Part shown: positions 1 to 64,000 of the stretch, in pieces
Numbering within the stretch: the first letter of the stretch is position 1
Layout of the letters: every line of letters begins with the position of its first letter
Origin: Thermodesulfobium narugense DSM 14796
GTDB taxonomy: Bacteria > Thermodesulfobiota > Thermodesulfobiia > Thermodesulfobiales > Thermodesulfobiaceae
NCBI RefSeq assembly: GCF_000212395.1
Contig: NC_015499.1
Location: forward strand, 1 to 64,000
Direction: 5' to 3'
Length of the DNA: 64,000 nt
Notes under the pieces: model-generated
Told to the model about the DNA's origin: nothing
Databases searched by the model: none
Seen by the model: the letters and a program-made list of their open reading frames with translations, nothing else
Made by a program: the position numbers and the translations under genes

Positions 1-51
1 TATATCTACAAATTTTAAAAGAGGTAAAAGATAACGAGAGGGTTAGGTGAC

Positions 52-1380
52 GTGAATAATATTTGGCAGGAAATTTTAGATGTAGTAGAAGAAAAAATGG
101 GAAAACCTACAGTAGAAGCTTTCTTAAAACCTTCTAGAGCAATAATAAATAAAGAAGACAATAAATTAACATTAATTGTACCTAATGAATTTATAAAAAC
201 TTATATAGAACAGAAATCCGGCAAATTAAAAAATATAATTGAAGACATATTAGAAGGAGAAAATCTAAAATTAAGCTTAGAAGTAGATGAATCCATAGGT
301 AATCTAAGTCAGGAAGAATATTTAGAAAACAATAATAAAGTTGAAAAAAATGAACAAAAAGGTTTTTTATCAAAATATACATTTGAAACTTTTGTGGTTG
401 GCCCTGGAAATAGAATGGCACACGCTGCTTCTCTTGCAGTAGCTGACAATCCTGGAAAAGCTTATAATCCACTCTTTATTTATGGGGGTGCAGGACTAGG
501 AAAAACACACCTACTTCAAGCAATTGCTACAACAATAAGAAGTAAAAAACCAAATTTATATATCTTATATATAACAAGTGAAAAATTCACTAACGAGTTC
601 ATAAACGCTATAAAAGACGATAAGATCAATTCATTTCAAGAACATTATAGAAACATAGACATACTACTAGTAGATGACATACAATTCATAGCCGGAAAGG
701 AAAGAACTCAAGAAGAGTTTTTCCACACCTTTAATACTTTATACGAATCAGGCAAACAAATAGTCTTATCATCTGATAGACCTCCAAAAGAAATTAGAAC
801 CTTAGAAGAAAGATTAAGAACAAGATTTGAAATGGGGTTAATTGCAGATATACAGCCTCCAGATTTAGAAACTAGGATCGCAATATTGCAAAAAAAAGCT
901 GAAATTGAAAATATCGATATAGATCCAGAAGCCTTAGTATTAATCGCTGAAAAAGTCGCTTCAAACATAAGAGAATTAGAAGGCGTGCTTACAAAATCTA
1001 TGGCACTTTGCTCCATTAATCAAGAATCAAGAATAACTATAAAACATGCCCAAGAAGCTCTTAAGAATATAGAGGATAACAAATTAAACAATTTACCAAC
1101 CATGGATGAAATTGCCATAGCAGTATCAAAAGTAATGCAAATCAAATTAGAAGATTTAAAGAGTAGAGGAAGAAAAAGTCATCAGGCAAACGCAAGACAG
1201 ATTGCAATGTATCTATGTAGAGAAATGACAAAAAATTCACTTCCACAAATAGGCGAATATTTCGGTAGAGATCATTCAACAGTAATACACGCATATGAAA
1301 GAATAAAAGAAGATATTAATAAAGATCAAACTTTAAAAAGAATAATAGAACAAATAAGATCTTTTTTAAAATCAGTTTGA
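52..1380 (+). CDS. dnaA: Chromosomal replication initiator protein DnaA
   Basis: AAA+ ATPase that binds DnaA boxes and opens oriC. The 442-residue length is normal. Seen: an N-terminal interaction domain (about 1-80), a variable linker, Walker A GGAGLGKT at 145-152, Walker B ILLVDDIQ around 204-211, and the C-terminal box-binding helix-turn-helix with RGRKSHQANARQ and GRDHSTVIHA near 380-425. The start is GTG at 52, the first usable start in the frame, with AGGTGA just upstream. The next gene is dnaN, and the gap between them is full of DnaA boxes, the usual arrangement of a bacterial origin. The gene is complete; its promoter lies mostly outside the window. Confidence 0.98.
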   Translation: MNNIWQEILDVVEEKMGKPTVEAFLKPSRAIINKEDNKLTLIVPNEFIKTYIEQKSGKLKNIIEDILEGENLKLSLEVDESIGNLSQEEYLENNNKVEKNEQKGFLSKYTFETFVVGPGNRMAHAASLAVADNPGKAYNPLFIYGGAGLGKTHLLQAIATTIRSKKPNLYILYITSEKFTNEFINAIKDDKINSFQEHYRNIDILLVDDIQFIAGKERTQEEFFHTFNTLYESGKQIVLSSDRPPKEIRTLEERLRTRFEMGLIADIQPPDLETRIAILQKKAEIENIDIDPEALVLIAEKVASNIRELEGVLTKSMALCSINQESRITIKHAQEALKNIEDNKLNNLPTMDEIAIAVSKVMQIKLEDLKSRGRKSHQANARQIAMYLCREMTKNSLPQIGEYFGRDHSTVIHAYERIKEDINKDQTLKRIIEQIRSFLKSV

Positions 1381-1609
1381 AAAAAGCTTTACTTATCAAC
1401 AAATGTTGATAACTTGTGGATAACTTGTTAATATTATGTGGATAAATGTTAATAAAAGGTTAATAACTTCAAGATCAATAAAAATTATCCACATATTAAA
1501 TAATTAATAAACAAGTTTTTAACAATTAAAATCGCTTTACTATGCGAAAAAAATAAGTTATCAACATATCCACAAGAACTATTATTATTACTTAAAAAGG
1601 AGTTAGATA
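1381..1609. other. oriC: Candidate chromosomal replication origin (oriC) with DnaA boxes
   Basis: This 229-base, very AT-rich gap separates dnaA and dnaN. Perfect DnaA boxes TTATCCACA are seen at 1485-1493 on the plus strand and, as TGTGGATAA, at 1415-1423 and 1437-1445 on the minus strand. One-mismatch boxes are at 1393-1401 (TTATCAACA), 1404-1412 (TGTTGATAA), 1558-1566 (TTATCAACA) and 1566-1574 (ATATCCACA). The AT-only stretch at about 1494-1530 between the two box clusters is a plausible unwinding element. The position and box density fit oriC, and the promoter of dnaN must also lie here. The identification is inference from box content and context. Confidence 0.85.
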
Positions 1610-2722
1610 ATGAGAGAAATTAAAGACAATGTTAATAACCAAGAAAACCAAGAAAAAATAAGACTCGAATTGCAAACAAAAGAATTAAATAAGATAATTC
1701 AAGATCTTTCAAAAAACATAAAAAAACATCCTGTAGAAATACTAAGAAATATCCAAATCTCAGCACAAGATAAACATATAATATTTAGATCAACAGATCT
1801 AGAAGTAGAAATAACCTATTTTTTTGAAACGGAACAAGAAATAAAGATAGATCCAATACTCATTGAATCAAATGAACTATCAAATCTAATAAAAAATTAT
1901 CCAAACGAAAAAATAAACTTTGAATTTCAAAACGAAAAACTCATAATAGAAGGAGAAGACTTATCGGCAACAATACCGCTAAAACAAGATCCAAACTTTC
2001 CAGACCCAATAGACACTTCAAAAGCACAACCTAAATCAATTAACTTTAATTTAATAAAACAGGCTATTGAAAAAGTCATAAGTTCAAGTTCACAGAGTTC
2101 AGACTCAAAAATGAGCGGAGTTAATTTTAAAACAAAAGAAAAAACTCTCACTATAGCAGCTACAGACGGCTTCAGACTAGCAATATTCAAAATAAATTTA
2201 GACGAAGAGATAGATATGAATTTTACAATATCAAAAAAATGTGCACAAGAAGTTATAAAATTCGACGCTACAGTTCCTATATCATATCAAACACAAACAC
2301 ACTGGGTTTTATCTACACATGAAAAAATGCTCTCAGTAAAAAAGCTAAACTATGAATATCCAAACTATGAGAAAGCCATCCCAAGTGACAATAAATACAA
2401 ATTCTATATTAACAGAGAAGATTTTATAAAAAAACTGATATTTACTTCATCACAGTCTGAAATAGTAAAGATATCCCTAAAAGACAACACACTAAACATC
2501 CAATCATCAGATTCAAGAATAAAAACGAAAACATTAATAAAATCCGTAGAAGAAGTTAAAGACATAGAATTTCTTTTCAAATCATCATATCTAATTGACG
2601 GACTCAAAATATTTGACGAAGAGGAAGTATTATTTACATACAAGGACGAAAATAAACCAATAACTCTTGAAAATAATATAAATACAACTTATATAACTTT
2701 ACCTGCAAGACCAGAAAGATAA
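1610..2722 (+). CDS. dnaN: DNA polymerase III beta subunit (sliding clamp)
   Basis: Ring-forming clamp that holds DNA polymerase III on the template. The 370 residues fit the three-domain beta clamp; the central stretch with SGVNFKT and AATDGFRLA and the C-terminal YITLPARPER are family hallmarks. ATG 1610 has AAGGAG 8 bases upstream. The usual clamp N-terminus (M-K-F-x-I) aligns with IRLELQTKELNK at residue 17, so the protein carries about 16 extra N-terminal residues rich in Asn, Gln and Glu. It lies between oriC and recF, as in most bacteria. The gene is strikingly A-rich on the coding strand compared with genes after about 6 kb. Confidence 0.97.
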   Translation: MREIKDNVNNQENQEKIRLELQTKELNKIIQDLSKNIKKHPVEILRNIQISAQDKHIIFRSTDLEVEITYFFETEQEIKIDPILIESNELSNLIKNYPNEKINFEFQNEKLIIEGEDLSATIPLKQDPNFPDPIDTSKAQPKSINFNLIKQAIEKVISSSSQSSDSKMSGVNFKTKEKTLTIAATDGFRLAIFKINLDEEIDMNFTISKKCAQEVIKFDATVPISYQTQTHWVLSTHEKMLSVKKLNYEYPNYEKAIPSDNKYKFYINREDFIKKLIFTSSQSEIVKISLKDNTLNIQSSDSRIKTKTLIKSVEEVKDIEFLFKSSYLIDGLKIFDEEEVLFTYKDENKPITLENNINTTYITLPARPER

Positions 2723-2731
2723 AAATTAAGA

Positions 2732-3703
2732 ATGATATTAGAAATACATCATTTCAGAAACTTTGAACATAATACTTTTAATCTTAGTAAAAAAAACCTG
2801 ATTATAGGAGAGAATGCATCTGGAAAAACAAATCTTCTTGAAGCAATATACTTAACTCTTAGAGGAAAAACAAAAAATAACATACCAAACCAAAATCTAA
2901 TACAATTCTCAAGAGAAAGCGCGCTTATAAGAAACACTGTTTATGGAAAAAGAATAGAAATTATGATGAATAACAAAAATAAAATTTTAAAAATAAATGA
3001 CAAAAAATTAAATTCAAGTATAAAGTTGTGGCAATATTTTAAAGTCTTTTATATAAATCTATTTGATTCTTTACTTTTATCACAAGAACCAAAAAACAAA
3101 AGAAAATTTCTCGATGAAATTATAATTAACATAAATCCAGAGAAGATCAAACTTTATAAAGATCTCAAAATTTTAAACACACAAAAAAACTACGTCTTAA
3201 AAAACAAAACAGACAAAGAACTTATTAAAAGCTATGATATAAAGTTAACACAATTATCACAAGAAATATCAAATTTAAGAGAAGAAGTTTTGAATAACGT
3301 AATCTTAAATACTAAAAAACTCCTTAAAGAAGAAAGTATACAAATAAAGTTTTATAAAAGTTTAGAATCAAAAGAAATAAAAAATAAAGAAATTATTGAA
3401 GCTAAAACCAAAAGAAACATAATAAACCCTTCTAGAGATAACTTTTCAGTAAAAATTAGAAATATAGATTCATCCTTTTTATCTACCGGTGAAATTAAAA
3501 AATTTTCACTAGCACTACACCTTGCAAAAATAAGTATTTTTAAAGAACATAATTGTGTTTCACTATTTGATGAAATTAACTCTTTTCTAGATAAGGCAAA
3601 TTTAGATATACTTTTAAAATGGCTCCAGAAAATAGATGGTTATGTTATTGTCACATCCACATCCGAATTGGATCTAGAAAATTTTGATAAGATTTTTTTA
3701 TAA
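2732..3703 (+). CDS. recF: DNA replication and repair protein RecF
   Basis: SMC-like ATPase that helps load RecA at single-strand gaps. Seen: Walker A GENASGKT at 26-33, ABC-type signature LSTGEIKKFSLALHLA and a Walker B variant SLFDEINSFLD near the C-terminus. At 323 residues it is shorter than the usual 350-370, the loss being mainly in the middle coiled region. It starts 9 bases after dnaN with no clear Shine-Dalgarno, so it is probably translationally coupled. The order dnaN-recF-DUF721-gyrB is a classic origin-proximal arrangement. Identity is sure from motifs and context; sequence divergence is high. Confidence 0.93.
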   Translation: MILEIHHFRNFEHNTFNLSKKNLIIGENASGKTNLLEAIYLTLRGKTKNNIPNQNLIQFSRESALIRNTVYGKRIEIMMNNKNKILKINDKKLNSSIKLWQYFKVFYINLFDSLLLSQEPKNKRKFLDEIIININPEKIKLYKDLKILNTQKNYVLKNKTDKELIKSYDIKLTQLSQEISNLREEVLNNVILNTKKLLKEESIQIKFYKSLESKEIKNKEIIEAKTKRNIINPSRDNFSVKIRNIDSSFLSTGEIKKFSLALHLAKISIFKEHNCVSLFDEINSFLDKANLDILLKWLQKIDGYVIVTSTSELDLENFDKIFL

Positions 3704-3711
3704 TTAGATTC

Positions 3712-4152
3712 ATGGATAAAATAGATTCCATAATTTTAAATCAAATACCAAAAAATTTAAGGCAGTGTTTTATTATAGAAAAAAATTGGCACGAAATAGT
3801 AGGTTTAAAGTTATCAAAGATATCTAAACCAATAAAGCTATCAAATAAAACTCTTGTTATTTCTACAACTCACCCTATAATAAGTAGAGAGATTTCACTT
3901 TATTCAAATATAATTATAGATAGAGTTAAAAAAAAATTAAACATAGCTATAGAAAATTTAAAATTTAAAACTTCAAATTTTGAAACAAACGAGGAGGAAG
4001 AGGTAAAAGAAAAGGAAAAAAGACAAGCTGTTAATATAAACTATCCCGATTTTTTTATAGAGATAAAGGATGAAAACATTAGAAAAAAAGTATTAAATAT
4101 ATATAAAACACTAAAAATAAAAGAAAATAAAGGCAACAAAGGAGATGAATAA
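3712..4152 (+). CDS. DUF721 (DciA-like) protein
   Basis: Small 146-residue protein with the DUF721 signature near the N-terminus: LRQCFIIEKNWHEIVG followed by KISKPIKLSNKTLVIST, the KH-like fold of DciA. In other bacteria DciA interacts with the replicative helicase DnaB and helps load it; that function is established for some lineages and only inferred here. The C-terminal half is Lys/Glu-rich and probably unstructured. It starts 8 bases after recF and ends inside the leader of gyrB, a position typical of this family. No ATPase-type loader is seen in the window. Confidence 0.85.
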   Translation: MDKIDSIILNQIPKNLRQCFIIEKNWHEIVGLKLSKISKPIKLSNKTLVISTTHPIISREISLYSNIIIDRVKKKLNIAIENLKFKTSNFETNEEEEVKEKEKRQAVNINYPDFFIEIKDENIRKKVLNIYKTLKIKENKGNKGDE

Positions 4153-4156
4153 ACTT

Positions 4157-6055
4157 ATGAAATATACTTCAAAGGATATCGTAGTTCTGGAGGGAATGGA
4201 AGCAGTAAGAAAAAGACCAGGAATGTATATTGGTTCAATTGGGATCAAAGGTCTATTACACTTAGTATATGAAGTAGTAGATAACTCTGTAGACGAATTT
4301 ATGGCAGGATATTGCAAAAAAATATCTGTAACAATCCATAAATCAAATTATGTAACTATAGAAGATGACGGTAGAGGAATACCAACAGACATACACGAAC
4401 AAACAAACAAAAACGCTCTTGAACTAGTACTAACTACACTTCATGCTGGTGGAAAATTCAATGATAAGGTCTATAAAGTATCTGGTGGATTACACGGAGT
4501 TGGAGTATCAGTGGTAAATGCTCTATCAGAAAGGTTCATTGCAACTGTATATAGAGACGGAAAAATTTTTACACAGGAATTCTCCCGAGGTAATCCTGTA
4601 TCAGAAATTAAAATAATAGGTGAAAGTGATAAACACGGAACAAAAATAAAATTCTTACCAGATAAGGAAATTTTTAAAGACATAACCTGGGATACAGACG
4701 AACTAAAGGCAAGATTTCAAGAAATTGCATTTTTAAATCCAGGTCTAGAAATAGTATTTTCTGACGAAAGAATTGGTGAAAAAGAAACCTTTTATGATGA
4801 AAAAGGTATATTGGGTTTCGTTGAATATTTAAACAAAAATTCAAAACCTTTATATTCCCCACCTATAGTTATCCAGGGCGAATATGAAGAGGTTTACGTC
4901 GATATAGCACTCCAACACGTTGATTCAACCTATGAAAATATAATTTGTTTTGCAAATAACATTGCTACTAAAGAAGGAGGATCGCATTTAACTGCATTCA
5001 AAAATTCTCTAACAAAATTAACTAATCAATATGCAAAGGATAAAAAGATTCTCAAAGAAGATGAAAACTTTCAAGGAGAGGATATTAGAAGCGGACTAAC
5101 AGCAGTAATTTCAGTAAAATTAAAAGAACCATTATTTGAAGGTCAAACAAAAACCAAACTTTCTTCTTTAGAGGCTAAAAATGCAGTAGAGAAGCTTATG
5201 GAAAAATTCATAATAGAATTAGAATCAAAACCGGAAGTAGCCAATATGATAATAAAATCATCTCTAGCTGCAAAGGAAGCTAGAGAAGCTGCAAAAAAAG
5301 CTAGAGATATGGTAAGAAAAAAACACGACTTTACCTCAAGTATTTCCTTGCCTGGAAAATTGGCGTTGTGTTCTTCAAAAAAACCAGAAGAATGTGAACT
5401 GTTTATTGTGGAAGGTGACAGTGCAGGCGGGTCTGCAAAACAGGGAAGGGATAGAAGATTTCAAGCTATCCTTCCACTAAGAGGCAAAATATTAAATGTT
5501 GAAAAAGCTAATATAGATAAGATTTTAGCAAACCAAGAAATAAAGGCCCTTGCTGCTTCAATTGGTTTATCCTTTTATGAAGAAGATAAACCTGTATCTG
5601 ATTGGATTAAAAATCTTAGATTTCATAAAATTATAATTATGACCGATGCGGACGTTGATGGTTCACACATTAGAACGCTTCTCCTAACGCTTTTTTTTAG
5701 ATATTTCAGACCATTAATTGAAACTGGAAAAGTATTTATAGCTCAGCCACCTCTTTATATGATTAGAAAAGGAAAAGAGAGAAGATATGCTATGAATGAT
5801 GAAGAACTAAACGATATACTCTCTGAGATAAAAAGTCCGGATTCAATTCAAAGATTCAAAGGATTGGGTGAAATGACCCCATCACAACTGTGGGACGTTG
5901 CAATGAATCCTGAAAAGAGAACGATCTTAAAGGTATGTATAGAAGACGCAAGCGAAGCTAATAGAATTTTTGAGATTCTTATGGGAGATAACGTAGAGTA
6001 CAGGAAAGCGTTCATTGAAAGATATGCTCGGGAGGTAAAAAACTTAGATGTCTGA
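4157..6055 (+). CDS. gyrB: DNA gyrase subunit B
   Basis: ATPase subunit of DNA gyrase, which introduces negative supercoils. Seen: GHKL ATPase motifs ([32 protein letters not shown]), the transducer domain, the TOPRIM core [15 protein letters not shown] and [13 protein letters not shown], and the C-terminal [13 protein letters not shown]. The length, about 632 residues, fits the short GyrB class. ATG 4157 is preferred because the AAAGGAG at 4138-4144 abuts the in-frame ATG at 4145 with no spacing; using 4145 would add four residues and overlap the DUF721 stop. gyrA follows with an 8-base overlap, so the subunits are probably co-translated. Confidence 0.97.
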
Positions 6056-8462
6056 AATTATGAGAATTGTAGAAGAAGAGGTAAAAGATTCTTATTTAGA
6101 TTACGCAATGAGCGTAATAATTGGTAGGGCAATCCCGGATATAAGAGATGGCCTAAAGCCTGTCCAAAGAAGAATTATTTATGCAATGAGCGAAATGGGT
6201 ATGACATACGATAAGCCTCATAAAAAGTGTGCAAGGGTGGTTGGTGAAGTTTTAGGAAAATTTCATCCTCATGGAGATACAGCTGTATACGATGCGCTTG
6301 TAAGGATGGCTCAGGATTTTACATATAGATATCCTTTAATTGATGGTCATGGCAATTTTGGATCTTTAGACGGTGACAATGCAGCGGCTATGAGATACAC
6401 TGAGGCAAGACTTGCAAAAATTTCAAATACCCTTATTTCAGAAATGGGCTTCAACATTGTTCCAATGCAGGACAACTTTGACGGTTCATTGAAAGAACCA
6501 GAGGTTTTACCTGCAAAATTCCCTCAGTTATTAGCAAACGGAGCTTCAGGAATAGCTGTAGGTATGGCTACCTCTATCCCGCCGCATAATCTAGGAGAAC
6601 TAATTGACGCCCTTCTTTTAATCTTAAAAAACCCTCAAGTTTCTGAAGAAGAGTTGTTAAAAGTGCTGACAGGACCAGATTTTCCTACAGGTGGAATAAT
6701 AGTAGGAAAAAATGGCATCAAAGAATACTTTTTAACTGGGAAAGGAAAGATTATTTTAAGAGGAAGACATAAAATAGAAATGGGTTCTAAAACTAACAAG
6801 TTAGTTATAAGTGAAATACCATACTCTGTGAATAAGGCTATCTTAGTAGAAAAAATAGACCAACTTATAAAAGAAAAGAGATTAGATGGAGTTTCAGAAA
6901 TAAGAGACGAATCGGGGAGAGAAGGGATAAGAATTGTCTTAGATCTCAAAAAAGGAGCAAATTCAGAAAAAATTGTAAAAAAATTATATAAACATACTAC
7001 AATGCAAATAACGTTCGGCGTAATAATGCTCTCATTAGTAGCAGGAGTTCCAAAGGTATTACCTGTAAAGGATGTGTTGTTACACTTTCTTACCTTTAGA
7101 AAGGATATTCAGAGAAAGAGATTAGAAAAGATTTTAGAAGATTTGAAAAAGAGATTAGTACTACTTGATGCACTGTCTAAGGCATTGGAAAAGATTGATC
7201 AAGTTATAGAGATTATAAAAAGGTCGCTTAATCCAGCGGAAGCTAAAAAGAGACTCTGTGAATTTCTTCAAATCTCAGAAGAGGGCGCACAGGGTATTCT
7301 GGATCTTAGATTACAAAGGTTAACTTCTTTGGAAAGAGAAAAAATTCTTAAAGACCTTGAAAAAACCCTGTTAGAGATTAAGGAAACTGAATTTGCATTA
7401 AACGATGAGGGAAAATTTTTAGAAATCTTAGAAAATGAACTAGTCGAAATAAAGTCTAATTTTGCAGACAAGAGAAGAACTGAAATCTCTTTGGACTTTG
7501 AAGAGGAAGATATCCTTGAAGAAGATATACCTGAAGGTGAAGTTATAGTTACAATAAGCAAATTAGGTTTTATAAAAAGAATGAAAAAGGATGTTTTTGA
7601 AAGACAAAACAAAGGTGGAAAAGGTATTGACGGCATCCAAAAGAGCAGTGCAATTCAAGATAGAATCCAAACATCTATAGTTTTGTCAAACAAAGATAGA
7701 ATACTGTTTATATCGTCTAAAGGAAGAGCGTATACCCTTCTTGCGTTTAGTATCCCAGAATTTTCGAGAACTTCAAGGGGTACAGGTATAGCAAATATTT
7801 TGCCTCTTTCAGAAGATGAAAAAATAACCTTTATGGTTCAAATTAAGGAAGAAGAGATAAAAAAAGACATAATACTTGCTACATCTATGGGTTATTTGAA
7901 GAAGATTAAGCTTGAAAATATTGTTTCTAAAAGAAGAAATGGAGTAATTGCAATAAAACTTAACGATTCAGAGTCTGTTGTTGGGGCTTGTATGGTTTGT
8001 GAAGAAAAATTTTTGCTTTATTCTAGTAATGGCTTTGCCACTTTGGCGAATCTTAAAGATTTGAGGAACATGGGGAATAATTCACACGGCGTTATTGGTA
8101 TGAGATTATCAAAAGACGACAAACTTCTAGGAATTGTTCCTGATTCAAAATACTTTATAGTGATAGACAAGAATGGAAATGGTAAAAAGGTTAGTAGCGA
8201 TAACTTTACCAGTCACAAAAGGGGAACAAAAGGAGTTAGGGTATCAAAGAATAAACTTGCAACTATTTTGAACTACAAAGAGGGGATGGATCTCATAATA
8301 TATACAGAAAAAGGCAAAGTTATTAGAATAGATATTGATTCTGTAAAACAACTATCCAGAAATGCAAAAGGAATAAAACTTCAGAAGTTAGATAAAGCGG
8401 ATAGTGTTTTAGATGCTACTATAGTTAGACCAAATACTGATCTAATAGAAGACAACCTATGA
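6048..8462 (+). CDS. gyrA: DNA gyrase subunit A
   Basis: DNA cleavage and religation subunit of gyrase. Catalytic Tyr117 sits in [11 protein letters not shown]. The C-terminal six-bladed domain contains a GyrA-box, QNKGGKG, which marks gyrase rather than topoisomerase IV. The 804 residues are normal. GGAGG at 6031-6035 precedes ATG 6048, with the last codons of gyrB overlapping. The stop overlaps the next gene start in ATGA, so the polyprenyl synthase is translationally coupled to gyrase. No second type II topoisomerase pair is in the window. Confidence 0.97.
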
Positions 8463-9403
8463 ATATTTCAACAATTGGGTTAGAACTAAAATCTCACATA
8501 AAGTTATCAGAAATAGAACTTGCAAGGATATTAGAAACAGAAGTAGAAACTTTAAGAAACGCTTCTTTGCATTTATTAGAAGCAGGTGGAAAAAGAATTA
8601 GGCCAACGCTGGTATTCTTAAGTGCCCTTTGCGTTAATCAGGATATAGAAAAGGTTATAAAGTATGCTGCTGTTGTTGAAGGCATTCATCTTGCCACACT
8701 TATACACGACGACGTAATCGATGAATCTAATGTAAGAAGGGGGATCCTCAGCGTAAATGGTAAATACGGCTTTAAAGTGGCCATCCTTTCAGGAGACTTT
8801 ATTTTAGCAAAAATAACTCACTTTCTTTCTTTACTAGAAAATAAAGAACCTGTAAGGCTTATGGCAGAAGTTATTATGCGTATGGCTGAAGGAGAGGTAA
8901 TGCAACAAGAAGACCTTTTTAAGATTGTTTCTATTGAAAGATATATTATAAGATGTACCAACAAAACTGCAAGACTTATTAGTTCTTCTGCCTTTCTTGG
9001 AAGTATCGATGTACTCGACAAGAGAAATATCTTTGCTGAATTCGGATTAAATTTAGGTATAGCTTTTCAAATAATAGATGATATATTAGATTTTACTGGA
9101 GAGGTAAAAAAACTAGGCAAAGTTCCAGGTTCAGATTTAAGATCGGGAGTTGTTACTCTTCCAGTTTTACTTCTTTCTAAAAAAAGTAGGGAAGTAGAAA
9201 AGCTTCTTGAAAAAAAGTTTGAAGATGGAATAAATAAAATTATCGAGATGGTAAAAAACGACAACGTTCTAAAAGAAAGCGTTGATTTAGCAAAATATTA
9301 TTCAAATAAAGCAATTGAGTGTCTAAAAGAGTTAAAAATTAATAATATATATGCAAAAACTCTTATGGATTATGTCAAAATGCTTGAAGAGAGAGTATCT
9401 TAA
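8459..9403 (+). CDS. Polyprenyl (all-trans) diphosphate synthase
   Basis: Isoprenyl chain-elongating enzyme that condenses isopentenyl diphosphate onto an allylic primer. It probably makes the long all-trans chain of a menaquinone-like respiratory quinone. Seen: first Asp-rich motif DDVID at 84-88, second motif IDDILDF near 200, the GGKRIRP substrate loop at 43-49 and KTARLISSS. The 314 residues fit the heptaprenyl or octaprenyl synthase catalytic subunit. The residues around the first motif are not enough to set chain length. It begins on the gyrA stop in an ATGA overlap and is followed immediately by the PilZ gene. A shorter-chain product cannot be excluded. Confidence 0.9.
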
Positions 9404-10144
9404 TTGCCTGAAGAAATAATAGAAAAAGTTAATAATTTAAAAGAGTTTTACAAATCTGGAACTAAAATTGACGTTTTTTTGGTACTTAGATCTGTTGGTA
9501 AAGAAGAACTTGATGGACCTTATGGCTCTCTAATCTCTTTTTTGGATGACGATGAAGTGTTATGGATAGAAACACCAATGAACAAAGGATTTCCTCTTAT
9601 TCTCGCTCCACAAGATTTAATCCTGGTGAACGTTAAAAAGGGAAAATTAATTTATCAATTTCAAAGTTTAGTTTTAGAAAGAAGAAAGGAACCTAATACA
9701 AATCTCTTTTTGTTTGCACTAAAGGCTGCAAGAGAAGTTAAAAAAATTGAGAGAAGAAAATTTTTCAGACTACCTGTAGTTTTAGATGTAACTATAAAGG
9801 TTAAAAAAAACGCTCAAGAAAAAGATTCTCTTAATTTCAAAGGAAAAACAAAAGACTTGTCTGGGGGTGGAGTAAAGGTTGCAGTTAAATTAACCGATTA
9901 CAGCGAAATTTTAAAATTAATAAAAGAAGAGTATCAGACCTTTATCGAGTTTGAAATTGACAAAAGAAAAAAGATATACCAAAGAATAAAGTTTGTTAGT
10001 TCATATACCGACGAAGAATCAAAAATTGGCTTTATTGCCTTTTATTTTGATAATATACCTCGAGGAGTCCAAGATTCTATAATCAGATTTCTTTTTGCTA
10101 AGCAAAGGGAGATGAAACAAAAGGGCATAGAGTTTGATGAGTAA
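9404..10144 (+). CDS. YcgR-type PilZ-domain c-di-GMP receptor
   Basis: A 246-residue protein with an N-terminal YcgR-like beta domain (about 15-100) and a C-terminal PilZ domain. The c-di-GMP binding motif is intact: RRKFFR at 117-122 (R118xxxR122) and DLSGGG at 151-156 (DxSxxG). Proteins of this build bind the flagellar motor or stator and slow or redirect motility when c-di-GMP rises. That role is inferred here from the adjacent fliA and motB genes and the diguanylate cyclase at 26618. Start is TTG 9404, directly after the stop of the previous gene. Confidence 0.88.
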   Translation: MPEEIIEKVNNLKEFYKSGTKIDVFLVLRSVGKEELDGPYGSLISFLDDDEVLWIETPMNKGFPLILAPQDLILVNVKKGKLIYQFQSLVLERRKEPNTNLFLFALKAAREVKKIERRKFFRLPVVLDVTIKVKKNAQEKDSLNFKGKTKDLSGGGVKVAVKLTDYSEILKLIKEEYQTFIEFEIDKRKKIYQRIKFVSSYTDEESKIGFIAFYFDNIPRGVQDSIIRFLFAKQREMKQKGIEFDE

Positions 10145-10246
10145 TTTTAAAATTAAGGGGTTATTTGATAAACTAAATATTTAGTAGAAGCTTTGAAAGG
10201 ATAAGGTGAACTATTTGATTCTATTTTTATTTTTTGAGAGTAAAAG

Positions 10247-10918
10247 ATGGTAGATGAAAAAGCTCTCTGGATAAAATATAGAAACAACTCAACTCAGGAA
10301 AACCGGAATCTTCTTGCCCTTAACTATTTGCCTTTAGTAAAAAGAATTGCTGCAAAAATATACACAACCATACAGGGCAAGGTTGAATTTGAAGAGCTTT
10401 TGAACTATGGAATTTTTGGACTCCTCACTTCAATTGAAAGATTTGAAGAATCTCGAAATCTTAAATTTGAGACCTTTGCTACCCATAGAATTAGAGGCGC
10501 AATTCTTGACGGCTTAAGACAAATCGACCCACTAAAAAGGGGAACTCGTTCTAAGGTAAAGAAAATAGATAGAGCAATTAACGAATTGAAGTCGTCGCTT
10601 GGCAAAGACCCAAGCGACAAAGATGTTGCTGATTATCTAAATATTACTAAAGAAGAGTTGTTAAATTGGTATGCTGAAATAGATGCGCTCTCAACTTTTC
10701 AAAGTGACTTTTCAGATTCTGAAAAGTCTTATATTGACCTGTCAATGGCTATTGAAAAGCTTGAGGAAAGAGAAAAGCAAGTGATAGATTTATATTACTA
10801 TGAAGACCTGTCTTTGGATGAAATTGCAAAAATTTTAAATATATCAGTTTCAAGGGTATCTCAAATCCACGGTAAAGCTCTAATAAAGTTGAAATCTCAA
10901 CTAGAGGGGGACGCATGA
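10247..10918 (+). CDS. fliA: Flagellar sigma factor FliA (sigma-28 family)
   Basis: Alternative sigma factor of the FliA/WhiG class, which directs RNA polymerase to late flagellar and chemotaxis promoters. Seen: region 2 with YLPLVKRIA, GIFGLLTSIERF and FETFATHRIRGAILDGLR, region 3 around KKIDRAINELKS, and region 4 LSLDEIAKILNISVSRVSQIHGKALIKL. The length of 223 residues is a little short but normal for Gram-positive-type SigD. ATG 10247 follows a 102-base gap, the first clear break after oriC, which may hold a promoter. I found no good sigma-28 promoter (TAAA with GCCGATAA) elsewhere in the window, so its targets are not visible here. Confidence 0.92.
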   Translation: MVDEKALWIKYRNNSTQENRNLLALNYLPLVKRIAAKIYTTIQGKVEFEELLNYGIFGLLTSIERFEESRNLKFETFATHRIRGAILDGLRQIDPLKRGTRSKVKKIDRAINELKSSLGKDPSDKDVADYLNITKEELLNWYAEIDALSTFQSDFSDSEKSYIDLSMAIEKLEEREKQVIDLYYYEDLSLDEIAKILNISVSRVSQIHGKALIKLKSQLEGDA

Positions 10919-10919
10919 A

Positions 10920-12278
10920 TTGAATATAGATTTAGATCTTTCTGTTGACAAAATGCTTGCTACAATATGTATCAGACCTCAAGAGGGGGAAAGTTTGCCA
11001 AGCATTGAGGAGTTAAAACAATATCTCGCAAAGGGGGGAATAAATTTTGGTATAGATGAAAAGGCTCTACAGCAAGCCGTAAACAATCCTGGATCTATTG
11101 TTACAATTGCTAGAGGAGAGAGTCCAACTGAACCTATAGACGGCAAAGTTGAATACAATTTTCCTTTGAAAGCTGAAATAAAGCCAAAAGAAGACAAAAG
11201 TGGGAATGTCGATTATTTTGATTTAGGATTTGTCTTTAACGTAAAAGAGGGAGATCTTCTTGCCACAAAGACTCCTCCAGTAGAAGGGAAACCCGGTCAC
11301 GACGTTACAGGGAAAATTTTGATGCCAAAGAAACCCTTTAATCCTAAGTTTGTGGCAGGAAAGGGAGCGAAATTATCTGAGGATGGGCTTTCAATATTCG
11401 CAGAAGTTGCGGGTACCCCAAGGCTTATTGAGGGAAAAGTTGTAGTCTTACAAACGCTTGATATAGACAAGGATATAGATTTTGCAACGGGAAACATCGT
11501 GTTTAAAGGCTCTGTTAATATAAGAGGCAGCGTTTTGTCGGGTTTTTCTGTAGAAGCAGACGGAGATGTCATAATATCTGGAATAGTTGAAGAAGCTGTT
11601 ATTAAAGCAAAGGGAAACGTAATAATAAGAACTGGTTTTGAGGGTGGAACAAACGGCTTTATTCAGGCTGGCAAGTCTGTTAATATAAGGTTTATTCACA
11701 ATGGCAAGGTTTTTGCAGGTGAAGACGTCTTAGTAGAATCTGAAGCCTTTTTTTCTAAAATTACTGCTGGTGGCAAAGTTCTTATGCAGGGCAGAAATTC
11801 TCAAATAACTGGTGGCAGCGTAGAAGCTGGCATAGAAATTAGAGCCAGGGTTATTGGCTCTTATAAACATACAAAAACTCTAGTAAGCGCAGGAGTAGTC
11901 CCCGGTTTAAGAGAAAAGCTCGAGGGCATTGTAAATAGAATAAAATCTATTGAGGCTCAAATTAAAAAGGCCAGAGAATTGGAAGAGAAATTTCTTTATT
12001 TAAAGAAAAAACAAAAGGATAAGTTTCCTCAGTCTCAAGCTGAAGCTCTAGAAAATGTCCAAAAAACAATAGAAAGCTATATTAATCAAGTCGAATCTCT
12101 AAAAAAGGTTAAAGATGAAATAATTAAAACAAAAGAGGAGAGAAAGGGCGGAAGGATAATTTCGGATATAATATACCCAGGCGTTATTGTAACAATTGCA
12201 GACATATCTCAAGAGATTACTGAAGAAATAAGAGGTGCTAATGTTAGAATTGAAGAAGGAGAATTAAAATTCTACTGA
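10920..12278 (+). CDS. FapA (DUF342) family protein
   Basis: A 452-residue protein of the FapA/DUF342 family, found in flagellar operons of many Firmicutes and Thermotogae. The middle is a right-handed beta-helix of Gly-rich turns (about residues 180-310: FKGSVNIRGSVLSGFSVEA, DVIISGIVEEA, GGKVLMQGRNS). A coiled coil (about 325-410) and a short C-terminal beta segment follow. The molecular role is not settled; links to membrane or cytoskeletal positioning are reported for relatives. The start is TTG 10920 with AGGGGG 9 bases upstream; the nearby ATG 10915 runs straight into a stop. It follows fliA by one base. Confidence 0.85.
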   Translation: MNIDLDLSVDKMLATICIRPQEGESLPSIEELKQYLAKGGINFGIDEKALQQAVNNPGSIVTIARGESPTEPIDGKVEYNFPLKAEIKPKEDKSGNVDYFDLGFVFNVKEGDLLATKTPPVEGKPGHDVTGKILMPKKPFNPKFVAGKGAKLSEDGLSIFAEVAGTPRLIEGKVVVLQTLDIDKDIDFATGNIVFKGSVNIRGSVLSGFSVEADGDVIISGIVEEAVIKAKGNVIIRTGFEGGTNGFIQAGKSVNIRFIHNGKVFAGEDVLVESEAFFSKITAGGKVLMQGRNSQITGGSVEAGIEIRARVIGSYKHTKTLVSAGVVPGLREKLEGIVNRIKSIEAQIKKARELEEKFLYLKKKQKDKFPQSQAEALENVQKTIESYINQVESLKKVKDEIIKTKEERKGGRIISDIIYPGVIVTIADISQEITEEIRGANVRIEEGELKFY

Positions 12279-12784
12279 TGAAGTGGTTAATGATTTTAGG
12301 CTTTTTAATAATTGTTATAGTAGGAACAGCTGCAGGGCTTTATTTTAGCGGGACTGTTAAATTCCCTTTTTTGCCTTCACAAAAATCTGAAAAAAACCAA
12401 TCTAGCCCTGATATTGTGCAAAATCAAAGCTCTGAAAAATCAACTCTTTTGCCACAAAATCAATCCAAAACTGAACAATCGCAAAATATCAATAACAACA
12501 GCTCTTCAATTAATCAAAATCAAAAGAATATTATTCAAACTGCTGCAGAAAAGGCAAAGCAACAGGAAGAACTAAAATTACAAAGGGAGGCAAAAGTGCT
12601 TTCGAATATGGATCCATCAGATGCTGCCAAGATAATAGACAATATGGACATTTCTCTGGCAGCAAAAATTTTAAGCTATATGAACAACAAAGAAGCTTCA
12701 GATATACTTTCTGAATTAACATCAAGCGATCCAAAAAAGGCTACAAAACTTCTAAATATGATGGGAGCGTCATCCGGTGGCTAA
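12278..12784 (+). CDS. MotE-like membrane protein (MgtE-N/FliG-like domain)
   Basis: A 168-residue protein with an N-terminal membrane anchor (about 4-24), a long Gln/Asn/Ser-rich linker, a short charged helix (about 88-108) and a C-terminal helical domain. The C-terminal domain repeats SNMDPSDAAKIIDNMD and LAAKILSYMNNKEASDIL, typical of the MgtE intracellular N domain. This fits MotE, a periplasmic partner of MotB in Gram-negative motors, or the equivalent Firmicutes protein in fliK regions. Its start overlaps the fapA stop (TGATG), and motB overlaps its end by 8 bases, supporting a stator-related role. Function is inferred. Confidence 0.7.
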   Translation: MKWLMILGFLIIVIVGTAAGLYFSGTVKFPFLPSQKSEKNQSSPDIVQNQSSEKSTLLPQNQSKTEQSQNINNNSSSINQNQKNIIQTAAEKAKQQEELKLQREAKVLSNMDPSDAAKIIDNMDISLAAKILSYMNNKEASDILSELTSSDPKKATKLLNMMGASSGG

Positions 12785-13508
12785 AAAAAAGAAAGGTTCC
12801 GAAGGAGGCGGAGGAGCAGGTCATGATAGCGCAGGTGGCATGAGATGGCTTTTGACTTACTCAGATATGATTACCCTTCTGATGGCCTTTTTTATTCTAC
12901 TCTTTTCTATGGCTACAATAAACGCTTCCAAATTTGCTGCAACCGCACAGGCTCTGAGAGAGGCATTTGGAGGCTATACTATTCTTGATAGAGGTTCTTC
13001 TGTCATAGGAGAGCCAGGTTCAACCACACAAAGCGCTCCTGTAGTTCCAGACTCAGCCTTGAAGGCACAGGAGGCCTCGTTAAAAATTGCAGAGATCTTG
13101 AGACAGTCTTTAAATCCTAATCAGTTTTCGGTTATTCAAACTGAAAGAGGATATTTGATCTCTATCTTAACTGACAAGATTTTGTTTGATTCCGGAAAGG
13201 CAAACCTTAAACCTGATGCCTTCCCACTTTTAACAAAGATTGCAGCAGTTTTAAAAAAGATTGACAACGAGGTGTATGTGGAGGGGCACACTGATAACGT
13301 TCCTATACACACAGTAGAATTTCCATCAAACTGGGAGCTTTCTGCTGCAAGGGCCGCTTCAGTGGCGAAGTATTTTATAGAACAGGGGATATCTCCCTCA
13401 CGGCTGGTTATAGCAGGTTATGCCGATACCAGACCTGTAGCCTCAAATGATACTCCTCAAGGTAGACAAAAAAATAGGAGAATTGATATCCTAATAACAA
13501 AGAAATAA
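12777..13508 (+). CDS. motB: Flagellar stator protein MotB
   Basis: Stator subunit that couples ion flow to torque and anchors the motor to peptidoglycan. Seen: a basic N-terminus, one membrane helix with the ion-binding Asp30 (TYSDMITLLMAFFILLFSM), and a C-terminal OmpA-like peptidoglycan-binding domain with EGHTDNVPI and NWELSAARA. The 243 residues are normal. GTG 12777 overlaps the previous gene. motA, which nearly always sits directly upstream of motB, is absent here and nowhere else in the window. fliL follows 24 bases downstream. Confidence 0.95.
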   Translation: MAKKKKGSEGGGGAGHDSAGGMRWLLTYSDMITLLMAFFILLFSMATINASKFAATAQALREAFGGYTILDRGSSVIGEPGSTTQSAPVVPDSALKAQEASLKIAEILRQSLNPNQFSVIQTERGYLISILTDKILFDSGKANLKPDAFPLLTKIAAVLKKIDNEVYVEGHTDNVPIHTVEFPSNWELSAARAASVAKYFIEQGISPSRLVIAGYADTRPVASNDTPQGRQKNRRIDILITKK

Positions 13509-13532
13509 AAAATTGACAATTAGGAGGAATAT

Positions 13533-14012
13533 ATGAAGTTATTTTCAAATAAAAAGATGCTGATTATTTTAGTGGTTCTTGTAGTTTTAGGTGGAGGAAT
13601 TGGCTTTTATGTGGCAAATATGTTGATGCCAAAGCCTGCACCAAAAGAAAAACATGAACCAATATTTTTTACCTATCCCTTACAAGAGTTTGTAGTTAAT
13701 ACCAGAGATGGTAGATTTTTAAAGGCGAGTATCGTTCTTGAACTAAACGAAGAAATACCTCTTAAGAGTGAGGCACAGGCAGCAGAAGGAAAAAAGGTTG
13801 TTTTAGAACCAAAAGCCAAACCAATTTTGGACGCCTTAACTCCAGAATTAAGAAATGCTGCTATAATTATATTGTCGAGCCAGACATATCAGGACTTGAT
13901 TACTTCACAAGGGAAAGAAAGGCTTAGACAGATGTTATTTCAAAAATTTAACCAGATTGTAGGTCGCGATATTGTAAAAGATGTTTACTTTACCAATCTT
14001 GTTATGCAATAA
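13533..14012 (+). CDS. fliL: Flagellar basal body-associated protein FliL
   Basis: Single-pass inner-membrane protein that surrounds the stator and supports torque. Seen: an N-terminal membrane helix at about 8-30 (MLIILVVLVVLGGGIGFYV) and a periplasmic stomatin-like domain with YPLQEFVVNTRDGRFLKASIVLEL and a C-terminal helix typical of FliL. TAGGAGG lies well placed before ATG 13533. The 159 residues are normal. The order motB-fliL-cheY-fliO-fliP is shared with several Firmicutes. Confidence 0.92.
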   Translation: MKLFSNKKMLIILVVLVVLGGGIGFYVANMLMPKPAPKEKHEPIFFTYPLQEFVVNTRDGRFLKASIVLELNEEIPLKSEAQAAEGKKVVLEPKAKPILDALTPELRNAAIIILSSQTYQDLITSQGKERLRQMLFQKFNQIVGRDIVKDVYFTNLVMQ

Positions 14013-14045
14013 TATTTTACCTAAAACTTATGATAGGGGGCAGTT

Positions 14046-14405
14046 ATGGCAAAGATATTAATTACTGATGATGCTACTTTCATGAGAAAAATGTTAAAGG
14101 ATATTTTGACAAAAAATGGACATGAAGTAGTTGGAGAAGGAACAAATGGTTTAGAAGCTCTGGAAAAATATAAAGAGCTTAAACCAGATTTGACTTTGTT
14201 AGACATTACTATGCCCGAAAGGGATGGCCTATGGGCACTTAAAGAAATTAAGGCATTTGACCCAAATGCCAAAATTATTATGGTTTCTGCAATGGGCCAG
14301 CAGGCTATAGTAATTGAAGCTATACAAGCAGGAGCAAGGGATTTTGTCGTTAAACCATTTCAACCTGACAGAGTATTGGAGGCTGTAAGAAAGGCACTTT
14401 CCTAA
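14046..14405 (+). CDS. cheY: Chemotaxis response regulator CheY
   Basis: Stand-alone receiver domain of 119 residues. CheA phosphorylates it at Asp53 (LLDITMPERDG), and the phosphorylated form acts on the motor switch. The acidic pair D8-D9, the Ser of MVSAMGQQ and the Lys of VVKPF complete the phospho-site. No output domain is present. GGGGGCAG lies before ATG 14046. It lies between fliL and fliO, as in several Clostridia. Phosphatase CheC and the kinase CheA are encoded downstream in the same run. Confidence 0.95.
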   Translation: MAKILITDDATFMRKMLKDILTKNGHEVVGEGTNGLEALEKYKELKPDLTLLDITMPERDGLWALKEIKAFDPNAKIIMVSAMGQQAIVIEAIQAGARDFVVKPFQPDRVLEAVRKALS

Positions 14406-14406
14406 G

Positions 14407-15285
14407 TTGAAAGTACGTTTAGTTAATATCTTTCTATTAATTCTATTACTAACTTTTTCCTTTAACTTTTGTTCTTTTGCAGCTCAAAAGGATATTGAAG
14501 GACCGCTTCCTTCCTTTTTCAATGAGCGTGGAACCTCACCCTATATTAAATTTGAAGATAAAAATCCAAAGGACGTATATGTTTTAAATACCAAAGTAAA
14601 TCAAAGCAATGATTTATCAACAAAGGACAATAAAACACATAGCAAAACTCCTGCTATAGAAACAGAAACTAGTAAGAACCCAACTTTAAATCAAAGTTTT
14701 GAAACAAAGAGTCTTCAAAACTACGATCCACATTATGTTAATCAAATTTCCAAAACCTCAGTAAATAGCAGCGCCGATGGTAGCGCGTATCAAAGCAATA
14801 TGGATATCAAAACTCCAATAATTTCAGGAACCGAAAATAACAATTCAAATTCAAATGAATCTTCTTTATTTTTACCAAATACTTCAGAAAAAGTTCAACC
14901 AGGTTCAGAGAATCCTGATATAATGGGCTATCTTATAAGGTTTTTTGTATTTTTAATTTTGTTAGTTCTTGTCCCGTTATTAATTGTTAGGAAACTTAGG
15001 AGTAAGCTTAAGGTCGATTATTCAACACCCAGGTCTTCAAATGGCTTTGTTCGCGTTGTAGACAGAATAAGACTTTCATACTCAGAACTCTTTATAGTTG
15101 AAGTTATGGATAAATATCTTCTTCTTTCTGTATCCAAAGATGGTGAAATAAGACTATTGAGAGAATTTGACACTATAGGTATATTCCCTGAAAAAGAAAA
15201 TTCTGATAAAAAGCTGGTAAAAAGTAGCTTTTTAGACGTATTAAGAAGGTTTAGACAAGAAGTAAAACAATTAAATAAAAGCTGA
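14407..15285 (+). CDS. fliO: Flagellar biosynthesis protein FliO
   Basis: Membrane protein that assists assembly of the FliPQR export gate. It has an N-terminal signal-like helix (about 5-25), a long Asn/Ser/Lys-rich low-complexity region (about 50-165), one membrane helix (IRFFVFLILLVLVPLLIV near 175-195) and a cytoplasmic FliO domain with RVVDRIRLS and YLLLSVSKDGEIRLL. At 292 residues it is much longer than most FliO because of the linker. TTG 14407 starts one base after the cheY stop. Its place directly before fliP confirms the call. Confidence 0.85.
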   Translation: MKVRLVNIFLLILLLTFSFNFCSFAAQKDIEGPLPSFFNERGTSPYIKFEDKNPKDVYVLNTKVNQSNDLSTKDNKTHSKTPAIETETSKNPTLNQSFETKSLQNYDPHYVNQISKTSVNSSADGSAYQSNMDIKTPIISGTENNNSNSNESSLFLPNTSEKVQPGSENPDIMGYLIRFFVFLILLVLVPLLIVRKLRSKLKVDYSTPRSSNGFVRVVDRIRLSYSELFIVEVMDKYLLLSVSKDGEIRLLREFDTIGIFPEKENSDKKLVKSSFLDVLRRFRQEVKQLNKS

Positions 15286-15287
15286 CA

Positions 15288-16034
15288 GTGAAGAAGAGTT
15301 TAATATTTATCTTTTTTATTGCTTTATTAATAATATTTAACTTCAATAATATTTCTAATGCTGCTCCAAATATAAATATTGACCTAGGCGCTGGTTCTCC
15401 AAACGATATAGCGAATTCTCTTAAAGTTTTATTCATTTTAACTATTCTTGCCTTTGCACCTTTGCTCCTTTTAATGACTACCTCCTTTTTGAGGCTGGTA
15501 ATAGTATTTGGTTTTCTAAGAAACGCCTTAGGCATTCAGCAGATAATTCCCGGACAGATTATAATTGGACTGTCTTTGTTTTTAACTCTTTTTATTATGA
15601 CACCAATAATTCAAAAAATTGAGCAAGACGCTTATACTCCATACCAAAAAGGGCAGATCACTTTTCAGGATGCAATTGAAAGAGGTTACATTCCTCTTAG
15701 AGATTTTATGCTACACAATACCAGGAAAAGCGACCTATCTTTGATGATTGAACTCTCTAGAACTCCAAGACCAAATTCTGTAAACGAGATTGCTCCAACT
15801 GTTGTTATTAGCGCTTTTGTATTAAGCGAGTTAAAAACTTCGTTTATAATTGGTATAGTAATATATTTACCATTTGTTATTATTGATCTCGCAGTTGCGA
15901 GCATATTGATGTCTATGGGCATGATGATGATTCCGCCTGTGATGATATCTTTGCCTTTAAAAATACTTTTGTTTGTGTTAGCAGATGGCTGGTCTCTTTT
16001 GGTCAAAAGCTTAATTGCAAGTTTCACAATTTAG
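15288..16034 (+). CDS. fliP: Flagellar export gate protein FliP
   Basis: Core of the type III export gate, forming a pentamer with FliQ and FliR. Seen: cleavable signal peptide (1-25, ending NISNAA), followed by four membrane segments and the family motifs LLMTTSFLRLVIVFGFLRNALG and MGMMMIPPVMISLPLKI. The 248 residues are normal. GTG 15288 starts 2 bases after the fliO stop with no clear Shine-Dalgarno, suggesting coupling. Unlike the common fliPQR order, cheB, cheR, cheC and cheD intervene before fliQ. Confidence 0.97.
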   Translation: MKKSLIFIFFIALLIIFNFNNISNAAPNINIDLGAGSPNDIANSLKVLFILTILAFAPLLLLMTTSFLRLVIVFGFLRNALGIQQIIPGQIIIGLSLFLTLFIMTPIIQKIEQDAYTPYQKGQITFQDAIERGYIPLRDFMLHNTRKSDLSLMIELSRTPRPNSVNEIAPTVVISAFVLSELKTSFIIGIVIYLPFVIIDLAVASILMSMGMMMIPPVMISLPLKILLFVLADGWSLLVKSLIASFTI

Positions 16035-16046
16035 GAGGAATAAAAT

Positions 16047-17078
16047 TTGAAAATAAAACTATTTATTGTAGAAGATTCTCTAGTTATTAGGTCAATTCTA
16101 AAGAGAATGTTTCAAGATGAAAGCGACATAGAGGTTGTAGGAGAGGCCAGCAAAGTTAAAGATGCAATTGAAGGAATAAATTCTCTAAGGCCCGATGTAG
16201 TTACCCTTGACGTTATCTTGCCAGATGGTTCTGGACTTGACGTTCTAAAAAAATTTGCTAATAGTGGAATTCCGTTTATTATGCTTAGCTCATCTACTAC
16301 TGAAGGCGCTCAGGTTACTGTGGATGCGCTTAACTACGGTGCGTTCGATTACGTGCCGAAGATTAATCCACCACTGGGAGTAATAAACGTTAGGGACGAT
16401 CTCTTAAGAAAGATTAGGGCAGCATATCTAGCAAAGGGAAAAATAAGAGTAAAACCATGTCCAGAATGTTTACCTCTTAAAAAACCAGTTGTTAAATTAG
16501 AAAAAAGAGTTGCAAACAAAGCAGTTGCAATAATTGCTTCTACTGGTGCGCCGCCCCAGATTAGAAAGGTTGTTTCTGAATTAGATTCTAATTTTGATGC
16601 CTCTCTAATAATTATTCAGCATATGCCCGTTGGTTTTACAAAAGTTTTTGCAGAAAGTCTTAATACAATTTGTCCCTTTCCTGTGAGTGAAGCTGAAGAA
16701 GGGCAATCTCTTTTTGCAAATACTGGAGTTGTAGCAAAAGGTGGCTTTCATTTAAGAATAAAGAGCGATAAATCAATATACCTGGATGATAAAACAGAGG
16801 CATATTTTGGTTTAAGGCCTGCAGGAGATATGACCCTTGAGACTCTAGCTCCAGTTTTTAGAGAAAAACTCTTGGTAGTTGTAATGACTGGAATGGGATC
16901 TGATGGCACAAACGGTGCAAAGATCGTAAAGAGTTTTGGTGGTAAGGTTTATGCTGAAGACGAATCGTCTTGTGTCGTTTTTGGGATGCCAGGTTCAATT
17001 ATTCGTGCAAACTTACATGACAGAATAGTATCTCTCTCTGACATGCCTAATGCTATAATGGAATTTGTTGAAAATTAA
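16047..17078 (+). CDS. cheB: Chemotaxis protein-glutamate methylesterase CheB
   Basis: Removes methyl groups from, and deamidates, chemoreceptors after phosphorylation by CheA. The N-terminal receiver has phospho-acceptor Asp55 (VVTLDVILPDGSG). The C-terminal esterase domain carries the catalytic triad Ser165 (IASTGAP), His192 (IQHMPVGFT) and Asp286 (GMGSDGTNG). The linker contains a C-P-E-C pair (138-141). TTG 16047 has AGGAGG 8 bases upstream. It starts 12 bases after fliP and 23 bases before cheR, its antagonist. Confidence 0.96.
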   Translation: MKIKLFIVEDSLVIRSILKRMFQDESDIEVVGEASKVKDAIEGINSLRPDVVTLDVILPDGSGLDVLKKFANSGIPFIMLSSSTTEGAQVTVDALNYGAFDYVPKINPPLGVINVRDDLLRKIRAAYLAKGKIRVKPCPECLPLKKPVVKLEKRVANKAVAIIASTGAPPQIRKVVSELDSNFDASLIIIQHMPVGFTKVFAESLNTICPFPVSEAEEGQSLFANTGVVAKGGFHLRIKSDKSIYLDDKTEAYFGLRPAGDMTLETLAPVFREKLLVVVMTGMGSDGTNGAKIVKSFGGKVYAEDESSCVVFGMPGSIIRANLHDRIVSLSDMPNAIMEFVEN

Positions 17079-17101
17079 TAATAATTTCACAGGAGCAGGT
17101 A

Positions 17102-17884
17102 ATGGACGATCAAAAAGAGTATAAAGAGTTTACAGAAGAAATATTTAAATTAACTAATATTCCTTTGCATTTATATAGAGAAAATCAGGTAAGAAGAAGA
17201 GTAACTTTATGGATGAGCTTTGTGGGGTTGAAAAGCTTTAAGGAGTATTTGAACTATCTTAAATCATCTCCCAAGGCTCTAGAAGAATTTAAGAAAAAGT
17301 TTACCATAAACGTTTCTGAATTTTTTAGGAATCCTGAACTTTTTGACGAGTTAAAAAAATATATACCAGAATTGGCAAAGAAGACTGACATTTTGAGAGT
17401 CTATAGTGCTGGTTGTTCTGTTGGAGCAGAGGCTTATACAGTTGCAATCATACTAAATGAGTATTTTAAGGGCACAAAATATCACATTTGGGGCTTAGAT
17501 ATTGATGAAGAGGCTCTTGAAAAGGCAAAACTAGGAATCTATACAAAGGATTTTTTTAAAAGTGCAAGGACTGATTTAATTGAGAAATACTTTAATAAGA
17601 TGTCACAGGACAAATACCAGATTAAAGATGAAATTAAGACACATACTACTTTTTTAAAAGGGGATCTTATTTTAGGAGAGCCGCCAAGGTTGGATTTTGA
17701 TATTGTACTTTGTAGAAATGTGGTAATATATTTTGATGAAGAGGCGAAAGATAAAGTTTATGCTAATCTCAGCAAGTGTCTTAAAGTAGGGGGAATTCTT
17801 TTTGTGGGAGCCACTGAACGGGTTTTTGATGCAAGAAGATTTTCCCTGGAATATGTCTCGTCATTTATATACAGAAAGGTCTGA
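17102..17884 (+). CDS. cheR: Chemotaxis protein methyltransferase CheR
   Basis: S-adenosylmethionine-dependent enzyme that methylates glutamates of chemoreceptors. Seen: the N-terminal helical domain (about 1-75, with RVTLWMSFVGLKSFKEY and FTINVSEFFRNPELF), then the SAM-binding fold with SAGCSVGAEAYTVA (a variant of the usual GCSTGEE) and FDIVLCRNVVIYFD. The 260 residues are normal. AGGAGCAGGT lies before ATG 17102. It lies between cheB and cheC; one receptor of the matching kind is encoded at 41674. Confidence 0.96.
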   Translation: MDDQKEYKEFTEEIFKLTNIPLHLYRENQVRRRVTLWMSFVGLKSFKEYLNYLKSSPKALEEFKKKFTINVSEFFRNPELFDELKKYIPELAKKTDILRVYSAGCSVGAEAYTVAIILNEYFKGTKYHIWGLDIDEEALEKAKLGIYTKDFFKSARTDLIEKYFNKMSQDKYQIKDEIKTHTTFLKGDLILGEPPRLDFDIVLCRNVVIYFDEEAKDKVYANLSKCLKVGGILFVGATERVFDARRFSLEYVSSFIYRKV

Positions 17885-17893
17885 GGAGGTTCC

Positions 17894-18502
17894 ATGGGAT
17901 ACGAAAAGCTTGAGGCTGACCACCTGGATGCTTTAAAGGAATTGGGAAATATTGGTGCTGGGAATGCTGTCACTGCTCTTTCTACCTTCTTAAATACCGA
18001 GATAAATATGGAAGTTGTTGAAGCAAAGCTTGCTACCTTTAATGAAGCTGCCAGCATATTTGGTAGTCCGGAAAAGGAAGTGGCAGGAGTATATCTTGCT
18101 ATTTCTGGGAATTTAAAGGGTCATGTTCTTTATCTTTGGCCGATTCAAAGTGCAAAGGCCATAGCTGGCATGCTTATGGGCATGAACCCTGATGAACTTG
18201 AATTCGACGAGATGACTATGTCTGCAATTTCAGAAATTGGCAACATCATGTCTGGCTCATATATAACAGCACTTTCGTCCTTTACTGGAATGACGTTTGA
18301 ATTAAGTCCACCTGCCGTAGCAGTGGATATGACCGGGGCACTTCTGGATGGAATCATATCTTTGACTGCAGTTGGTGACAGAGTCTTGGTTATACAAACT
18401 AGCATGGTTGCCTATGGGATTAGAATTGCTGGCGTCTTGGTTGTATTATTCGAGCCTGATTCTTTATTAAAACTTTTAGAATCGATTGGGATGGGCGTTT
18501 GA
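17894..18502 (+). CDS. cheC: CheY-P phosphatase CheC
   Basis: Dephosphorylates CheY-P and, with CheD, forms a feedback loop. Both conserved phosphatase helices are present: ALKELGNIGAGNAVTALS near 11-28 and ISEIGNIMSGSYITALSS near 110-130, each with the E-x-x-N pair needed for activity, so this is a two-site CheC rather than CheX. The 202 residues are normal. TGAGGAGG lies before ATG 17894. cheD starts 1 base after the stop. Confidence 0.93.
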   Translation: MGYEKLEADHLDALKELGNIGAGNAVTALSTFLNTEINMEVVEAKLATFNEAASIFGSPEKEVAGVYLAISGNLKGHVLYLWPIQSAKAIAGMLMGMNPDELEFDEMTMSAISEIGNIMSGSYITALSSFTGMTFELSPPAVAVDMTGALLDGIISLTAVGDRVLVIQTSMVAYGIRIAGVLVVLFEPDSLLKLLESIGMGV

Positions 18503-18503
18503 T

Positions 18504-18974
18504 ATGGCTGAATACTTTTGTGGAATGGGGGAGTGGGCGGTTGGTCAGGCTGGTGATATCCTTTGTGCAAGAGGCTTAGGTTCTTGTATTGGTCTTGTCT
18601 TAATTGATAACAAAAAACGTATGGCAGCCATGGCACATGTTATGCTTCCATCTTCTAATGGAAAAACTGACATGCCCACTAAATATGCTGATACTGCAGT
18701 AAACTTTCTTTTAGAACAGTTAAGGAAGAACGGCTCTAGTATGGATATTAGTTCAAAAATGGCAGGTGGTGCAAAGATGTTTAACGTATCGGAATCGTCG
18801 CTCCTTGATATAGGGAGGAGAAACGCAGAAGCCTTGGAAAATTCTCTAAAAGAGGCAGGAATTACATTAGTTTCAAAGGATGTAGGAGGAAGCTTTGCCA
18901 GGACAGTAACTTTTGACGTTATGAAGAGAAAGTTTTTGGTTAAAACAATAGGGCGAGGTGAGGTAGAGATCTAA
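18504..18974 (+). CDS. cheD: Chemoreceptor glutamine deamidase CheD
   Basis: Converts specific receptor glutamines to glutamates and binds CheC. The catalytic Cys is in GLGSCIGLVL and the His in MAAMAHVMLPSS; the third conserved residue is in the MAGGAKMF region. ATG 18504 is chosen over the in-frame TTG at 18486 because it removes the overlap into cheC, fits the usual CheD N-terminus (short lead, then VGQAGDIL) and has GGGATGGG at a workable distance. The length is 156 residues. The stop overlaps fliQ in TAATG. Confidence 0.93.
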   Translation: MAEYFCGMGEWAVGQAGDILCARGLGSCIGLVLIDNKKRMAAMAHVMLPSSNGKTDMPTKYADTAVNFLLEQLRKNGSSMDISSKMAGGAKMFNVSESSLLDIGRRNAEALENSLKEAGITLVSKDVGGSFARTVTFDVMKRKFLVKTIGRGEVEI

Positions 18975-19243
18975 TGAGTCAGGGGCTTGCTTTAGATCTT
19001 TCAAGAAATGCGATGTTAGTTCTTCTCTTAATAACAGCTCCGGTTTTGCTTGTAGCATTATTTATTGGCCTTTTTTTGGGTATATTTCAGGCCGCAACTC
19101 AACTTCAGGATATTACTATATCGTTTGTACCTAAACTTTTAGCCGTTATTGTGGTCATGTTTTTACTGGGCCCATTTACCTTAAACGTTTTGACAAGCTA
19201 TATAATTCGACTATACCAAAGCATTCCCGATATTATAAAATGA
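18974..19243 (+). CDS. fliQ: Flagellar export gate protein FliQ
   Basis: Small export-gate protein of 89 residues with two membrane hairpin helices (about 15-38 and 52-75). Family motifs ITAPVLLVALFIGLFLGIFQ and ATQLQDITISFVPKL are present. It assembles around FliP/FliR in the basal body. ATG 18974 overlaps the cheD stop, and the stop overlaps fliR in ATGA, so all three are translationally coupled. Confidence 0.96.
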   Translation: MSQGLALDLSRNAMLVLLLITAPVLLVALFIGLFLGIFQAATQLQDITISFVPKLLAVIVVMFLLGPFTLNVLTSYIIRLYQSIPDIIK

Positions 19244-20010
19244 TTGATATATCCCTTTTTTGGGATATGTTAATTAGATCTTTAATGCCAATACTTAGAT
19301 TCTCTGGCTTTTTTGCTGTTGCTCCGTTTTTCAGTACACAAGTTATACCGGCAAGAGTTAAAATTTTAATAATTTTAATCTTTTCACTGCTTATTACTAT
19401 GAATATGAAGATAACCGTTCCTGATAATCCCATAACCTTTGTTTTCTCCTCGATATTTGAGGTTTTGATAGGAGTTTTTATGGGATTTATTTTTTATCTT
19501 TTTTTGTGGATACTCGAATTTGCAGGTGGCTTTTTTGATATGCAATCAGGAATGGGTATGGCTGCCTTTTATGATCCTCAGATGGGGTCAGAAACATCTG
19601 TTTACGGCAATTTCTTTACTCTACTGGGGCTTTTGATATTTTTAATTGGAAATTTTCACTACATACTTCTAAAAATTTTTGTTGAGAGCTATTATGTATT
19701 GCCGGTTGGCCAATTCATAAAATCTGGGCCATCTTATAACCTTTTGATGAGCACTTTGATTTGGACTATGACAGCGGGTCTAGAGATGGCCTTGCCAGTC
19801 GTTTTAATTTTGTTTCTTATAGATTTGAGCCTGGGTATAATGGCTAGAACTGCTCCACAACTAAATGTCTTATTACTTGGTTTGCCTTTAAAGATCTTAA
19901 TAACCAGCGTAGTAATAATAATATTTTTGGGATTTGCAGTGCCATTTATAAACCAATGCTTCAATTATATGAACAACGTTTCTATGGAGTTAATCAATGC
20001 CCTTCGATGA
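19240..20010 (+). CDS. fliR: Flagellar export gate protein FliR
   Basis: Integral membrane subunit that closes the FliP5Q4R1 export gate. The 256 residues hold about six hydrophobic segments. The motif GGFFDMQSGMGMAAFYDPQMG, shortened here in places, is diagnostic, with LPLKILITSVVI near the C-terminus. ATG 19240 overlaps fliQ. Its 3' end overlaps flhB by 14 bases. It is similar in layout to SctT of injectisomes, but the flagellar context is unambiguous. Confidence 0.95.
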   Translation: MIDISLFWDMLIRSLMPILRFSGFFAVAPFFSTQVIPARVKILIILIFSLLITMNMKITVPDNPITFVFSSIFEVLIGVFMGFIFYLFLWILEFAGGFFDMQSGMGMAAFYDPQMGSETSVYGNFFTLLGLLIFLIGNFHYILLKIFVESYYVLPVGQFIKSGPSYNLLMSTLIWTMTAGLEMALPVVLILFLIDLSLGIMARTAPQLNVLLLGLPLKILITSVVIIIFLGFAVPFINQCFNYMNNVSMELINALR

Positions 20011-21046
20011 GGGAGACAGGACTGAACCTGCTACAGATAGAAGAAGGCGGGAAGCTAGAAAAATGGGACAGGTTGCAAAATCTCAGGAGCTGTCCAGCAT
20101 TTTGGTTTTTTTTGGAAGCTACATTGTTTTACAATTTTTTTTAGTCATAGGCTTTAATAACTGGTTTAACGTATGGAAAGGTTTTTTTTCTTTTGATAGC
20201 CTTGATTTAAATTTACACTATCATAATTTTATAATGGCATTTTTGCTTCTCACTATTCCACCAGTAGTAGGAGCTCTCTTTATGGCGCTTTTTTCAAACA
20301 TTTTACAAGTTGGTTTTGTGATAACTCCACAGGTTTTAATACCAAAATTTTCCAATCTAGACATAACAAAATATTTTAAAAGGCTACTGTCCTTTAGAGG
20401 ACTTGTAGATCAAGTTTTAAAGCCTACAATCAAGATATTGATTCTTGCATATATTCTAACCTCTTCTTTGTTAGAAGCCTTTCCAGAAATCTTAAATCTT
20501 AGCTTCATAGATGTTCATAAGGGTTTTCAAATTGTAATAAAAATTGTTACATCAATTCTCGTAAAGACGATGGTGGTGTTGTTTTTCTTTGCATTAATTG
20601 ACTATCTCTTTCAAAGATGGCAATATGAAAAGAGTATTAGAATGAGTAAACAAGAACTTAAAGAGGAATTCAAAACAACAGAGGGAGATCCTTTGATAAA
20701 GGCGAGAATAAAGAGATTACAAAGTGAAATGGCAAGAAGAAGAATGATGCAAGAGGTGCCAAAAGCTGACGTTATTATAACTAACCCCACTCACGTAGCA
20801 GTTGCTATATTCTACGATCCAGAAAAATTTAAGGCTCCAAAGGTGGTAGCCAAAGGAATGGGAATAGTTGCTGAGAAAATTATTCAAATTGCTAAAGAAA
20901 ATGACGTGCCACTGGTAAGAAATGAAACTCTTGCAAGAGCATTGTTTAAAGAAGTAGAAATTAATTTCGAAATTCCCGAAAAATTTTATAAAGCTGTTGC
21001 AAGCATTTTAGCTACCGTATATAAGAAAAAAAAGAAGGTGATTTAA
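19997..21046 (+). CDS. flhB: Flagellar export switch protein FlhB
   Basis: Switches the export apparatus from rod/hook to filament substrates. Seen: N-terminal DRTEPATDRRRREARKMGQ, four membrane segments (about 33-55, 80-110, 140-165, 180-205), and the cytoplasmic domain with the self-cleavage motif NPTH at 263-266. The 349 residues are normal. It overlaps fliR by 14 bases and is followed 15 bases later by a homologue of its own C-terminal domain. flhA and flhF, which often follow flhB, are not in the window. Confidence 0.96.
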   Translation: MPFDEGDRTEPATDRRRREARKMGQVAKSQELSSILVFFGSYIVLQFFLVIGFNNWFNVWKGFFSFDSLDLNLHYHNFIMAFLLLTIPPVVGALFMALFSNILQVGFVITPQVLIPKFSNLDITKYFKRLLSFRGLVDQVLKPTIKILILAYILTSSLLEAFPEILNLSFIDVHKGFQIVIKIVTSILVKTMVVLFFFALIDYLFQRWQYEKSIRMSKQELKEEFKTTEGDPLIKARIKRLQSEMARRRMMQEVPKADVIITNPTHVAVAIFYDPEKFKAPKVVAKGMGIVAEKIIQIAKENDVPLVRNETLARALFKEVEINFEIPEKFYKAVASILATVYKKKKKVI

Positions 21047-21061
21047 TTTAAAAAAAGAGTT

Positions 21062-21310
21062 GTGGCTCTAAAATACGATAAGTCAAAGGGACCTCCTAGA
21101 GTTGTGGCCAAGGGACAGGATGAACTTGCTGAAAGAATTATAAATATAGCAAGAATGCATAATGTGCCAGAAATAAAGGATCCAAAACTTCTTAAAGACC
21201 TATACAAAGTTAATGTTGGTGACGATATACCAGTAGGACTATATGAAGCAGTGGCAAAAATAATTGCCCGAATATATCTTTTGAAGGGTAAAAAGGGCAC
21301 TGACCAATGA
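21062..21310 (+). CDS. FlhB C-terminal domain homologue (YlqH/FlhX type)
   Basis: An 82-residue protein matching only the cytoplasmic C-terminal domain of FlhB: GPPRVVAKGQDELAERIINIA, then LYKVNVGDDIPVGLYEAVAKIIARIY. It has no membrane segments and no NPTH site. Such stand-alone copies (FlhX, YlqH) occur in many flagellated bacteria and can partly substitute for FlhB-C in Salmonella; here the role is inferred. GTG 21062 is the only usable start in an open frame reaching back to the flhB stop; its Shine-Dalgarno is weak. Confidence 0.85.
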   Translation: MALKYDKSKGPPRVVAKGQDELAERIINIARMHNVPEIKDPKLLKDLYKVNVGDDIPVGLYEAVAKIIARIYLLKGKKGTDQ

Positions 21311-21368
21311 GTCATATACATTTTAATTTGATGATATACTTAAAATATCAATAATCGAGGTGAGAGAA

Positions 21369-21629
21369 ATGATTAGCTCTGTTGATATGCAGGGAGTGCT
21401 TATGCAAATCACTGAATCAGGGAGGGCTCAGCTTGCCAATCCTGGTTCGAGGGCTGACGCTTTGCAACAGTCAATGGCTATTCAATTTCAGAAGATCCTT
21501 GAAGAAGATAGAAATAAGGTAAAGAAAACAGAGGAAACTGAAAGAGCCTCCTCAGTAAAAAAGGTGTCTCACAGACAGACTAAGGGAGAAGAAGGTAGAA
21601 ATAAGAGGGGCCTAAATGTGGTGATTTAA
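21369..21629 (+). CDS. Small charged protein of a flagellar locus, unknown function
   Basis: An 86-residue soluble protein. The N-terminal half (SSVDMQGVLMQITESGRAQL, QQSMAIQFQKILEED) looks helical; the C-terminal half is Lys/Glu/Arg-rich and ends RGLNVVI. No domain is recognised with confidence. It resembles, in layout only, the short Gln- and charge-rich proteins ending in a hydrophobic I-D/N-V-x-I motif seen in flagellar loci of Firmicutes. ATG 21369 is preferred to GTG 21360 because GAGGTGAG at 21357-21364 then has normal spacing. A 58-base gap precedes it. Confidence 0.6.
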   Translation: MISSVDMQGVLMQITESGRAQLANPGSRADALQQSMAIQFQKILEEDRNKVKKTEETERASSVKKVSHRQTKGEEGRNKRGLNVVI

Positions 21630-21631
21630 AG

Positions 21632-22060
21632 ATGGAGTTATTGATTTTGTTGTTTCAAATAGTTGTTTTGGGTATATCTATTTTCTTTCTTTATACTCGA
21701 GAAATAAAGTTAAGAAACATATACTCAAAGCTACCGTCCGAAAACGAGATTTTAGAGTTAGAAAGTGAGATGAGAGAAATACTTTTTGAGTTAAAAGAGT
21801 CTCTTAATAACGTGAAAAGACTAGAAACAAACAGTAATATTAAAGCAGAAGGAAATAAGAGAGTTAATTTTGACGCTGATGTTGAGAACAATTCTCCTAA
21901 ACCACTTGACCAAAACGGTGATTATTACAGTGTAATAGAGCTTTTCTATAAAGGCATGTCAGAAATTGAAATTTCTAGGAAACTTAACCTTCCAAAAGGA
22001 AAGGTAGACCTTATTTTGAATTTGGAAAAACTTAAAAAAGACTTTAAAGGGGGCATTTAA
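21632..22060 (+). CDS. Membrane-anchored coiled-coil protein with C-terminal HTH-like segment (DUF2802/DUF6115-like)
   Basis: A 142-residue protein with an N-terminal membrane helix (4-22), a coiled-coil stretch (about 35-70), a polar linker and a C-terminal helix pair YSVIELFYKGMSEIEISRKLNLPKGKVDLIL, shortened in places here, that resembles the helix-turn-helix-like end of DUF2802 and DUF6115 proteins. Those families sit beside cheW or in flagellar loci, as this one does: cheW starts 2 bases after its stop. Membrane anchoring makes a DNA-binding role unlikely. No function is assigned. Confidence 0.65.
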   Translation: MELLILLFQIVVLGISIFFLYTREIKLRNIYSKLPSENEILELESEMREILFELKESLNNVKRLETNSNIKAEGNKRVNFDADVENNSPKPLDQNGDYYSVIELFYKGMSEIEISRKLNLPKGKVDLILNLEKLKKDFKGGI

Positions 22061-22062
22061 CC

Positions 22063-22551
22063 TTGGAAAAAGACACTTTAACAAGCGATGTTTATGAGAT
22101 CCAACTTGTAGTTTTTAAGCTAGCCAACGAGTTTTATGGTATTGAGATTTCGTCAGTTCAAGAAATAATTAAGATTCAAGATATTACAAGGGTACCAAAG
22201 GCACCTGATTTTGTAGAAGGGGTTATAAATCTTAGAGGGAAAATTGTACCCATTGTTGATCTTAGGAAAAGATTTGAGCTAGGCCAAACAGAGCGCACTA
22301 AAGATACTAGAGTGATAGTTGTGGAGACTTCGGGCAATATAGTAGGGTTTATTGTCGATCTGGTTACAGAGATTCTAAGATTTTCTTCTGACTCTCTTGA
22401 ACCGCCTCCGCCAATTTTTTCAGGAATTGATGCAGAATACATAAAAGGCGTTGCAAAAGTTGACGAAAGGCTAATTGTCCTATTAGACATCAACTTGATT
22501 TTTAAAGGTGAGGAAGAAGAAGGACTAAAGATGCTTGAGGCGGGCAAGTAG
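22063..22551 (+). CDS. cheW: Chemotaxis coupling protein CheW
   Basis: Links chemoreceptors to CheA. The 162 residues form one CheW domain: LVVFKLANEFYGIEISSVQEI, PKAPDFVEGVINLRGKIVPIVDLRKRF, and a final YIKGVAKVDERLIVLLDI. TTG 22063 has AAAGGGGGC about 10 bases upstream. It is followed 9 bases later by cheA, so kinase and adaptor are produced together. Receptor partner candidates are the MCP at 41674 and others outside the window. Confidence 0.96.
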   Translation: MEKDTLTSDVYEIQLVVFKLANEFYGIEISSVQEIIKIQDITRVPKAPDFVEGVINLRGKIVPIVDLRKRFELGQTERTKDTRVIVVETSGNIVGFIVDLVTEILRFSSDSLEPPPPIFSGIDAEYIKGVAKVDERLIVLLDINLIFKGEEEEGLKMLEAGK

Positions 22552-22560
22552 GAGGAAATT

Positions 22561-24609
22561 ATGGATATTGATGTAAACGAATATAGATCGGTATTTTTAG
22601 AGGAAACAAGAGAACTTATAGATCAATTTGAAAAGTCTCTTTTGGAATTAGAAAAAAATCCAAATAACCCAAGCGCTATACAGTCTCTTTTCAGAGCTGC
22701 TCATACAATAAAGGGATCTTCAGCATCTCTTGGCTTTGACTCTCTTGCTAAGTTTACCCACAGCCTTGAAAGCCTTATGGACATGGTGAGAAATTCAAAA
22801 CTTGCCTTAAATCAAAATATTATAGATATACTCTTTAAAGGTTTAGATTTCATACAAGAAGCAGTAGATGATATAGAACAGGGGCACAATGGTGACATAG
22901 ACTCTTCAGATCTTGTAGATATGATAGAAAAAGCTAAGACTTCTCCATCAGAGCTAAGCGTTTCAGCGAGTTCCTCTAAAGTAGATAAAAGTATTACGCG
23001 CTCCTTAGAAGAGCTAAATGACATTGAGACCGGCATTATCAACGAAGCTTTTATAAAAGGACTTAATGTCTTTGTCGTAAAGTTTTCTCTTTCTCAAGGA
23101 TGTCAGATGAAATATCCCAGAGCATATATGGTTTTAAAGTCGCTTGAACAACTAGGAGAGATATTCAAGACTGTGCCATCTGTGACTGATATCGAGCAGG
23201 AAAAGTTTGATCTAGATCTCGTTTATTATATAGTTACAAAGTCAAGCGAAGATGAAGTGAAAAACGTCGTACAAAGCATTGCAGAAGTTGAAATGGTAGA
23301 AGTAATGCCATATGAATCTGCAAGAACAGAACAAATACAAAAAGCGTCCCAAGAAGGCATTGAAAAGGATGAAAAGGGCGAAATAAAGGTTAAAGCTGAT
23401 TTCAAAAAGAGTCAGACTATTAGAATTAGTGTAGAAAGACTTGATAATTTAATGAATCTTGTAGGTGAGTTAGTTATTGATAGGACTCGACTTATTAAAA
23501 TTAGCGAAGACGTAGAAGAGGCTCTCTCTGGTTCGGAGTCGGTAACTTCTCTTGCTGAAGTAACTACACATATGGGTAGGACGATTAATCTTCTTCAAGA
23601 CGAGATACTGAGGACTAGAATGCTTCCTGTATCACATATATTTGAAAGATTTCCAAGATTGGTGAGAGACCTGTCGCATCAATTAAATAAACAAATAGAC
23701 TTTATTGTTTCTGGCGAGGAGACAGAACTTGACAAATCTATAATAGACGAAATTGGTGAACCGCTTGTTCATCTTATAAGAAATTCTTTGGACCACGGTA
23801 TTGAGCCGCCTGAGGAAAGAAAAGCTAAGGGAAAACCAGAAAAGGGCAAACTAAAGCTTTCAGCTAAGCAAGAAGAAGGATATGTTGTAATCCAGATTGA
23901 AGATGACGGAAGGGGTTTAAATCCTGACAAGATTAGAGAAAAAGCAAAAAAAAGAGATATAGTATCTCCCAATATATTAGATCAGATGGATGATCAGGCA
24001 TTGTTTGAACTCCTCTTTCTTCCTGGTTTTTCAACGGCTGACAAAGTATCTGAAGTTTCTGGAAGAGGAGTGGGCCTTGACGTGGTAAAATCTGTAGTTG
24101 AAAGGCTAAATGGGTCTGTATCTCTTAGTAGCAAACTTGGTGAGTATACGAGGTTTACGCTAAAATTCCCTCTTACGCTTGCTATTATACAAGCCCTACT
24201 CGTTAAAGTTGGCAAAGAAGTTTATGCCCTGCCTCTAAATGTGGTTTTGGAAACAAGATTTTTAGAAGAAGAAGAGGTCAAATCCATACAATCACAGCAA
24301 GTAACTCTGTTTAGAGGAGAGGTTTTGCCTGTTTTAAGGCTTGCTGATATATTTGACACTCCAGGCAAAGAAGATTTTCAAGATAATTTTCTTGTTGTCG
24401 TTTCCACTTCTGACAAAAATGTTGTTTTGTCTGTAAGCGACCTTATTGGAAATTCAGAAGTTGTTATAAAGCCTTTGGGTTATATAGTAAATAGGGTAAA
24501 GGGCTTTTTTGGCGCTACTATATTAGGAGATGGGAAAGTTGCCTTAATTGTAGATACCGTTTCTTTGATGAGCGCTGTTAAAGAGAAAAACTTCATAAAG
24601 GTGGGCTAA
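22561..24609 (+). CDS. cheA: Chemotaxis histidine kinase CheA
   Basis: Receptor-controlled kinase that phosphorylates CheY and CheB. Domains in order: Hpt with His48 (FRAAHTIKGSSASLG), a P2 CheY/CheB-docking domain (about 160-255), the dimerisation helices (about 285-355, VERLDNLMNLVGELVIDR), HATPase with NSLDHG, EDDGRGLNP and GRGVGLDVV, and a C-terminal CheW-like domain (about 535-675). The 682 residues are normal. AGGAGG lies before ATG 22561. An HDOD gene follows 2 bases after the stop. Confidence 0.97.
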   Translation: MDIDVNEYRSVFLEETRELIDQFEKSLLELEKNPNNPSAIQSLFRAAHTIKGSSASLGFDSLAKFTHSLESLMDMVRNSKLALNQNIIDILFKGLDFIQEAVDDIEQGHNGDIDSSDLVDMIEKAKTSPSELSVSASSSKVDKSITRSLEELNDIETGIINEAFIKGLNVFVVKFSLSQGCQMKYPRAYMVLKSLEQLGEIFKTVPSVTDIEQEKFDLDLVYYIVTKSSEDEVKNVVQSIAEVEMVEVMPYESARTEQIQKASQEGIEKDEKGEIKVKADFKKSQTIRISVERLDNLMNLVGELVIDRTRLIKISEDVEEALSGSESVTSLAEVTTHMGRTINLLQDEILRTRMLPVSHIFERFPRLVRDLSHQLNKQIDFIVSGEETELDKSIIDEIGEPLVHLIRNSLDHGIEPPEERKAKGKPEKGKLKLSAKQEEGYVVIQIEDDGRGLNPDKIREKAKKRDIVSPNILDQMDDQALFELLFLPGFSTADKVSEVSGRGVGLDVVKSVVERLNGSVSLSSKLGEYTRFTLKFPLTLAIIQALLVKVGKEVYALPLNVVLETRFLEEEEVKSIQSQQVTLFRGEVLPVLRLADIFDTPGKEDFQDNFLVVVSTSDKNVVLSVSDLIGNSEVVIKPLGYIVNRVKGFFGATILGDGKVALIVDTVSLMSAVKEKNFIKVG

Positions 24610-24611
24610 AG

Positions 24612-25481
24612 ATGATAGATCTTTCTCAAAAAGCACAGGAGTATATGAAGCAAATCTTAGATAGGGTATCAGATATACCTCCTTTGCCCCACATAGTAAT
24701 AGAAGCCCTAAATGTAATAAAGGATCCAAAGTCAACAGCTGTTAATTTAGCAAACATCATAAGTCAGGATCAGGCGCTCACTGCTAGAGTTTTGAGACTT
24801 TCAAATGCTGCTTATTTTGGTTATGCTAGAAGGATCAAAACTGTTACTGAAGCAATTGTGATTTTAGGGTTTGGGGTTGTTGAGAACATTCTTTATGCAG
24901 CAGCGCTTCACGCACACCTGTCCAAGGAAGTTGAAGGATATGAGCTTCAAAAGGGAGCACTTTGGGAGCACTCGATGTCAGTCGCAATTGGAGCTAAAAC
25001 TCTTGCAAAATTAGTGAAGTACCCTAAGCCTGAAGAACCGTTTACTGCTGGCATACTTCACGATATAGGGAAGACCATAATTGGCAAATTTGTTCAAAAA
25101 GAGTTCCAGACTATAAATGAACTGGTAGAAGAAGGAAAGACGTTTCAAGAAGCTGAAATTGCTGTTCTTGGTTTTGATCATGCCTATCTTGGTGGAAAGG
25201 TTGCAGAAAAATGGAATTTACCTACAATGTTAATTGAGGCTATTTCTTATCATCACAATCCTATGGACGCTAAGGAGTACCTTGATATTGTTTGTATAGT
25301 ACATATTGCGGATGCGGTTGCTCTAATGAGCGGTCAAGGAATTGGTGCGGATGGTCTTTTATACAGATTAGAACCAAAGGCTATGGAGGTTTTAAATATT
25401 AAAGAAGAACATCTTGAAAGCATTTACACACAGGTGGTTCAGGCTTTTATAGATCACAGACAGCTGTTGGAGTTAGACTAA
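24612..25481 (+). CDS. HDOD-domain protein
   Basis: A 289-residue protein with an N-terminal HDOD domain: IPPLPHIVIEALNVI, LANIISQDQALTARVLRLSNAAYFG, and the core HDIGK motif near 153-157, with YHHNP near 216. HDOD proteins are regulators; phosphodiesterase or nucleotide activity has generally not been shown for them, although this copy keeps an HD-like pair. Known relatives link chemotaxis, motility and stress control. Its position between cheA and flgB, overlapping flgB by one base (TAATG), suggests a motility-related role. The partner is unknown. Confidence 0.85.
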   Translation: MIDLSQKAQEYMKQILDRVSDIPPLPHIVIEALNVIKDPKSTAVNLANIISQDQALTARVLRLSNAAYFGYARRIKTVTEAIVILGFGVVENILYAAALHAHLSKEVEGYELQKGALWEHSMSVAIGAKTLAKLVKYPKPEEPFTAGILHDIGKTIIGKFVQKEFQTINELVEEGKTFQEAEIAVLGFDHAYLGGKVAEKWNLPTMLIEAISYHHNPMDAKEYLDIVCIVHIADAVALMSGQGIGADGLLYRLEPKAMEVLNIKEEHLESIYTQVVQAFIDHRQLLELD

Positions 25482-25885
25482 TGATTATTAACGATCCTGT
25501 TTTTAAAATACTGGGATTTGGCCTTTCGGGTGCTTATAAAAGAAACGAAGTTCTCGCTCAAAATATAGCCAATGCTGATACTCCCGGCTACAAGTCCTAC
25601 GACATTAACTTTATGTCTGAATTAAAGAAAGCCCTTGAAGAAGATCAGGACAACATCCCATTAAAGAGAACAAATCCACTTCACATGTCAGATACTCCTA
25701 ATCTTAATAAGGATTTTAAAGTAGTGAAAAGAAATGAAGGCACATATATTAATGGCAATGACGTCGATCCAGAAAGAGAAAACGCGATGCTGCTAGACAA
25801 CGCTCTTTATTATGAATCGCTTTTAGGAAGCCTTTCGAAAGAATTTACAATATGGATGAACGTGGTATCAGAGGGTAAAAAGTAA
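25481..25885 (+). CDS. flgB: Flagellar basal-body rod protein FlgB
   Basis: Proximal rod subunit exported through the FliPQR gate. Seen: N-terminal LGFGLSGAYKRNEVLAQNIANADTPGYKS, shortened here in places, the universal rod/hook family motif, and the C-terminal helix ALYYESLLGSLSKEF. The 134 residues are normal. ATG 25481 overlaps the HDOD gene. The usual followers flgC, fliE and fliF are absent; a lytic transglycosylase comes next after 51 bases, so the rod operon is split in this genome. Confidence 0.95.
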   Translation: MIINDPVFKILGFGLSGAYKRNEVLAQNIANADTPGYKSYDINFMSELKKALEEDQDNIPLKRTNPLHMSDTPNLNKDFKVVKRNEGTYINGNDVDPERENAMLLDNALYYESLLGSLSKEFTIWMNVVSEGKK

Positions 25886-25936
25886 TTAAAAAAATTTTAT
25901 AAACAAAATAGCTTTAAAATATCAGTGGAGGTTAAG

Positions 25937-26599
25937 ATGAAAAGGGTAGTCCAGAAACAGGGACTTGATATTTCAAGTTTGATATCTAGTTCTGGTTCCT
26001 TTAAAGAGGACTATAAAGTAGACTTTAAGAAGGTTTTAAAGGAAACTGAAAGCGTAAAAAACAAAAAAGACGTACCTAATAACTCACCTTCAAAATTTAG
26101 CGGTTTGATATCGTCTTCAGGCTGTGTGTTCTCATCGGAAATTAGTCCTACTATGTCTCAGGTTGAGAATGATGACAAGAGCTTTGATAAAACTCAATTA
26201 AAAGAGGCCACCGTTTCAAGCGATTGGGAAAAAGAGTTACCAGAGATAGCCAATGAATATGGCATAAAGCCAAGTTTATTAAAGGCAATAGTTTTAGCTG
26301 AATCCAATGGTAACCCAAATGCAGTATCTCCCGATGGGGCAGTAGGATTGGGGCAACTTATGCCTTCTACTGCAAGAAGCTTAGGGGTAGAAAATCCATT
26401 TGATCCCATAGAAAATCTAAGAGGTACGGCTAAATATCTTTCTAACCTTTTAAAGACTTTTAAAAGCGTAGATCTAGCGCTTGCAGCATATAATGCCGGA
26501 CCTGGTTCTGTTGAAAAGTTTAACGGAATACCTCCTTATGCTGAAACCATAAACTATATTAGGCGCGTTAAGAGTTTGATGGTTTCGGTTTCAGTTTAG
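25937..26599 (+). CDS. Soluble lytic murein transglycosylase (SLT domain)
   Basis: A 220-residue protein with a variable N-terminal half (about 1-100, no clear signal peptide) and a C-terminal SLT domain: AIVLAESNGNPNAVSPDGAVG with the catalytic Glu, GLGQLMPSTA, and LALAAYNAGPGSVEKF. It would cut peptidoglycan; directly after flgB it may make room for the rod, the job FlgJ does elsewhere. Export would then be through the flagellar pathway, which is inference. ATG 25937 is chosen over GTG 25925 because GGAGG at 25927-25931 sits 5 bases upstream. Confidence 0.88.
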   Translation: MKRVVQKQGLDISSLISSSGSFKEDYKVDFKKVLKETESVKNKKDVPNNSPSKFSGLISSSGCVFSSEISPTMSQVENDDKSFDKTQLKEATVSSDWEKELPEIANEYGIKPSLLKAIVLAESNGNPNAVSPDGAVGLGQLMPSTARSLGVENPFDPIENLRGTAKYLSNLLKTFKSVDLALAAYNAGPGSVEKFNGIPPYAETINYIRRVKSLMVSVSV

Positions 26600-26617
26600 A
26601 CGTGTTTAGGGCATAGT

Positions 26618-28597
26618 TTGAAATTTATTAGAAATTGTAACTTACGAAGTTTAAGGTGCAGACTTCTAATTGTAATTGTAGTATCTTTTTTAGTTCCTTT
26701 TTTATTTTTTTTGTGCACTCTCTTTATTGAATATCAGGACTTAAAAAACGATATTTCAAATGCTCTCGACTCTACGGCCGAAAGATATAAAAGCTCATTA
26801 GAGAATTTCATTTCAAGCGAATTCTATAAGCTTGAGATAATTTCTTCTCTTGAAAGCATAAAGAACTCATCTCAAGATTCAGAAACAATTCTAAGAAATC
26901 TAAAGGGTTCATTTCCTGAGGCTCAAAGTGTTGCCTACGTCAATATGTCTGGCCAAATTATATATTCTTCAAACAACTTAAAAAACATTTCTATAGCAGA
27001 TAGAAGCTACTTTATAAATGCTATGAAAGGAGAAAGAGCACTCTCTGGGCTTCTTCTGTCAAGGATCAGCAATGAAAAGATAATAACGTTTGCTGTGCCA
27101 GTTTTTTCAGAAAAAAACTTTATAACAGGTGTGATAATTTCAGAAATTCCTGTTGAAACCTTGTATAAGCTGACAGCCCCAATAAATAGCTCACTAACTA
27201 GTAATGGATATAATATTAGGTTTGCTTTGCTCGACCAGAACTCAAACGTTATTGTTTCTTTTCCTGGAAATTCTTATCAGTTTACCAGAAACGATTACAA
27301 GAGTTTTTTGTCTAATCCTATTAATTTTTTCTCGCTAATATTTTTTGACAGATGGCTTTGCAGTGAAGTAAAATTAGCAGACACTAATTGGTCGATTTAC
27401 TGTGCCATCTCTTCCTTATCTTTTTTAAGCCTTGTAAGATTAGCGTTTTTTGGAATACTATTTAGCTTGTTTGTGCTTCTTGTATTGCTCTTTTTAAGTT
27501 ACTTTTTTGTTTACAATGAGCTATCAAGACCCCTTAAAGTTTTGGAAGGAGTTTTTAATGATATAAGAAAAGGTGTCAGAGAGATAAATTCTATAAATCC
27601 AGAAAGGCTTACTTTAGAGTTTGGACAACTTTTTTACAACATTAAAAATATCTGGACACAACTGGACAAAAAGGATAGTGAACTAGAAGCTGCCAATAAG
27701 GAGCTTAGATCTGCAGAAAGAAGATATAGGGCCTTGGTTGATAATTCTCTTACTGGAATATTTATGCTTGCGCCTGACTTTACCTTCAGATACGCAAACG
27801 TACAATTTGCAAGTATTTTTGGCTACTCTATTGAAGAACTTCTTGTAAAATCTCCACTTGATCTGTTTACTCAGGATGGGCAAGAGGCAATAAGGTCTGT
27901 TGTTACTGATGAGGGCACAATTAAGGACGATCGCTTTCATTCTATAATTACAGGTGTTCATAAAAACGGAAACCTGATTTATTTAGAGATACTTTTGACA
28001 TATTTACTTGACGATGACGGCATATATCTATTTGGAACAGCTGCAGATGTTTCAGACAAGGTTGCTTATCAGAGAAACCTTGAATTTTTAAGCTATAGAG
28101 ACTCTCTTACGGGAGTATACAACAGAAGATTTTTCGAAGAGGAACTAGCCAAGCTTAGCATTTCAAGGCTAAAAAGAAAAGTTGCTATAGTTGTAGTTGA
28201 TATTGACTGTCTAAAGTGGGCAAACGATAGGATTGGTCATGCAGAGGGAGATAATTTAATAATTCGAACTGCTCGTTTATTAGAAAGTATTTTTAAAGAA
28301 CTTGGAGAAGTTTGTAGGATTGGTGGCGACGAGTTCGCAGTAATTTGTATCGATTATAGAAACGACGAGTTAAACAATGCTATAGACAAATTAAAAAAGA
28401 GCTCTGGCTTGGCAGAAGACGATCACGTGCCGCTGTATATATCTTTTGGCGTAGCATTTGGGCACGTGCCGGGAGATGATATGCAAGAAATCTTTAGAAG
28501 AGCCGATGATGCGATGTATATGGATAAAGGATCACATCATGAGGCTGTATATAATGTTTTAAAAATATATGCAAAAGAAAGAGGCATAGAATCTTAG
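26618..28597 (+). CDS. Membrane diguanylate cyclase with Cache-like, PAS and GGDEF domains
   Basis: Predicted to make c-di-GMP from two GTP in response to an external signal. Order: membrane helix (about 16-38), extracytoplasmic Cache-like sensor (about 45-270), second helix (about 275-305), a HAMP-like or coiled linker, a PAS domain (about 365-480, RYRALVDNSLTGIFML) and GGDEF (about 490-655) with intact RIGGDEFAVI. The product-inhibition RxxD site expected five residues before GGDEF reads KELG, so feedback control is probably lost. Start is TTG 26618. The PilZ receptor at 9404 is a plausible effector. Its 3' end overlaps the opposing MFS gene by 4 bases. Confidence 0.92.
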   Translation: MKFIRNCNLRSLRCRLLIVIVVSFLVPFLFFLCTLFIEYQDLKNDISNALDSTAERYKSSLENFISSEFYKLEIISSLESIKNSSQDSETILRNLKGSFPEAQSVAYVNMSGQIIYSSNNLKNISIADRSYFINAMKGERALSGLLLSRISNEKIITFAVPVFSEKNFITGVIISEIPVETLYKLTAPINSSLTSNGYNIRFALLDQNSNVIVSFPGNSYQFTRNDYKSFLSNPINFFSLIFFDRWLCSEVKLADTNWSIYCAISSLSFLSLVRLAFFGILFSLFVLLVLLFLSYFFVYNELSRPLKVLEGVFNDIRKGVREINSINPERLTLEFGQLFYNIKNIWTQLDKKDSELEAANKELRSAERRYRALVDNSLTGIFMLAPDFTFRYANVQFASIFGYSIEELLVKSPLDLFTQDGQEAIRSVVTDEGTIKDDRFHSIITGVHKNGNLIYLEILLTYLLDDDGIYLFGTAADVSDKVAYQRNLEFLSYRDSLTGVYNRRFFEEELAKLSISRLKRKVAIVVVDIDCLKWANDRIGHAEGDNLIIRTARLLESIFKELGEVCRIGGDEFAVICIDYRNDELNNAIDKLKKSSGLAEDDHVPLYISFGVAFGHVPGDDMQEIFRRADDAMYMDKGSHHEAVYNVLKIYAKERGIES

Positions 28598-29736
28598 TCT
28601 TTTGGCAAACAAAAGGATAAGGGCACAGCTATAAAAGGTATTATAGCTATCACGTAAAACGCAGAAATTAGACCAAAGCTATCGGCTAGTACTCCTAATA
28701 AAGGTGCAATTATGCCCCCCACGCTAACAGCGAGTCCTATTGTTACTCCTGATGCAAGACCCATGCTATTTGGAAGATATTTTTGTCCTAAAACTACCAT
28801 AGGGCTAAATGCCATGTATACAGCAAAACCTATAGGGACTAAAAGCAACATTGCTAAATTTTGATTGTCTACGAATACAAATGCAAAAAGGGCAGGCAAA
28901 AGTAAAATAAAGCCAAGTCTAACAATGTTGACGTATCCAAATCTATCGGCTAAATTGCCGCCTAAAATTGTCCCAATTGCTCCCATTAAAAAGAAAATGG
29001 TTAATGCAATACTTGCTTCAGTTTGTGTGGAGCGATAGTGATGTATCCAAAAAAGGGGAATAAATGTATTTAAACCAAAAAATATACTAGATCTGCAAAA
29101 GACTATCATAGTTAGTGTAAAAAATGCTTTAATCTGATTTTTGGTATTTTTTGCCCAAGTAGTTTTAGTCTCTTTTGGACTTTGGAGTATTTTGTCAAAA
29201 AACGAAATGTGAGGCAGAAATATAATTGCCATAAATAAGCTTAAGAAAAACAAAATAATGGTAGCGTGAAATCCAAAATTTAGTATTGATATAGTAGCAA
29301 TAATTGGCCCAAAGGCATATCCACCGTTGCCCCCAAGCGCAAATAATGAAAGGCCACTTGCCTTCTTTTGACCTGCTAACTTGTTCGCTAGAAGGGCGCC
29401 TTCAGGGTGAAACATCGCAACGCCAAGGCCACTTATAGAAATAATAAAAAATAGTATTAAATAGTTTGATATATAACTTGAAAAGCCGATACCAAGTCCT
29501 GCCAAAAAAATTCCAAGTATCATCATCCATGCCCTTGCATGTTTATCTGCCATTACTCCAAAAATTGGTTGAACTACAGAAGACAAGAAATTAGCAGCGA
29601 AAATAAGTCCTGCAGCTGCTGCATAATTTAGACCATGATACGTTATCATAAATGGTAACAAAGCAGGAAGAGCACCTTGGTTTAGGTCGGTGAAGAGATG
29701 CCCCATTGTTAGCAAGAAAAGATACTTAAAATTCAT
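28594..29736 (-). CDS. MFS transporter, fosmidomycin-resistance (Fsr)-like
   Basis: A 380-residue major facilitator with twelve predicted helices. The start FKYLFLLTMGHLFTDLNQGALPALLPF, shortened here in places, matches the Fsr-type MFS group, whose members confer fosmidomycin or other drug export. Typical MFS loop motif GVMADKHARAW lies after helix 2. The real substrate is unknown. GGAGG lies 6 bases before the ATG on the minus strand. It stands alone, convergent with the diguanylate cyclase and divergent from the MORN gene across a 182-base AT-rich gap that must hold promoters for both; I saw no convincing consensus there. Confidence 0.85.
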   Translation of the reverse strand: MNFKYLFLLTMGHLFTDLNQGALPALLPFMITYHGLNYAAAAGLIFAANFLSSVVQPIFGVMADKHARAWMMILGIFLAGLGIGFSSYISNYLILFFIISISGLGVAMFHPEGALLANKLAGQKKASGLSLFALGGNGGYAFGPIIATISILNFGFHATIILFFLSLFMAIIFLPHISFFDKILQSPKETKTTWAKNTKNQIKAFFTLTMIVFCRSSIFFGLNTFIPLFWIHHYRSTQTEASIALTIFFLMGAIGTILGGNLADRFGYVNIVRLGFILLLPALFAFVFVDNQNLAMLLLVPIGFAVYMAFSPMVVLGQKYLPNSMGLASGVTIGLAVSVGGIIAPLLGVLADSFGLISAFYVIAIIPFIAVPLSFCLPKD

Positions 29737-29918
29737 TTAAAACCTCCATAGCGATAACTGGTTTTTTGTATATTTCTGTATTATATAACTTATTTTCAAA
29801 ACTTTTTATATATTGAATTTTTTATTTAACCCCAGTATTAAAAAATTTGTTATACTAAAATTCTTATAATATTGTAACCTCAATATTAGGTAAAAATGTA
29901 AATAGAAAGGGGATATTT

Positions 29919-30629
29919 ATGGGAAACAGCGACAACAAGAAAATTATATTTGAAAATGGTGCGGTTTATGAAGGGGCTACTTTAGATAACGAACCTCATG
30001 GTAAAGGAAAACTGATTTATGTTGATGGCACAATCTACGAAGGAGATTTTGTCCAGGGCAAAAGACATGGAAGAGGAAAAATAATATGGCTCACCGGCGA
30101 TGAATATGATGGCGAGTGGTCAAATGATAGAATAAATGGCTACGGCACTTTTACCTTTCACGATGGAAGACAATATGTCGGCGAATGGAAAAATGATAAG
30201 GAAAACGGTTATGGGAGGCTCAGCTTCCCTGATGGGCGCTACTACGAAGGAGATTGGGTAGAAGGAAAAAAACAGGGTAAGGGAGAGTTTTCATGGCCTG
30301 ACGGAACTTTTTATATAGGAGAATTTTATCAGGATCATTTTAACGGTCAGGGGATATTCTGCCAGGCTGACGGAACGAGATTTGCGGGGACATTTAACAT
30401 GAATAGAACTGAAGGTAGAGCTGTTGTTACGTATAGCGATGGTTCGTGGTATGCAGGTGGCTATCTTAACGGCAAAAGACACGGTTTTGGTGTGCTAGTT
30501 TTACCAGATATGACAAGATATGTTGGTGGGTGGAAAGAGGATTTAAAACATGGAGAAGGTAAACTTGTTTTTCCTGATGGGAAGATTGAAAATGGCATCT
30601 GGGAGGAAGACGAGTTAGTAGAAAAGTAA
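29919..30629 (+). CDS. Cytoplasmic MORN-repeat protein
   Basis: A 236-residue protein made almost entirely of MORN repeats: nine repeats of about 23 residues (for example YEGDFVQGKRHGRGKI, YDGEWSNDRINGYGTF, YVGEWKNDKENGYGRL) and a partial tenth. It has no signal peptide or membrane helix, so it should be cytoplasmic. MORN repeats form an extended beta sheet and often mediate lipid or protein binding; no enzymatic role is visible. Repeat seven (FAGTFNMNRTEGRAVV) is the most degenerate. AAAGGGGA lies before ATG 29919. It is a single-gene unit just upstream of cooC. Confidence 0.85.
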   Translation: MGNSDNKKIIFENGAVYEGATLDNEPHGKGKLIYVDGTIYEGDFVQGKRHGRGKIIWLTGDEYDGEWSNDRINGYGTFTFHDGRQYVGEWKNDKENGYGRLSFPDGRYYEGDWVEGKKQGKGEFSWPDGTFYIGEFYQDHFNGQGIFCQADGTRFAGTFNMNRTEGRAVVTYSDGSWYAGGYLNGKRHGFGVLVLPDMTRYVGGWKEDLKHGEGKLVFPDGKIENGIWEEDELVEK

Positions 30630-30719
30630 TTTTTCATGTTTTATTGTTTATTTATATAATATTTTTATGAATTAATAACAATTATTAATTTATATTTTAA
30701 TTCTTTATATATAGAATTA

Positions 30720-30748
30720 TTGATATACTAGTTTATATCTAATATAGT
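30720..30748 (+). promoter_or_regulatory. Sigma-70-type promoter of cooC-cooS
   Basis: TTGATA at 30720-30725 and TATAGT at 30743-30748 are separated by exactly 17 bases, each one or two mismatches from consensus. The expected start at about 30755 leaves a short leader carrying AAAGGAGGG before the TTG start at 30778. The surrounding gap 30630-30777 is almost pure A/T and contains several imperfect inverted repeats that could bind a regulator; no CooA-like site was recognised. Confidence 0.6.
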
Positions 30749-30777
30749 ATTAGGATTTACCCAAAGGAGGGTAAACT

Positions 30778-31524
30778 TTGAAGATAGCTGTAGCTGGTAA
30801 AGGCGGGGTAGGAAAAACTACTGTCTGTGCATGGTTTGCTGACTATCTCTCAAGGCAAGGCAAAGACGTGCTCTTGATAGATGCCGATTCAAATGCTACG
30901 CTTGGCCTGGCGCTGGGTTTTTCTGAAAAGCAGTTGCCAACTCCTATATCAGAAGAATTGGACTTGATAAATTCAAGAGTGGGAAGCGGAATAATAAATC
31001 TTAACCCCAAGGTAGAAGACATTCCTGAAAAATATTCTGTCAAAAAGGATAATATTAAGTTACTAGTACTTGGCGGGATAAAAGCTGCCGGTAGCGGCTG
31101 CTCTTGTAATGCTAATGCCTTTCTAAAAGCCCTTCTTGCACATGTAGTTTTGGAAAGAGACGAAATAATTTTGGTAGACCTAGAAGGGGGGATAGAGCAT
31201 TTAGGAAGAGGTACTGTAGAGGGTATGGATGCCTTGATAGTTGTAAGTGAGCCAACAGTGGTAAGTTTTAAGACAGCAAAGAATATATCTTTAATGGCAT
31301 CTGAACTTGGATTAACAAAAAAATTTCTTATATTTAACAAAGTAAACCATAATAACCTTAAGTTTGATGTTTCTGGCTACTTTAATAGCGTAAGTTTTAT
31401 AGATTTTCTTCCCGATCTTGTAAGTTCAAGCGTTTCTAATTCATGTATTTTAGATATTGATCAAAGAAAGGTTTGCGATCCTGTTTTTTCTGACATTTTT
31501 AAATTTATGAACAAGGAGGACTAA
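30778..31524 (+). CDS. cooC: CO dehydrogenase nickel-insertion ATPase CooC
   Basis: Deviant-Walker P-loop ATPase that matures the Ni-Fe-S cluster of CO dehydrogenase. Seen: GKGGVGKTT at 7-15, a switch motif DADSN, and the metal-binding C-x-C in GSGCSCNANAF near 110-118, through which CooC dimers bind Ni or Zn. VDLEGGIEHLGRGTVEGMD is typical. The 248 residues are normal. TTG 30778 is preceded by AAAGGAGGGT. It is one base away from cooS, its substrate gene, so the two form an operon. Confidence 0.93.
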   Translation: MKIAVAGKGGVGKTTVCAWFADYLSRQGKDVLLIDADSNATLGLALGFSEKQLPTPISEELDLINSRVGSGIINLNPKVEDIPEKYSVKKDNIKLLVLGGIKAAGSGCSCNANAFLKALLAHVVLERDEIILVDLEGGIEHLGRGTVEGMDALIVVSEPTVVSFKTAKNISLMASELGLTKKFLIFNKVNHNNLKFDVSGYFNSVSFIDFLPDLVSSSVSNSCILDIDQRKVCDPVFSDIFKFMNKED

Positions 31525-31525
31525 A

Positions 31526-33409
31526 ATGGCACGAAGCCAAGAAGAGATCGAAGAGTTAAGTATTTGTAAAGACGCTCAGATTATGATCGAAAAGGCCGAA
31601 AAGGACGGCGTTGTGACTGTTTGGGATAGGTTTAAAGCCCAGCAACCACAGTGTACATTTTGCAAACAGGGACTTTCTTGTAGAAATTGTTCTATGGGAC
31701 CCTGTAGGATATTGCCTGGTAAGGAAAGAAGTCTTGGCGTATGCGGTGCAAATGCAGATACCATTGTAGCAAGGAACTTCGGTAGGGGCGTTGCGGCAGG
31801 TGCTGCAGCTCACTCTGATCACGGAAGGGATCTTCTTGAAACCCTTGATGCTGTGGCAAACTCGGACACACAGAGTTATGAGATTAGAGATGTGGAGAAG
31901 CTCATAAGGATAGCAAATGAGCTTGGTATTAAAACAGAAGGAAAAGAAACTCTTCAGATTGCAAAAGAGCTAGCCGACTTGCTTTTGGAGGAATTTGGGA
32001 TTAAAAAGGGCAATATTGGCTTTACCATGAGAGCTCCAGAGGTTAGAAGAAAGCTTTGGGATTCTCTAAACATTAATCCTCGTGGGATTGATCGAGAAGT
32101 AGTTGAGATGATGCACAGAACTCATATGGGAGTAGATCAAGATCCTGTAAGTTTGCTTTTACATGCTGCAAGAGTATCTCTTTCTGATGGTTGGGGCGGT
32201 TCAATGATTGCAACTGAGCTATCTGATATCCTCTTTGGTACGCCTAAACCCGTTGAGTCAAAAGTTAACCTTGGAGTTCTTAAAAAAGACGAAGTAAATA
32301 TACTCGTTCACGGGCACAGCCCTATTGTTTCAGAAGCAGTATTAACAGCAGTTAGAGACAAAAATAATATTGAGATGGCAAAGGCTGCAGGTGCAAATGG
32401 CATAAATCTTGCTGGTCTTTGTTGCACTGGCAATGAACTTTTGATGAGACAGGGAATTCCAATGGCAGGGAACCATCTTATGACAGAGCTGGCTATTGCT
32501 ACTGGTGCAGTAGAACTAGTTATAGTAGATTATCAGTGTATTATGCCAGGATTAATTCCAGCGATGAATTGTTATCATACAAAAATGATTACTACCTCTC
32601 CCAAGGCTAAATTCCCAGGAGCAGAGCACATAGAATTTAACGTAAGAAATGCTCGAACTCAGGCACAAAAGCTTGTTGAGATGGCAATTGAGCTTTATAA
32701 GAAGAGGGATAAAAACAGAGTTTTGATTCCTGTTGAGCCAGTTCCAATGATGAGCGGTTTTTCAAATGAAGCAATTTTACAAGCGTTGGGCGGTTCTCTT
32801 GCGCCTCTTCTTGATGCTATAAAATCTGGAAAGATAAGAGGCGTAGCAGGACTCGTTGGGTGTAACAACCCCAGAAGAAAACACGATTATTGTCACGTAA
32901 CACTTACAAAAGAATTGATAAAAAATGATATTTTGGTTTTAGGAACTGGCTGTTCTGCTGTAGCTATGGGTAAGGCAGGACTATATATGCCAGAGGCAGC
33001 ATCTCTTGCGGGTCCTGGTTTGAGTTCAGTTTGCAAGGCTCTCAATATTCCTCCTGCACTTCATGTGGGAAGCTGTGTAGATAATTCAAGAATATTACAT
33101 CTTTGCGGGCTGGTAGCAAAGGAGTTAGGAGTTGACATCTCAGATCTTCCTGTAGCAGGCTCAGCGCCTGAATGGTATTCAGAAAAAGCAATATCTATTG
33201 GACTTTATTTTGTTGCAAGTGGCGTTTATACTGTATTAGGAGTTACGCCAAATATTACTGGAAGTAAACTCGTTACAGATCTTGCACTTGACGGATTGAC
33301 CAATGTCGTTGGAGCATGCTTTGCAGTAGATACTGATCCACATAAAATGGCTGAACTAATGATTAATCATATAAATAAGAAGAGAAAGAAACTCAATTTA
33401 CCTGTATAA
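31526..33409 (+). CDS. cooS: Anaerobic Ni-Fe carbon monoxide dehydrogenase CooS
   Basis: Catalyses reversible CO to CO2 oxidation. All C-cluster ligand motifs are seen: the His in LVHGHSPIVS, and Cys in GLCCTGNE, DYQCIMPG, LVGCNNPR, GTGCSAVAMG and HVGSCVDNSR. The B-cluster Cys are C52, C55, C60 and C73. The D-cluster region reads C43-T-F-C46 (CX2C) instead of the CX7C of classical [4Fe-4S] types; in Desulfovibrio vulgaris CooS this motif goes with a [2Fe-2S] cluster. The 627 residues are normal for monofunctional enzymes. No acetyl-CoA synthase or CO-linked hydrogenase gene is adjacent. AAGGAGG lies before ATG 31526. Confidence 0.96.
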   Translation: MARSQEEIEELSICKDAQIMIEKAEKDGVVTVWDRFKAQQPQCTFCKQGLSCRNCSMGPCRILPGKERSLGVCGANADTIVARNFGRGVAAGAAAHSDHGRDLLETLDAVANSDTQSYEIRDVEKLIRIANELGIKTEGKETLQIAKELADLLLEEFGIKKGNIGFTMRAPEVRRKLWDSLNINPRGIDREVVEMMHRTHMGVDQDPVSLLLHAARVSLSDGWGGSMIATELSDILFGTPKPVESKVNLGVLKKDEVNILVHGHSPIVSEAVLTAVRDKNNIEMAKAAGANGINLAGLCCTGNELLMRQGIPMAGNHLMTELAIATGAVELVIVDYQCIMPGLIPAMNCYHTKMITTSPKAKFPGAEHIEFNVRNARTQAQKLVEMAIELYKKRDKNRVLIPVEPVPMMSGFSNEAILQALGGSLAPLLDAIKSGKIRGVAGLVGCNNPRRKHDYCHVTLTKELIKNDILVLGTGCSAVAMGKAGLYMPEAASLAGPGLSSVCKALNIPPALHVGSCVDNSRILHLCGLVAKELGVDISDLPVAGSAPEWYSEKAISIGLYFVASGVYTVLGVTPNITGSKLVTDLALDGLTNVVGACFAVDTDPHKMAELMINHINKKRKKLNLPV

Positions 33410-33417
33410 TTTTACAT

Positions 33418-33445
33418 AAAAGGCCACTTTTGTGGCCTTTTATAA
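33418..33445 (+). terminator. Rho-independent terminator after cooS
   Basis: A perfect 10-bp stem pairs AAAAGGCCAC (33418-33427) with GTGGCCTTTT (33432-33441) around a TTTT loop. The GC core and T-rich arm on the plus strand make it an efficient-looking terminator for cooC-cooS; the A-rich left arm would also serve the opposite strand. Confidence 0.85.
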
Positions 33446-33494
33446 TATTCTAATAATAAAGTTTATAAATAAACTATAATATTAAGGAGTTCGT

Positions 33495-33926
33495 ATGGGA
33501 AAGATACTATCTATAAACGTTAGCAAAAAAAAAGGTGAAATTAAAAAGCCTGTTAATGAAGTTTTGTTAGTAAAAAACCTTGGAATCATGAAAGATGCGC
33601 ATTTTGGATTTGGGCACAGACAAGTTAGTCTTTTGAGTATTTTTAGCTTAAATAGGGCAAGAGAAAAAAATAAAGATTTAAACTTTGGCGATTTTGCAGA
33701 AAATTTTACTGTTGATATGGATCTAGATACAGTTAAAGTAGGAACGAAAATGAAATTGGGAAATGCAATAATATCTATTACTCAAATTGGCAAAGAGTGC
33801 CATACAAAGTGTGCAATCTATAACAGAACAGGTGACTGTATAATGCCAAGGGAAGGTTATTTTGCATCTGTAGAAGAGGGAGGCATAGTTAAGGTTGGTG
33901 ATACAATTGAAATATTGTTAGATTAA
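33495..33926 (+). CDS. MOSC-domain protein
   Basis: A 143-residue single-domain MOSC protein. Family marks are GIMKDAHFGFGHRQVSLL at the N-terminal half, FGDFAENFTVD, and the conserved Cys in GKECHTKCAIY. MOSC domains move sulfur to molybdenum cofactors or other carriers; stand-alone forms of this size are common in anaerobes next to moaB or formate dehydrogenase genes, which are absent here. A -10-like TATAAT lies at 33475-33480 and AAGGAG precedes ATG 33495. Adenine deaminase follows 20 bases downstream, probably co-transcribed. Confidence 0.88.
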   Translation: MGKILSINVSKKKGEIKKPVNEVLLVKNLGIMKDAHFGFGHRQVSLLSIFSLNRAREKNKDLNFGDFAENFTVDMDLDTVKVGTKMKLGNAIISITQIGKECHTKCAIYNRTGDCIMPREGYFASVEEGGIVKVGDTIEILLD

Positions 33927-33946
33927 AATAACCTGGAGGTAAGTTA

Positions 33947-35569
33947 ATGTTTGACGTTGCAATTTATAACTGTTTTATACCTGATTTTAAAAAAAATATA
34001 TTTATAAAAACCTCTGTTGGAATAAGAGAAAATCTAATTTCATATGTAGGCAAAGAAAATATTGAAGCAAAGGTAATAGTTGAAGCTGAAAACAAAGTAC
34101 TTTCTCCAGGATTAATTGATGGCCACTGTCATATAGAGAGTTCAATGCTTCCTCCTTCTGTTTTTGGCAATCTTGTAGCGAAATCAGGAACTCTTTATGT
34201 GATTTCAGATAATCATGAAATTGCAAATATATTGGGGGTAAAGGGAATAAGGCTCTTTATGAAAGATGCTAAAAACTCTTTGTCAAAAATATTTTTTGCT
34301 ATACCGTCATGTGTTCCAGCTACGAGATTTGTGAAATCAGGGTCAAAGATAACAGCTAAAAACATTAAGAAGCTTGTAGAAGAGCCTGATGTAATCTCTA
34401 TAGGAGAGATGATGAACGTATATGGGGTTATAAATGAAGATGAACCTTATAGGTCAATTTTAGATCTTGCAAAGAAGAAAAATATCTTAATTAACGGTCA
34501 CTTCCCTTTTAAAGATTTTGAATTGTTGAAAAGATACGTTTCAAAGGGCATTGCAGACGATCATGAAAGCGAGAGCTACGAAGATCTAAAAAGCAAGATA
34601 GATGCAGGAATGTTTGTTTTTATCAGGGAGGGTAGCGCTGAGACTACTGAAGATTCGGCTTATAAAATAATTGCTCAATACCCAGATAAAGTGGGTTTTT
34701 GTACTGATGATAAAAGCGTTTTTGATCTTAGAAAAACTGGTAGTGTAATATTTAATTTAAGAAAAGCTATAAAACTGGGCACAGATCCTATTTTTGCGCT
34801 TAGAGCTGCTACTTACAATACCCTTAATCATTATGGTTTGAATAGGTATTCTCAAATTAAAGAGGGCAATTTTGCAAACCTAGTTTTATTTAAAGACTTA
34901 AAGGATTTTGAAATAGATAAAATAATAATTAGTGGGAGAATAATAGATAATTTTAATTCTAAAAAAAAGAAATTTTCTAAATTATTCTTTAATTCTTTTA
35001 GAGTAAACAAAGATGAAATTTCAGTGCCTTCAATTGACGATAAAGTAAAATCTCTTTGTATTCTTGTGAGAGACAAAAGCCTTATTACAGATTTGATTGT
35101 TACTAATAAAGAAGAATTTGATCTATGTGAAGACATTCTAAAGTTAGTAGTGATATCAAGATATGAAAAAAATAAAGGCTCAGCGTGTAAGATTAAGGGT
35201 TTTGGATTAAAAAAAGGGGCAATCGCAACATCTATCTCTCACGATTGTCACAACGTTATATGTGTGGGAGCAGACGATTTATCTATCAAAAAGACCGTTG
35301 AGAGGGTTTTCGACTTAAAAGGTGGTCTTGTCTATTTTGATGGAGAATATTTCACACAGGTAGGATTGCCTCTTGCCGGTATACTGTCAGGCTTAGACGA
35401 AGACAATCTAATTTCTGAATTGGATAAGTTAAACGATGCTATTAGAAAAAATGGTTCTATTTTAAGTGATCCTCTTGGCACTTTAAGCTTTATGGCGCTT
35501 GAAGTGATTGGTCATGTAAAGCTTACTGTTAACGGCCTTTTTAATGTCGATAAGTTTGAGTTTATTTAA
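33947..35569 (+). CDS. ade: Adenine deaminase
   Basis: Hydrolyses adenine to hypoxanthine and ammonia in purine salvage. The amidohydrolase domain (about 1-330) has the metal motif LIDGHCHIESSML, DNHEIANI and NGHFPF, then DDHES and CTDDKS. The C-terminal domain (about 370-540) has the AdeC-specific SHDCHNVICVGAD and GGLVYFDGE. The 540 residues fit AdeC of Bacillus type. CTGGAGG lies before ATG 33947. Its last 8 bases overlap the end of the opposing metallo-hydrolase gene. Confidence 0.92.
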   Translation: MFDVAIYNCFIPDFKKNIFIKTSVGIRENLISYVGKENIEAKVIVEAENKVLSPGLIDGHCHIESSMLPPSVFGNLVAKSGTLYVISDNHEIANILGVKGIRLFMKDAKNSLSKIFFAIPSCVPATRFVKSGSKITAKNIKKLVEEPDVISIGEMMNVYGVINEDEPYRSILDLAKKKNILINGHFPFKDFELLKRYVSKGIADDHESESYEDLKSKIDAGMFVFIREGSAETTEDSAYKIIAQYPDKVGFCTDDKSVFDLRKTGSVIFNLRKAIKLGTDPIFALRAATYNTLNHYGLNRYSQIKEGNFANLVLFKDLKDFEIDKIIISGRIIDNFNSKKKKFSKLFFNSFRVNKDEISVPSIDDKVKSLCILVRDKSLITDLIVTNKEEFDLCEDILKLVVISRYEKNKGSACKIKGFGLKKGAIATSISHDCHNVICVGADDLSIKKTVERVFDLKGGLVYFDGEYFTQVGLPLAGILSGLDEDNLISELDKLNDAIRKNGSILSDPLGTLSFMALEVIGHVKLTVNGLFNVDKFEFI

Positions 35570-36416
35570 CCCTTTCCCAATAAACCCTTGCGTTTTCCAG
35601 AAAGAAATCAACTTTATTTATCCTGGTAAGGGCGCTTAGGTGGCTCTTTATAACGGTTACTGCAATCCAATATTGGGCGAGAGAATTGTTTATTTCAAGT
35701 GATGACAAGACGTCTGAAATTATCTCTTCTGTGGAACAAGGAGATTCTAAAAGCCTGAGAATGAGATTGTCTATTTCGTTAATTCTCTCTATATGATACC
35801 CTATTTCTTCTATCGCTTCTTTTTTGGATAGAATTTTACCATGACCTGGAACAAGGTAATCGAAGTCAATGTTAGCTATTCTTTCAAGAGAGTTTTTTAC
35901 AAGCAAAGGATCAATTGAATATGGCAGCGGAAAAGTATTCCATAATTCTTTTGTGTATAAAGCATCTCCTGTGAAAAAAATTTTGTCAGATGTTAGATAT
36001 CCCACCTGAGATATAGAATGTCCTGGCAAAGGGACTACAGTAATACCTGGATAGAAAAAGTTTTCGCTATATATATCAACTTTGCAAGGAACGCCCTTCA
36101 TAAGAGAGCTGATCATTGCATCTGGTGGTATAGCCCAACTAAATGTTGCCCTTACGTTAATTTCCGGGTTTTCTACAAATATGCACTCCTCTTTAGGAGC
36201 AACTATTTTTGCTCCCTTGCCCCTAAATAAAAAAGCCATTCTAAAGTGATCTGCATGTCCATGAGTTAGAAGTAAATATTGTGGGTTTATCTTTTTGTGG
36301 TTGTGCATTTCCCATGGGGTGTCTATCATACAGGTCTCATAAAATCCACAGTTAACTGAACCTGGGATGTATGAAGTCTTTCCAGTAATCGTTTCTATCG
36401 TAAATTTCTCTTCCAT
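35562..36416 (-). CDS. Metallo-beta-lactamase-fold hydrolase
   Basis: A 284-residue MBL-fold protein with the metal site HGHADH at 52-57, PLPGHSISQVGYL and a later PGHGK. The C-terminal 80 residues are helical, probably a winged-helix-like addition as in several MBL hydrolases. Substrate unknown; glyoxalase-II-like or thioesterase-like activity is possible. Its leader is only about 30 bases: TATAAT on the minus strand (36428-36423) lies 6 bases from the ATG, with no Shine-Dalgarno. Convergent with adenine deaminase. Confidence 0.83.
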   Translation of the reverse strand: MEEKFTIETITGKTSYIPGSVNCGFYETCMIDTPWEMHNHKKINPQYLLLTHGHADHFRMAFLFRGKGAKIVAPKEECIFVENPEINVRATFSWAIPPDAMISSLMKGVPCKVDIYSENFFYPGITVVPLPGHSISQVGYLTSDKIFFTGDALYTKELWNTFPLPYSIDPLLVKNSLERIANIDFDYLVPGHGKILSKKEAIEEIGYHIERINEIDNLILRLLESPCSTEEIISDVLSSLEINNSLAQYWIAVTVIKSHLSALTRINKVDFFLENARVYWERVK

Positions 36417-36505
36417 TTTTTTATTATATCAAACGGAACTTTAATTTATTGTCATTTGAGATATTTTATGATAAATTAAAAAAAAGATTGAAGGGGGCAC
36501 ACGCT

Positions 36506-37066
36506 TTGAGATATTTTCAAATGCTAATAATTTTATTTTGTCTTTTTGTTTTCCAACGGATTGCTTTTGCTGATTTTGTAAAGGTAGAAGATCCTAACTC
36601 TTCTTGTCAGGTTAAGTTGTTAAGACCTTTAGAAGATGGTGAGTCACTCTCGTGGTCAGGACCATGTGAAAACAGTTTAGCAAACGGTGAAGGCGTTTTT
36701 GTTCTCTATGGCAAGAATGGAAACGAGCTTTATAAATATTCTGGATTTATGAAAGACGGCGTGCGAGAAGGACATGCAACAATTGAGACCCCAAACTATA
36801 AATATGAAGGAGATGTAAAAGGCTGCGTTTTTGACGGTTTTGGCAAGATCGAATATTTAAACAAAAATTCAAACGTTGTTTCATACGAAGGCGAGTTTAA
36901 AAGAGGCCTTTATAACGGAAAGGGTTCGATAAAATATAAAGATGGCAATGTTTATACGGGCGAGTTTAAAAATGGTCTAAGAGACGGCTATGGAACTTTT
37001 AGAGATTCTAAGGGCAAAATTATTTATGACGGTCTTTGGAAAGAGAACGTTTTCTTAGGCAAATAA
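36506..37066 (+). CDS. Secreted MORN-repeat protein
   Basis: From TTG 36506 the protein has 186 residues and begins with a clean signal peptide (RYFQMLIILFCLFVFQ then IAFA). AAGGGGG (36491-36497) lies 8 bases upstream, whereas the longer frame from TTG 36449 has no ribosome site and would bury the signal. The mature part holds four or five MORN-type repeats (YEGEFKRGLYNGKGSI, YTGEFKNGLRDGYGTF, YDGLWKENVFLGK). Two Cys pairs suggest disulfides. It would act in the periplasm or at the surface; function unknown. It is a second MORN protein about 6 kb from the cytoplasmic one. Confidence 0.75.
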   Translation: MRYFQMLIILFCLFVFQRIAFADFVKVEDPNSSCQVKLLRPLEDGESLSWSGPCENSLANGEGVFVLYGKNGNELYKYSGFMKDGVREGHATIETPNYKYEGDVKGCVFDGFGKIEYLNKNSNVVSYEGEFKRGLYNGKGSIKYKDGNVYTGEFKNGLRDGYGTFRDSKGKIIYDGLWKENVFLGK

Positions 37067-37113
37067 AATTTGCAATATTGGCTTTGTGTAGAAATGTTTT
37101 AGTTAATTAAAAG

Positions 37114-37950
37114 TTATGAGTGCTCAATTTCAAAGTTTATCTTTTCCATAACGTCTTTGTAAAAATCATTGGGTGTAACGTCAAATACCTTAGTAAAGGC
37201 TCTGCTCCAGGACACGTTTTCGTGCATAAGCCTATATACTTCTTGAATTTTTGTAAAATTATCCCCTGTTAAGTGAAGAACCATAAGAGTGGCAAGAGGG
37301 TACACGGGAATCTTTTTTGACATACAATCTCTCCAGGTAGCTTCATTTAAAGTTTCTGGGTTTGGTAAAGAGTTATGGGTTAACTTTACGTACATGTTCA
37401 GTCTTGCAAGCGGATCTTGAAACGCTATCTCTTTTGAAGTAATACCAGCTTTTACCTGGGCAATATACCTAAATGCCTCTGGAGTTCCCTCGTCAAACCA
37501 TATTGGCACATTTGTTTGCTTTCCATATTGTCTTTGTACTTGGTGAAAGATCTCGTGTGGAAGGACTCTAAATGCTTCTGCTTTATACTTGTCAAGCCTA
37601 TCAGAGCCCCTGATTATAACAATAGGCTCTTTTGTAGAGCTTTCCCCTCCTGATATATTTGCTTCCTTTTCTGCTAAAGCCTCTGAATAATGAAAGTACT
37701 CAATTAAAGCATTTTTATAGTCCTCTTTGTCACTTGTTAAGACCACATTTATTCTTTCGTTCAATACGAAGCCATAATCTTTGATCATCTCTTTGGTGGT
37801 ATTAAGTGCTAAATTAACATTATCAATTTCGTTCTGAGTAACTCCAGGTCTGATTATCAAGTTAAAGATATCGGCACTTGCTACAGCGTTAAAAGGAGCA
37901 AATAATAGACAAATAAAGAAGAGTATTGCAGAAAAAAGGCGTCTTATCAT
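37114..37950 (-). CDS. Secreted HExxH metallopeptidase-like protein
   Basis: A 278-residue protein with a signal peptide (1-26, ending AVASA). The zinc motif HEIFH is at 132-136, and Glu154 in WFDEGTPE is 18 residues downstream, a gluzincin arrangement as in the peptidase MA-like family. The C-terminal half is helical. Substrate unknown; proteins of this type occur as periplasmic or surface peptidases. A well-formed GGAGAG site precedes the ATG on the minus strand. It is a lone gene, divergent from the MFS gene at 38121. Confidence 0.75.
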   Translation of the reverse strand: MIRRLFSAILFFICLLFAPFNAVASADIFNLIIRPGVTQNEIDNVNLALNTTKEMIKDYGFVLNERINVVLTSDKEDYKNALIEYFHYSEALAEKEANISGGESSTKEPIVIIRGSDRLDKYKAEAFRVLPHEIFHQVQRQYGKQTNVPIWFDEGTPEAFRYIAQVKAGITSKEIAFQDPLARLNMYVKLTHNSLPNPETLNEATWRDCMSKKIPVYPLATLMVLHLTGDNFTKIQEVYRLMHENVSWSRAFTKVFDVTPNDFYKDVMEKINFEIEHS

Positions 37951-38120
37951 GTTCTCTCCTTAAAAATTTATAATTTAGTATATGCATATTATATATCTTA
38001 AATTTAAAAATTTAGAAGTTTTCAAATTAATTATCAATCTTGTTTATAAATGTAATTTTAAATTTTTATAAGTTTTTACTATATAATTACGTAATACTAT
38101 TTTCAAGGGAGGTTTTGGTG

Positions 38121-39416
38121 GTGGATAAAACTCAGGTAGATGAGGTATTGAAAAGAACTTTAGGCAAGAGGTATTTCAATGTTATTTTGCCATTATTTAT
38201 TGCTTCTGTATTGGCATTTCTCGATCGCCTCAATCTGAGCTACGCAGCGCTAACTATGAATAAAGCTTTGGGCTTTACTCCAGAGGTTTTTGGTTTTGGT
38301 GCAGGCATTTTGTTTTGGGGATATGTACTCTTTGAAGTGCCTGGTGCAATATTTGCAGCAAAGTGGAGCGCCTCAAAATGGATTGTAAGAATTCTTATCA
38401 CCTGGAGCATTGCTACAACTTTGATGATGTTTGTTAAAACTCCCATTGAATTTTATATTGTTAGATTTTTAATAGGAGCTGCTGAAGCAAGCTTTTACCC
38501 TGTATGCTATGCCATCTTTTTCCCAAGATGGTTTGCTCCAAACGAAAGGGCCAGAGCAATTTCCGTTATGCTCACATCCTTATTGGTTGCAAGCATTTTA
38601 GGATCGCCTTTGGCCGGGATCTTAATTGGAATGTCAATTTTTAATTTGGCAGGTTGGCAGCTCTTATTTTTAGTAGAGGGATGTTTATCTCTTGTACTTG
38701 GTATAGTTTTGTGGTTTTGGATAAAGGATTGGCCAAAGGATGTAAACTGGCTATCCAGCGAAGAAAAGAAAATTTTTTCAGAACTTTACCAACATGAAAT
38801 AACAGCAAAAAACAATGTAAAGAAATATACTTTGTGGGATGGGTTAAAAGATTTAGAAGTTTTGAAACTTGGTTTTATATACTTCATGTGGATTGTAGGT
38901 TTTTGGGGTTTTGGCTTTTGGCTGCCTACCGTATTGAAATCTGTTTCAGGTTTATCTAACGCCAATGTTAGCTTTTTGGTTACAATCCCAATGGTTCTTT
39001 CTTTAATAGGATTTTTAATTGTTGGCAATTCGTCTTCCAGAAAAGGTGAAAAAAGATTACATGTAGCTTTGCCTCTTTTTATAGGAGCAATTGGTCTTGC
39101 CGGTACCGTTCTTATTCACGACCCAGTTTTAAATTTTGTTTTTATTAACTTTGCTGCAATAGGAGTATATAGTGGAATGGGAGTGTGGTGGTCTATTCCT
39201 ACTACTTTTTTATCAGAAACTGCAGCTGCGGGAGCAATTGGTTTGATTAATTCTATTGGAAATATTGGAGGATGGGTAGGTCCATTTTTAATTGGCATTG
39301 TAAAAAGTTATACAGGATCATATACTCTGGCATATTTGTGTTTAGCCCTGTGTTTAATCGTTTCCGGAATATTAATTTTTACACTGCCAAAAAAACGTCC
39401 AACTGACAGCCTGTAA
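38121..39416 (+). CDS. MFS transporter, anion:cation symporter (ACS) family
   Basis: A major facilitator of about 431 residues with twelve helices. FLDRLNLSYAALTMNKALG and RFLIGAAEASFYPVCYAIFFPRWF, shortened here in places, match the ACS family, which imports organic acids such as tartrate, phthalate or hexuronates with H+ or Na+. The substrate cannot be told from sequence. Start: AAGGGAGG (38105-38112) gives 5 bases to GTG 38118 and 8 to GTG 38121; the longer frame from TTG 38040 is unsupported. TATAAT at 38082-38087 is a possible -10. It stands alone before groES. Confidence 0.85.
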   Translation: MDKTQVDEVLKRTLGKRYFNVILPLFIASVLAFLDRLNLSYAALTMNKALGFTPEVFGFGAGILFWGYVLFEVPGAIFAAKWSASKWIVRILITWSIATTLMMFVKTPIEFYIVRFLIGAAEASFYPVCYAIFFPRWFAPNERARAISVMLTSLLVASILGSPLAGILIGMSIFNLAGWQLLFLVEGCLSLVLGIVLWFWIKDWPKDVNWLSSEEKKIFSELYQHEITAKNNVKKYTLWDGLKDLEVLKLGFIYFMWIVGFWGFGFWLPTVLKSVSGLSNANVSFLVTIPMVLSLIGFLIVGNSSSRKGEKRLHVALPLFIGAIGLAGTVLIHDPVLNFVFINFAAIGVYSGMGVWWSIPTTFLSETAAAGAIGLINSIGNIGGWVGPFLIGIVKSYTGSYTLAYLCLALCLIVSGILIFTLPKKRPTDSL

Positions 39417-39441
39417 TTTTAAAATATCTGTATTTTGCCTC

Positions 39442-39469
39442 TTGACATTTAGTTCTGAGACAATATAAT
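39442..39469 (+). promoter_or_regulatory. Consensus sigma-70 promoter of groESL
   Basis: TTGACA at 39442-39447 and TATAAT at 39464-39469 are perfect hexamers with a 16-base spacer. The predicted transcript start falls at about 39476, so the CIRCE operator at 39478 overlaps the first transcribed bases. Confidence 0.9.
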
Positions 39470-39477
39470 ATCTATTG

Positions 39478-39504
39478 TTAGCATTCATCTTAATTGAGTG
39501 CTAA
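39478..39504 (+). promoter_or_regulatory. CIRCE operator (HrcA-binding site)
   Basis: Inverted repeat TTAGCATTC (39478-39486), 9-base spacer, GAGTGCTAA (39496-39504). This is the CIRCE element with one mismatch in the left arm (consensus TTAGCACTC). It sits just downstream of the promoter and before groES, the standard place for HrcA repression of chaperonin genes. hrcA itself is not in the window. Confidence 0.92.
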
Positions 39505-39534
39505 CAATTGTTAAAAACTTATGGAGGTGATTCT

Positions 39535-39822
39535 ATGAATCTTAAACCATTGGGCGATCGCATAATTGTAGAGCCTGTGGAAGCTGAAGAGAAGACTGTA
39601 TCTGGCATTGTGCTGCCAGACACCGCAAAAGAGAAACCACAAGAAGGTATTGTTGTAGCGGTTGGACCAGGAAGGATTCTTGACAATGGGACGAGGGTCC
39701 CACTGGAAGTAAAAGTAGGGGACAGAGTTGTGTTTGCCAAGTATGGTGGCACAGAAATTAAGATTAACTCGAAGGATTATCTAATCCTTTCAGAACGCGA
39801 TATATACGCTATTAAAGGATAA
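39535..39822 (+). CDS. groES: Co-chaperonin GroES
   Basis: Heptameric lid of the GroEL folding chamber. The 95-residue protein has [25 protein letters not shown], shortened here in places, the mobile loop, and [13 protein letters not shown] at the C-terminus. ATG 39535 with GGAGGTGAT is chosen; the longer frame from TTG 39508 would start within the leader just after CIRCE. groEL begins 15 bases downstream. Expression should rise when HrcA is inactivated by heat. Confidence 0.97.
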
Positions 39823-41472
<1,650 letters not shown>

Positions 41473-41504
41473 AGACTAGTTAGATTTTACTTTTAAATAC
41501 TTCA

Positions 41505-41534
41505 CCCCTCCAGAAATGGAGGGGTTTTTGTTTT
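41505..41534 (+). terminator. Rho-independent terminator after groEL
   Basis: CCCCTCCA (41505-41512) pairs with TGGAGGGG (41517-41524) around a stabilising GAAA tetraloop and is followed by a T-rich tail. A textbook intrinsic terminator for groESL. Confidence 0.95.
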
Positions 41535-41673
41535 ATAAATTTAATAACTAGTAATTAGAATATACTAAATTATATTAAAAATTAATTTTTTTTATTTTTT
41601 TGCTATATAATACTATTATAAAAGTAACTTATATCTAGAAATAATTATCATTACGCTTTTAAGGGGGCAGTAT

Positions 41674-43860
41674 ATGAAAAAGTTCTTTAAGTTTTTTTTA
41701 GATCTATCTTTAAGAAAGAAGTTAGGATTTTCTGTCTTTGTAAGCTTTCTTGTTTTTGGTCTATTTCTTTCGGGCGGAGGGCTTTTGCAGCTAAAAAATG
41801 CATTTGATATCTCTGCAAACTATGACGTAAAAACACTTTATGACGGTGCAAACATGCTTCTTGATAGCGACATTTCAACAGCAAAGCAAATGGCTATATT
41901 GGTTTCAAAGGAGCAAGATGTAATTTCTGCGATCAAGACTAATAACATGGCGCAACTTCAGACTATCTTAGTTAACTATGTAAAAGACCATCCCGGATTT
42001 TTCGTTACAGTTGTAAACCCTCAGGGACAGGTTTTAATGAGAGGACACGATCCTGGAAAAAGACTTGACGTGTTAAAAGAGGCTGCTGAAGTAGAGAAAG
42101 CTCTTAAAGGAGAGGTGGTAGCGGGGATTTCTAAAGGTAATGTTAGTGGACTTTCTATTAGAGCTGGTGCTCCAATAAAGGATGAAACAGGTAAGATTAT
42201 TGGCGCTGTTTCTACAGGAATGATGATATCAGGGTCTACTTCTATCGTAGATCAGATCAAAGAAAAGATGGGCGCAGAGGCAACGTTTTTTGATAACGAC
42301 ACGCGAGTGAGTACCACTCTTAAAAAACAAGATGGTTCAAGGGCTATTGGAACAAAGATGGATAACCCAAAGGTTATAGACACTGTCTTAAAGGAAGGTA
42401 AGCCTTTGCAGATTAAAAATACTTTATTTGGCAAGCCTTACTATTCATACTATGCACCATTGAAAGATATTGATGGTAAAGTAATAGGAATGTTTTTTGT
42501 AGCAAAAAGCGCTGAATTTTATGATTCTCAGCTGTTTAACTTCACTTTGATTCAATTTGGTCTTAACTTACTTGCAATTGTTATTGGTATGGCCCTTCTT
42601 CTCTTTGCCCTGGAGATATTCTTGATGAAACCTATATATAAAACTGTTGACGGAATAGAGAGGATAGCAAGAGGGGATATTAGCACTAAAATGCAGCGGG
42701 TATACGAAGACGAGATGGGAACCATTGCGAAATCCATTGAAAAAATGAGGCAGAGTCTTGTAAGCATTATCTCTAACATCAACTCTTCATCGGATGAGAT
42801 CCTAAAGATTTCAGAACAATTGCTTAAAGTATCAGATTCTGTATCATCTGCAGCAAAGGAGGCATCTAGAACCTCTGAAGGAACTGCAAAGGGTGTAGAA
42901 AATCTTTCTAATATTGCACAAAAGTTGACCAATAGCGCTCAGGTGCTCATTAGAGGTATTAGCGCTATTGCAAAGGGAGCAGAGGAACAAGCCACAAACG
43001 CTTCTTCAATTGCAGAAAGCATTGCAAATATTGCAAAGAGCACCGATACGCTTCAAAAGGCTGCTTTGGGAGTTAATAACCTTGCTAATACAGTTGATAA
43101 AAAGGCCAAAAACGGTCATGAGATACTTAAAAAGAGAGAAGAGCTGGCAGAGAGGATTGCAAAAGCAGTTGACGATTTGTCCAGAAATATTGGCACTCTC
43201 GATCAGAGGTCTGATGATATTGGAAAGATCGTTGACTTGATTTCAAATATAGCCGATCAAACAAATCTCTTGGCTTTGAATGCTGCTATTGAGGCGGCAA
43301 GAGCAGGAGATGCGGGAAGAGGCTTTGCAGTAGTAGCTGATGAAGTTAGAAAGCTTGCTGAAGAGTCACAAAAGGCAGCAAACGAAATAGCTAACTTGAT
43401 TAACGAAACTAGAAGGGAAACTAAAGCTGCATCAGCTTCTATGACAGAGGCGCTTTCTGAGGTAGATGCGGGCAGGTCTTTATCCTCCGAAGTTATGGAG
43501 TCCTTTAATATGATCACTGTTAACATTGCTGGACTTTTAAAGCAGATAACAAGGGCAAGAGAGAGCGTTAACGAAGTTACAAGTGGTATAAAAAATATTG
43601 AAACAAATGTCAGTAACCTTGCTGCCCTTTCAGAAGAGTATTCAGCTAGTGCCAATGAAATGAACGATGCTGCACTAGAGGTTCAAAAAGAGGTTGAAAA
43701 CGTAGCTGCAATAGCAGAAGAGAGCGCTGCATCTACAGAGGAGATTTGTGCTACCACCCAGGAGCAGACTGGAATGATGGAGCAGCTTAAAGGGATTTCG
43801 GCATCTCTTAAGGAAAAGGTAGAAGGACTTGACAAAGAAGTGGATAAATTTAAGCTATAG
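41674..43860 (+). CDS. Methyl-accepting chemotaxis protein
   Basis: Membrane chemoreceptor of 728 residues. Order: membrane helix (about 18-38), extracellular Cache-type ligand domain (about 45-285), second helix (about 290-315), HAMP (about 315-370), and the cytoplasmic signalling domain with the conserved hairpin tip [20 protein letters not shown], ending in adaptation helices. No C-terminal CheR/CheB tether pentapeptide is present. The ligand is unknown; Cache domains often bind small organic acids or amino acids. GGGGGC precedes ATG 41674, with TATAAT at 41606-41611 as a possible -10. It is a single-gene unit closed by a terminator. Confidence 0.95.
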
Positions 43861-43885
43861 AATTTTAAAAACTTAAAGTTCTTAT

Positions 43886-43914
43886 AGAAAGGGCTTCTTC
43901 AAGAAGCCCTTTCT
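43886..43914. terminator. Bidirectional terminator between mcp and ogt
   Basis: A near-perfect 14-bp inverted repeat pairs AGAAAGGGCTTCTT (43886-43899) with AAGAAGCCCTTTCT (43901-43914). It ends the MCP transcript, and its other arm lies within the last codons of the opposing ogt gene, so it could serve both convergent units. Confidence 0.8.
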
Positions 43915-44384
43915 AAATTTAAAAGATAGGATTTAATTGTAAGAAATTCACTTTTTTTGCCAAAAAATCCGCCTAAATCTTTTTTTGAAACAACCCTGTG
44001 ACATGGAACAATAATTGGGAGTACATTTTTCCGACAGGCATTGCCCACTGCTCTTGTAGCAGAGATCATTTTGATTTCTGTTGCAATATCAGAATATGTT
44101 TTGACATCTGAGTATTCTATGGATAATATTCTTTCCCAAACAAGCTTTTCAAAGTTAGTGCCCAAAAGTTTAAATTTAATATTAAAACTTTTTCTCTTTC
44201 TATTCAAATATTCAGCTAATTGTGTAATTTCATCTTCTAAAATTAAGTCGTTTCTTTTTGGTTTAAACTCCTCATAAAAATATGAAAAGCTAGAGTCATT
44301 AAGAAAAAGTCTTGTAACAAAGTCATTTTCTTTAATTACGTATATATTTGAATACTTATATGGCAGAGAAGAAAAATAAATCAT
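43899..44384 (-). CDS. ogt: Methylated-DNA-[protein]-cysteine S-methyltransferase
   Basis: Suicide repair protein that moves O6-alkyl groups from guanine to its own cysteine. The acceptor is Cys128 in VPCHRVV, with helix-turn-helix residues TRAVGNACRKN upstream. The 161 residues match the short Ogt type; the N-terminal domain is poorly conserved. The 3' end sits in a terminator hairpin. Its start overlaps the end of the secreted OB-like gene by 4 bases (ATGA), so the two are translationally coupled. Confidence 0.9.
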   Translation of the reverse strand: MIYFSSLPYKYSNIYVIKENDFVTRLFLNDSSFSYFYEEFKPKRNDLILEDEITQLAEYLNRKRKSFNIKFKLLGTNFEKLVWERILSIEYSDVKTYSDIATEIKMISATRAVGNACRKNVLPIIVPCHRVVSKKDLGGFFGKKSEFLTIKSYLLNLERAS

Positions 44385-45037
44385 TTGAGAAGCTTTACCA
44401 ATCTAATTTCAAATCCAGCTTTTTCATCTGGCTTTACTTTTGCTATAAAAGAAACGGCACTGTCAGTTTTATACATAAAGTTTGTTCCTGATATGAAGGC
44501 GGCGCCAGTGTTGTCTTCTATTACAGTATCTGACTTAGTGACTAGAGCACCCCAAATATCGTTCGTATTGGTTGGCCTAGACCAGCCAAGAAATCTAGCA
44601 TTTAACCTGACAAATTTATTTACAAATTTCTCGGGATTGTCATGTATATCCTTAATTGTTACTAAAGGTATGTCATGCGGCGTTGATATGTAAACGTCGT
44701 ACGTAAGAGGCTTTAAATTCTCTTTGTTTGACTTGGCAACTATCTTTGTGTATGAAGTCTTATCAGAAATTACTTTGAAATAATAGATTTTGCTATCTGG
44801 CAAACTTTCTTCTCTAGTTAATTCTACGAGACTTTTATCATAATCTATGGAAAAATTACTGTTATCTTTTTCATTGATTTTGATTTCAAAGTATTCTCCT
44901 GGTAAAACAAGGTTTGTCTCCCCTTGCTTGAGCAAAAAATCGCTTTGAGATATGTTGTTAAAGCTAAATTCTGCGTATGAAGTGTTTGTAAAAGCAAGTA
45001 ACGTTAAGATTAAAAAGATAAATGTAAACCTTTTCAT
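44381..45037 (-). CDS. Secreted protein with OB-fold-like C-terminal domain, unknown function
   Basis: A 218-residue protein with a signal peptide (1-22, ending TSYA). The middle is beta-rich. The C-terminal part (about 125-210: IHDNPEKFVNKFVRLNARFLGW, DTVIEDNTGAAFISG, shortened here in places) resembles OB-fold domains in which a strand pair V-R-L-x-A-R and a D-x-T-G-A turn recur. No enzymatic residue is recognised. AAGGAGA precedes the start. It overlaps ogt by 4 bases, an odd pairing of an exported protein with DNA repair. Confidence 0.55.
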   Translation of the reverse strand: MKRFTFIFLILTLLAFTNTSYAEFSFNNISQSDFLLKQGETNLVLPGEYFEIKINEKDNSNFSIDYDKSLVELTREESLPDSKIYYFKVISDKTSYTKIVAKSNKENLKPLTYDVYISTPHDIPLVTIKDIHDNPEKFVNKFVRLNARFLGWSRPTNTNDIWGALVTKSDTVIEDNTGAAFISGTNFMYKTDSAVSFIAKVKPDEKAGFEIRLVKLLK

Positions 45038-45060
45038 AAATTATTCTCCTTCATTATATT

Positions 45061-45786
45061 TTAAGTAATTTTAAATTCCTTTGGAGCTGTCTCTTTCCAA
45101 TTTGTGTTGCTATAAATTATAACCTCTAAATCTGTTAATTTCTTGACGTCTTTTTCAAAACTAAAGATTGAGTCATGACCTGGAACAAAGTTAATTGCTA
45201 TTTTTTTTGCCCTCTTTAGCGACTCTCTGTAATCCTTTATGTCGCCAAAAACTAGAAGGGTATCTAATTCATTATAAAATTCTTTAATGTTTTTTATAGC
45301 ATCTCCTCCGATCAAAGTTTTTGTCCTCTCTAAGAGATATCCCATAGAGCCTGGAGTGTGACCTGGCAAATCTACTGCTACAATGTCATCTAATACTCTT
45401 TCATTGTCCCTTAGGAGAATTGGGTTTCTACTTAGAAGATAGCTGATCATAGATTTGGGCACATAAAGATCTGATGATTTTTCGAAAGACGAACTTGTAA
45501 TATAGTTGTATTCTCTCTCAGATAGATAAATTTTAGCGTTTTCAAAAAGCTCAATATTTATTGCGTGATCAAAGTGAAAGTGAGTAAGGAATATTCCCTT
45601 TATCTCTGATAAAGCAATCCCCAAATTGTCTAAAGAGTCTAAAAGTTCTCTTCTATCTCCATAGCTTCCTGTATCAAAGAGAAAATAGCCCTCAGAAGTT
45701 AACATCAAGACTACATTGCACCATCCAAGCCATCCCCTGTTTGACTTCAGGGGGTATCCTTGCAATACCACTCTTAACCTGTTCAT
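45061..45786 (-). CDS. Metallo-beta-lactamase-fold hydrolase (lactonase-like)
   Basis: A 241-residue MBL-fold enzyme with the full metal site HFHFDH, LPGHTPGSMGYL, GGDA and FVPGHD. The layout resembles MBLAC1 and N-acyl-homoserine lactonase-type proteins, but the substrate is not assignable. GGGGG lies 5 bases before the minus-strand ATG. It is followed on the same strand by the OB-like gene after a 23-base gap, so the three minus-strand genes may form one transcript. Divergent from the gamma-glutamyltransferase gene across 102 bases. Confidence 0.82.
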   Translation of the reverse strand: MNRLRVVLQGYPLKSNRGWLGWCNVVLMLTSEGYFLFDTGSYGDRRELLDSLDNLGIALSEIKGIFLTHFHFDHAINIELFENAKIYLSEREYNYITSSSFEKSSDLYVPKSMISYLLSRNPILLRDNERVLDDIVAVDLPGHTPGSMGYLLERTKTLIGGDAIKNIKEFYNELDTLLVFGDIKDYRESLKRAKKIAINFVPGHDSIFSFEKDVKKLTDLEVIIYSNTNWKETAPKEFKIT

Positions 45787-45888
45787 TTTTCCCCCAGTAT
45801 TTTTTATTTTTAATAATAATATTATAGAAGAATTTTTCTCATAACAATATATAATTTTAAGAAACCACTATAAAAAACGAGGTGAAAG

Positions 45889-47481
45889 ATGTTTGACTTT
45901 CAAAGATACCCCTACCCTTCAGAAAGACACGTTTGTTTTGCAAAAAATGGAATGGTTCTTACTACTCAGCCGCTTGCATCTCAGGCGGGGTTAACTATTC
46001 TGCAAAAGGGAGGTAATGCTGTTGATGCGGCTTTGGCTGCGGCTGTTGCTCTTACTGTGGTCGAACCAACCTCATGCGGAATTGGAGGGGACTGTTTTGT
46101 CATAGTCTGGAAAGATTCACAACTTTATGCTCTAAATTCAAGCGGTTTTGCTCCTTCAAATATAAATCTTAATCTATTAATCAAAAAAGGCTTCAAAAAG
46201 ATGCCTAAATTTGGCTTTGAGCCTATTACTGTTCCAGGAGTAGTGTGGGGCTGGAGAGAGCTATCCTCGAAGTTTGGAAAATTAAAGCTATCTGAAGTAT
46301 TTGCTCCTGCAATAGATTTGGCGCGCTATGGGTATCCTGTATCGCCAACAATTTCTAGGTTATGGAAGAGCTTTTATAACGCCATTCTAGAACAAAAAGG
46401 CGATGAATTCAAACACTGGTTTGAGAATTTCGCAAAGGATGGCCCTCCAAAGCCTGCTTCAATATTTAAAAATCTAAACCTTTCTAAAACGCTGGAGGAA
46501 TTAGCCCTCACTAATTGTAAGTCCTTTTATGATGGCAAGATAGCTGAGAAGATTGTTTCCTTTTTCAAAAAACATAACGGTTATATAATCGAGACTGATT
46601 TAAGAGATTTTAAAGGCGAATGGGTAGAGCCACTAAAGTTAAATTATCGTGGATATGATATTGTTGAGATTCCGCCTAACTCTCAGGGCCTAGTTGTTCT
46701 TATGGCTCTAAATATATTAAAGCATTTTGATATTTCAAGAGATAGTTCGTATTTTCACAGGTGTATTGAGTCAATAAAGCTCTCTTTTGAGGAAGCTCTC
46801 TCTTCAGTTGGAGATATTAAATACATGAAAAAAGACATTTCAGAGCTTCTTAGTGAGGAGTACGGTCTTAACAAAGCGGGAGCTATATTGGATAAAGCCT
46901 TTTTGCCAAAAGTTCAGAATACCTATTGTGGCAATACTGTATATCTTTGTACAGCAGATAAAGATGGAAATATGGTAAGTTATATACAGAGCAATTACAT
47001 GGGGTTTGGTTCTGGAATAGTGATAGAAGACACTGCAATTTCAATGCATAATAGGGGGGCTAATTTTGTGCTTGAAGAAGGGCATCCTAATTGTATAGCT
47101 CCTAAAAAAAGACCATATCACACGATTATTCCTGGTTTTATATTGAAAGATAACAATGCAATTGGCCCATTCGGGGTGATGGGCGCCTTTATGCAGCCAC
47201 AAGGACATGTTCAGGTTCTTGTAAATATGATTAACTTTTTAGATAACCCACAGGCTGCACTTGATGCTCCAAGATTTCAATGGCTTGGCGGGAAAAAGGT
47301 GCTTTTTGAGAACAAAATTGACAAAAGCATAGTTGATGATCTTGTAAGAAGAGGGCACGATATTGAGGTTACTTCTGACTCAATAAGTTTTGGTAGAGGG
47401 CAAATAATTATAAAATTGGACAACAAAGTTTATGTGGGGGGATCAGAGCCAAGAGCCGATGGGTATCCTGCATGTTATTAG
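45889..47481 (+). CDS. Gamma-glutamyltransferase-like N-terminal nucleophile hydrolase (YwrD type)
   Basis: A 530-residue GGT-family protein without a signal peptide, so probably cytoplasmic. Seen: GLTILQKGGNAVDAALAAAVALTVVEP and SCGIGGDCF, shortened here in places. The self-cleavage and nucleophile Thr lies in CGNTVYLCTADKDGN, where the usual second Thr is replaced by Val, as in YwrD-like members. Substrate may be glutathione, gamma-glutamyl compounds or an acyl-amide; unknown. GAGGTGAAAG precedes ATG 45889, and TATAAT lies at 45850-45855. The gene overlaps the next by 10 bases. Confidence 0.85.
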   Translation: MFDFQRYPYPSERHVCFAKNGMVLTTQPLASQAGLTILQKGGNAVDAALAAAVALTVVEPTSCGIGGDCFVIVWKDSQLYALNSSGFAPSNINLNLLIKKGFKKMPKFGFEPITVPGVVWGWRELSSKFGKLKLSEVFAPAIDLARYGYPVSPTISRLWKSFYNAILEQKGDEFKHWFENFAKDGPPKPASIFKNLNLSKTLEELALTNCKSFYDGKIAEKIVSFFKKHNGYIIETDLRDFKGEWVEPLKLNYRGYDIVEIPPNSQGLVVLMALNILKHFDISRDSSYFHRCIESIKLSFEEALSSVGDIKYMKKDISELLSEEYGLNKAGAILDKAFLPKVQNTYCGNTVYLCTADKDGNMVSYIQSNYMGFGSGIVIEDTAISMHNRGANFVLEEGHPNCIAPKKRPYHTIIPGFILKDNNAIGPFGVMGAFMQPQGHVQVLVNMINFLDNPQAALDAPRFQWLGGKKVLFENKIDKSIVDDLVRRGHDIEVTSDSISFGRGQIIIKLDNKVYVGGSEPRADGYPACY

Positions 47482-49766
47482 AAATAGATAATATAAATCA
47501 AGTACTTGTTGTTGATCCAAATATTCTAATTAAAGACTTAAATAAAAAGTTGTCTGAAGAAGCTCTTGTATTCTTGCCAACTCTTAATCAACTTTACTTG
47601 CAATTGAGAGTTGTTGACTTGTTTCACTTAAAGTTGCCCAACCCATCGCATCATCTCTATGGTACTATCTTTAACTTTGCTTTGGGCGCAACTTTTGAAA
47701 CAAACTTTGGAGGAGAAATAAACTTAGATAAAAAGGTATTAAAATGTGCAAGCGGCTACGACTTTACAAGGTTTTTATTAGGTTTTAAGGATTTAGCTTT
47801 CCCAAAAAAAATAATCTTAAGGATTCATCCAAAAAAGGAAAAAATAGATTTTAATTTCTTCCTTGAAGATATTACTCAGCTTGTAAACCTGTGTTCTACT
47901 TTAAAAAAGTTAAAATATGAACCGTTTTCTTTCTATTTGATCCGGAAAAAAGAATTTTTTGGTAAATTTATTGCATCAATTGTTGTTGAAAAAAAGTTAG
48001 AAAAATACCTTAAAAATCAACTAAACTTTTTGAATATAGATATTCTGGAAAGCAATGAAATTTTTAACCTGGATTTCCCAAATGAAGAAGGGTTGATTAA
48101 AAAAATAAAATTAAACAAAACAGATTTTGTTAGTAAGACAACACAAATTGAAAATATAGTAAAGGATTTAAACATTAACTGCTATGAAATACTCTTTCCA
48201 CTTATAGGGTTGTGCTGTTTGATTTTTAAAAACATAAACGATTTAAAAGCTTTTGAAAGAGTACTTCTGCAAAAATTTCAAAAGGATAAAACTTACTACT
48301 ATGATCTTAACTCAAATTACAAAATTGATCTTTTAAAGAAAAATATTTTAAACACATTAGAAAAAAATAATCTAAGCTTTAGCGATTTTAAAAGCCAAAT
48401 TTCATACTCTGATTTTAAAAGAGAGCTTGAAAAAGTTATAGATAAGAAATATATTACTGACAATTTAGAGGATTTATACTTATATTCTTATGATGCAACT
48501 TTTAAAAGTTCCTTGCCGGACGTTGTTGTTTTTGCAAAAAGCACTGAACAGATATCCAGAGTTCTAAATCTTGCATTCAAACATTATATTCCTGTTACCT
48601 GTAGAGGAGCTGGTTCTAACCTTTCAGGCGGGAGCGTGCCATTAAAAGGTGGCATCTCTCTTGTGCTAACGCAAATGAATAGAATTATTGAGCTTGATTT
48701 AGAAAACTATTTGGCCGTTGTAGAGCCTGGTGTGGTAACAAAGGATCTGGCAGATTTAGCTTCCAAAAGCGATCTGTTTTATCCACCTGATCCAGCAAGC
48801 AGTGCATGGTGTACTCTTGGTGGCAATGTATCTGAGTGCGCAGGGGGTCCAATGTGTTTTAAATATGGGGTAACTAGAGATTATGTTGAATTTATAGAAG
48901 TTGTCCTGTCAGATGGGAGCATTATAAATGTTGACGCATTTCAAAATCCAGAAATTCTCTCTTTGTTTATTGGTTCTGAAGGTACTCTTGGTATTTTTAC
49001 AAAAGTGGGTTTAAGACTTTTAAGAAAACCTGAAGCAAGAGAACTCTTTTTAATAAACTTCAAAGATCTTGAAGATGCCGCAGCTTGTATAAACGATATA
49101 ATTAGCTTGGGTATAGTTCCCAAAACTTTTGAAATAATGGATAGAACTGCTATAGACATAGTGAAAGAGTATGTTTTTTTTGATTTATCTATTGATACAA
49201 ATGCTCTTCTTATCCTTGAGGTTGATGGTACACAGAAAGAGGTAGAATCTCTTGTAAGTACTCTTAAAAATTTTTTGACTTTGAGAGGTTTAGATTTTAT
49301 TTTGGCAAAGAATAGTTTTGAAATGAATAAAATCTGGGATTTAAGAAAAGCAATATCTCCCGCTTGTGGGAAAATAGCTCCAACAAAGATTTCTGAAGAT
49401 GCAACTGTCCCGCGTTCGAAAATTGTAGAAATGATCAGAGGGATAAATTCGATTGCAAAGAAATACTCTTTGAAAATAATAATTTTTGGTCACGCTGGTG
49501 ATGGGAATCTTCACCCAAATATACTTACTGATAAAAGAAATAAAGAAGAAATGAAAAGAGTTCAAGATGCTATAGGAGAAATATTCGAATTAGCACTTAA
49601 ACTTGGTGGTACGCTTTCTGGAGAACATGGGATTGGATACATGAAAGCACCTTATATTGAACTAGAATTTGATAAAAGCACTATTGAACTTGCAAAAGCT
49701 ATAAAATTTGTTTTTGATCCGAAAAACATTTTGAATCCTAAAAAAATTTTTCTACAAAAACCTTGA
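47472..49766 (+). CDS. Fused degenerate GlcE - GlcD FAD-linked oxidase
   Basis: A 764-residue protein made of two related halves. Residues about 310-764 are a full GlcD-type glycolate/D-lactate dehydrogenase: DVVVFAKSTEQISRVL, RGAGSNLSGGSVPL at 378-391, GHAGDGNLHPN and SGEHGIGYMKAP. Residues about 1-270 resemble a decayed GlcE: VLVVDPNILIKDLNKKL, then NFGGEI and CASGYDFTRFLLGF at 92-105, matching the GlcE N-V-A-G-Y-D-L-x-R-L pattern, while the Gly-rich FAD-binding loop before it is largely lost. Predicted to oxidise a 2-hydroxy acid. The Fe-S partner GlcF is not adjacent. ATG 47472 lies within the gamma-glutamyltransferase gene. Confidence 0.85.
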   Translation: MLLEIDNINQVLVVDPNILIKDLNKKLSEEALVFLPTLNQLYLQLRVVDLFHLKLPNPSHHLYGTIFNFALGATFETNFGGEINLDKKVLKCASGYDFTRFLLGFKDLAFPKKIILRIHPKKEKIDFNFFLEDITQLVNLCSTLKKLKYEPFSFYLIRKKEFFGKFIASIVVEKKLEKYLKNQLNFLNIDILESNEIFNLDFPNEEGLIKKIKLNKTDFVSKTTQIENIVKDLNINCYEILFPLIGLCCLIFKNINDLKAFERVLLQKFQKDKTYYYDLNSNYKIDLLKKNILNTLEKNNLSFSDFKSQISYSDFKRELEKVIDKKYITDNLEDLYLYSYDATFKSSLPDVVVFAKSTEQISRVLNLAFKHYIPVTCRGAGSNLSGGSVPLKGGISLVLTQMNRIIELDLENYLAVVEPGVVTKDLADLASKSDLFYPPDPASSAWCTLGGNVSECAGGPMCFKYGVTRDYVEFIEVVLSDGSIINVDAFQNPEILSLFIGSEGTLGIFTKVGLRLLRKPEARELFLINFKDLEDAAACINDIISLGIVPKTFEIMDRTAIDIVKEYVFFDLSIDTNALLILEVDGTQKEVESLVSTLKNFLTLRGLDFILAKNSFEMNKIWDLRKAISPACGKIAPTKISEDATVPRSKIVEMIRGINSIAKKYSLKIIIFGHAGDGNLHPNILTDKRNKEEMKRVQDAIGEIFELALKLGGTLSGEHGIGYMKAPYIELEFDKSTIELAKAIKFVFDPKNILNPKKIFLQKP

Positions 49767-49807
49767 CAAATTCCTAATTTAGATTATTATTAATAATAAT
49801 TATTATT
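49763..49807 (+). promoter_or_regulatory. Promoter with overlapping AT palindromes before the peroxiredoxin gene
   Basis: TTGACA at 49763-49768 and TATTAT at 49785-49790 form a promoter with 16-base spacing. A perfect 18-bp palindrome ATTATTATTAATAATAAT (49783-49800) overlaps the -10, and a second perfect 16-bp palindrome (49792-49807) overlaps the first. Tandem ATTAT/AATAAT units resemble operators of the Fur/PerR family; binding is inferred, as simple A/T repetition could also make them. Confidence 0.55.
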
Positions 49808-49826
49808 ATTAAAAGGAGGTAATTTT

Positions 49827-50465
49827 ATGACTTTTCCACTTTTAGGAGAAAAGATTGAAAACAGAAAGGTTAAAACTACTCATGGCTTAATTAACCTTCC
49901 TGAAGATTATAAAGGGAAGTGGGTTGTTCTATTTAGTCATCCAGCTGATTTTACGCCAGTATGCACTACTGAATTTGTAGCTTTTCAAAAGAAATTAAAC
50001 GAGTTTAAAGCTTTGAATACAGAATTAATTGGTCTTTCAATAGATCAAGTATTTTCTCACATCAAATGGGTTGAATGGATTAAAGAAAAACTTGGAGTGA
50101 ATATTGAGTTTCCTATAATTGCAGATGACATGGGCGAGATTGCAAAGTCCTTTGGGATGATACAACCTGCAAAGGGAACGAATACAGTCAGAGCTGTATT
50201 TGTAATTGACGATAAAGCTATATTAAGGCTTATATTGTATTATCCGCAGGAATTGGGTAGGAATATTGATGAAATTCTAAGGTCTGTCAGAGCCCTGCAA
50301 ACTTCTGACAACAATAAAGTTGCAATTCCTGCAAATTGGCCCAATAGTGATATGATCGGTTCTAACGTAATAATTCCTCCTCCTTCTGACGTAAAGGGTG
50401 CTGCTGAAAGGTCAAATCAAGCTGATTGTTTTGACTGGTGGTTTTGTCACAAGAGCATTAAGTAA
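49827..50465 (+). CDS. Peroxiredoxin, Prx6/archaeal type
   Basis: Thiol peroxidase that reduces H2O2 and organic peroxides. The peroxidatic Cys46 is in [10 protein letters not shown]. Two more cysteines, C201 and C207 in the tail [11 protein letters not shown], keep the six-residue spacing seen in the archaeal Prx6 group, where one forms the resolving disulfide. The 212 residues are normal. AAAGGAGGT precedes ATG 49827. It has its own promoter and terminator. The electron donor gene is not in the window. Confidence 0.94.
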
Positions 50466-50501
50466 AAATTTTTAATTTTTGGATTTAATTTAATCTATTT
50501 T

Positions 50502-50541
50502 GGCAGTCACAAAAATGTTAAAATTTGTGGCTGCCTTTTTT
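50502..50541 (+). terminator. Rho-independent terminator after the peroxiredoxin gene
   Basis: GGCAGTCACAAA (50502-50513) pairs with TTTGTGGCTGCC (50524-50535), one G-T pair included, around a 10-base loop and is followed by six T. Confidence 0.9.
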
Positions 50542-50612
50542 AAGTTAATTTTTATTTATAAACTTTAAAAAGCAGTATTTAATAAATTTTATTTATGTTA
50601 ATATATTTGTTT

Positions 50613-51698
50613 ATGCAGAAAAGAATTGATTGGGTTGATAAAGCAAGATTTTATGGAATTTTTTGGATAGCATTTGGACATACTACTTATTTTTCCCCTG
50701 AAATTTTAATTAAATATGCCTATTCGTTTCATTTAGCTCTTTTTTGGTTTATAGCAGGATTTGTATTTAATCCAAAGTTCAAAATGGCGCCAACTCAGGT
50801 CTTTTTAAGAAATATATACAGATATATCATCCCCTATTTCTTTTTTGGTATTCTTATTTACATATATTCTATTGTTATTCTATCCTCTCACAGACCAAAT
50901 TTCCTTACGTATTTTACCAATCTTTTAATAGTGAAAGAAAATCAGTTTACAACACCTCTTTGGTTTTTGCCTGCATTATTTTTTGTCTCTACTTTATACG
51001 ATTTTATTCTAAGATTTTCAAAAGCTAAATACATATTTCTTTTAGTTTTTATTTTTTGTATTTTTGTTGGATCACAGGTAGAAGCAATAAGCTCATCTCT
51101 CAAACTTTTTGAAGACACTCAAGTTTTATGGTTGAAAGCTATTAGAAGCTATTCAATTTTATTCTTTTGGGGAATAACTGCTGGCTTTATATGGTTTGGT
51201 TTGGGGTATTTTTTCAAAAGTTCTAAATTTCTTAATGAACTGTTAAATAGTTTTTTGAGGATAAAAAAATTATTGTTTCCTTTATTTCTTCTAACGTTAA
51301 ATGTTGCTCTTTTTTTGTTATTTGATGAATTTGGTATTTTTAACGGTTCATTTCTCTCTAATTTTTTTGGCTATATAGTAACTTTTAGCGGAATTTTTCT
51401 CTGGCTTTACGTTTCAAATATTACAAAGAACAATAATTTTATGCTTTATCTCGGTAGAAATACGTTAACCATATTTACTCTTCATGAGGCAATATTTTAT
51501 TTTTTTCAAAAAGTTAATGAGATCCTTTTTTATCACTTTGGTTTTCCAGATCTATTTATAACAAGAAAAAATTTTTTTATAGAAGAGTGTATTAGCGGCT
51601 TTAGCTTAACAGCTATCTCACTTATTCTATCTGTTTTTATAATATGGTTTCTTAACAAATATTTTTCTATTTTTTTAGGGAAAGGGATTAAGAGTTAA
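50613..51698 (+). CDS. Membrane acyltransferase (acyltransferase-3 / fucose 4-O-acetylase-like)
   Basis: A 361-residue integral membrane protein with about ten hydrophobic segments. The N-terminus KRIDWVDKARFYGIFWIAFGHTTY, shortened here in places, has the WxDxxK and catalytic GH motif of acyltransferase-3 proteins that O-acetylate surface sugars. The acceptor is unknown; the neighbouring nucleotide-sugar genes suggest a cell-surface glycan. ATG 50613 fits the family start; ATG 50595 would add six residues. Neither has a clear Shine-Dalgarno. The coding strand is unusually T-rich. Confidence 0.8.
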   Translation: MQKRIDWVDKARFYGIFWIAFGHTTYFSPEILIKYAYSFHLALFWFIAGFVFNPKFKMAPTQVFLRNIYRYIIPYFFFGILIYIYSIVILSSHRPNFLTYFTNLLIVKENQFTTPLWFLPALFFVSTLYDFILRFSKAKYIFLLVFIFCIFVGSQVEAISSSLKLFEDTQVLWLKAIRSYSILFFWGITAGFIWFGLGYFFKSSKFLNELLNSFLRIKKLLFPLFLLTLNVALFLLFDEFGIFNGSFLSNFFGYIVTFSGIFLWLYVSNITKNNNFMLYLGRNTLTIFTLHEAIFYFFQKVNEILFYHFGFPDLFITRKNFFIEECISGFSLTAISLILSVFIIWFLNKYFSIFLGKGIKS

Positions 51699-51766
51699 AA
51701 TGCTTAAGAATAAACAAAATTAATAATTGTGCTTTATAATAGTAAGAAAAAATTGAAGGGGTTCAT

Positions 51767-52849
51767 ATGGAGAGAGCAAAAGCCTTAATATTGAGCGGGG
51801 GTAAGGGTACAAGACTTAGACCCTTTACCTATACCTTTACAAAACAACTAATACCTGTAGCTAACAGACCTATACTTTATTTTGTTATAGATGACATATT
51901 GCAAGCCGGTATAGAGGACATTGGTATTATAATAGCTCCTGAGACAGGAGAAGAGGTAAGAAAGGTACTTTCAGAATATACTTTTGAAAATAAAAGGGTA
52001 AGCTTTAATTTTATCTTACAAGAAAAGCCTTTGGGTTTGGCACATGCGGTAAAAACTGCCCAAGACTTTTTAAAAGATAGTCCTTTTGTAATGTTTTTGG
52101 GCGATAATCTTATTGAAAATGGCATTAGTTCTTATGTAGATAGATTTTTTACTGAAAACCTTGACGCTTTAATATTCCTAAAAGAAGTTGACGATCCTAC
52201 AAGATTTGGGGTGGCTGTCTTAGATGATGAAGGTAATGTAAAAAAGCTTATAGAAAAACCAAAAAACCCTCCATCCAATCTTGCTCTTGTAGGAGTATAC
52301 ATTTTTTCAAACAAGATTCACGATGCTATAAAGATTATAAAGCCATCCTGGAGAAACGAGCTTGAGATTACAGACGCAATAGATATGATGGTTTCAAAAA
52401 AGAATTCTGTAAAGGCTCAGATATTAGAAGGATGGTGGTTGGACACAGGAAAAAAGGATGAAATTTTAGAGGCAAATAGGGTAGTTTTGGATGAGAGAAT
52501 AAAAAGAGAAATTCTTGGAGATGTCGTTGATTCTAAAATTATTGGTAGAGTGCAGGTTGCCAGTTCTGCAAAAATTGAAAGGAGTGAAATAAGAGGGCCG
52601 GCTGTTATTGGAGAGGGGGCTGTTGTAGTTGACTCATTTATTGGGCCATATACTAGTATCGGAGACAGGTGTTATATCTCAAAAAGCGAGATCGAACACT
52701 CTGTGATTCTTGAAGAAAGTAGAATTTTTGCTGTGGCCAGAATAGATGCTTCTTTGATAGGGAGAAGAGCACAAATTATAAAAAAGCAGGGCCTAGTTAA
52801 AGCGTATAAATTTTTTATAGGCGACGATGCTCAGGTTGAGGTATATTAA
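51767..52849 (+). CDS. Long-form glucose-1-phosphate thymidylyltransferase-like nucleotidyltransferase
   Basis: Makes an activated sugar (probably dTDP-glucose) from a sugar 1-phosphate. The N-terminal pyrophosphorylase domain has LSGGKGTRLRPFTYTFTKQL, shortened here in places, FLGDN and IEKPKNPPSN. Residues about 245-340 form a left-handed beta-helix with hexapeptide-like turns (AVIGEGAVVVDSFIGPYTSIGD), marking the long RmlA class of 350-360 residues. A related uridylyltransferase activity cannot be excluded. TATAAT at 51735-51740 is a possible -10. rmlD follows directly; rmlB and rmlC are absent. Confidence 0.87.
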   Translation: MERAKALILSGGKGTRLRPFTYTFTKQLIPVANRPILYFVIDDILQAGIEDIGIIIAPETGEEVRKVLSEYTFENKRVSFNFILQEKPLGLAHAVKTAQDFLKDSPFVMFLGDNLIENGISSYVDRFFTENLDALIFLKEVDDPTRFGVAVLDDEGNVKKLIEKPKNPPSNLALVGVYIFSNKIHDAIKIIKPSWRNELEITDAIDMMVSKKNSVKAQILEGWWLDTGKKDEILEANRVVLDERIKREILGDVVDSKIIGRVQVASSAKIERSEIRGPAVIGEGAVVVDSFIGPYTSIGDRCYISKSEIEHSVILEESRIFAVARIDASLIGRRAQIIKKQGLVKAYKFFIGDDAQVEVY

Positions 52850-53683
52850 TTGAAAGCAATCCTGTTAGGTTCAAATGGACAATTAGCAAAGGAATTCATA
52901 AATAACTCATCAAATTTTAATGTTGAATTGGTATCCTTTACAAAAGATATGCTGGATATAACTAACTTTTTTGAACTAAAAGAGGCAATAAAAAAATCTA
53001 TGCCTGATGTAGTGCTAAATTGTGCTGCGTATAATCTTGTTGATAAGGCCGAATCTAATTGGGAGGCAGCTTACAGAGTTAATGCGCTTGGCCCAAGAAA
53101 TCTTGCTGTCCTTTCAAATGAATTTAATTATATTCTTGTTCACTTCAGTACAGATTACGTTTTTGACGGGGTTAAAAGCAAACCGTATTTGATATATGAT
53201 GAACCAAATCCTATCTCGGTTTATGGAAGATCAAAGCTTTCAGGAGAAAGAGAGATTTCTTCTTTGTGTTCAAAATATTATGTTATTAGAACCAGTTGGG
53301 TCTTTGGCGACGGACCAAACTCTTTCCCAAGAAAGCTAATAGAATGGTCAAAGGGCAAAGATAACTTGAAAGTTGTATGCGATCAGTTTTCTAGCCCGAC
53401 TAGTGCAAGATATTTAGCTTCTAAGACTATGTATACTATTAGAAATATGCCATATGGTATCTATCATATTACTAATTCTGGATATTGCTCAAGATTTGAA
53501 TGGGCTAAATTTATCTTTGACTTTTTGAAAATAGACATAAAGATTACTCCTGTAAGTTCAGATGAATTTACGACCCCTGCAAAAAGGCCACCCTTCTCTG
53601 TTTTGGACAATTTTCCTCTTAATAGCGACGAAGATTGGAAAGATTCTACTATTAATTATCTTTTATCAAGTTTACAATTGTGA
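52850..53683 (+). CDS. rmlD: dTDP-4-dehydrorhamnose reductase family protein
   Basis: NAD(P)H-dependent short-chain reductase for the last step of dTDP-rhamnose synthesis. Seen: Rossmann start LLGSNGQLAKEF, DVVLNCAAYNLVDKAE, HFSTDYVFDG, the active-site Y-G-R-S-K and TSWVFGD. The 277 residues are near normal. TTG 52850 begins right after the previous stop. Without rmlB and rmlC nearby, the exact sugar is uncertain; the missing genes must lie elsewhere or another sugar is made. The end is 46 bases before bamA. Confidence 0.85.
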   Translation: MKAILLGSNGQLAKEFINNSSNFNVELVSFTKDMLDITNFFELKEAIKKSMPDVVLNCAAYNLVDKAESNWEAAYRVNALGPRNLAVLSNEFNYILVHFSTDYVFDGVKSKPYLIYDEPNPISVYGRSKLSGEREISSLCSKYYVIRTSWVFGDGPNSFPRKLIEWSKGKDNLKVVCDQFSSPTSARYLASKTMYTIRNMPYGIYHITNSGYCSRFEWAKFIFDFLKIDIKITPVSSDEFTTPAKRPPFSVLDNFPLNSDEDWKDSTINYLLSSLQL

Positions 53684-53729
53684 TATGATAACTTTATTGG
53701 TTTACAAATTTATTGAGAGGGGAGAAAAT

Positions 53730-55451
53730 ATGCCCTGGCGTTTTTTTATAAACACTATTTTTGTTTTGTTTTTGTTAATAAGTATTAGTTCAGTTTCCTT
53801 TGCAGCAGAAACTACTTTGCCGAGTGGTTATATGAAAGTAACTGCTTTTGCTGTTGAGGGTAATAAACACGTTGCAACTGAAGATATCTTGTCTGCAGTC
53901 CCTTTCAGAATAGGTTCTATGATAACTCCTAACGACGTGCAGGAGAGCTTGAAGTCTATATATGCGCTCGGTTATTTTAGCGATGTAAAAGCTAAGACCA
54001 AACCATTTGAAGACGGAGTAGAATTAATTTTCGAAGTAACAGAAAATCCAATTTTGGAAGGAATCCTTATACAGGGTAACAGCGTAATCCCTACTGATAA
54101 AATTTTGAGCATAATGAACATGCCTACGGGCAAGATATTTAACTATAACGAAATGGATAAGGCTCTCAAAAGGGTTGAAGATTATTATGCCAGCCAGGGC
54201 TATACAGCAGCGAGAATAATGGATGCAAGTCTTTCTCCTTCAGGATATTTGCTGGTAACCATAGCAGAAGGAAAAATTCAAGCAATTAAAATTCTTGGCA
54301 ATCACAGAACAGTAGAACACGTCATTAGAAGGGAGCTAACTGTAAAACCAGGTGACATATTTAACTACAACAAGGTTAAAGCTGATATAAACAAACTTTA
54401 TGATATGAACATCTTTAGTGACGTAGGCGTGATGTTTGAGCCGGGAACAAAGCCAGGCGAAATATTTTTAGATATAGATGTAAAGGAGAAAAAAACTGGT
54501 TCTGTTACCTTTGGGGCAGGATATAGTACTGCATATAGCGCTATTGGGATGATAAGCTTGTCTGATAACAATATGTTTGGCAGGGCTCAGACTATGTCTA
54601 TAGGGCTACAATTTGGAGCAAAGCAATCTTACTATTCGATTAGTTTTTATGATCCCAATTTCAACGATCACAACATGTCATTTGCTGCCAATTTGTATAA
54701 CTACAGAACTTATGGTCTGCTAATAGGTGGTTATACTACTGACGAAAAGACCGCAGGATTTAACGTGTCATTTGGTTTCCCAATTTTTGACAAATACACC
54801 AGGCAAACTATTACTCCTGGGTATGAAAGGGTTCACCTCTCTACGACTGGAACTGTTAACCCAAACGACCAATATGATAGACCAAACGGTTCTTACAGAT
54901 CTTTAACCTATACTCTATCAAGAGATACTAGAGATCAAACTAGAGACCCTCGTCAGGGATACTTTGCAAGCGCAAGCATCTCGCAGACTAACGGTTTTCT
55001 TGGAGGTTCAAGCTTGTATTCGTTTGAAAAGGTAATAGCAGAGTTTAGAGACTATATACCTTTAGATAAATCAAAAGAGCACGTTTTTGCTGGCAGGTTG
55101 ATGGGCGGCACTTCTATAGTACCCTCAGGAAAAATAATGCCAGTGTATTATCAATATTATGTTGGTGGCCAGGGAACAGTTAGAGGCATAACGGATAATA
55201 AATATTACGGTAGATATTTTGCAATTGGTAACTTTGAATACAGATTCCCATTCATAAGAGGGACTAGAGGCGCTCTCTTTACTGATATTGGAGATGCTTG
55301 GGGCGGCAATTCTGATTGGCCTAATTTTAAACTTCACGCAGGCGTCGGGATGGGTATAATGCTAAATACTCCATTTGGTCCAGTCCGTATTGATGGAGCT
55401 TATTCCTCTAATCACTTTAAGGGCTATTTCGGGATGGGAAATCCTTTCTAG
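53730..55451 (+). CDS. bamA: Outer membrane protein assembly factor BamA
   Basis: Core of the machine that inserts beta-barrels into the outer membrane. From ATG 53730 (GAGGGGAG upstream) the protein has 573 residues and a signal peptide ending VSFAAE. Three POTRA domains follow (about 35-105, 106-180, 181-260), fewer than the five of E. coli, then a 16-strand surface-antigen barrel with GGQGTVRG (the lid-lock loop variant of VRGF) and a C-terminal Phe. The longer frame from 53562 runs into rmlD and lacks a start site. It heads the lipid A gene run. Confidence 0.93.
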   Translation: MPWRFFINTIFVLFLLISISSVSFAAETTLPSGYMKVTAFAVEGNKHVATEDILSAVPFRIGSMITPNDVQESLKSIYALGYFSDVKAKTKPFEDGVELIFEVTENPILEGILIQGNSVIPTDKILSIMNMPTGKIFNYNEMDKALKRVEDYYASQGYTAARIMDASLSPSGYLLVTIAEGKIQAIKILGNHRTVEHVIRRELTVKPGDIFNYNKVKADINKLYDMNIFSDVGVMFEPGTKPGEIFLDIDVKEKKTGSVTFGAGYSTAYSAIGMISLSDNNMFGRAQTMSIGLQFGAKQSYYSISFYDPNFNDHNMSFAANLYNYRTYGLLIGGYTTDEKTAGFNVSFGFPIFDKYTRQTITPGYERVHLSTTGTVNPNDQYDRPNGSYRSLTYTLSRDTRDQTRDPRQGYFASASISQTNGFLGGSSLYSFEKVIAEFRDYIPLDKSKEHVFAGRLMGGTSIVPSGKIMPVYYQYYVGGQGTVRGITDNKYYGRYFAIGNFEYRFPFIRGTRGALFTDIGDAWGGNSDWPNFKLHAGVGMGIMLNTPFGPVRIDGAYSSNHFKGYFGMGNPF

Positions 55452-55508
55452 AGGTTAATTTAAGTGTCTTTTGTTAATAGTTTGTCGAAATTAAAAGGAG
55501 GGTTTTAT

Positions 55509-55985
55509 TTGAAAAAAGGTGTTTTGCTTCTTGCGTGTCTGGTTTTGATGTTGTTTGCATTTCAGACAAAGGCTATGGCAAAGGATAGTGTTATTGCCTA
55601 TATTGATCTTGTAAGAGTTGAGGCTGGGGTAAACGAGCTAAAACCTCTTATTGATCAGAAGAATCAAGTCGAGATCCAGTTTGAACAATTAAGAAATCAA
55701 AAGCAGCAAGAGTTTGCTCAGGCTCAGGCCTCAGGAGAATCTCAAGAGCAGTTAAAAAAATTATACGATCAGATCAATCAAGAGCTTGCTGCTAAAGAAA
55801 AAGAAGTTGAGGCTGCAAGGGCTGCTATAGATGCAAAGTTGCAGACCGTACTCCCCAAGATTAAGAACGCTATTGACGCTGTAGCAAAACAAGTTGGAGC
55901 TTCGATAGTTTTGGATAATGCTATTGTTTGGTGGGGAGGCGTAGATATTACTGATCAGGTAATAGCTAAGGTGAATGGCCAATAA
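55509..55985 (+). CDS. skp: OmpH/Skp-family periplasmic chaperone
   Basis: Carries unfolded outer membrane proteins to BamA. TTG 55509 with AAGGAGGG 6 bases upstream gives 158 residues starting with a clean signal peptide (to TKAMA); the longer frame from GTG 55464 would bury it. Mature part: AYIDLVRVEAGV, then a long coiled-coil hairpin (about 50-120) and the C-terminal IDAVAKQVGASIVLDNAIVWW, as in OmpH. Its stop overlaps lpxD by 11 bases. The bamA-skp-lpxD order is widely conserved. Confidence 0.9.
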   Translation: MKKGVLLLACLVLMLFAFQTKAMAKDSVIAYIDLVRVEAGVNELKPLIDQKNQVEIQFEQLRNQKQQEFAQAQASGESQEQLKKLYDQINQELAAKEKEVEAARAAIDAKLQTVLPKIKNAIDAVAKQVGASIVLDNAIVWWGGVDITDQVIAKVNGQ

Positions 55986-57015
55986 ACTTTTATCTGAGAT
56001 AGCTAGAGAAGTTGGTGGAGTATTAAGGGGTGAAGATTTAGAAGTTACAGACGTAAAACCCCTTAACATAGCATGTGAGAAAGATCTAAGTTTTGTTTTA
56101 GATAAAGCCAATTTTGAGGCATCCCGATTTTCGAAAGCGGGTGCCTTTCTTTGTTATAGAGGCTTTGAATCAAACAGGCCTACTATTGAAGTTGATTCGC
56201 CAAAATTAGCGTTGTCAAAGGTTCTTAATATCTTTTATCCAAGAAGTTTTAGAGATCCTCTAATTCACAGAACTTCTGTAATATCAGAAAGAGCTAAGAT
56301 TTCTGATAAGGCATATGTTGGACCATATTGTGTTGTAGAGGATGGAGCTGTTATAGAGGATAGGGTTGAGCTTGTTGCGTTTGTTTATGTTGGCAAAAAT
56401 ACATATATTGGCAAAGGTACAAGGATATTTCCATTCGCATGCATCAGGGAGATGTGTAGAGTTGGTGAAAATTGTGTAATCCAGGCGGGCGCAACTATAG
56501 GAAACGACGGTTTTGGTTACGCTACTGATTCTTGTGGTCATCATACATGGATTCCTCAAATAGGCGGCGTTTCAATAGGAAATGAAGTAGATATAGGTTC
56601 AAACACTACTATAGACAGGGGTTCATTTGTTGATACTGTTATAAAGGACAATGTAAAAGTTGACAATCTAGTTCAAATTGCACATAACTGTATTCTTGAA
56701 AAAAGCGTAATTCTTGTTTCTATGGTTGGTCTTTCTGGGTCCGTTCACGTTAAAGAAAACGCTGTTCTCGCTGGTAAGGTAGGGGTAAAAGATCATCTGA
56801 CAATTGGAAAAGGCGCTACAGTTCTCGCAAAATCAGGCCTTATGAAAGACGTCCCTGATGGGTCAACTGTTATGGGATATCCTGCAAGACCTTATATAGA
56901 TTTTTTTAAAGAGAGGATATTAATAGAAAGACTTCCTGAAATTGAAAAAAGAATTAAGAAACTGGAAGAACAAATTGAGATCTTAAGGTCCCATAATAAG
57001 TCAGAAGAAGTATAA
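55975..57015 (+). CDS. lpxD: UDP-3-O-acylglucosamine N-acyltransferase LpxD
   Basis: Third committed step of lipid A synthesis: adds a 3-hydroxyacyl chain to the sugar nitrogen. N-terminal uridine-binding domain (about 1-100), a left-handed beta-helix of hexapeptide repeats (about 105-295) with the catalytic His in LVQIAHNCILEKS, and a C-terminal helix. The 346 residues are normal. AAGGTGA precedes ATG 55975, which lies inside skp. A secreted protein gene follows 46 bases later. Confidence 0.96.
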   Translation: MANKLLSEIAREVGGVLRGEDLEVTDVKPLNIACEKDLSFVLDKANFEASRFSKAGAFLCYRGFESNRPTIEVDSPKLALSKVLNIFYPRSFRDPLIHRTSVISERAKISDKAYVGPYCVVEDGAVIEDRVELVAFVYVGKNTYIGKGTRIFPFACIREMCRVGENCVIQAGATIGNDGFGYATDSCGHHTWIPQIGGVSIGNEVDIGSNTTIDRGSFVDTVIKDNVKVDNLVQIAHNCILEKSVILVSMVGLSGSVHVKENAVLAGKVGVKDHLTIGKGATVLAKSGLMKDVPDGSTVMGYPARPYIDFFKERILIERLPEIEKRIKKLEEQIEILRSHNKSEEV

Positions 57016-57061
57016 TTAATTTATGTAAATGTATAAAATATTTTGTGTTTTAGGAGGAAAG

Positions 57062-57526
57062 GTGAAGGAATTAACAAATTTAAAGTATTTGCTTATTATC
57101 ACAGCTTTAATTTTGTTGTCTGTAATTTCTTTTTCTACAGATGCCTTTTCGTCTAATCTTGTGGAAGAATATCCAAATGCCTCAATTGATTGGGGTAAAA
57201 ATCAAATAACTGCTATAGGTTTTGGCGTTGGAGGATTTAACAGTGCCGATCCGTTTAAAAGCTCATATGAAGCGGCAATGAAAAACGCAAAAGAAAGAAT
57301 GATCTCTGTAATAATGATGCTAAAAGACTCCAGAGGAGTAAGTTTAAAGCAATTTCTTTCTAATCCCGAAAATATGAACAAACTAAAGGCTTGGATTGAA
57401 ACGCTTGACACTAAGGTTCTAAAATATTCGGACAATAGCGTTAAGGTAATATTAACTGGAACTTTGAAAGATGAACCGAATTCTTTAGAAAAAGCACTTG
57501 GGGTTGAACTACAATCTCCAAATTAA
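57062..57526 (+). CDS. Small secreted protein, LPP20/FlgT-N-like
   Basis: A 154-residue protein from GTG 57062, with AGGAGG 4-5 bases upstream; the longer frame from ATG 57029 lacks a ribosome site. It has a signal peptide (about 1-30, ending STDAFS) without a lipobox Cys. The mature domain (ASIDWGKNQITAIGFGVGG, SSYEAAMKNAKERMISVIM, VKVILTGTLKDE) resembles the LPP20 fold, in which a helix with A-x-x-x-A-x-x-A packs on a sheet. The role is unknown. It sits between lpxD and lpxC, and its last codons overlap the upstream coding part of lpxC. Confidence 0.6.
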   Translation: MKELTNLKYLLIITALILLSVISFSTDAFSSNLVEEYPNASIDWGKNQITAIGFGVGGFNSADPFKSSYEAAMKNAKERMISVIMMLKDSRGVSLKQFLSNPENMNKLKAWIETLDTKVLKYSDNSVKVILTGTLKDEPNSLEKALGVELQSPN

Positions 57527-58308
57527 ATAAAGCAACTTTTGAGGGTATAGGAATTCATACTGGAAAATTTTGTAAGGTTATGGTTTACCCATCAGATGGG
57601 GGTCTTTGGATAAAAAAAGGCGATATGTTTTTTTCGAATTTCCATGATATGCTAGTGCCTTCTGAAAATGCAACCCTTCTAGAAAATGACTATCTAAGAC
57701 TCTCAACTGTAGAACACCTTTTGTGTGCGCTTGCAATGTTAAGCGTCAATGATGCAGTAATTGAGATTGTGGAGGGAGAAGAAGTCCCCATTTTAGACGG
57801 AAGCGCTATAAAATTTTATAAAGTACTATCTGATGTTTTTTCGAAAAAGCATAAGAAAAATATCCTAAAATCAATTAAAAAGCCAATATTTTATATGGAA
57901 GACGAATCTTTTGTTTATTTGTTTCCGCACAAAAGGTTTGAGATTAGAGTTTATCTGGATTATACCTCTAAAGGTCTTGGCCTTCTTAGTGAAGAATTTA
58001 TTTTAGGAAGAGATAAGAGAGAATCTATTCTAAACGCAAGAACTTTTGGGTTTCTCTCGGATTATGAATTGTTGAAATCAAAAGGGAAAGCGCTTGGGGC
58101 AAACTTTGAAAATGTGCTTGTATTTGACAATAAAGGAAAACCATTAAAGAAAATAAGAAGTTTGAAGGAAGCGCAAAGACACAAAATACTTGATTTTATT
58201 GGAGATCTTTATCTTAACGGATTTTTGCCGCGTGCACAGATAGTGGCCGTTAAACCTGGCCATAAAATAAACGCAAAAGTAAGCAAGATGATAAATTTAT
58301 TTGTATAA
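57514..58308 (+). CDS. lpxC: UDP-3-O-acyl-N-acetylglucosamine deacetylase LpxC (start codon unusual)
   Basis: Zinc deacetylase, the first committed step of lipid A synthesis. Zinc ligands and catalytic motifs are present: STVEHLLCAL, VPILDGSA, QRHKILDFIGDLYL and PGHKINAK. The first canonical start in frame is ATG 57580, but the frame is open back to 57508 and encodes the conserved LpxC N-terminus KATFEGIGIHTGKFCKV upstream of it. No ATG, GTG or TTG occurs in that part; ATC at 57514, with GGGG 10 bases before it, is the best candidate and is used here. The total of about 264 residues is short for LpxC. A frameshift from the upstream gene or a sequencing error is also possible. Confidence 0.85.
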   Translation: MSKLNKATFEGIGIHTGKFCKVMVYPSDGGLWIKKGDMFFSNFHDMLVPSENATLLENDYLRLSTVEHLLCALAMLSVNDAVIEIVEGEEVPILDGSAIKFYKVLSDVFSKKHKKNILKSIKKPIFYMEDESFVYLFPHKRFEIRVYLDYTSKGLGLLSEEFILGRDKRESILNARTFGFLSDYELLKSKGKALGANFENVLVFDNKGKPLKKIRSLKEAQRHKILDFIGDLYLNGFLPRAQIVAVKPGHKINAKVSKMINLFV

Positions 58309-58344
58309 AATAAATTAACCGGATGTAATGAAGGAGGTATTTTT

Positions 58345-58770
58345 TTGTACGATATAAATGACATTATGAGGGTTTTGCCACACAGATATCCAATGCTCTT
58401 GGTTGAAAAAATTCTTGAATTAGAACCAAACGTTAGAGCAGTTGGATTAAAAAACGTTTCGAATAACGATCCATACTTAATAGGACATTTCCCAAATGAT
58501 CCTATTTTTCCAGGAGTTCTTATGGTTGAAGCAATGGCTCAGGTTGCAGGCTTTTTGTCCCTTGTATCCTTGAAAAAGGAAGGAACAATTGCGTTTTTTA
58601 GTTCTGTCGAGAGGGCAAAATTCAGAAAGGTAGTAAGGCCAGGCGATACGCTTATTATGGAAGCAAAGGTAACGAAGGTAAAGTTGCCATTTTGTAAGAT
58701 GAGTTGCACAGCTAAAGTTGACGATAAATTAGTTTGCGAAGCAGATCTTATGTTTTATCTTCCAAAATAA
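58345..58770 (+). CDS. fabZ: 3-hydroxyacyl-ACP dehydratase FabZ
   Basis: Dehydrates 3-hydroxyacyl-ACP in fatty acid synthesis and so competes with LpxA for the same substrate. The hot-dog-fold motifs are MRVLPHRYPMLLVEKI with the active His, and GHFPNDPIFPGVLMVEAMAQ with the active Glu. The 141 residues are normal. TTG 58345 has AAGGAGGT 6 bases upstream. It lies between lpxC and lpxA, a common arrangement that ties membrane and lipid A synthesis together. Confidence 0.96.
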   Translation: MYDINDIMRVLPHRYPMLLVEKILELEPNVRAVGLKNVSNNDPYLIGHFPNDPIFPGVLMVEAMAQVAGFLSLVSLKKEGTIAFFSSVERAKFRKVVRPGDTLIMEAKVTKVKLPFCKMSCTAKVDDKLVCEADLMFYLPK

Positions 58771-58771
58771 T

Positions 58772-59557
58772 ATGATTAAAGTCCATCCTACTTCAATAGT
58801 ATCACCTAAAGCTATAGTAGGCGAAGGCGTTGAGATTGGCCCCTTTTGTGTTGTTGATGATGACGTTGTAATCGGAGAAAACACTCGTTTAGCTAATAAC
58901 GTCTTGCTTAAAAATGGTACTAGAATTGGTAAAAACTGCTATATATCTACTGGATCTTGCCTAGGGCAAGATCCACAGGACTTTCACTTTAAAGGGGAAA
59001 AAAGTTTTGTAAGGATTGCAGATAACGTTACCATAAGAGAATATGTAGTTATACACAAGGCAACGGGCGAAGGAGAAGAGACGTACGTTGGCGAAAACTC
59101 TTATTTAATGTGTTTTACCCACCTTGGTCATAATGCAAAGGTTTATGAGAATTGCACGTTAGCTGCGTATGTGGTTTTGGGAGGTCATGTAGTTGTGGAA
59201 AGGGAGGCATTTTTAGGTGGCGCTTCGGCTTTTCATCAGTTTGTAAGGGTTGGGAGGATGTGTATGGTAGGAGGGCTTGCAAAGGTTGTGCAAGATATTC
59301 CTCCATTTGTGATGTATGACGGGAATCCTGCAAGACCAAAGGGATTAAACCTGGTAGCTTTAAGAAGAAATAATTTTTCTCAAGAAAAAATAAGCGCAAT
59401 AAAAAAGATATATAAGATTATAGTTGAAGAAGTTCATTCAAAGGAAGAGTTGATAGACATTTTGAAGCGAGACTTTTCAAAATATGAGGAACATAAAGAT
59501 TTTGTTGATTTTATTATGAAAAGTAAAAGGGGTTTTAGGCGTGTTCAAGATAAATGA
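58772..59557 (+). CDS. lpxA: UDP-N-acetylglucosamine O-acyltransferase LpxA
   Basis: First step of lipid A synthesis: transfers a 3-hydroxyacyl chain from ACP to UDP-GlcNAc. Hexapeptide left-handed beta-helix (about 1-185) with the catalytic His in THLGHNAKV and the family loop GQDPQDFHFKGE, then C-terminal helices with ALRRNNFS. The 261 residues are normal. It starts one base after the fabZ stop without a strong Shine-Dalgarno. Its end overlaps kdsA by 17 bases. lpxB is not in the window. Confidence 0.96.
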   Translation: MIKVHPTSIVSPKAIVGEGVEIGPFCVVDDDVVIGENTRLANNVLLKNGTRIGKNCYISTGSCLGQDPQDFHFKGEKSFVRIADNVTIREYVVIHKATGEGEETYVGENSYLMCFTHLGHNAKVYENCTLAAYVVLGGHVVVEREAFLGGASAFHQFVRVGRMCMVGGLAKVVQDIPPFVMYDGNPARPKGLNLVALRRNNFSQEKISAIKKIYKIIVEEVHSKEELIDILKRDFSKYEEHKDFVDFIMKSKRGFRRVQDK

Positions 59558-60359
59558 CGTGGAAATTGGAGGTAAAGATTTATTTTTTATATTGGGTCCG
59601 TGTGTTATTGAAAGCGAAGAACACGTAATAAAAATGGCAAACATTATTAAAGAAATTTCAAAATCACTTAATATACAGGTAATATTTAAGAGCTCTTATG
59701 ATAAGGCAAATAGAACATCTTTATCTTCTTATAGAGGTCCTGGAATTAAAGAGGGATTAAGAATTCTAGAGAGAGTAAAAAAAGAAGTAGGTTTGCCGAT
59801 AACTACCGACGTGCACAGCGTAGAAGAAGTGACTCTTGCCTCAAAAGTTATCGATTTAATTCAATTGCCTGCTTTTTTATGCAGGCAAACAGATCTTCTC
59901 GTATCTGCTGGCAAGGCAAAAAGGCCTGTAAATATTAAAAAGGGGCAATTTGTTGCGCCTCACTCTATTGGTCCCATGATTGAAAAGGTAAAATCTACTG
60001 GTGAAGAAAGAGTTTGTATCACAGAAAGAGGATACACCTTTGGATATAATAATCTAGTTGTAGATATGAGGTCAATTCAAATAATGAAGTCATTTAATAT
60101 ACCAGTTATATTTGATGCAACTCATAGCGTTCAATTGCCTGGCGGTTTAGGGGATTCTTCTGGAGGAGAAAAACAATTTGTTCCTACTCTTGCTCGGTCT
60201 GCTGTAGCTGCTGGTGCTGATGGTGTGTTTATGGAATGTCATGACTGCCCTGAATGTGCTCTTTGTGACGGGCCAAATTCAATGCCAGTTAATGAGGTTG
60301 AAGACTTATTGAAGAGTCTTATTGCTATTAAAAGTGCTATAAATTCTTATATAAGATAG
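59541..60359 (+). CDS. kdsA: 3-deoxy-D-manno-octulosonate 8-phosphate synthase KdsA
   Basis: Condenses phosphoenolpyruvate and arabinose 5-phosphate to KDO 8-phosphate for the inner core of lipopolysaccharide. Seen: ILGPCVIES, FKSSYDKANRTS, TDVHSVEE and the C-terminal VFMECHDCPECALCDGPNS, shortened in family terms. The Cys in GPCVIES marks the metal-dependent class II, as in Aquifex. The 272 residues are normal. GTG 59541 overlaps lpxA. kdsD and kdsC follow, giving the full KDO 8-P route from ribulose 5-phosphate. Confidence 0.96.
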   Translation: MFKINDVEIGGKDLFFILGPCVIESEEHVIKMANIIKEISKSLNIQVIFKSSYDKANRTSLSSYRGPGIKEGLRILERVKKEVGLPITTDVHSVEEVTLASKVIDLIQLPAFLCRQTDLLVSAGKAKRPVNIKKGQFVAPHSIGPMIEKVKSTGEERVCITERGYTFGYNNLVVDMRSIQIMKSFNIPVIFDATHSVQLPGGLGDSSGGEKQFVPTLARSAVAAGADGVFMECHDCPECALCDGPNSMPVNEVEDLLKSLIAIKSAINSYIR

Positions 60360-60389
60360 TTTGACCCTTTAAATCTTTTGGAGGCACTT

Positions 60390-61361
60390 ATGAACAAAGA
60401 AGATATTTTATCCCTTGCTAAAGAAGTTTGTTTTATTGAGAGAGAAAGCGTAGAGCAATTGTGTAATAAGATTGATAAACCCTTTTTAGATGCTATTGAC
60501 CTTATTCTTGGTTGTGAGGGAAGAGTAATAATTACAGGAATGGGCAAATCTGGGCTCATTGGAAGAAAAATTGCAGCGACTCTCTCAAGCACAGGTACTC
60601 CATCATTATTTTTGCACCCTGCTGAGGGCATTCACGGTGATCTGGGCATGGTTACAGGTAAAGACCTTGTAATTGCAATATCTTATAGCGGGGAGAATAC
60701 AGAACTTATTACCATATTGCCCGTTTTAAAAAGGATCGGAGTTAAAGTAATTGCTATGACAGGAAATCTATCCTCGACTTTGTCTACATTTGCAGATATT
60801 GTTCTTGATATAGGCGTAAAGAAGGAAGCATGTCCTTATAATATTGTTCCCACTTCTTCTACCACGGTAACCCTTGTTTTAGGTGATGCTATTGCAATTT
60901 GTCTTTTGAAATTAAGGAATTTCAGACCTCAAGATTTTGCACTATTTCATCCTGGAGGAGCGCTTGGTAGGAGCTTGATAACCAGGGTGTGTGACCTGAT
61001 GCACAAGGGCGAAGAAAATCCTGTAGTTTCTCTTGAAACTATTGTTAGAGAAGCTCTTTTTGAGATTAGTAAAAAAGGTCTTGGGGCAGTTTCTGTGGTA
61101 GATAAAAACGGTATATTAAAGGGTATTATAACCGATGGTGACATTAGAAGGAAGATAGAAATTGACGATATGTTTTTGAAAAGACGAGCAGAAGAAGTAA
61201 TGACAAAAAATCCAATTTATATTTACGAAAATCGCTTAGCTACTGAGGCACTAAAGATTTTACAGGATAGAAAAATAAATCTGTTGCCAGTAGTTGACGA
61301 GAAACTAAAAGTAGTGGGAATGATTCATTTGCACGATATATTAAAAGCTGGAATAGTGTAG
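60390..61361 (+). CDS. kdsD: D-arabinose 5-phosphate isomerase KdsD
   Basis: Converts ribulose 5-phosphate to arabinose 5-phosphate, the KdsA substrate. The SIS domain (about 30-190) has GMGKSGLIGRKIAATLSSTGTP, shortened here in places, and AISYSGENTELI; two CBS domains follow (about 205-320). GGAGG at 60380-60384 directs ATG 60390. The 323 residues are normal. kdsC comes 66 bases later. A paralogue such as GutQ is possible from sequence alone, but the neighbourhood supports KdsD. Confidence 0.94.
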   Translation: MNKEDILSLAKEVCFIERESVEQLCNKIDKPFLDAIDLILGCEGRVIITGMGKSGLIGRKIAATLSSTGTPSLFLHPAEGIHGDLGMVTGKDLVIAISYSGENTELITILPVLKRIGVKVIAMTGNLSSTLSTFADIVLDIGVKKEACPYNIVPTSSTTVTLVLGDAIAICLLKLRNFRPQDFALFHPGGALGRSLITRVCDLMHKGEENPVVSLETIVREALFEISKKGLGAVSVVDKNGILKGIITDGDIRRKIEIDDMFLKRRAEEVMTKNPIYIYENRLATEALKILQDRKINLLPVVDEKLKVVGMIHLHDILKAGIV

Positions 61362-61427
61362 TTATTTATACTTTTGATAAAATTATTAATTAATTGATAT
61401 TTAAATAAATAAAAAGGAGCTATACGA

Positions 61428-61952
61428 GTGAACCTGGACGATAGGATCAGGAATATAAAACTAATTGGCTTTGACGTAGACGGCGTTCTAACTGATGGTA
61501 GCATATTGCTGACGCCGGATGACGAAATAAAGATTTTTAACGTCAAAGATGGTCTTGGCATAACAATGGCAAGAAAATTAGGATTCATAATTATCTTTAT
61601 TAGTGGTAGAAAATCTTTGTCTCTTGAAAAGAGGGTAAGAGAGTTAAAGGTAGATTATCTGATAATGGGTTGTGAAGACAAGATATTAGAATTTGATAAG
61701 ATTTTAAGAGAACTTAATATGAGTTATGAGAACCTTGCATATATGGGCGATGACTATAACGATCTTCCTGTGTTAGAAATTTGCGGTGTTAGCGCGTGTC
61801 CAGGCGATGCACTTGAAGCCGTAAAAGAGCGAGTGGACATGGTTATTGAAGATTTTGGCGGCAAAGGTGCAGCCAGGTCCTTTATAGAGAAAATACTTAG
61901 AGTTCAAAATAAGTTAGATCAAGGAATCAAACTTTATTTTAAAGATTATTAA
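61428..61952 (+). CDS. kdsC: KDO 8-phosphate phosphatase KdsC
   Basis: HAD-superfamily phosphatase that releases free KDO. Seen: the nucleophile motif FDVDGVLTDG near 14-23, ISGRKS, and YMGDDYNDLPVLE. The 174 residues without a cap domain fit KdsC. GTG 61428 has AAGGAG upstream. It lies 2 bases before lptC, as in many Gram-negative genomes. KdsB and WaaA, needed to activate and transfer KDO, are not in the window. Confidence 0.94.
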   Translation: MNLDDRIRNIKLIGFDVDGVLTDGSILLTPDDEIKIFNVKDGLGITMARKLGFIIIFISGRKSLSLEKRVRELKVDYLIMGCEDKILEFDKILRELNMSYENLAYMGDDYNDLPVLEICGVSACPGDALEAVKERVDMVIEDFGGKGAARSFIEKILRVQNKLDQGIKLYFKDY

Positions 61953-61954
61953 AA

Positions 61955-62452
61955 GTGTATAAAAAACTTTTGTTAATAACAATGTTAACGTTTGCAGTTT
62001 TTGCCTCTTTAGCCCTATTTACTAATTTTTTAATCTTACACAGGGGTAGCATTCTAACAAAAAACAGTATCGAAAATTCAATGAATAGTTTCCAAGATAT
62101 CCAATTGCCTTTTAAAATAACGGCCAAAAACGTTTATGACACCCCAAATGAGATTGTTGGCGAAGATTTTGAAATGACCTATAACAAGAAAGGGTCATAT
62201 TTTATTACTGGAGAAAAGGCTGTTTATGATAAAAGAACAAAAATAATTAATATCTTATCGGGAACTATTTCTTTTAACGGCTATAAGATGTACTTTAGAT
62301 CAGGAAATTTTGATACGAATAACGATACGCTAAATTGTGTGGATTTTAGTCTAAAGGGCAAGGATGAACAAATGAGTTCAAAAAGTGCAAGTATTGATTT
62401 TGCAAACAAAAAACTAGTTGCACAGGATGCGGTAATTAGAAGCCTAAAATAA
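61955..62452 (+). CDS. lptC: Lipopolysaccharide export protein LptC
   Basis: Bitopic protein that passes lipopolysaccharide from LptBFG to LptA across the periplasm. It has one N-terminal membrane helix (about 4-26) and a periplasmic beta-jellyroll with ITAKNVYDTP, FITGEKAVYDKRTKIINILSG and the C-terminal LVAQDAVIRS. The 165 residues are normal; overall similarity to the family is weak, so the call rests partly on its position after kdsC. lptA and lptB, the usual next genes, are missing; a convergent gene follows instead. Confidence 0.82.
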   Translation: MYKKLLLITMLTFAVFASLALFTNFLILHRGSILTKNSIENSMNSFQDIQLPFKITAKNVYDTPNEIVGEDFEMTYNKKGSYFITGEKAVYDKRTKIINILSGTISFNGYKMYFRSGNFDTNNDTLNCVDFSLKGKDEQMSSKSASIDFANKKLVAQDAVIRSLK

Positions 62453-62470
62453 TTTTAAATCTAAAAATCT

Positions 62471-63652
62471 CTAATCTTTGTATAGAAATTCAAAAGTTTC
62501 AGGGTACTCATTGTTTATTCCTAAAGAAAGCGTAAACTGGTGAATGTCTATAAAACCCAGCTTGAACGATGCAGCACAACCTTTAAGGTATATGTCCCAC
62601 ATCCTTAGAAAGGTCCTACCAAACTTTTTTTCTATTTCATCTTTGTGAGCATCGTAATTTTTTGACCAATATTCAAGAGTCCTTGCGTAATGTCTTCTCA
62701 AGCTCTCTACGTGCAGAATTCTAAAGTCATAATCGGGCAAGATGTTTACAATCTCTCTGACTGTTGGTATGTAGCCGCCTGGGAATATGTGCTTGTTCAT
62801 CCATGAATGCTGGCCGCCTTCTTCTAATCCTGTAATAGTGTGGAGCATAAAAATTCCTGATCTTTTTAACACGCTTGAAGTCTTTTTCATAAATTCTGGT
62901 ATTCTCTTTTGCCCCACATGTTCAAACATTCCTATGCTTACAATCTTGTCAAATGAGTCTTTTCTGGGATTTAACTCCTCATAGCTTTCTAGTCTTACTT
63001 CTACATTCTCAGAAAGGTCTCTTAGCTTTATTTGTTCCTTTATATGATAAAATTGTTCTTGACTTAAAGTTATGCCAGTAGCATAAACGTTGTATTTTGT
63101 TGCTGCTTCAAAAAGGAGTTCGCCCCACCCGCAGCCTATATCTAGGAGTTTTTCGCCCTTTTGCAGGTTTAGTTTTTTAAGCGAATGAGATATCTTATTT
63201 CTTTGTGCTTGTTCTAAAGAATCTGTAGGAGTTTTAAAATATGCACATGAGTAACACATGGACGGATCAAGCCACAGGGAAAAGAAGTCATTTCCAAGAT
63301 CGTAGTGGCTTTGAATATTTTTCATATCTCTCTCTTTTGATTTGCCCATTCCTAAGGTTGCGCCAAGTGTGGTCATAAATGTATTTTTTTTCTGGGGTCT
63401 GAGTATATTTTTATTTGTTTCCATTAGTTCCATTAGGTCCTCAATAGTTCCTTCTATATCAAAATACTCTTCGATATATAAATCGCCAAGTGCCAAAAGT
63501 GGGTCGTCTAAAGAAACTAGAGGGGGCTCTTTTAAGAATCTTATAGTTATTTTAGGGTTATTGTTATATATCCTTTCTTCATTGTCCCAATATACAACCC
63601 TTATTCCCCCCTGTAATTTTTTTAAAAAAACATCTAAGAGCTCCTTTTTCAT
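62471..63652 (-). CDS. cfa: Cyclopropane-fatty-acyl-phospholipid synthase
   Basis: Methylates the double bond of membrane lipid acyl chains with S-adenosylmethionine to make cyclopropane rings. Seen: YDLGNDFFSLWLDPSMCYSCAYF, shortened here in places, the SAM site LLDIGCGWGEL, GMFEHVG and the C-terminal RMWDIYLKGCAASF. The 393 residues are normal for Cfa/Mmas-type enzymes. A GGAGG-like site precedes the ATG on the minus strand. It stands alone, tail to tail with lptC 18 bases away. Confidence 0.94.
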   Translation of the reverse strand: MKKELLDVFLKKLQGGIRVVYWDNEERIYNNNPKITIRFLKEPPLVSLDDPLLALGDLYIEEYFDIEGTIEDLMELMETNKNILRPQKKNTFMTTLGATLGMGKSKERDMKNIQSHYDLGNDFFSLWLDPSMCYSCAYFKTPTDSLEQAQRNKISHSLKKLNLQKGEKLLDIGCGWGELLFEAATKYNVYATGITLSQEQFYHIKEQIKLRDLSENVEVRLESYEELNPRKDSFDKIVSIGMFEHVGQKRIPEFMKKTSSVLKRSGIFMLHTITGLEEGGQHSWMNKHIFPGGYIPTVREIVNILPDYDFRILHVESLRRHYARTLEYWSKNYDAHKDEIEKKFGRTFLRMWDIYLKGCAASFKLGFIDIHQFTLSLGINNEYPETFEFLYKD

Positions 63653-63751
63653 AGGTGGCCTCCTAAAATGTGAGCTGAATTCCTTAATATTATTATACCT
63701 CTTTTTTTATTATAATATTAACAAAATATAATAATTAATAAAGGAGCTAAC

Positions 63752-64000
63752 GTGAACGTTTATTTTCCTGTATCTGGAGTTAATGTGAATGTCTTTGTAC
63801 CTCCTGTGATTGCCTTTGTCATTTCGTTTTTTACCTCTATGGGCGGAATTTCAGGCGCATTTTTAATTTTGCCATTTCAAGTCAGCTTTTTAAACTACAA
63901 TTCTCCAGGAGTATCGGGAACTAATTTTATATATAATATAGTTGCCATTCCTGGGGGAGTTTATAGATACTTTAAAGAAGGTAGGATGTTTTATCCTTTA
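63752..64000 (+). CDS. TSUP (TauE/SafE/DUF81) family permease, N-terminal part
   Basis: The open frame runs off the end of the window after 83 codons. GTG 63752 is preceded by AAAGGAG. The N-terminal segment has two hydrophobic helices with the turn SFFTSMGGISGAFLILPFQ, shortened in family terms, then SPGVSGTNFIYNIVAIPGGVYRY. This resembles the sulfite/sulfonate exporter TauE/SafE group, in a sub-branch I associate with sulfate-reducing and related anaerobes. The substrate is unknown; sulfur oxyanion or organic acid transport is plausible. Confidence 0.8.
   Translation, partial: MNVYFPVSGVNVNVFVPPVIAFVISFFTSMGGISGAFLILPFQVSFLNYNSPGVSGTNFIYNIVAIPGGVYRYFKEGRMFYPL

Follow-up and report, generated by a model that had tools for sequence, protein, structure and literature searches.

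A conserved AUC codon as the probable start of lpxC in the genus Thermodesulfobium

Where does translation of lpxC begin in a genome whose lpxC reading frame offers no conventional start codon for the conserved N-terminus of the enzyme? The question is raised by a 64,000-nucleotide stretch of the Thermodesulfobium narugense DSM 14796 chromosome (the whole of which we call the window), and the features needed to follow it are listed here.

57029..57526, + strand: upstream gene, located between lpxD and lpxC, with a signal-peptide-like N-terminus and without a Pfam match
57505..57507, + strand: TGA that closes the lpxC frame upstream, conserved in 4/4 genomes
57514..58308, + strand: lpxC (UDP-3-O-acyl-GlcNAc deacetylase), 264 aa counted from the proposed ATC start
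57544..57564, + strand: GIGIHTG motif near the LpxC N-terminus, placed by direct reading and by alignment with Aquifex LpxC
57580..57582, + strand: ATG, the first canonical in-frame codon, rejected as a start

Read directly, the lpxC frame runs from TGA 57505 through ACT 57508, ACA 57511, ATC 57514, TCC, AAA, TTA and AAT 57526, continues with AAA, GCA, ACT, TTT, GAG and GGT 57544, and goes on with ATA, GGA, ATT, CAT, ACT and GGA 57562, such that ATG, GTG and TTG are all absent ahead of GIGIHTG. This codon-by-codon reading confirms the claim of a preliminary description of the locus that the first in-frame ATG, GTG or TTG is ATG 57580, which lies after the motif. The same description had remarked that ATA and ATT codons also occur, and they do, but ATA 57547 and ATT 57553 are situated within GIGIHTG and cannot be its starts.

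By the evidence of its translation, the gene encodes a true LpxC, i.e., a predicted deacetylase. The product matches Pfam PF03331 at 195.1 bits (cut-off 27) over profile positions 6-266 of 268, and its nearest solved structure is Aquifex LpxC, with which it aligns from residue 7 of the translated frame and with which its TVEHLL, RHKILDFIGD and GH segments are in register. The segments TVEHxL, RHKxxDxIGD and GH, to whose residues we take the zinc-site and catalytic roles of LpxC to belong, are thus all present in this alignment. The gene is single copy in a single-contig genome of 1,898,865 bases and lies inside an envelope cluster that includes bamA-like, ompH-like, lpxD, fabZ, lpxA, kdsA and kdsD/kdsC-like genes, as recognized by Pfam for some of them and by their translations; the names beyond the Pfam-confirmed ones are our presumptive assignments.

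We have compared the locus in four genomes, those of the source and of three other species of the genus (one single contig and two drafts), which are also the whole sample of the phylum; two genome-contig scans and one viral scan yielded no further independent relatives. The LpxC proteins of the three other species are 82-89% identical to that of the source, and in 4/4 genomes the interval from the upstream TGA to GIGIHTG is free of ATG, GTG and TTG, while the TGA and the codons ATC TCC AAA TTA AAT are unchanged throughout. A relative with a canonical start upstream of the motif, for which the preliminary description had allowed, was therefore not among the related genomes whose start regions were compared. 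An error that hides a real canonical start could be proposed from one genome alone, and had been so proposed, but the junction is arranged identically in each of the other three species, which removes this option, and we attach a negligible probability to it. On this comparison the arrangement conserved in four species, with no canonical start, is real and not an artefact.

Initiation at the internal ATG 57580, as the first canonical codon, is what a simple ORF call would choose, and it would produce a protein without GIGIHTG. The preliminary description had named a Met N-terminus at this position as a finding that would overturn its claim; the ATG is replaced by GAG, however, in two relatives (G002 and G003). 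The coding segment ahead of it is also, by the pattern of substitutions, under purifying selection, with 6-9 synonymous versus 2-4 amino-acid changes in the first 22 codons from ATC among the more distant pairs. A start at 57580 would moreover cost about 20 bits against an LpxC profile compiled from about 100 further sequences, and its Shine-Dalgarno (SD) pairing is weak, with a scored gap of 14. We consider a start there hardly credible.

The search for the start is thereby confined to the codons between the TGA and the motif, where three further features matter.

57500..57507, + strand: SD-like GGGGTTGA (GGAGTTGA in G001), consensus GGRGTTGA, present in 4/4 genomes
57512..57529, + strand: 18-base block CAATCTCCAAATTAAATA, read in two frames, identical in 4 species
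57514..57516, + strand: proposed AUC start codon, the sole table 11 start in the interval from the TGA to GIGIHTG, identical in 4/4 genomes

The candidates in this interval are ACT/GCT, ACA/GCA, ATC, TCC, AAA, TTA and AAT, and ATC is the sole one to pair with the initiator tRNA at its first two bases; AUC is also on the NCBI table 11 list of start codons. We infer that lpxC is probably translated from AUC 57514 in this genus, giving a product that would begin MSKLNKATFEGIGIHTG... and have 9 residues after the initiator before the motif. Use of a rare start codon, one of the options of the preliminary description, is well supported, and ATC 57514 is conserved in 4 genomes. GGRGUUGA, contained in the 3'-terminal codons of the upstream gene, would position the 30S subunit, with initiator fMet-tRNA pairing to AUC via the first two bases. 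In vitro, IF3 tolerates only Watson-Crick pairs at the first and second bases of the start codon, and weak pairs at the third base are disfavored at high IF3 (PMC10158994), so that a low output would be expected from AUC.

The GGGG that had been noted 10 bases ahead of ATC 57514 is indeed there (57500-57503) and forms part of the SD-like element, which ends 6 bases before ATC. Its scored gap of 5 (one unpaired end base counted) falls inside the usual gap of 3-8 in 61 ORFs of the window scored alike, and its duplex is calculated at -7.6 to -8.5 kcal/mol with an anti-SD assumed to be standard; a search of the genome, which is rated 99.99% complete, with a model of bacterial 16S rRNA gave no match. 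The element is weaker than those at many genes, overlaps conserved codons of the upstream gene, and is equalled in score by 2.9% of coding positions. Any seven random codons have a chance of about 45% of including a near-cognate one, and the presence of such a codon by itself is weak evidence; nor do LpxC profile scores separate the candidate N-termini.

Sequence constraint around the codon adds to the comparison. The 18-base block is the joint longest invariant run (there is one other 18-base run) within 520 bases that are 74% invariant, and in the last five codons of the upstream gene 5/5 third positions are unchanged, as compared to 29/60 in the codons before them. Sites 57508 and 57511, directly before ATC and synonymous in the upstream gene, vary among the four genomes, with ACT 57508 replaced by GCT in two of them and ACA 57511 by GCA in one. 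Because the block is invariant from ATC onward and these two sites are variable, an additional constraint, over that imposed by the upstream gene, seems to set in near ATC, on numbers small enough for this to be supporting and not decisive. With no canonical codon, a conserved ATC and an SD-like element at an appropriate spacing, lpxC most likely belongs to the class of genes with non-canonical starts.

It is unlikely that another non-canonical codon (ACA 57511, TTA 57523 or AAA 57529), or several of them near the upstream stop, serves instead. Coupling by reinitiation close to the stop of a preceding gene has been proposed (PMC10666635), and TTA 57523 and AAT 57526 are likewise invariant in the 4 genomes, but ACA, TTA and AAA each fail to pair with the initiator tRNA at one of the first two positions, which IF3 bars in vitro (PMC10158994). 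The codons ACT and ACA are, in addition, those that vary within the genus, and TTA 57523 has little SD pairing.

The upstream gene bears on the AUC reading in several ways. Its start is probably not ATG 57029 but GTG 57062, which follows GGAGG, and its C-terminus, ALGVELQSPN, is conserved in 4 genomes. Its TAA (57524-57526) begins 10 bases past the A of ATC, giving an overlap of 13 bases with lpxC. Ribosomes that finish the upstream gene a few bases downstream of AUC could help initiation by termination-reinitiation, and we are about evenly divided on whether initiation at lpxC is helped in this manner; efficient overlaps are usually shorter than 13 bases (PMC10666635). To make a canonical codon at this site, 57516 would have to change from C to G, by which a Ser codon (TCT) of the upstream gene would become TGT (Cys), a cost that may partly account for the lack of a canonical start.

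The overlap of the two frames, together with the conserved C-terminus of the upstream protein, might instead be taken to mean that a -1 frameshift joins LpxC to that protein, and frameshifting from the upstream gene was one of the options originally raised. Direct reading from 57508 to 57526, however, found no slippery heptamer of the X XXY YYZ type, the lpxC frame shows no conservation ahead of ATC, and LpxC, a cytoplasmic enzyme, would follow a signal-peptide-like N-terminus that would export it. A fusion of this kind is highly improbable. A different shift is suggested by a short frame that leads exactly into that of lpxC.

57504..57530, + strand: TTG...ATT AAA TAR, a frame of 8 codons, kept in 4/4 genomes

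In this reading, translation would start at TTG 57504 and undergo a +1 shift at AAA-UAR (57525-57530), the ribosome slipping from AAA to AAU at the stop, to make MNYNLQIK-KATFEGIGIHTG (peptide MNYNLQIKKATFE). The TTG and the 8-codon frame to AAA-TAR-A are found in 4/4 genomes, with either TAA or TAG, and the shifted product scores the same as the AUC product (198.3 bits each). Sites of +1 shifting at AAA-UAR have been reported for Euplotes; we know of no bacterial precedent. TTG 57504, on the other hand, lies inside the SD-like GGRGTTGA and by direct reading has no purine-rich SD ahead of it, the slip site has no prfB-like SD beside it, and the amino acids of the TTG frame vary (N/S, Y/C) at just those sites that are synonymous for the upstream gene, such that selection on the frame is not apparent. 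We regard this reading as quite improbable, and return to AUC 57514 as the probable start.

The gene infC is the classic example of a non-canonical start, and to our knowledge few bacterial genes besides it start outside ATG, GTG and TTG. In the four genomes infC reads TCGGAGGTGAAYGTTATAAG, i.e., GGAGGTGAAYGTT-ATA-AG, with an SD of -15.4 kcal/mol before ATA; apart from a GTG inside GGAGGTGA, itself lacking an SD, no canonical codon lies near the protein's start. From this sequence context infC most likely starts at ATA in 4/4 genomes of the genus and, as this ATA stands behind a full SD, the genus very probably accepts ATN starts in one gene or more besides lpxC. A simple ORF call at the infC loci (L006, from the source genome, at about 1237-1260, and L088, L089 and L090) picks the GTG internal to the SD. 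In Streptomyces, ATC is a reported infC start (PMC5472188). The proposed AUC start of lpxC is in this respect a further example of a rare but known type of start signal.

Among LpxC loci the arrangement appears to be rare. Our survey took in about 80 loci from other families and 30 from a single order; where the start region was readable, a canonical codon nearly always precedes the motif, as a rule by 12-16 residues, although long open frames leave some of the true starts unsure and a few loci were unreadable by the motif rule. The exceptions are the study genus (4/4 genomes) and one unrelated genus, in which G064 has an open frame without any canonical codon and its congener G120 is similar, with a single such codon just two residues before the motif. 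That genus (G064, L047/L103; G120, L113) is GC-rich; its lpxC overlaps the end of lpxD (L047), and CTG codons 17 and 14 residues ahead of the motif are candidate starts. Literature searches found no non-canonical lpxC start, and a scan of the 64-kb window found no second non-canonical-start case as convincing as lpxC.

Like infC, with its AUU, AUC or AUA starts, lpxC would be an essential gene in which an SD-like sequence precedes a conserved non-canonical ATN start. The product of infC, however, senses the codon and thereby closes a self-controlling loop, whereas lpxC encodes a metabolic enzyme, has a weaker SD and overlaps an upstream gene. A second comparison is with Streptomyces sigR, which has a GTC start and is repressed by IF3 (PMC5472188). 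The proposed lpxC start resembles that of sigR in being non-canonical, conserved within one genus, missed by standard start calls and presumably of low output, but sigR has a strong AGGAGGTG and experimental proof, and the lpxC start is proposed from comparative evidence. Gene pairs coupled by termination-reinitiation likewise have the second start inside the first gene, a few bases short of its stop codon. Such pairs commonly share 4, 1 or 8 bases and begin the second gene at a canonical codon, in contrast to 13 bases and AUC for lpxC (PMC10666635). The LpxC of Aquifex aeolicus is of the same family, can be aligned nearly end to end and has the N-terminus FEGxGIHTG, and differs in that the study genus has a shorter N-terminus before the motif and no canonical start codon.

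In enterobacteria LpxC is under proteolytic control, and E. coli keeps the enzyme in check by degradation. The LpxC described here stops soon past its last conserved segment, so that the E. coli-type C-terminal tail recognized by FtsH is presumably absent, and a LapB zinc-ribbon profile matched only a RadA-like gene, a hit that speaks neither for nor against LapB-FtsH control. The preliminary description had suggested that a weak start could limit LpxC. By analogy with infC and Streptomyces sigR, genes of an IF3-repressed type with which lpxC shares the class of codon, one may speculate, tentatively, that the weak codon keeps LpxC synthesis low and sensitive to IF3. It is more doubtful still that AUC is a regulatory device which, together with the AUA of infC, would tie the committed step of lipid A synthesis both to the level of IF3 and to the translation of the envelope gene upstream, substituting for the proteolysis of LpxC in enterobacteria.

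Standard start calls truncate genes with non-canonical starts, and catalogue copies of the LpxC of this genus may therefore miss its conserved first segment. If the reading is true, a genus-wide AUC in the sole LpxC gene would mean that a presumably essential, dosage-sensitive enzyme tolerates an inefficient start, and would suggest a translational route for keeping LpxC low where E. coli relies on degradation.
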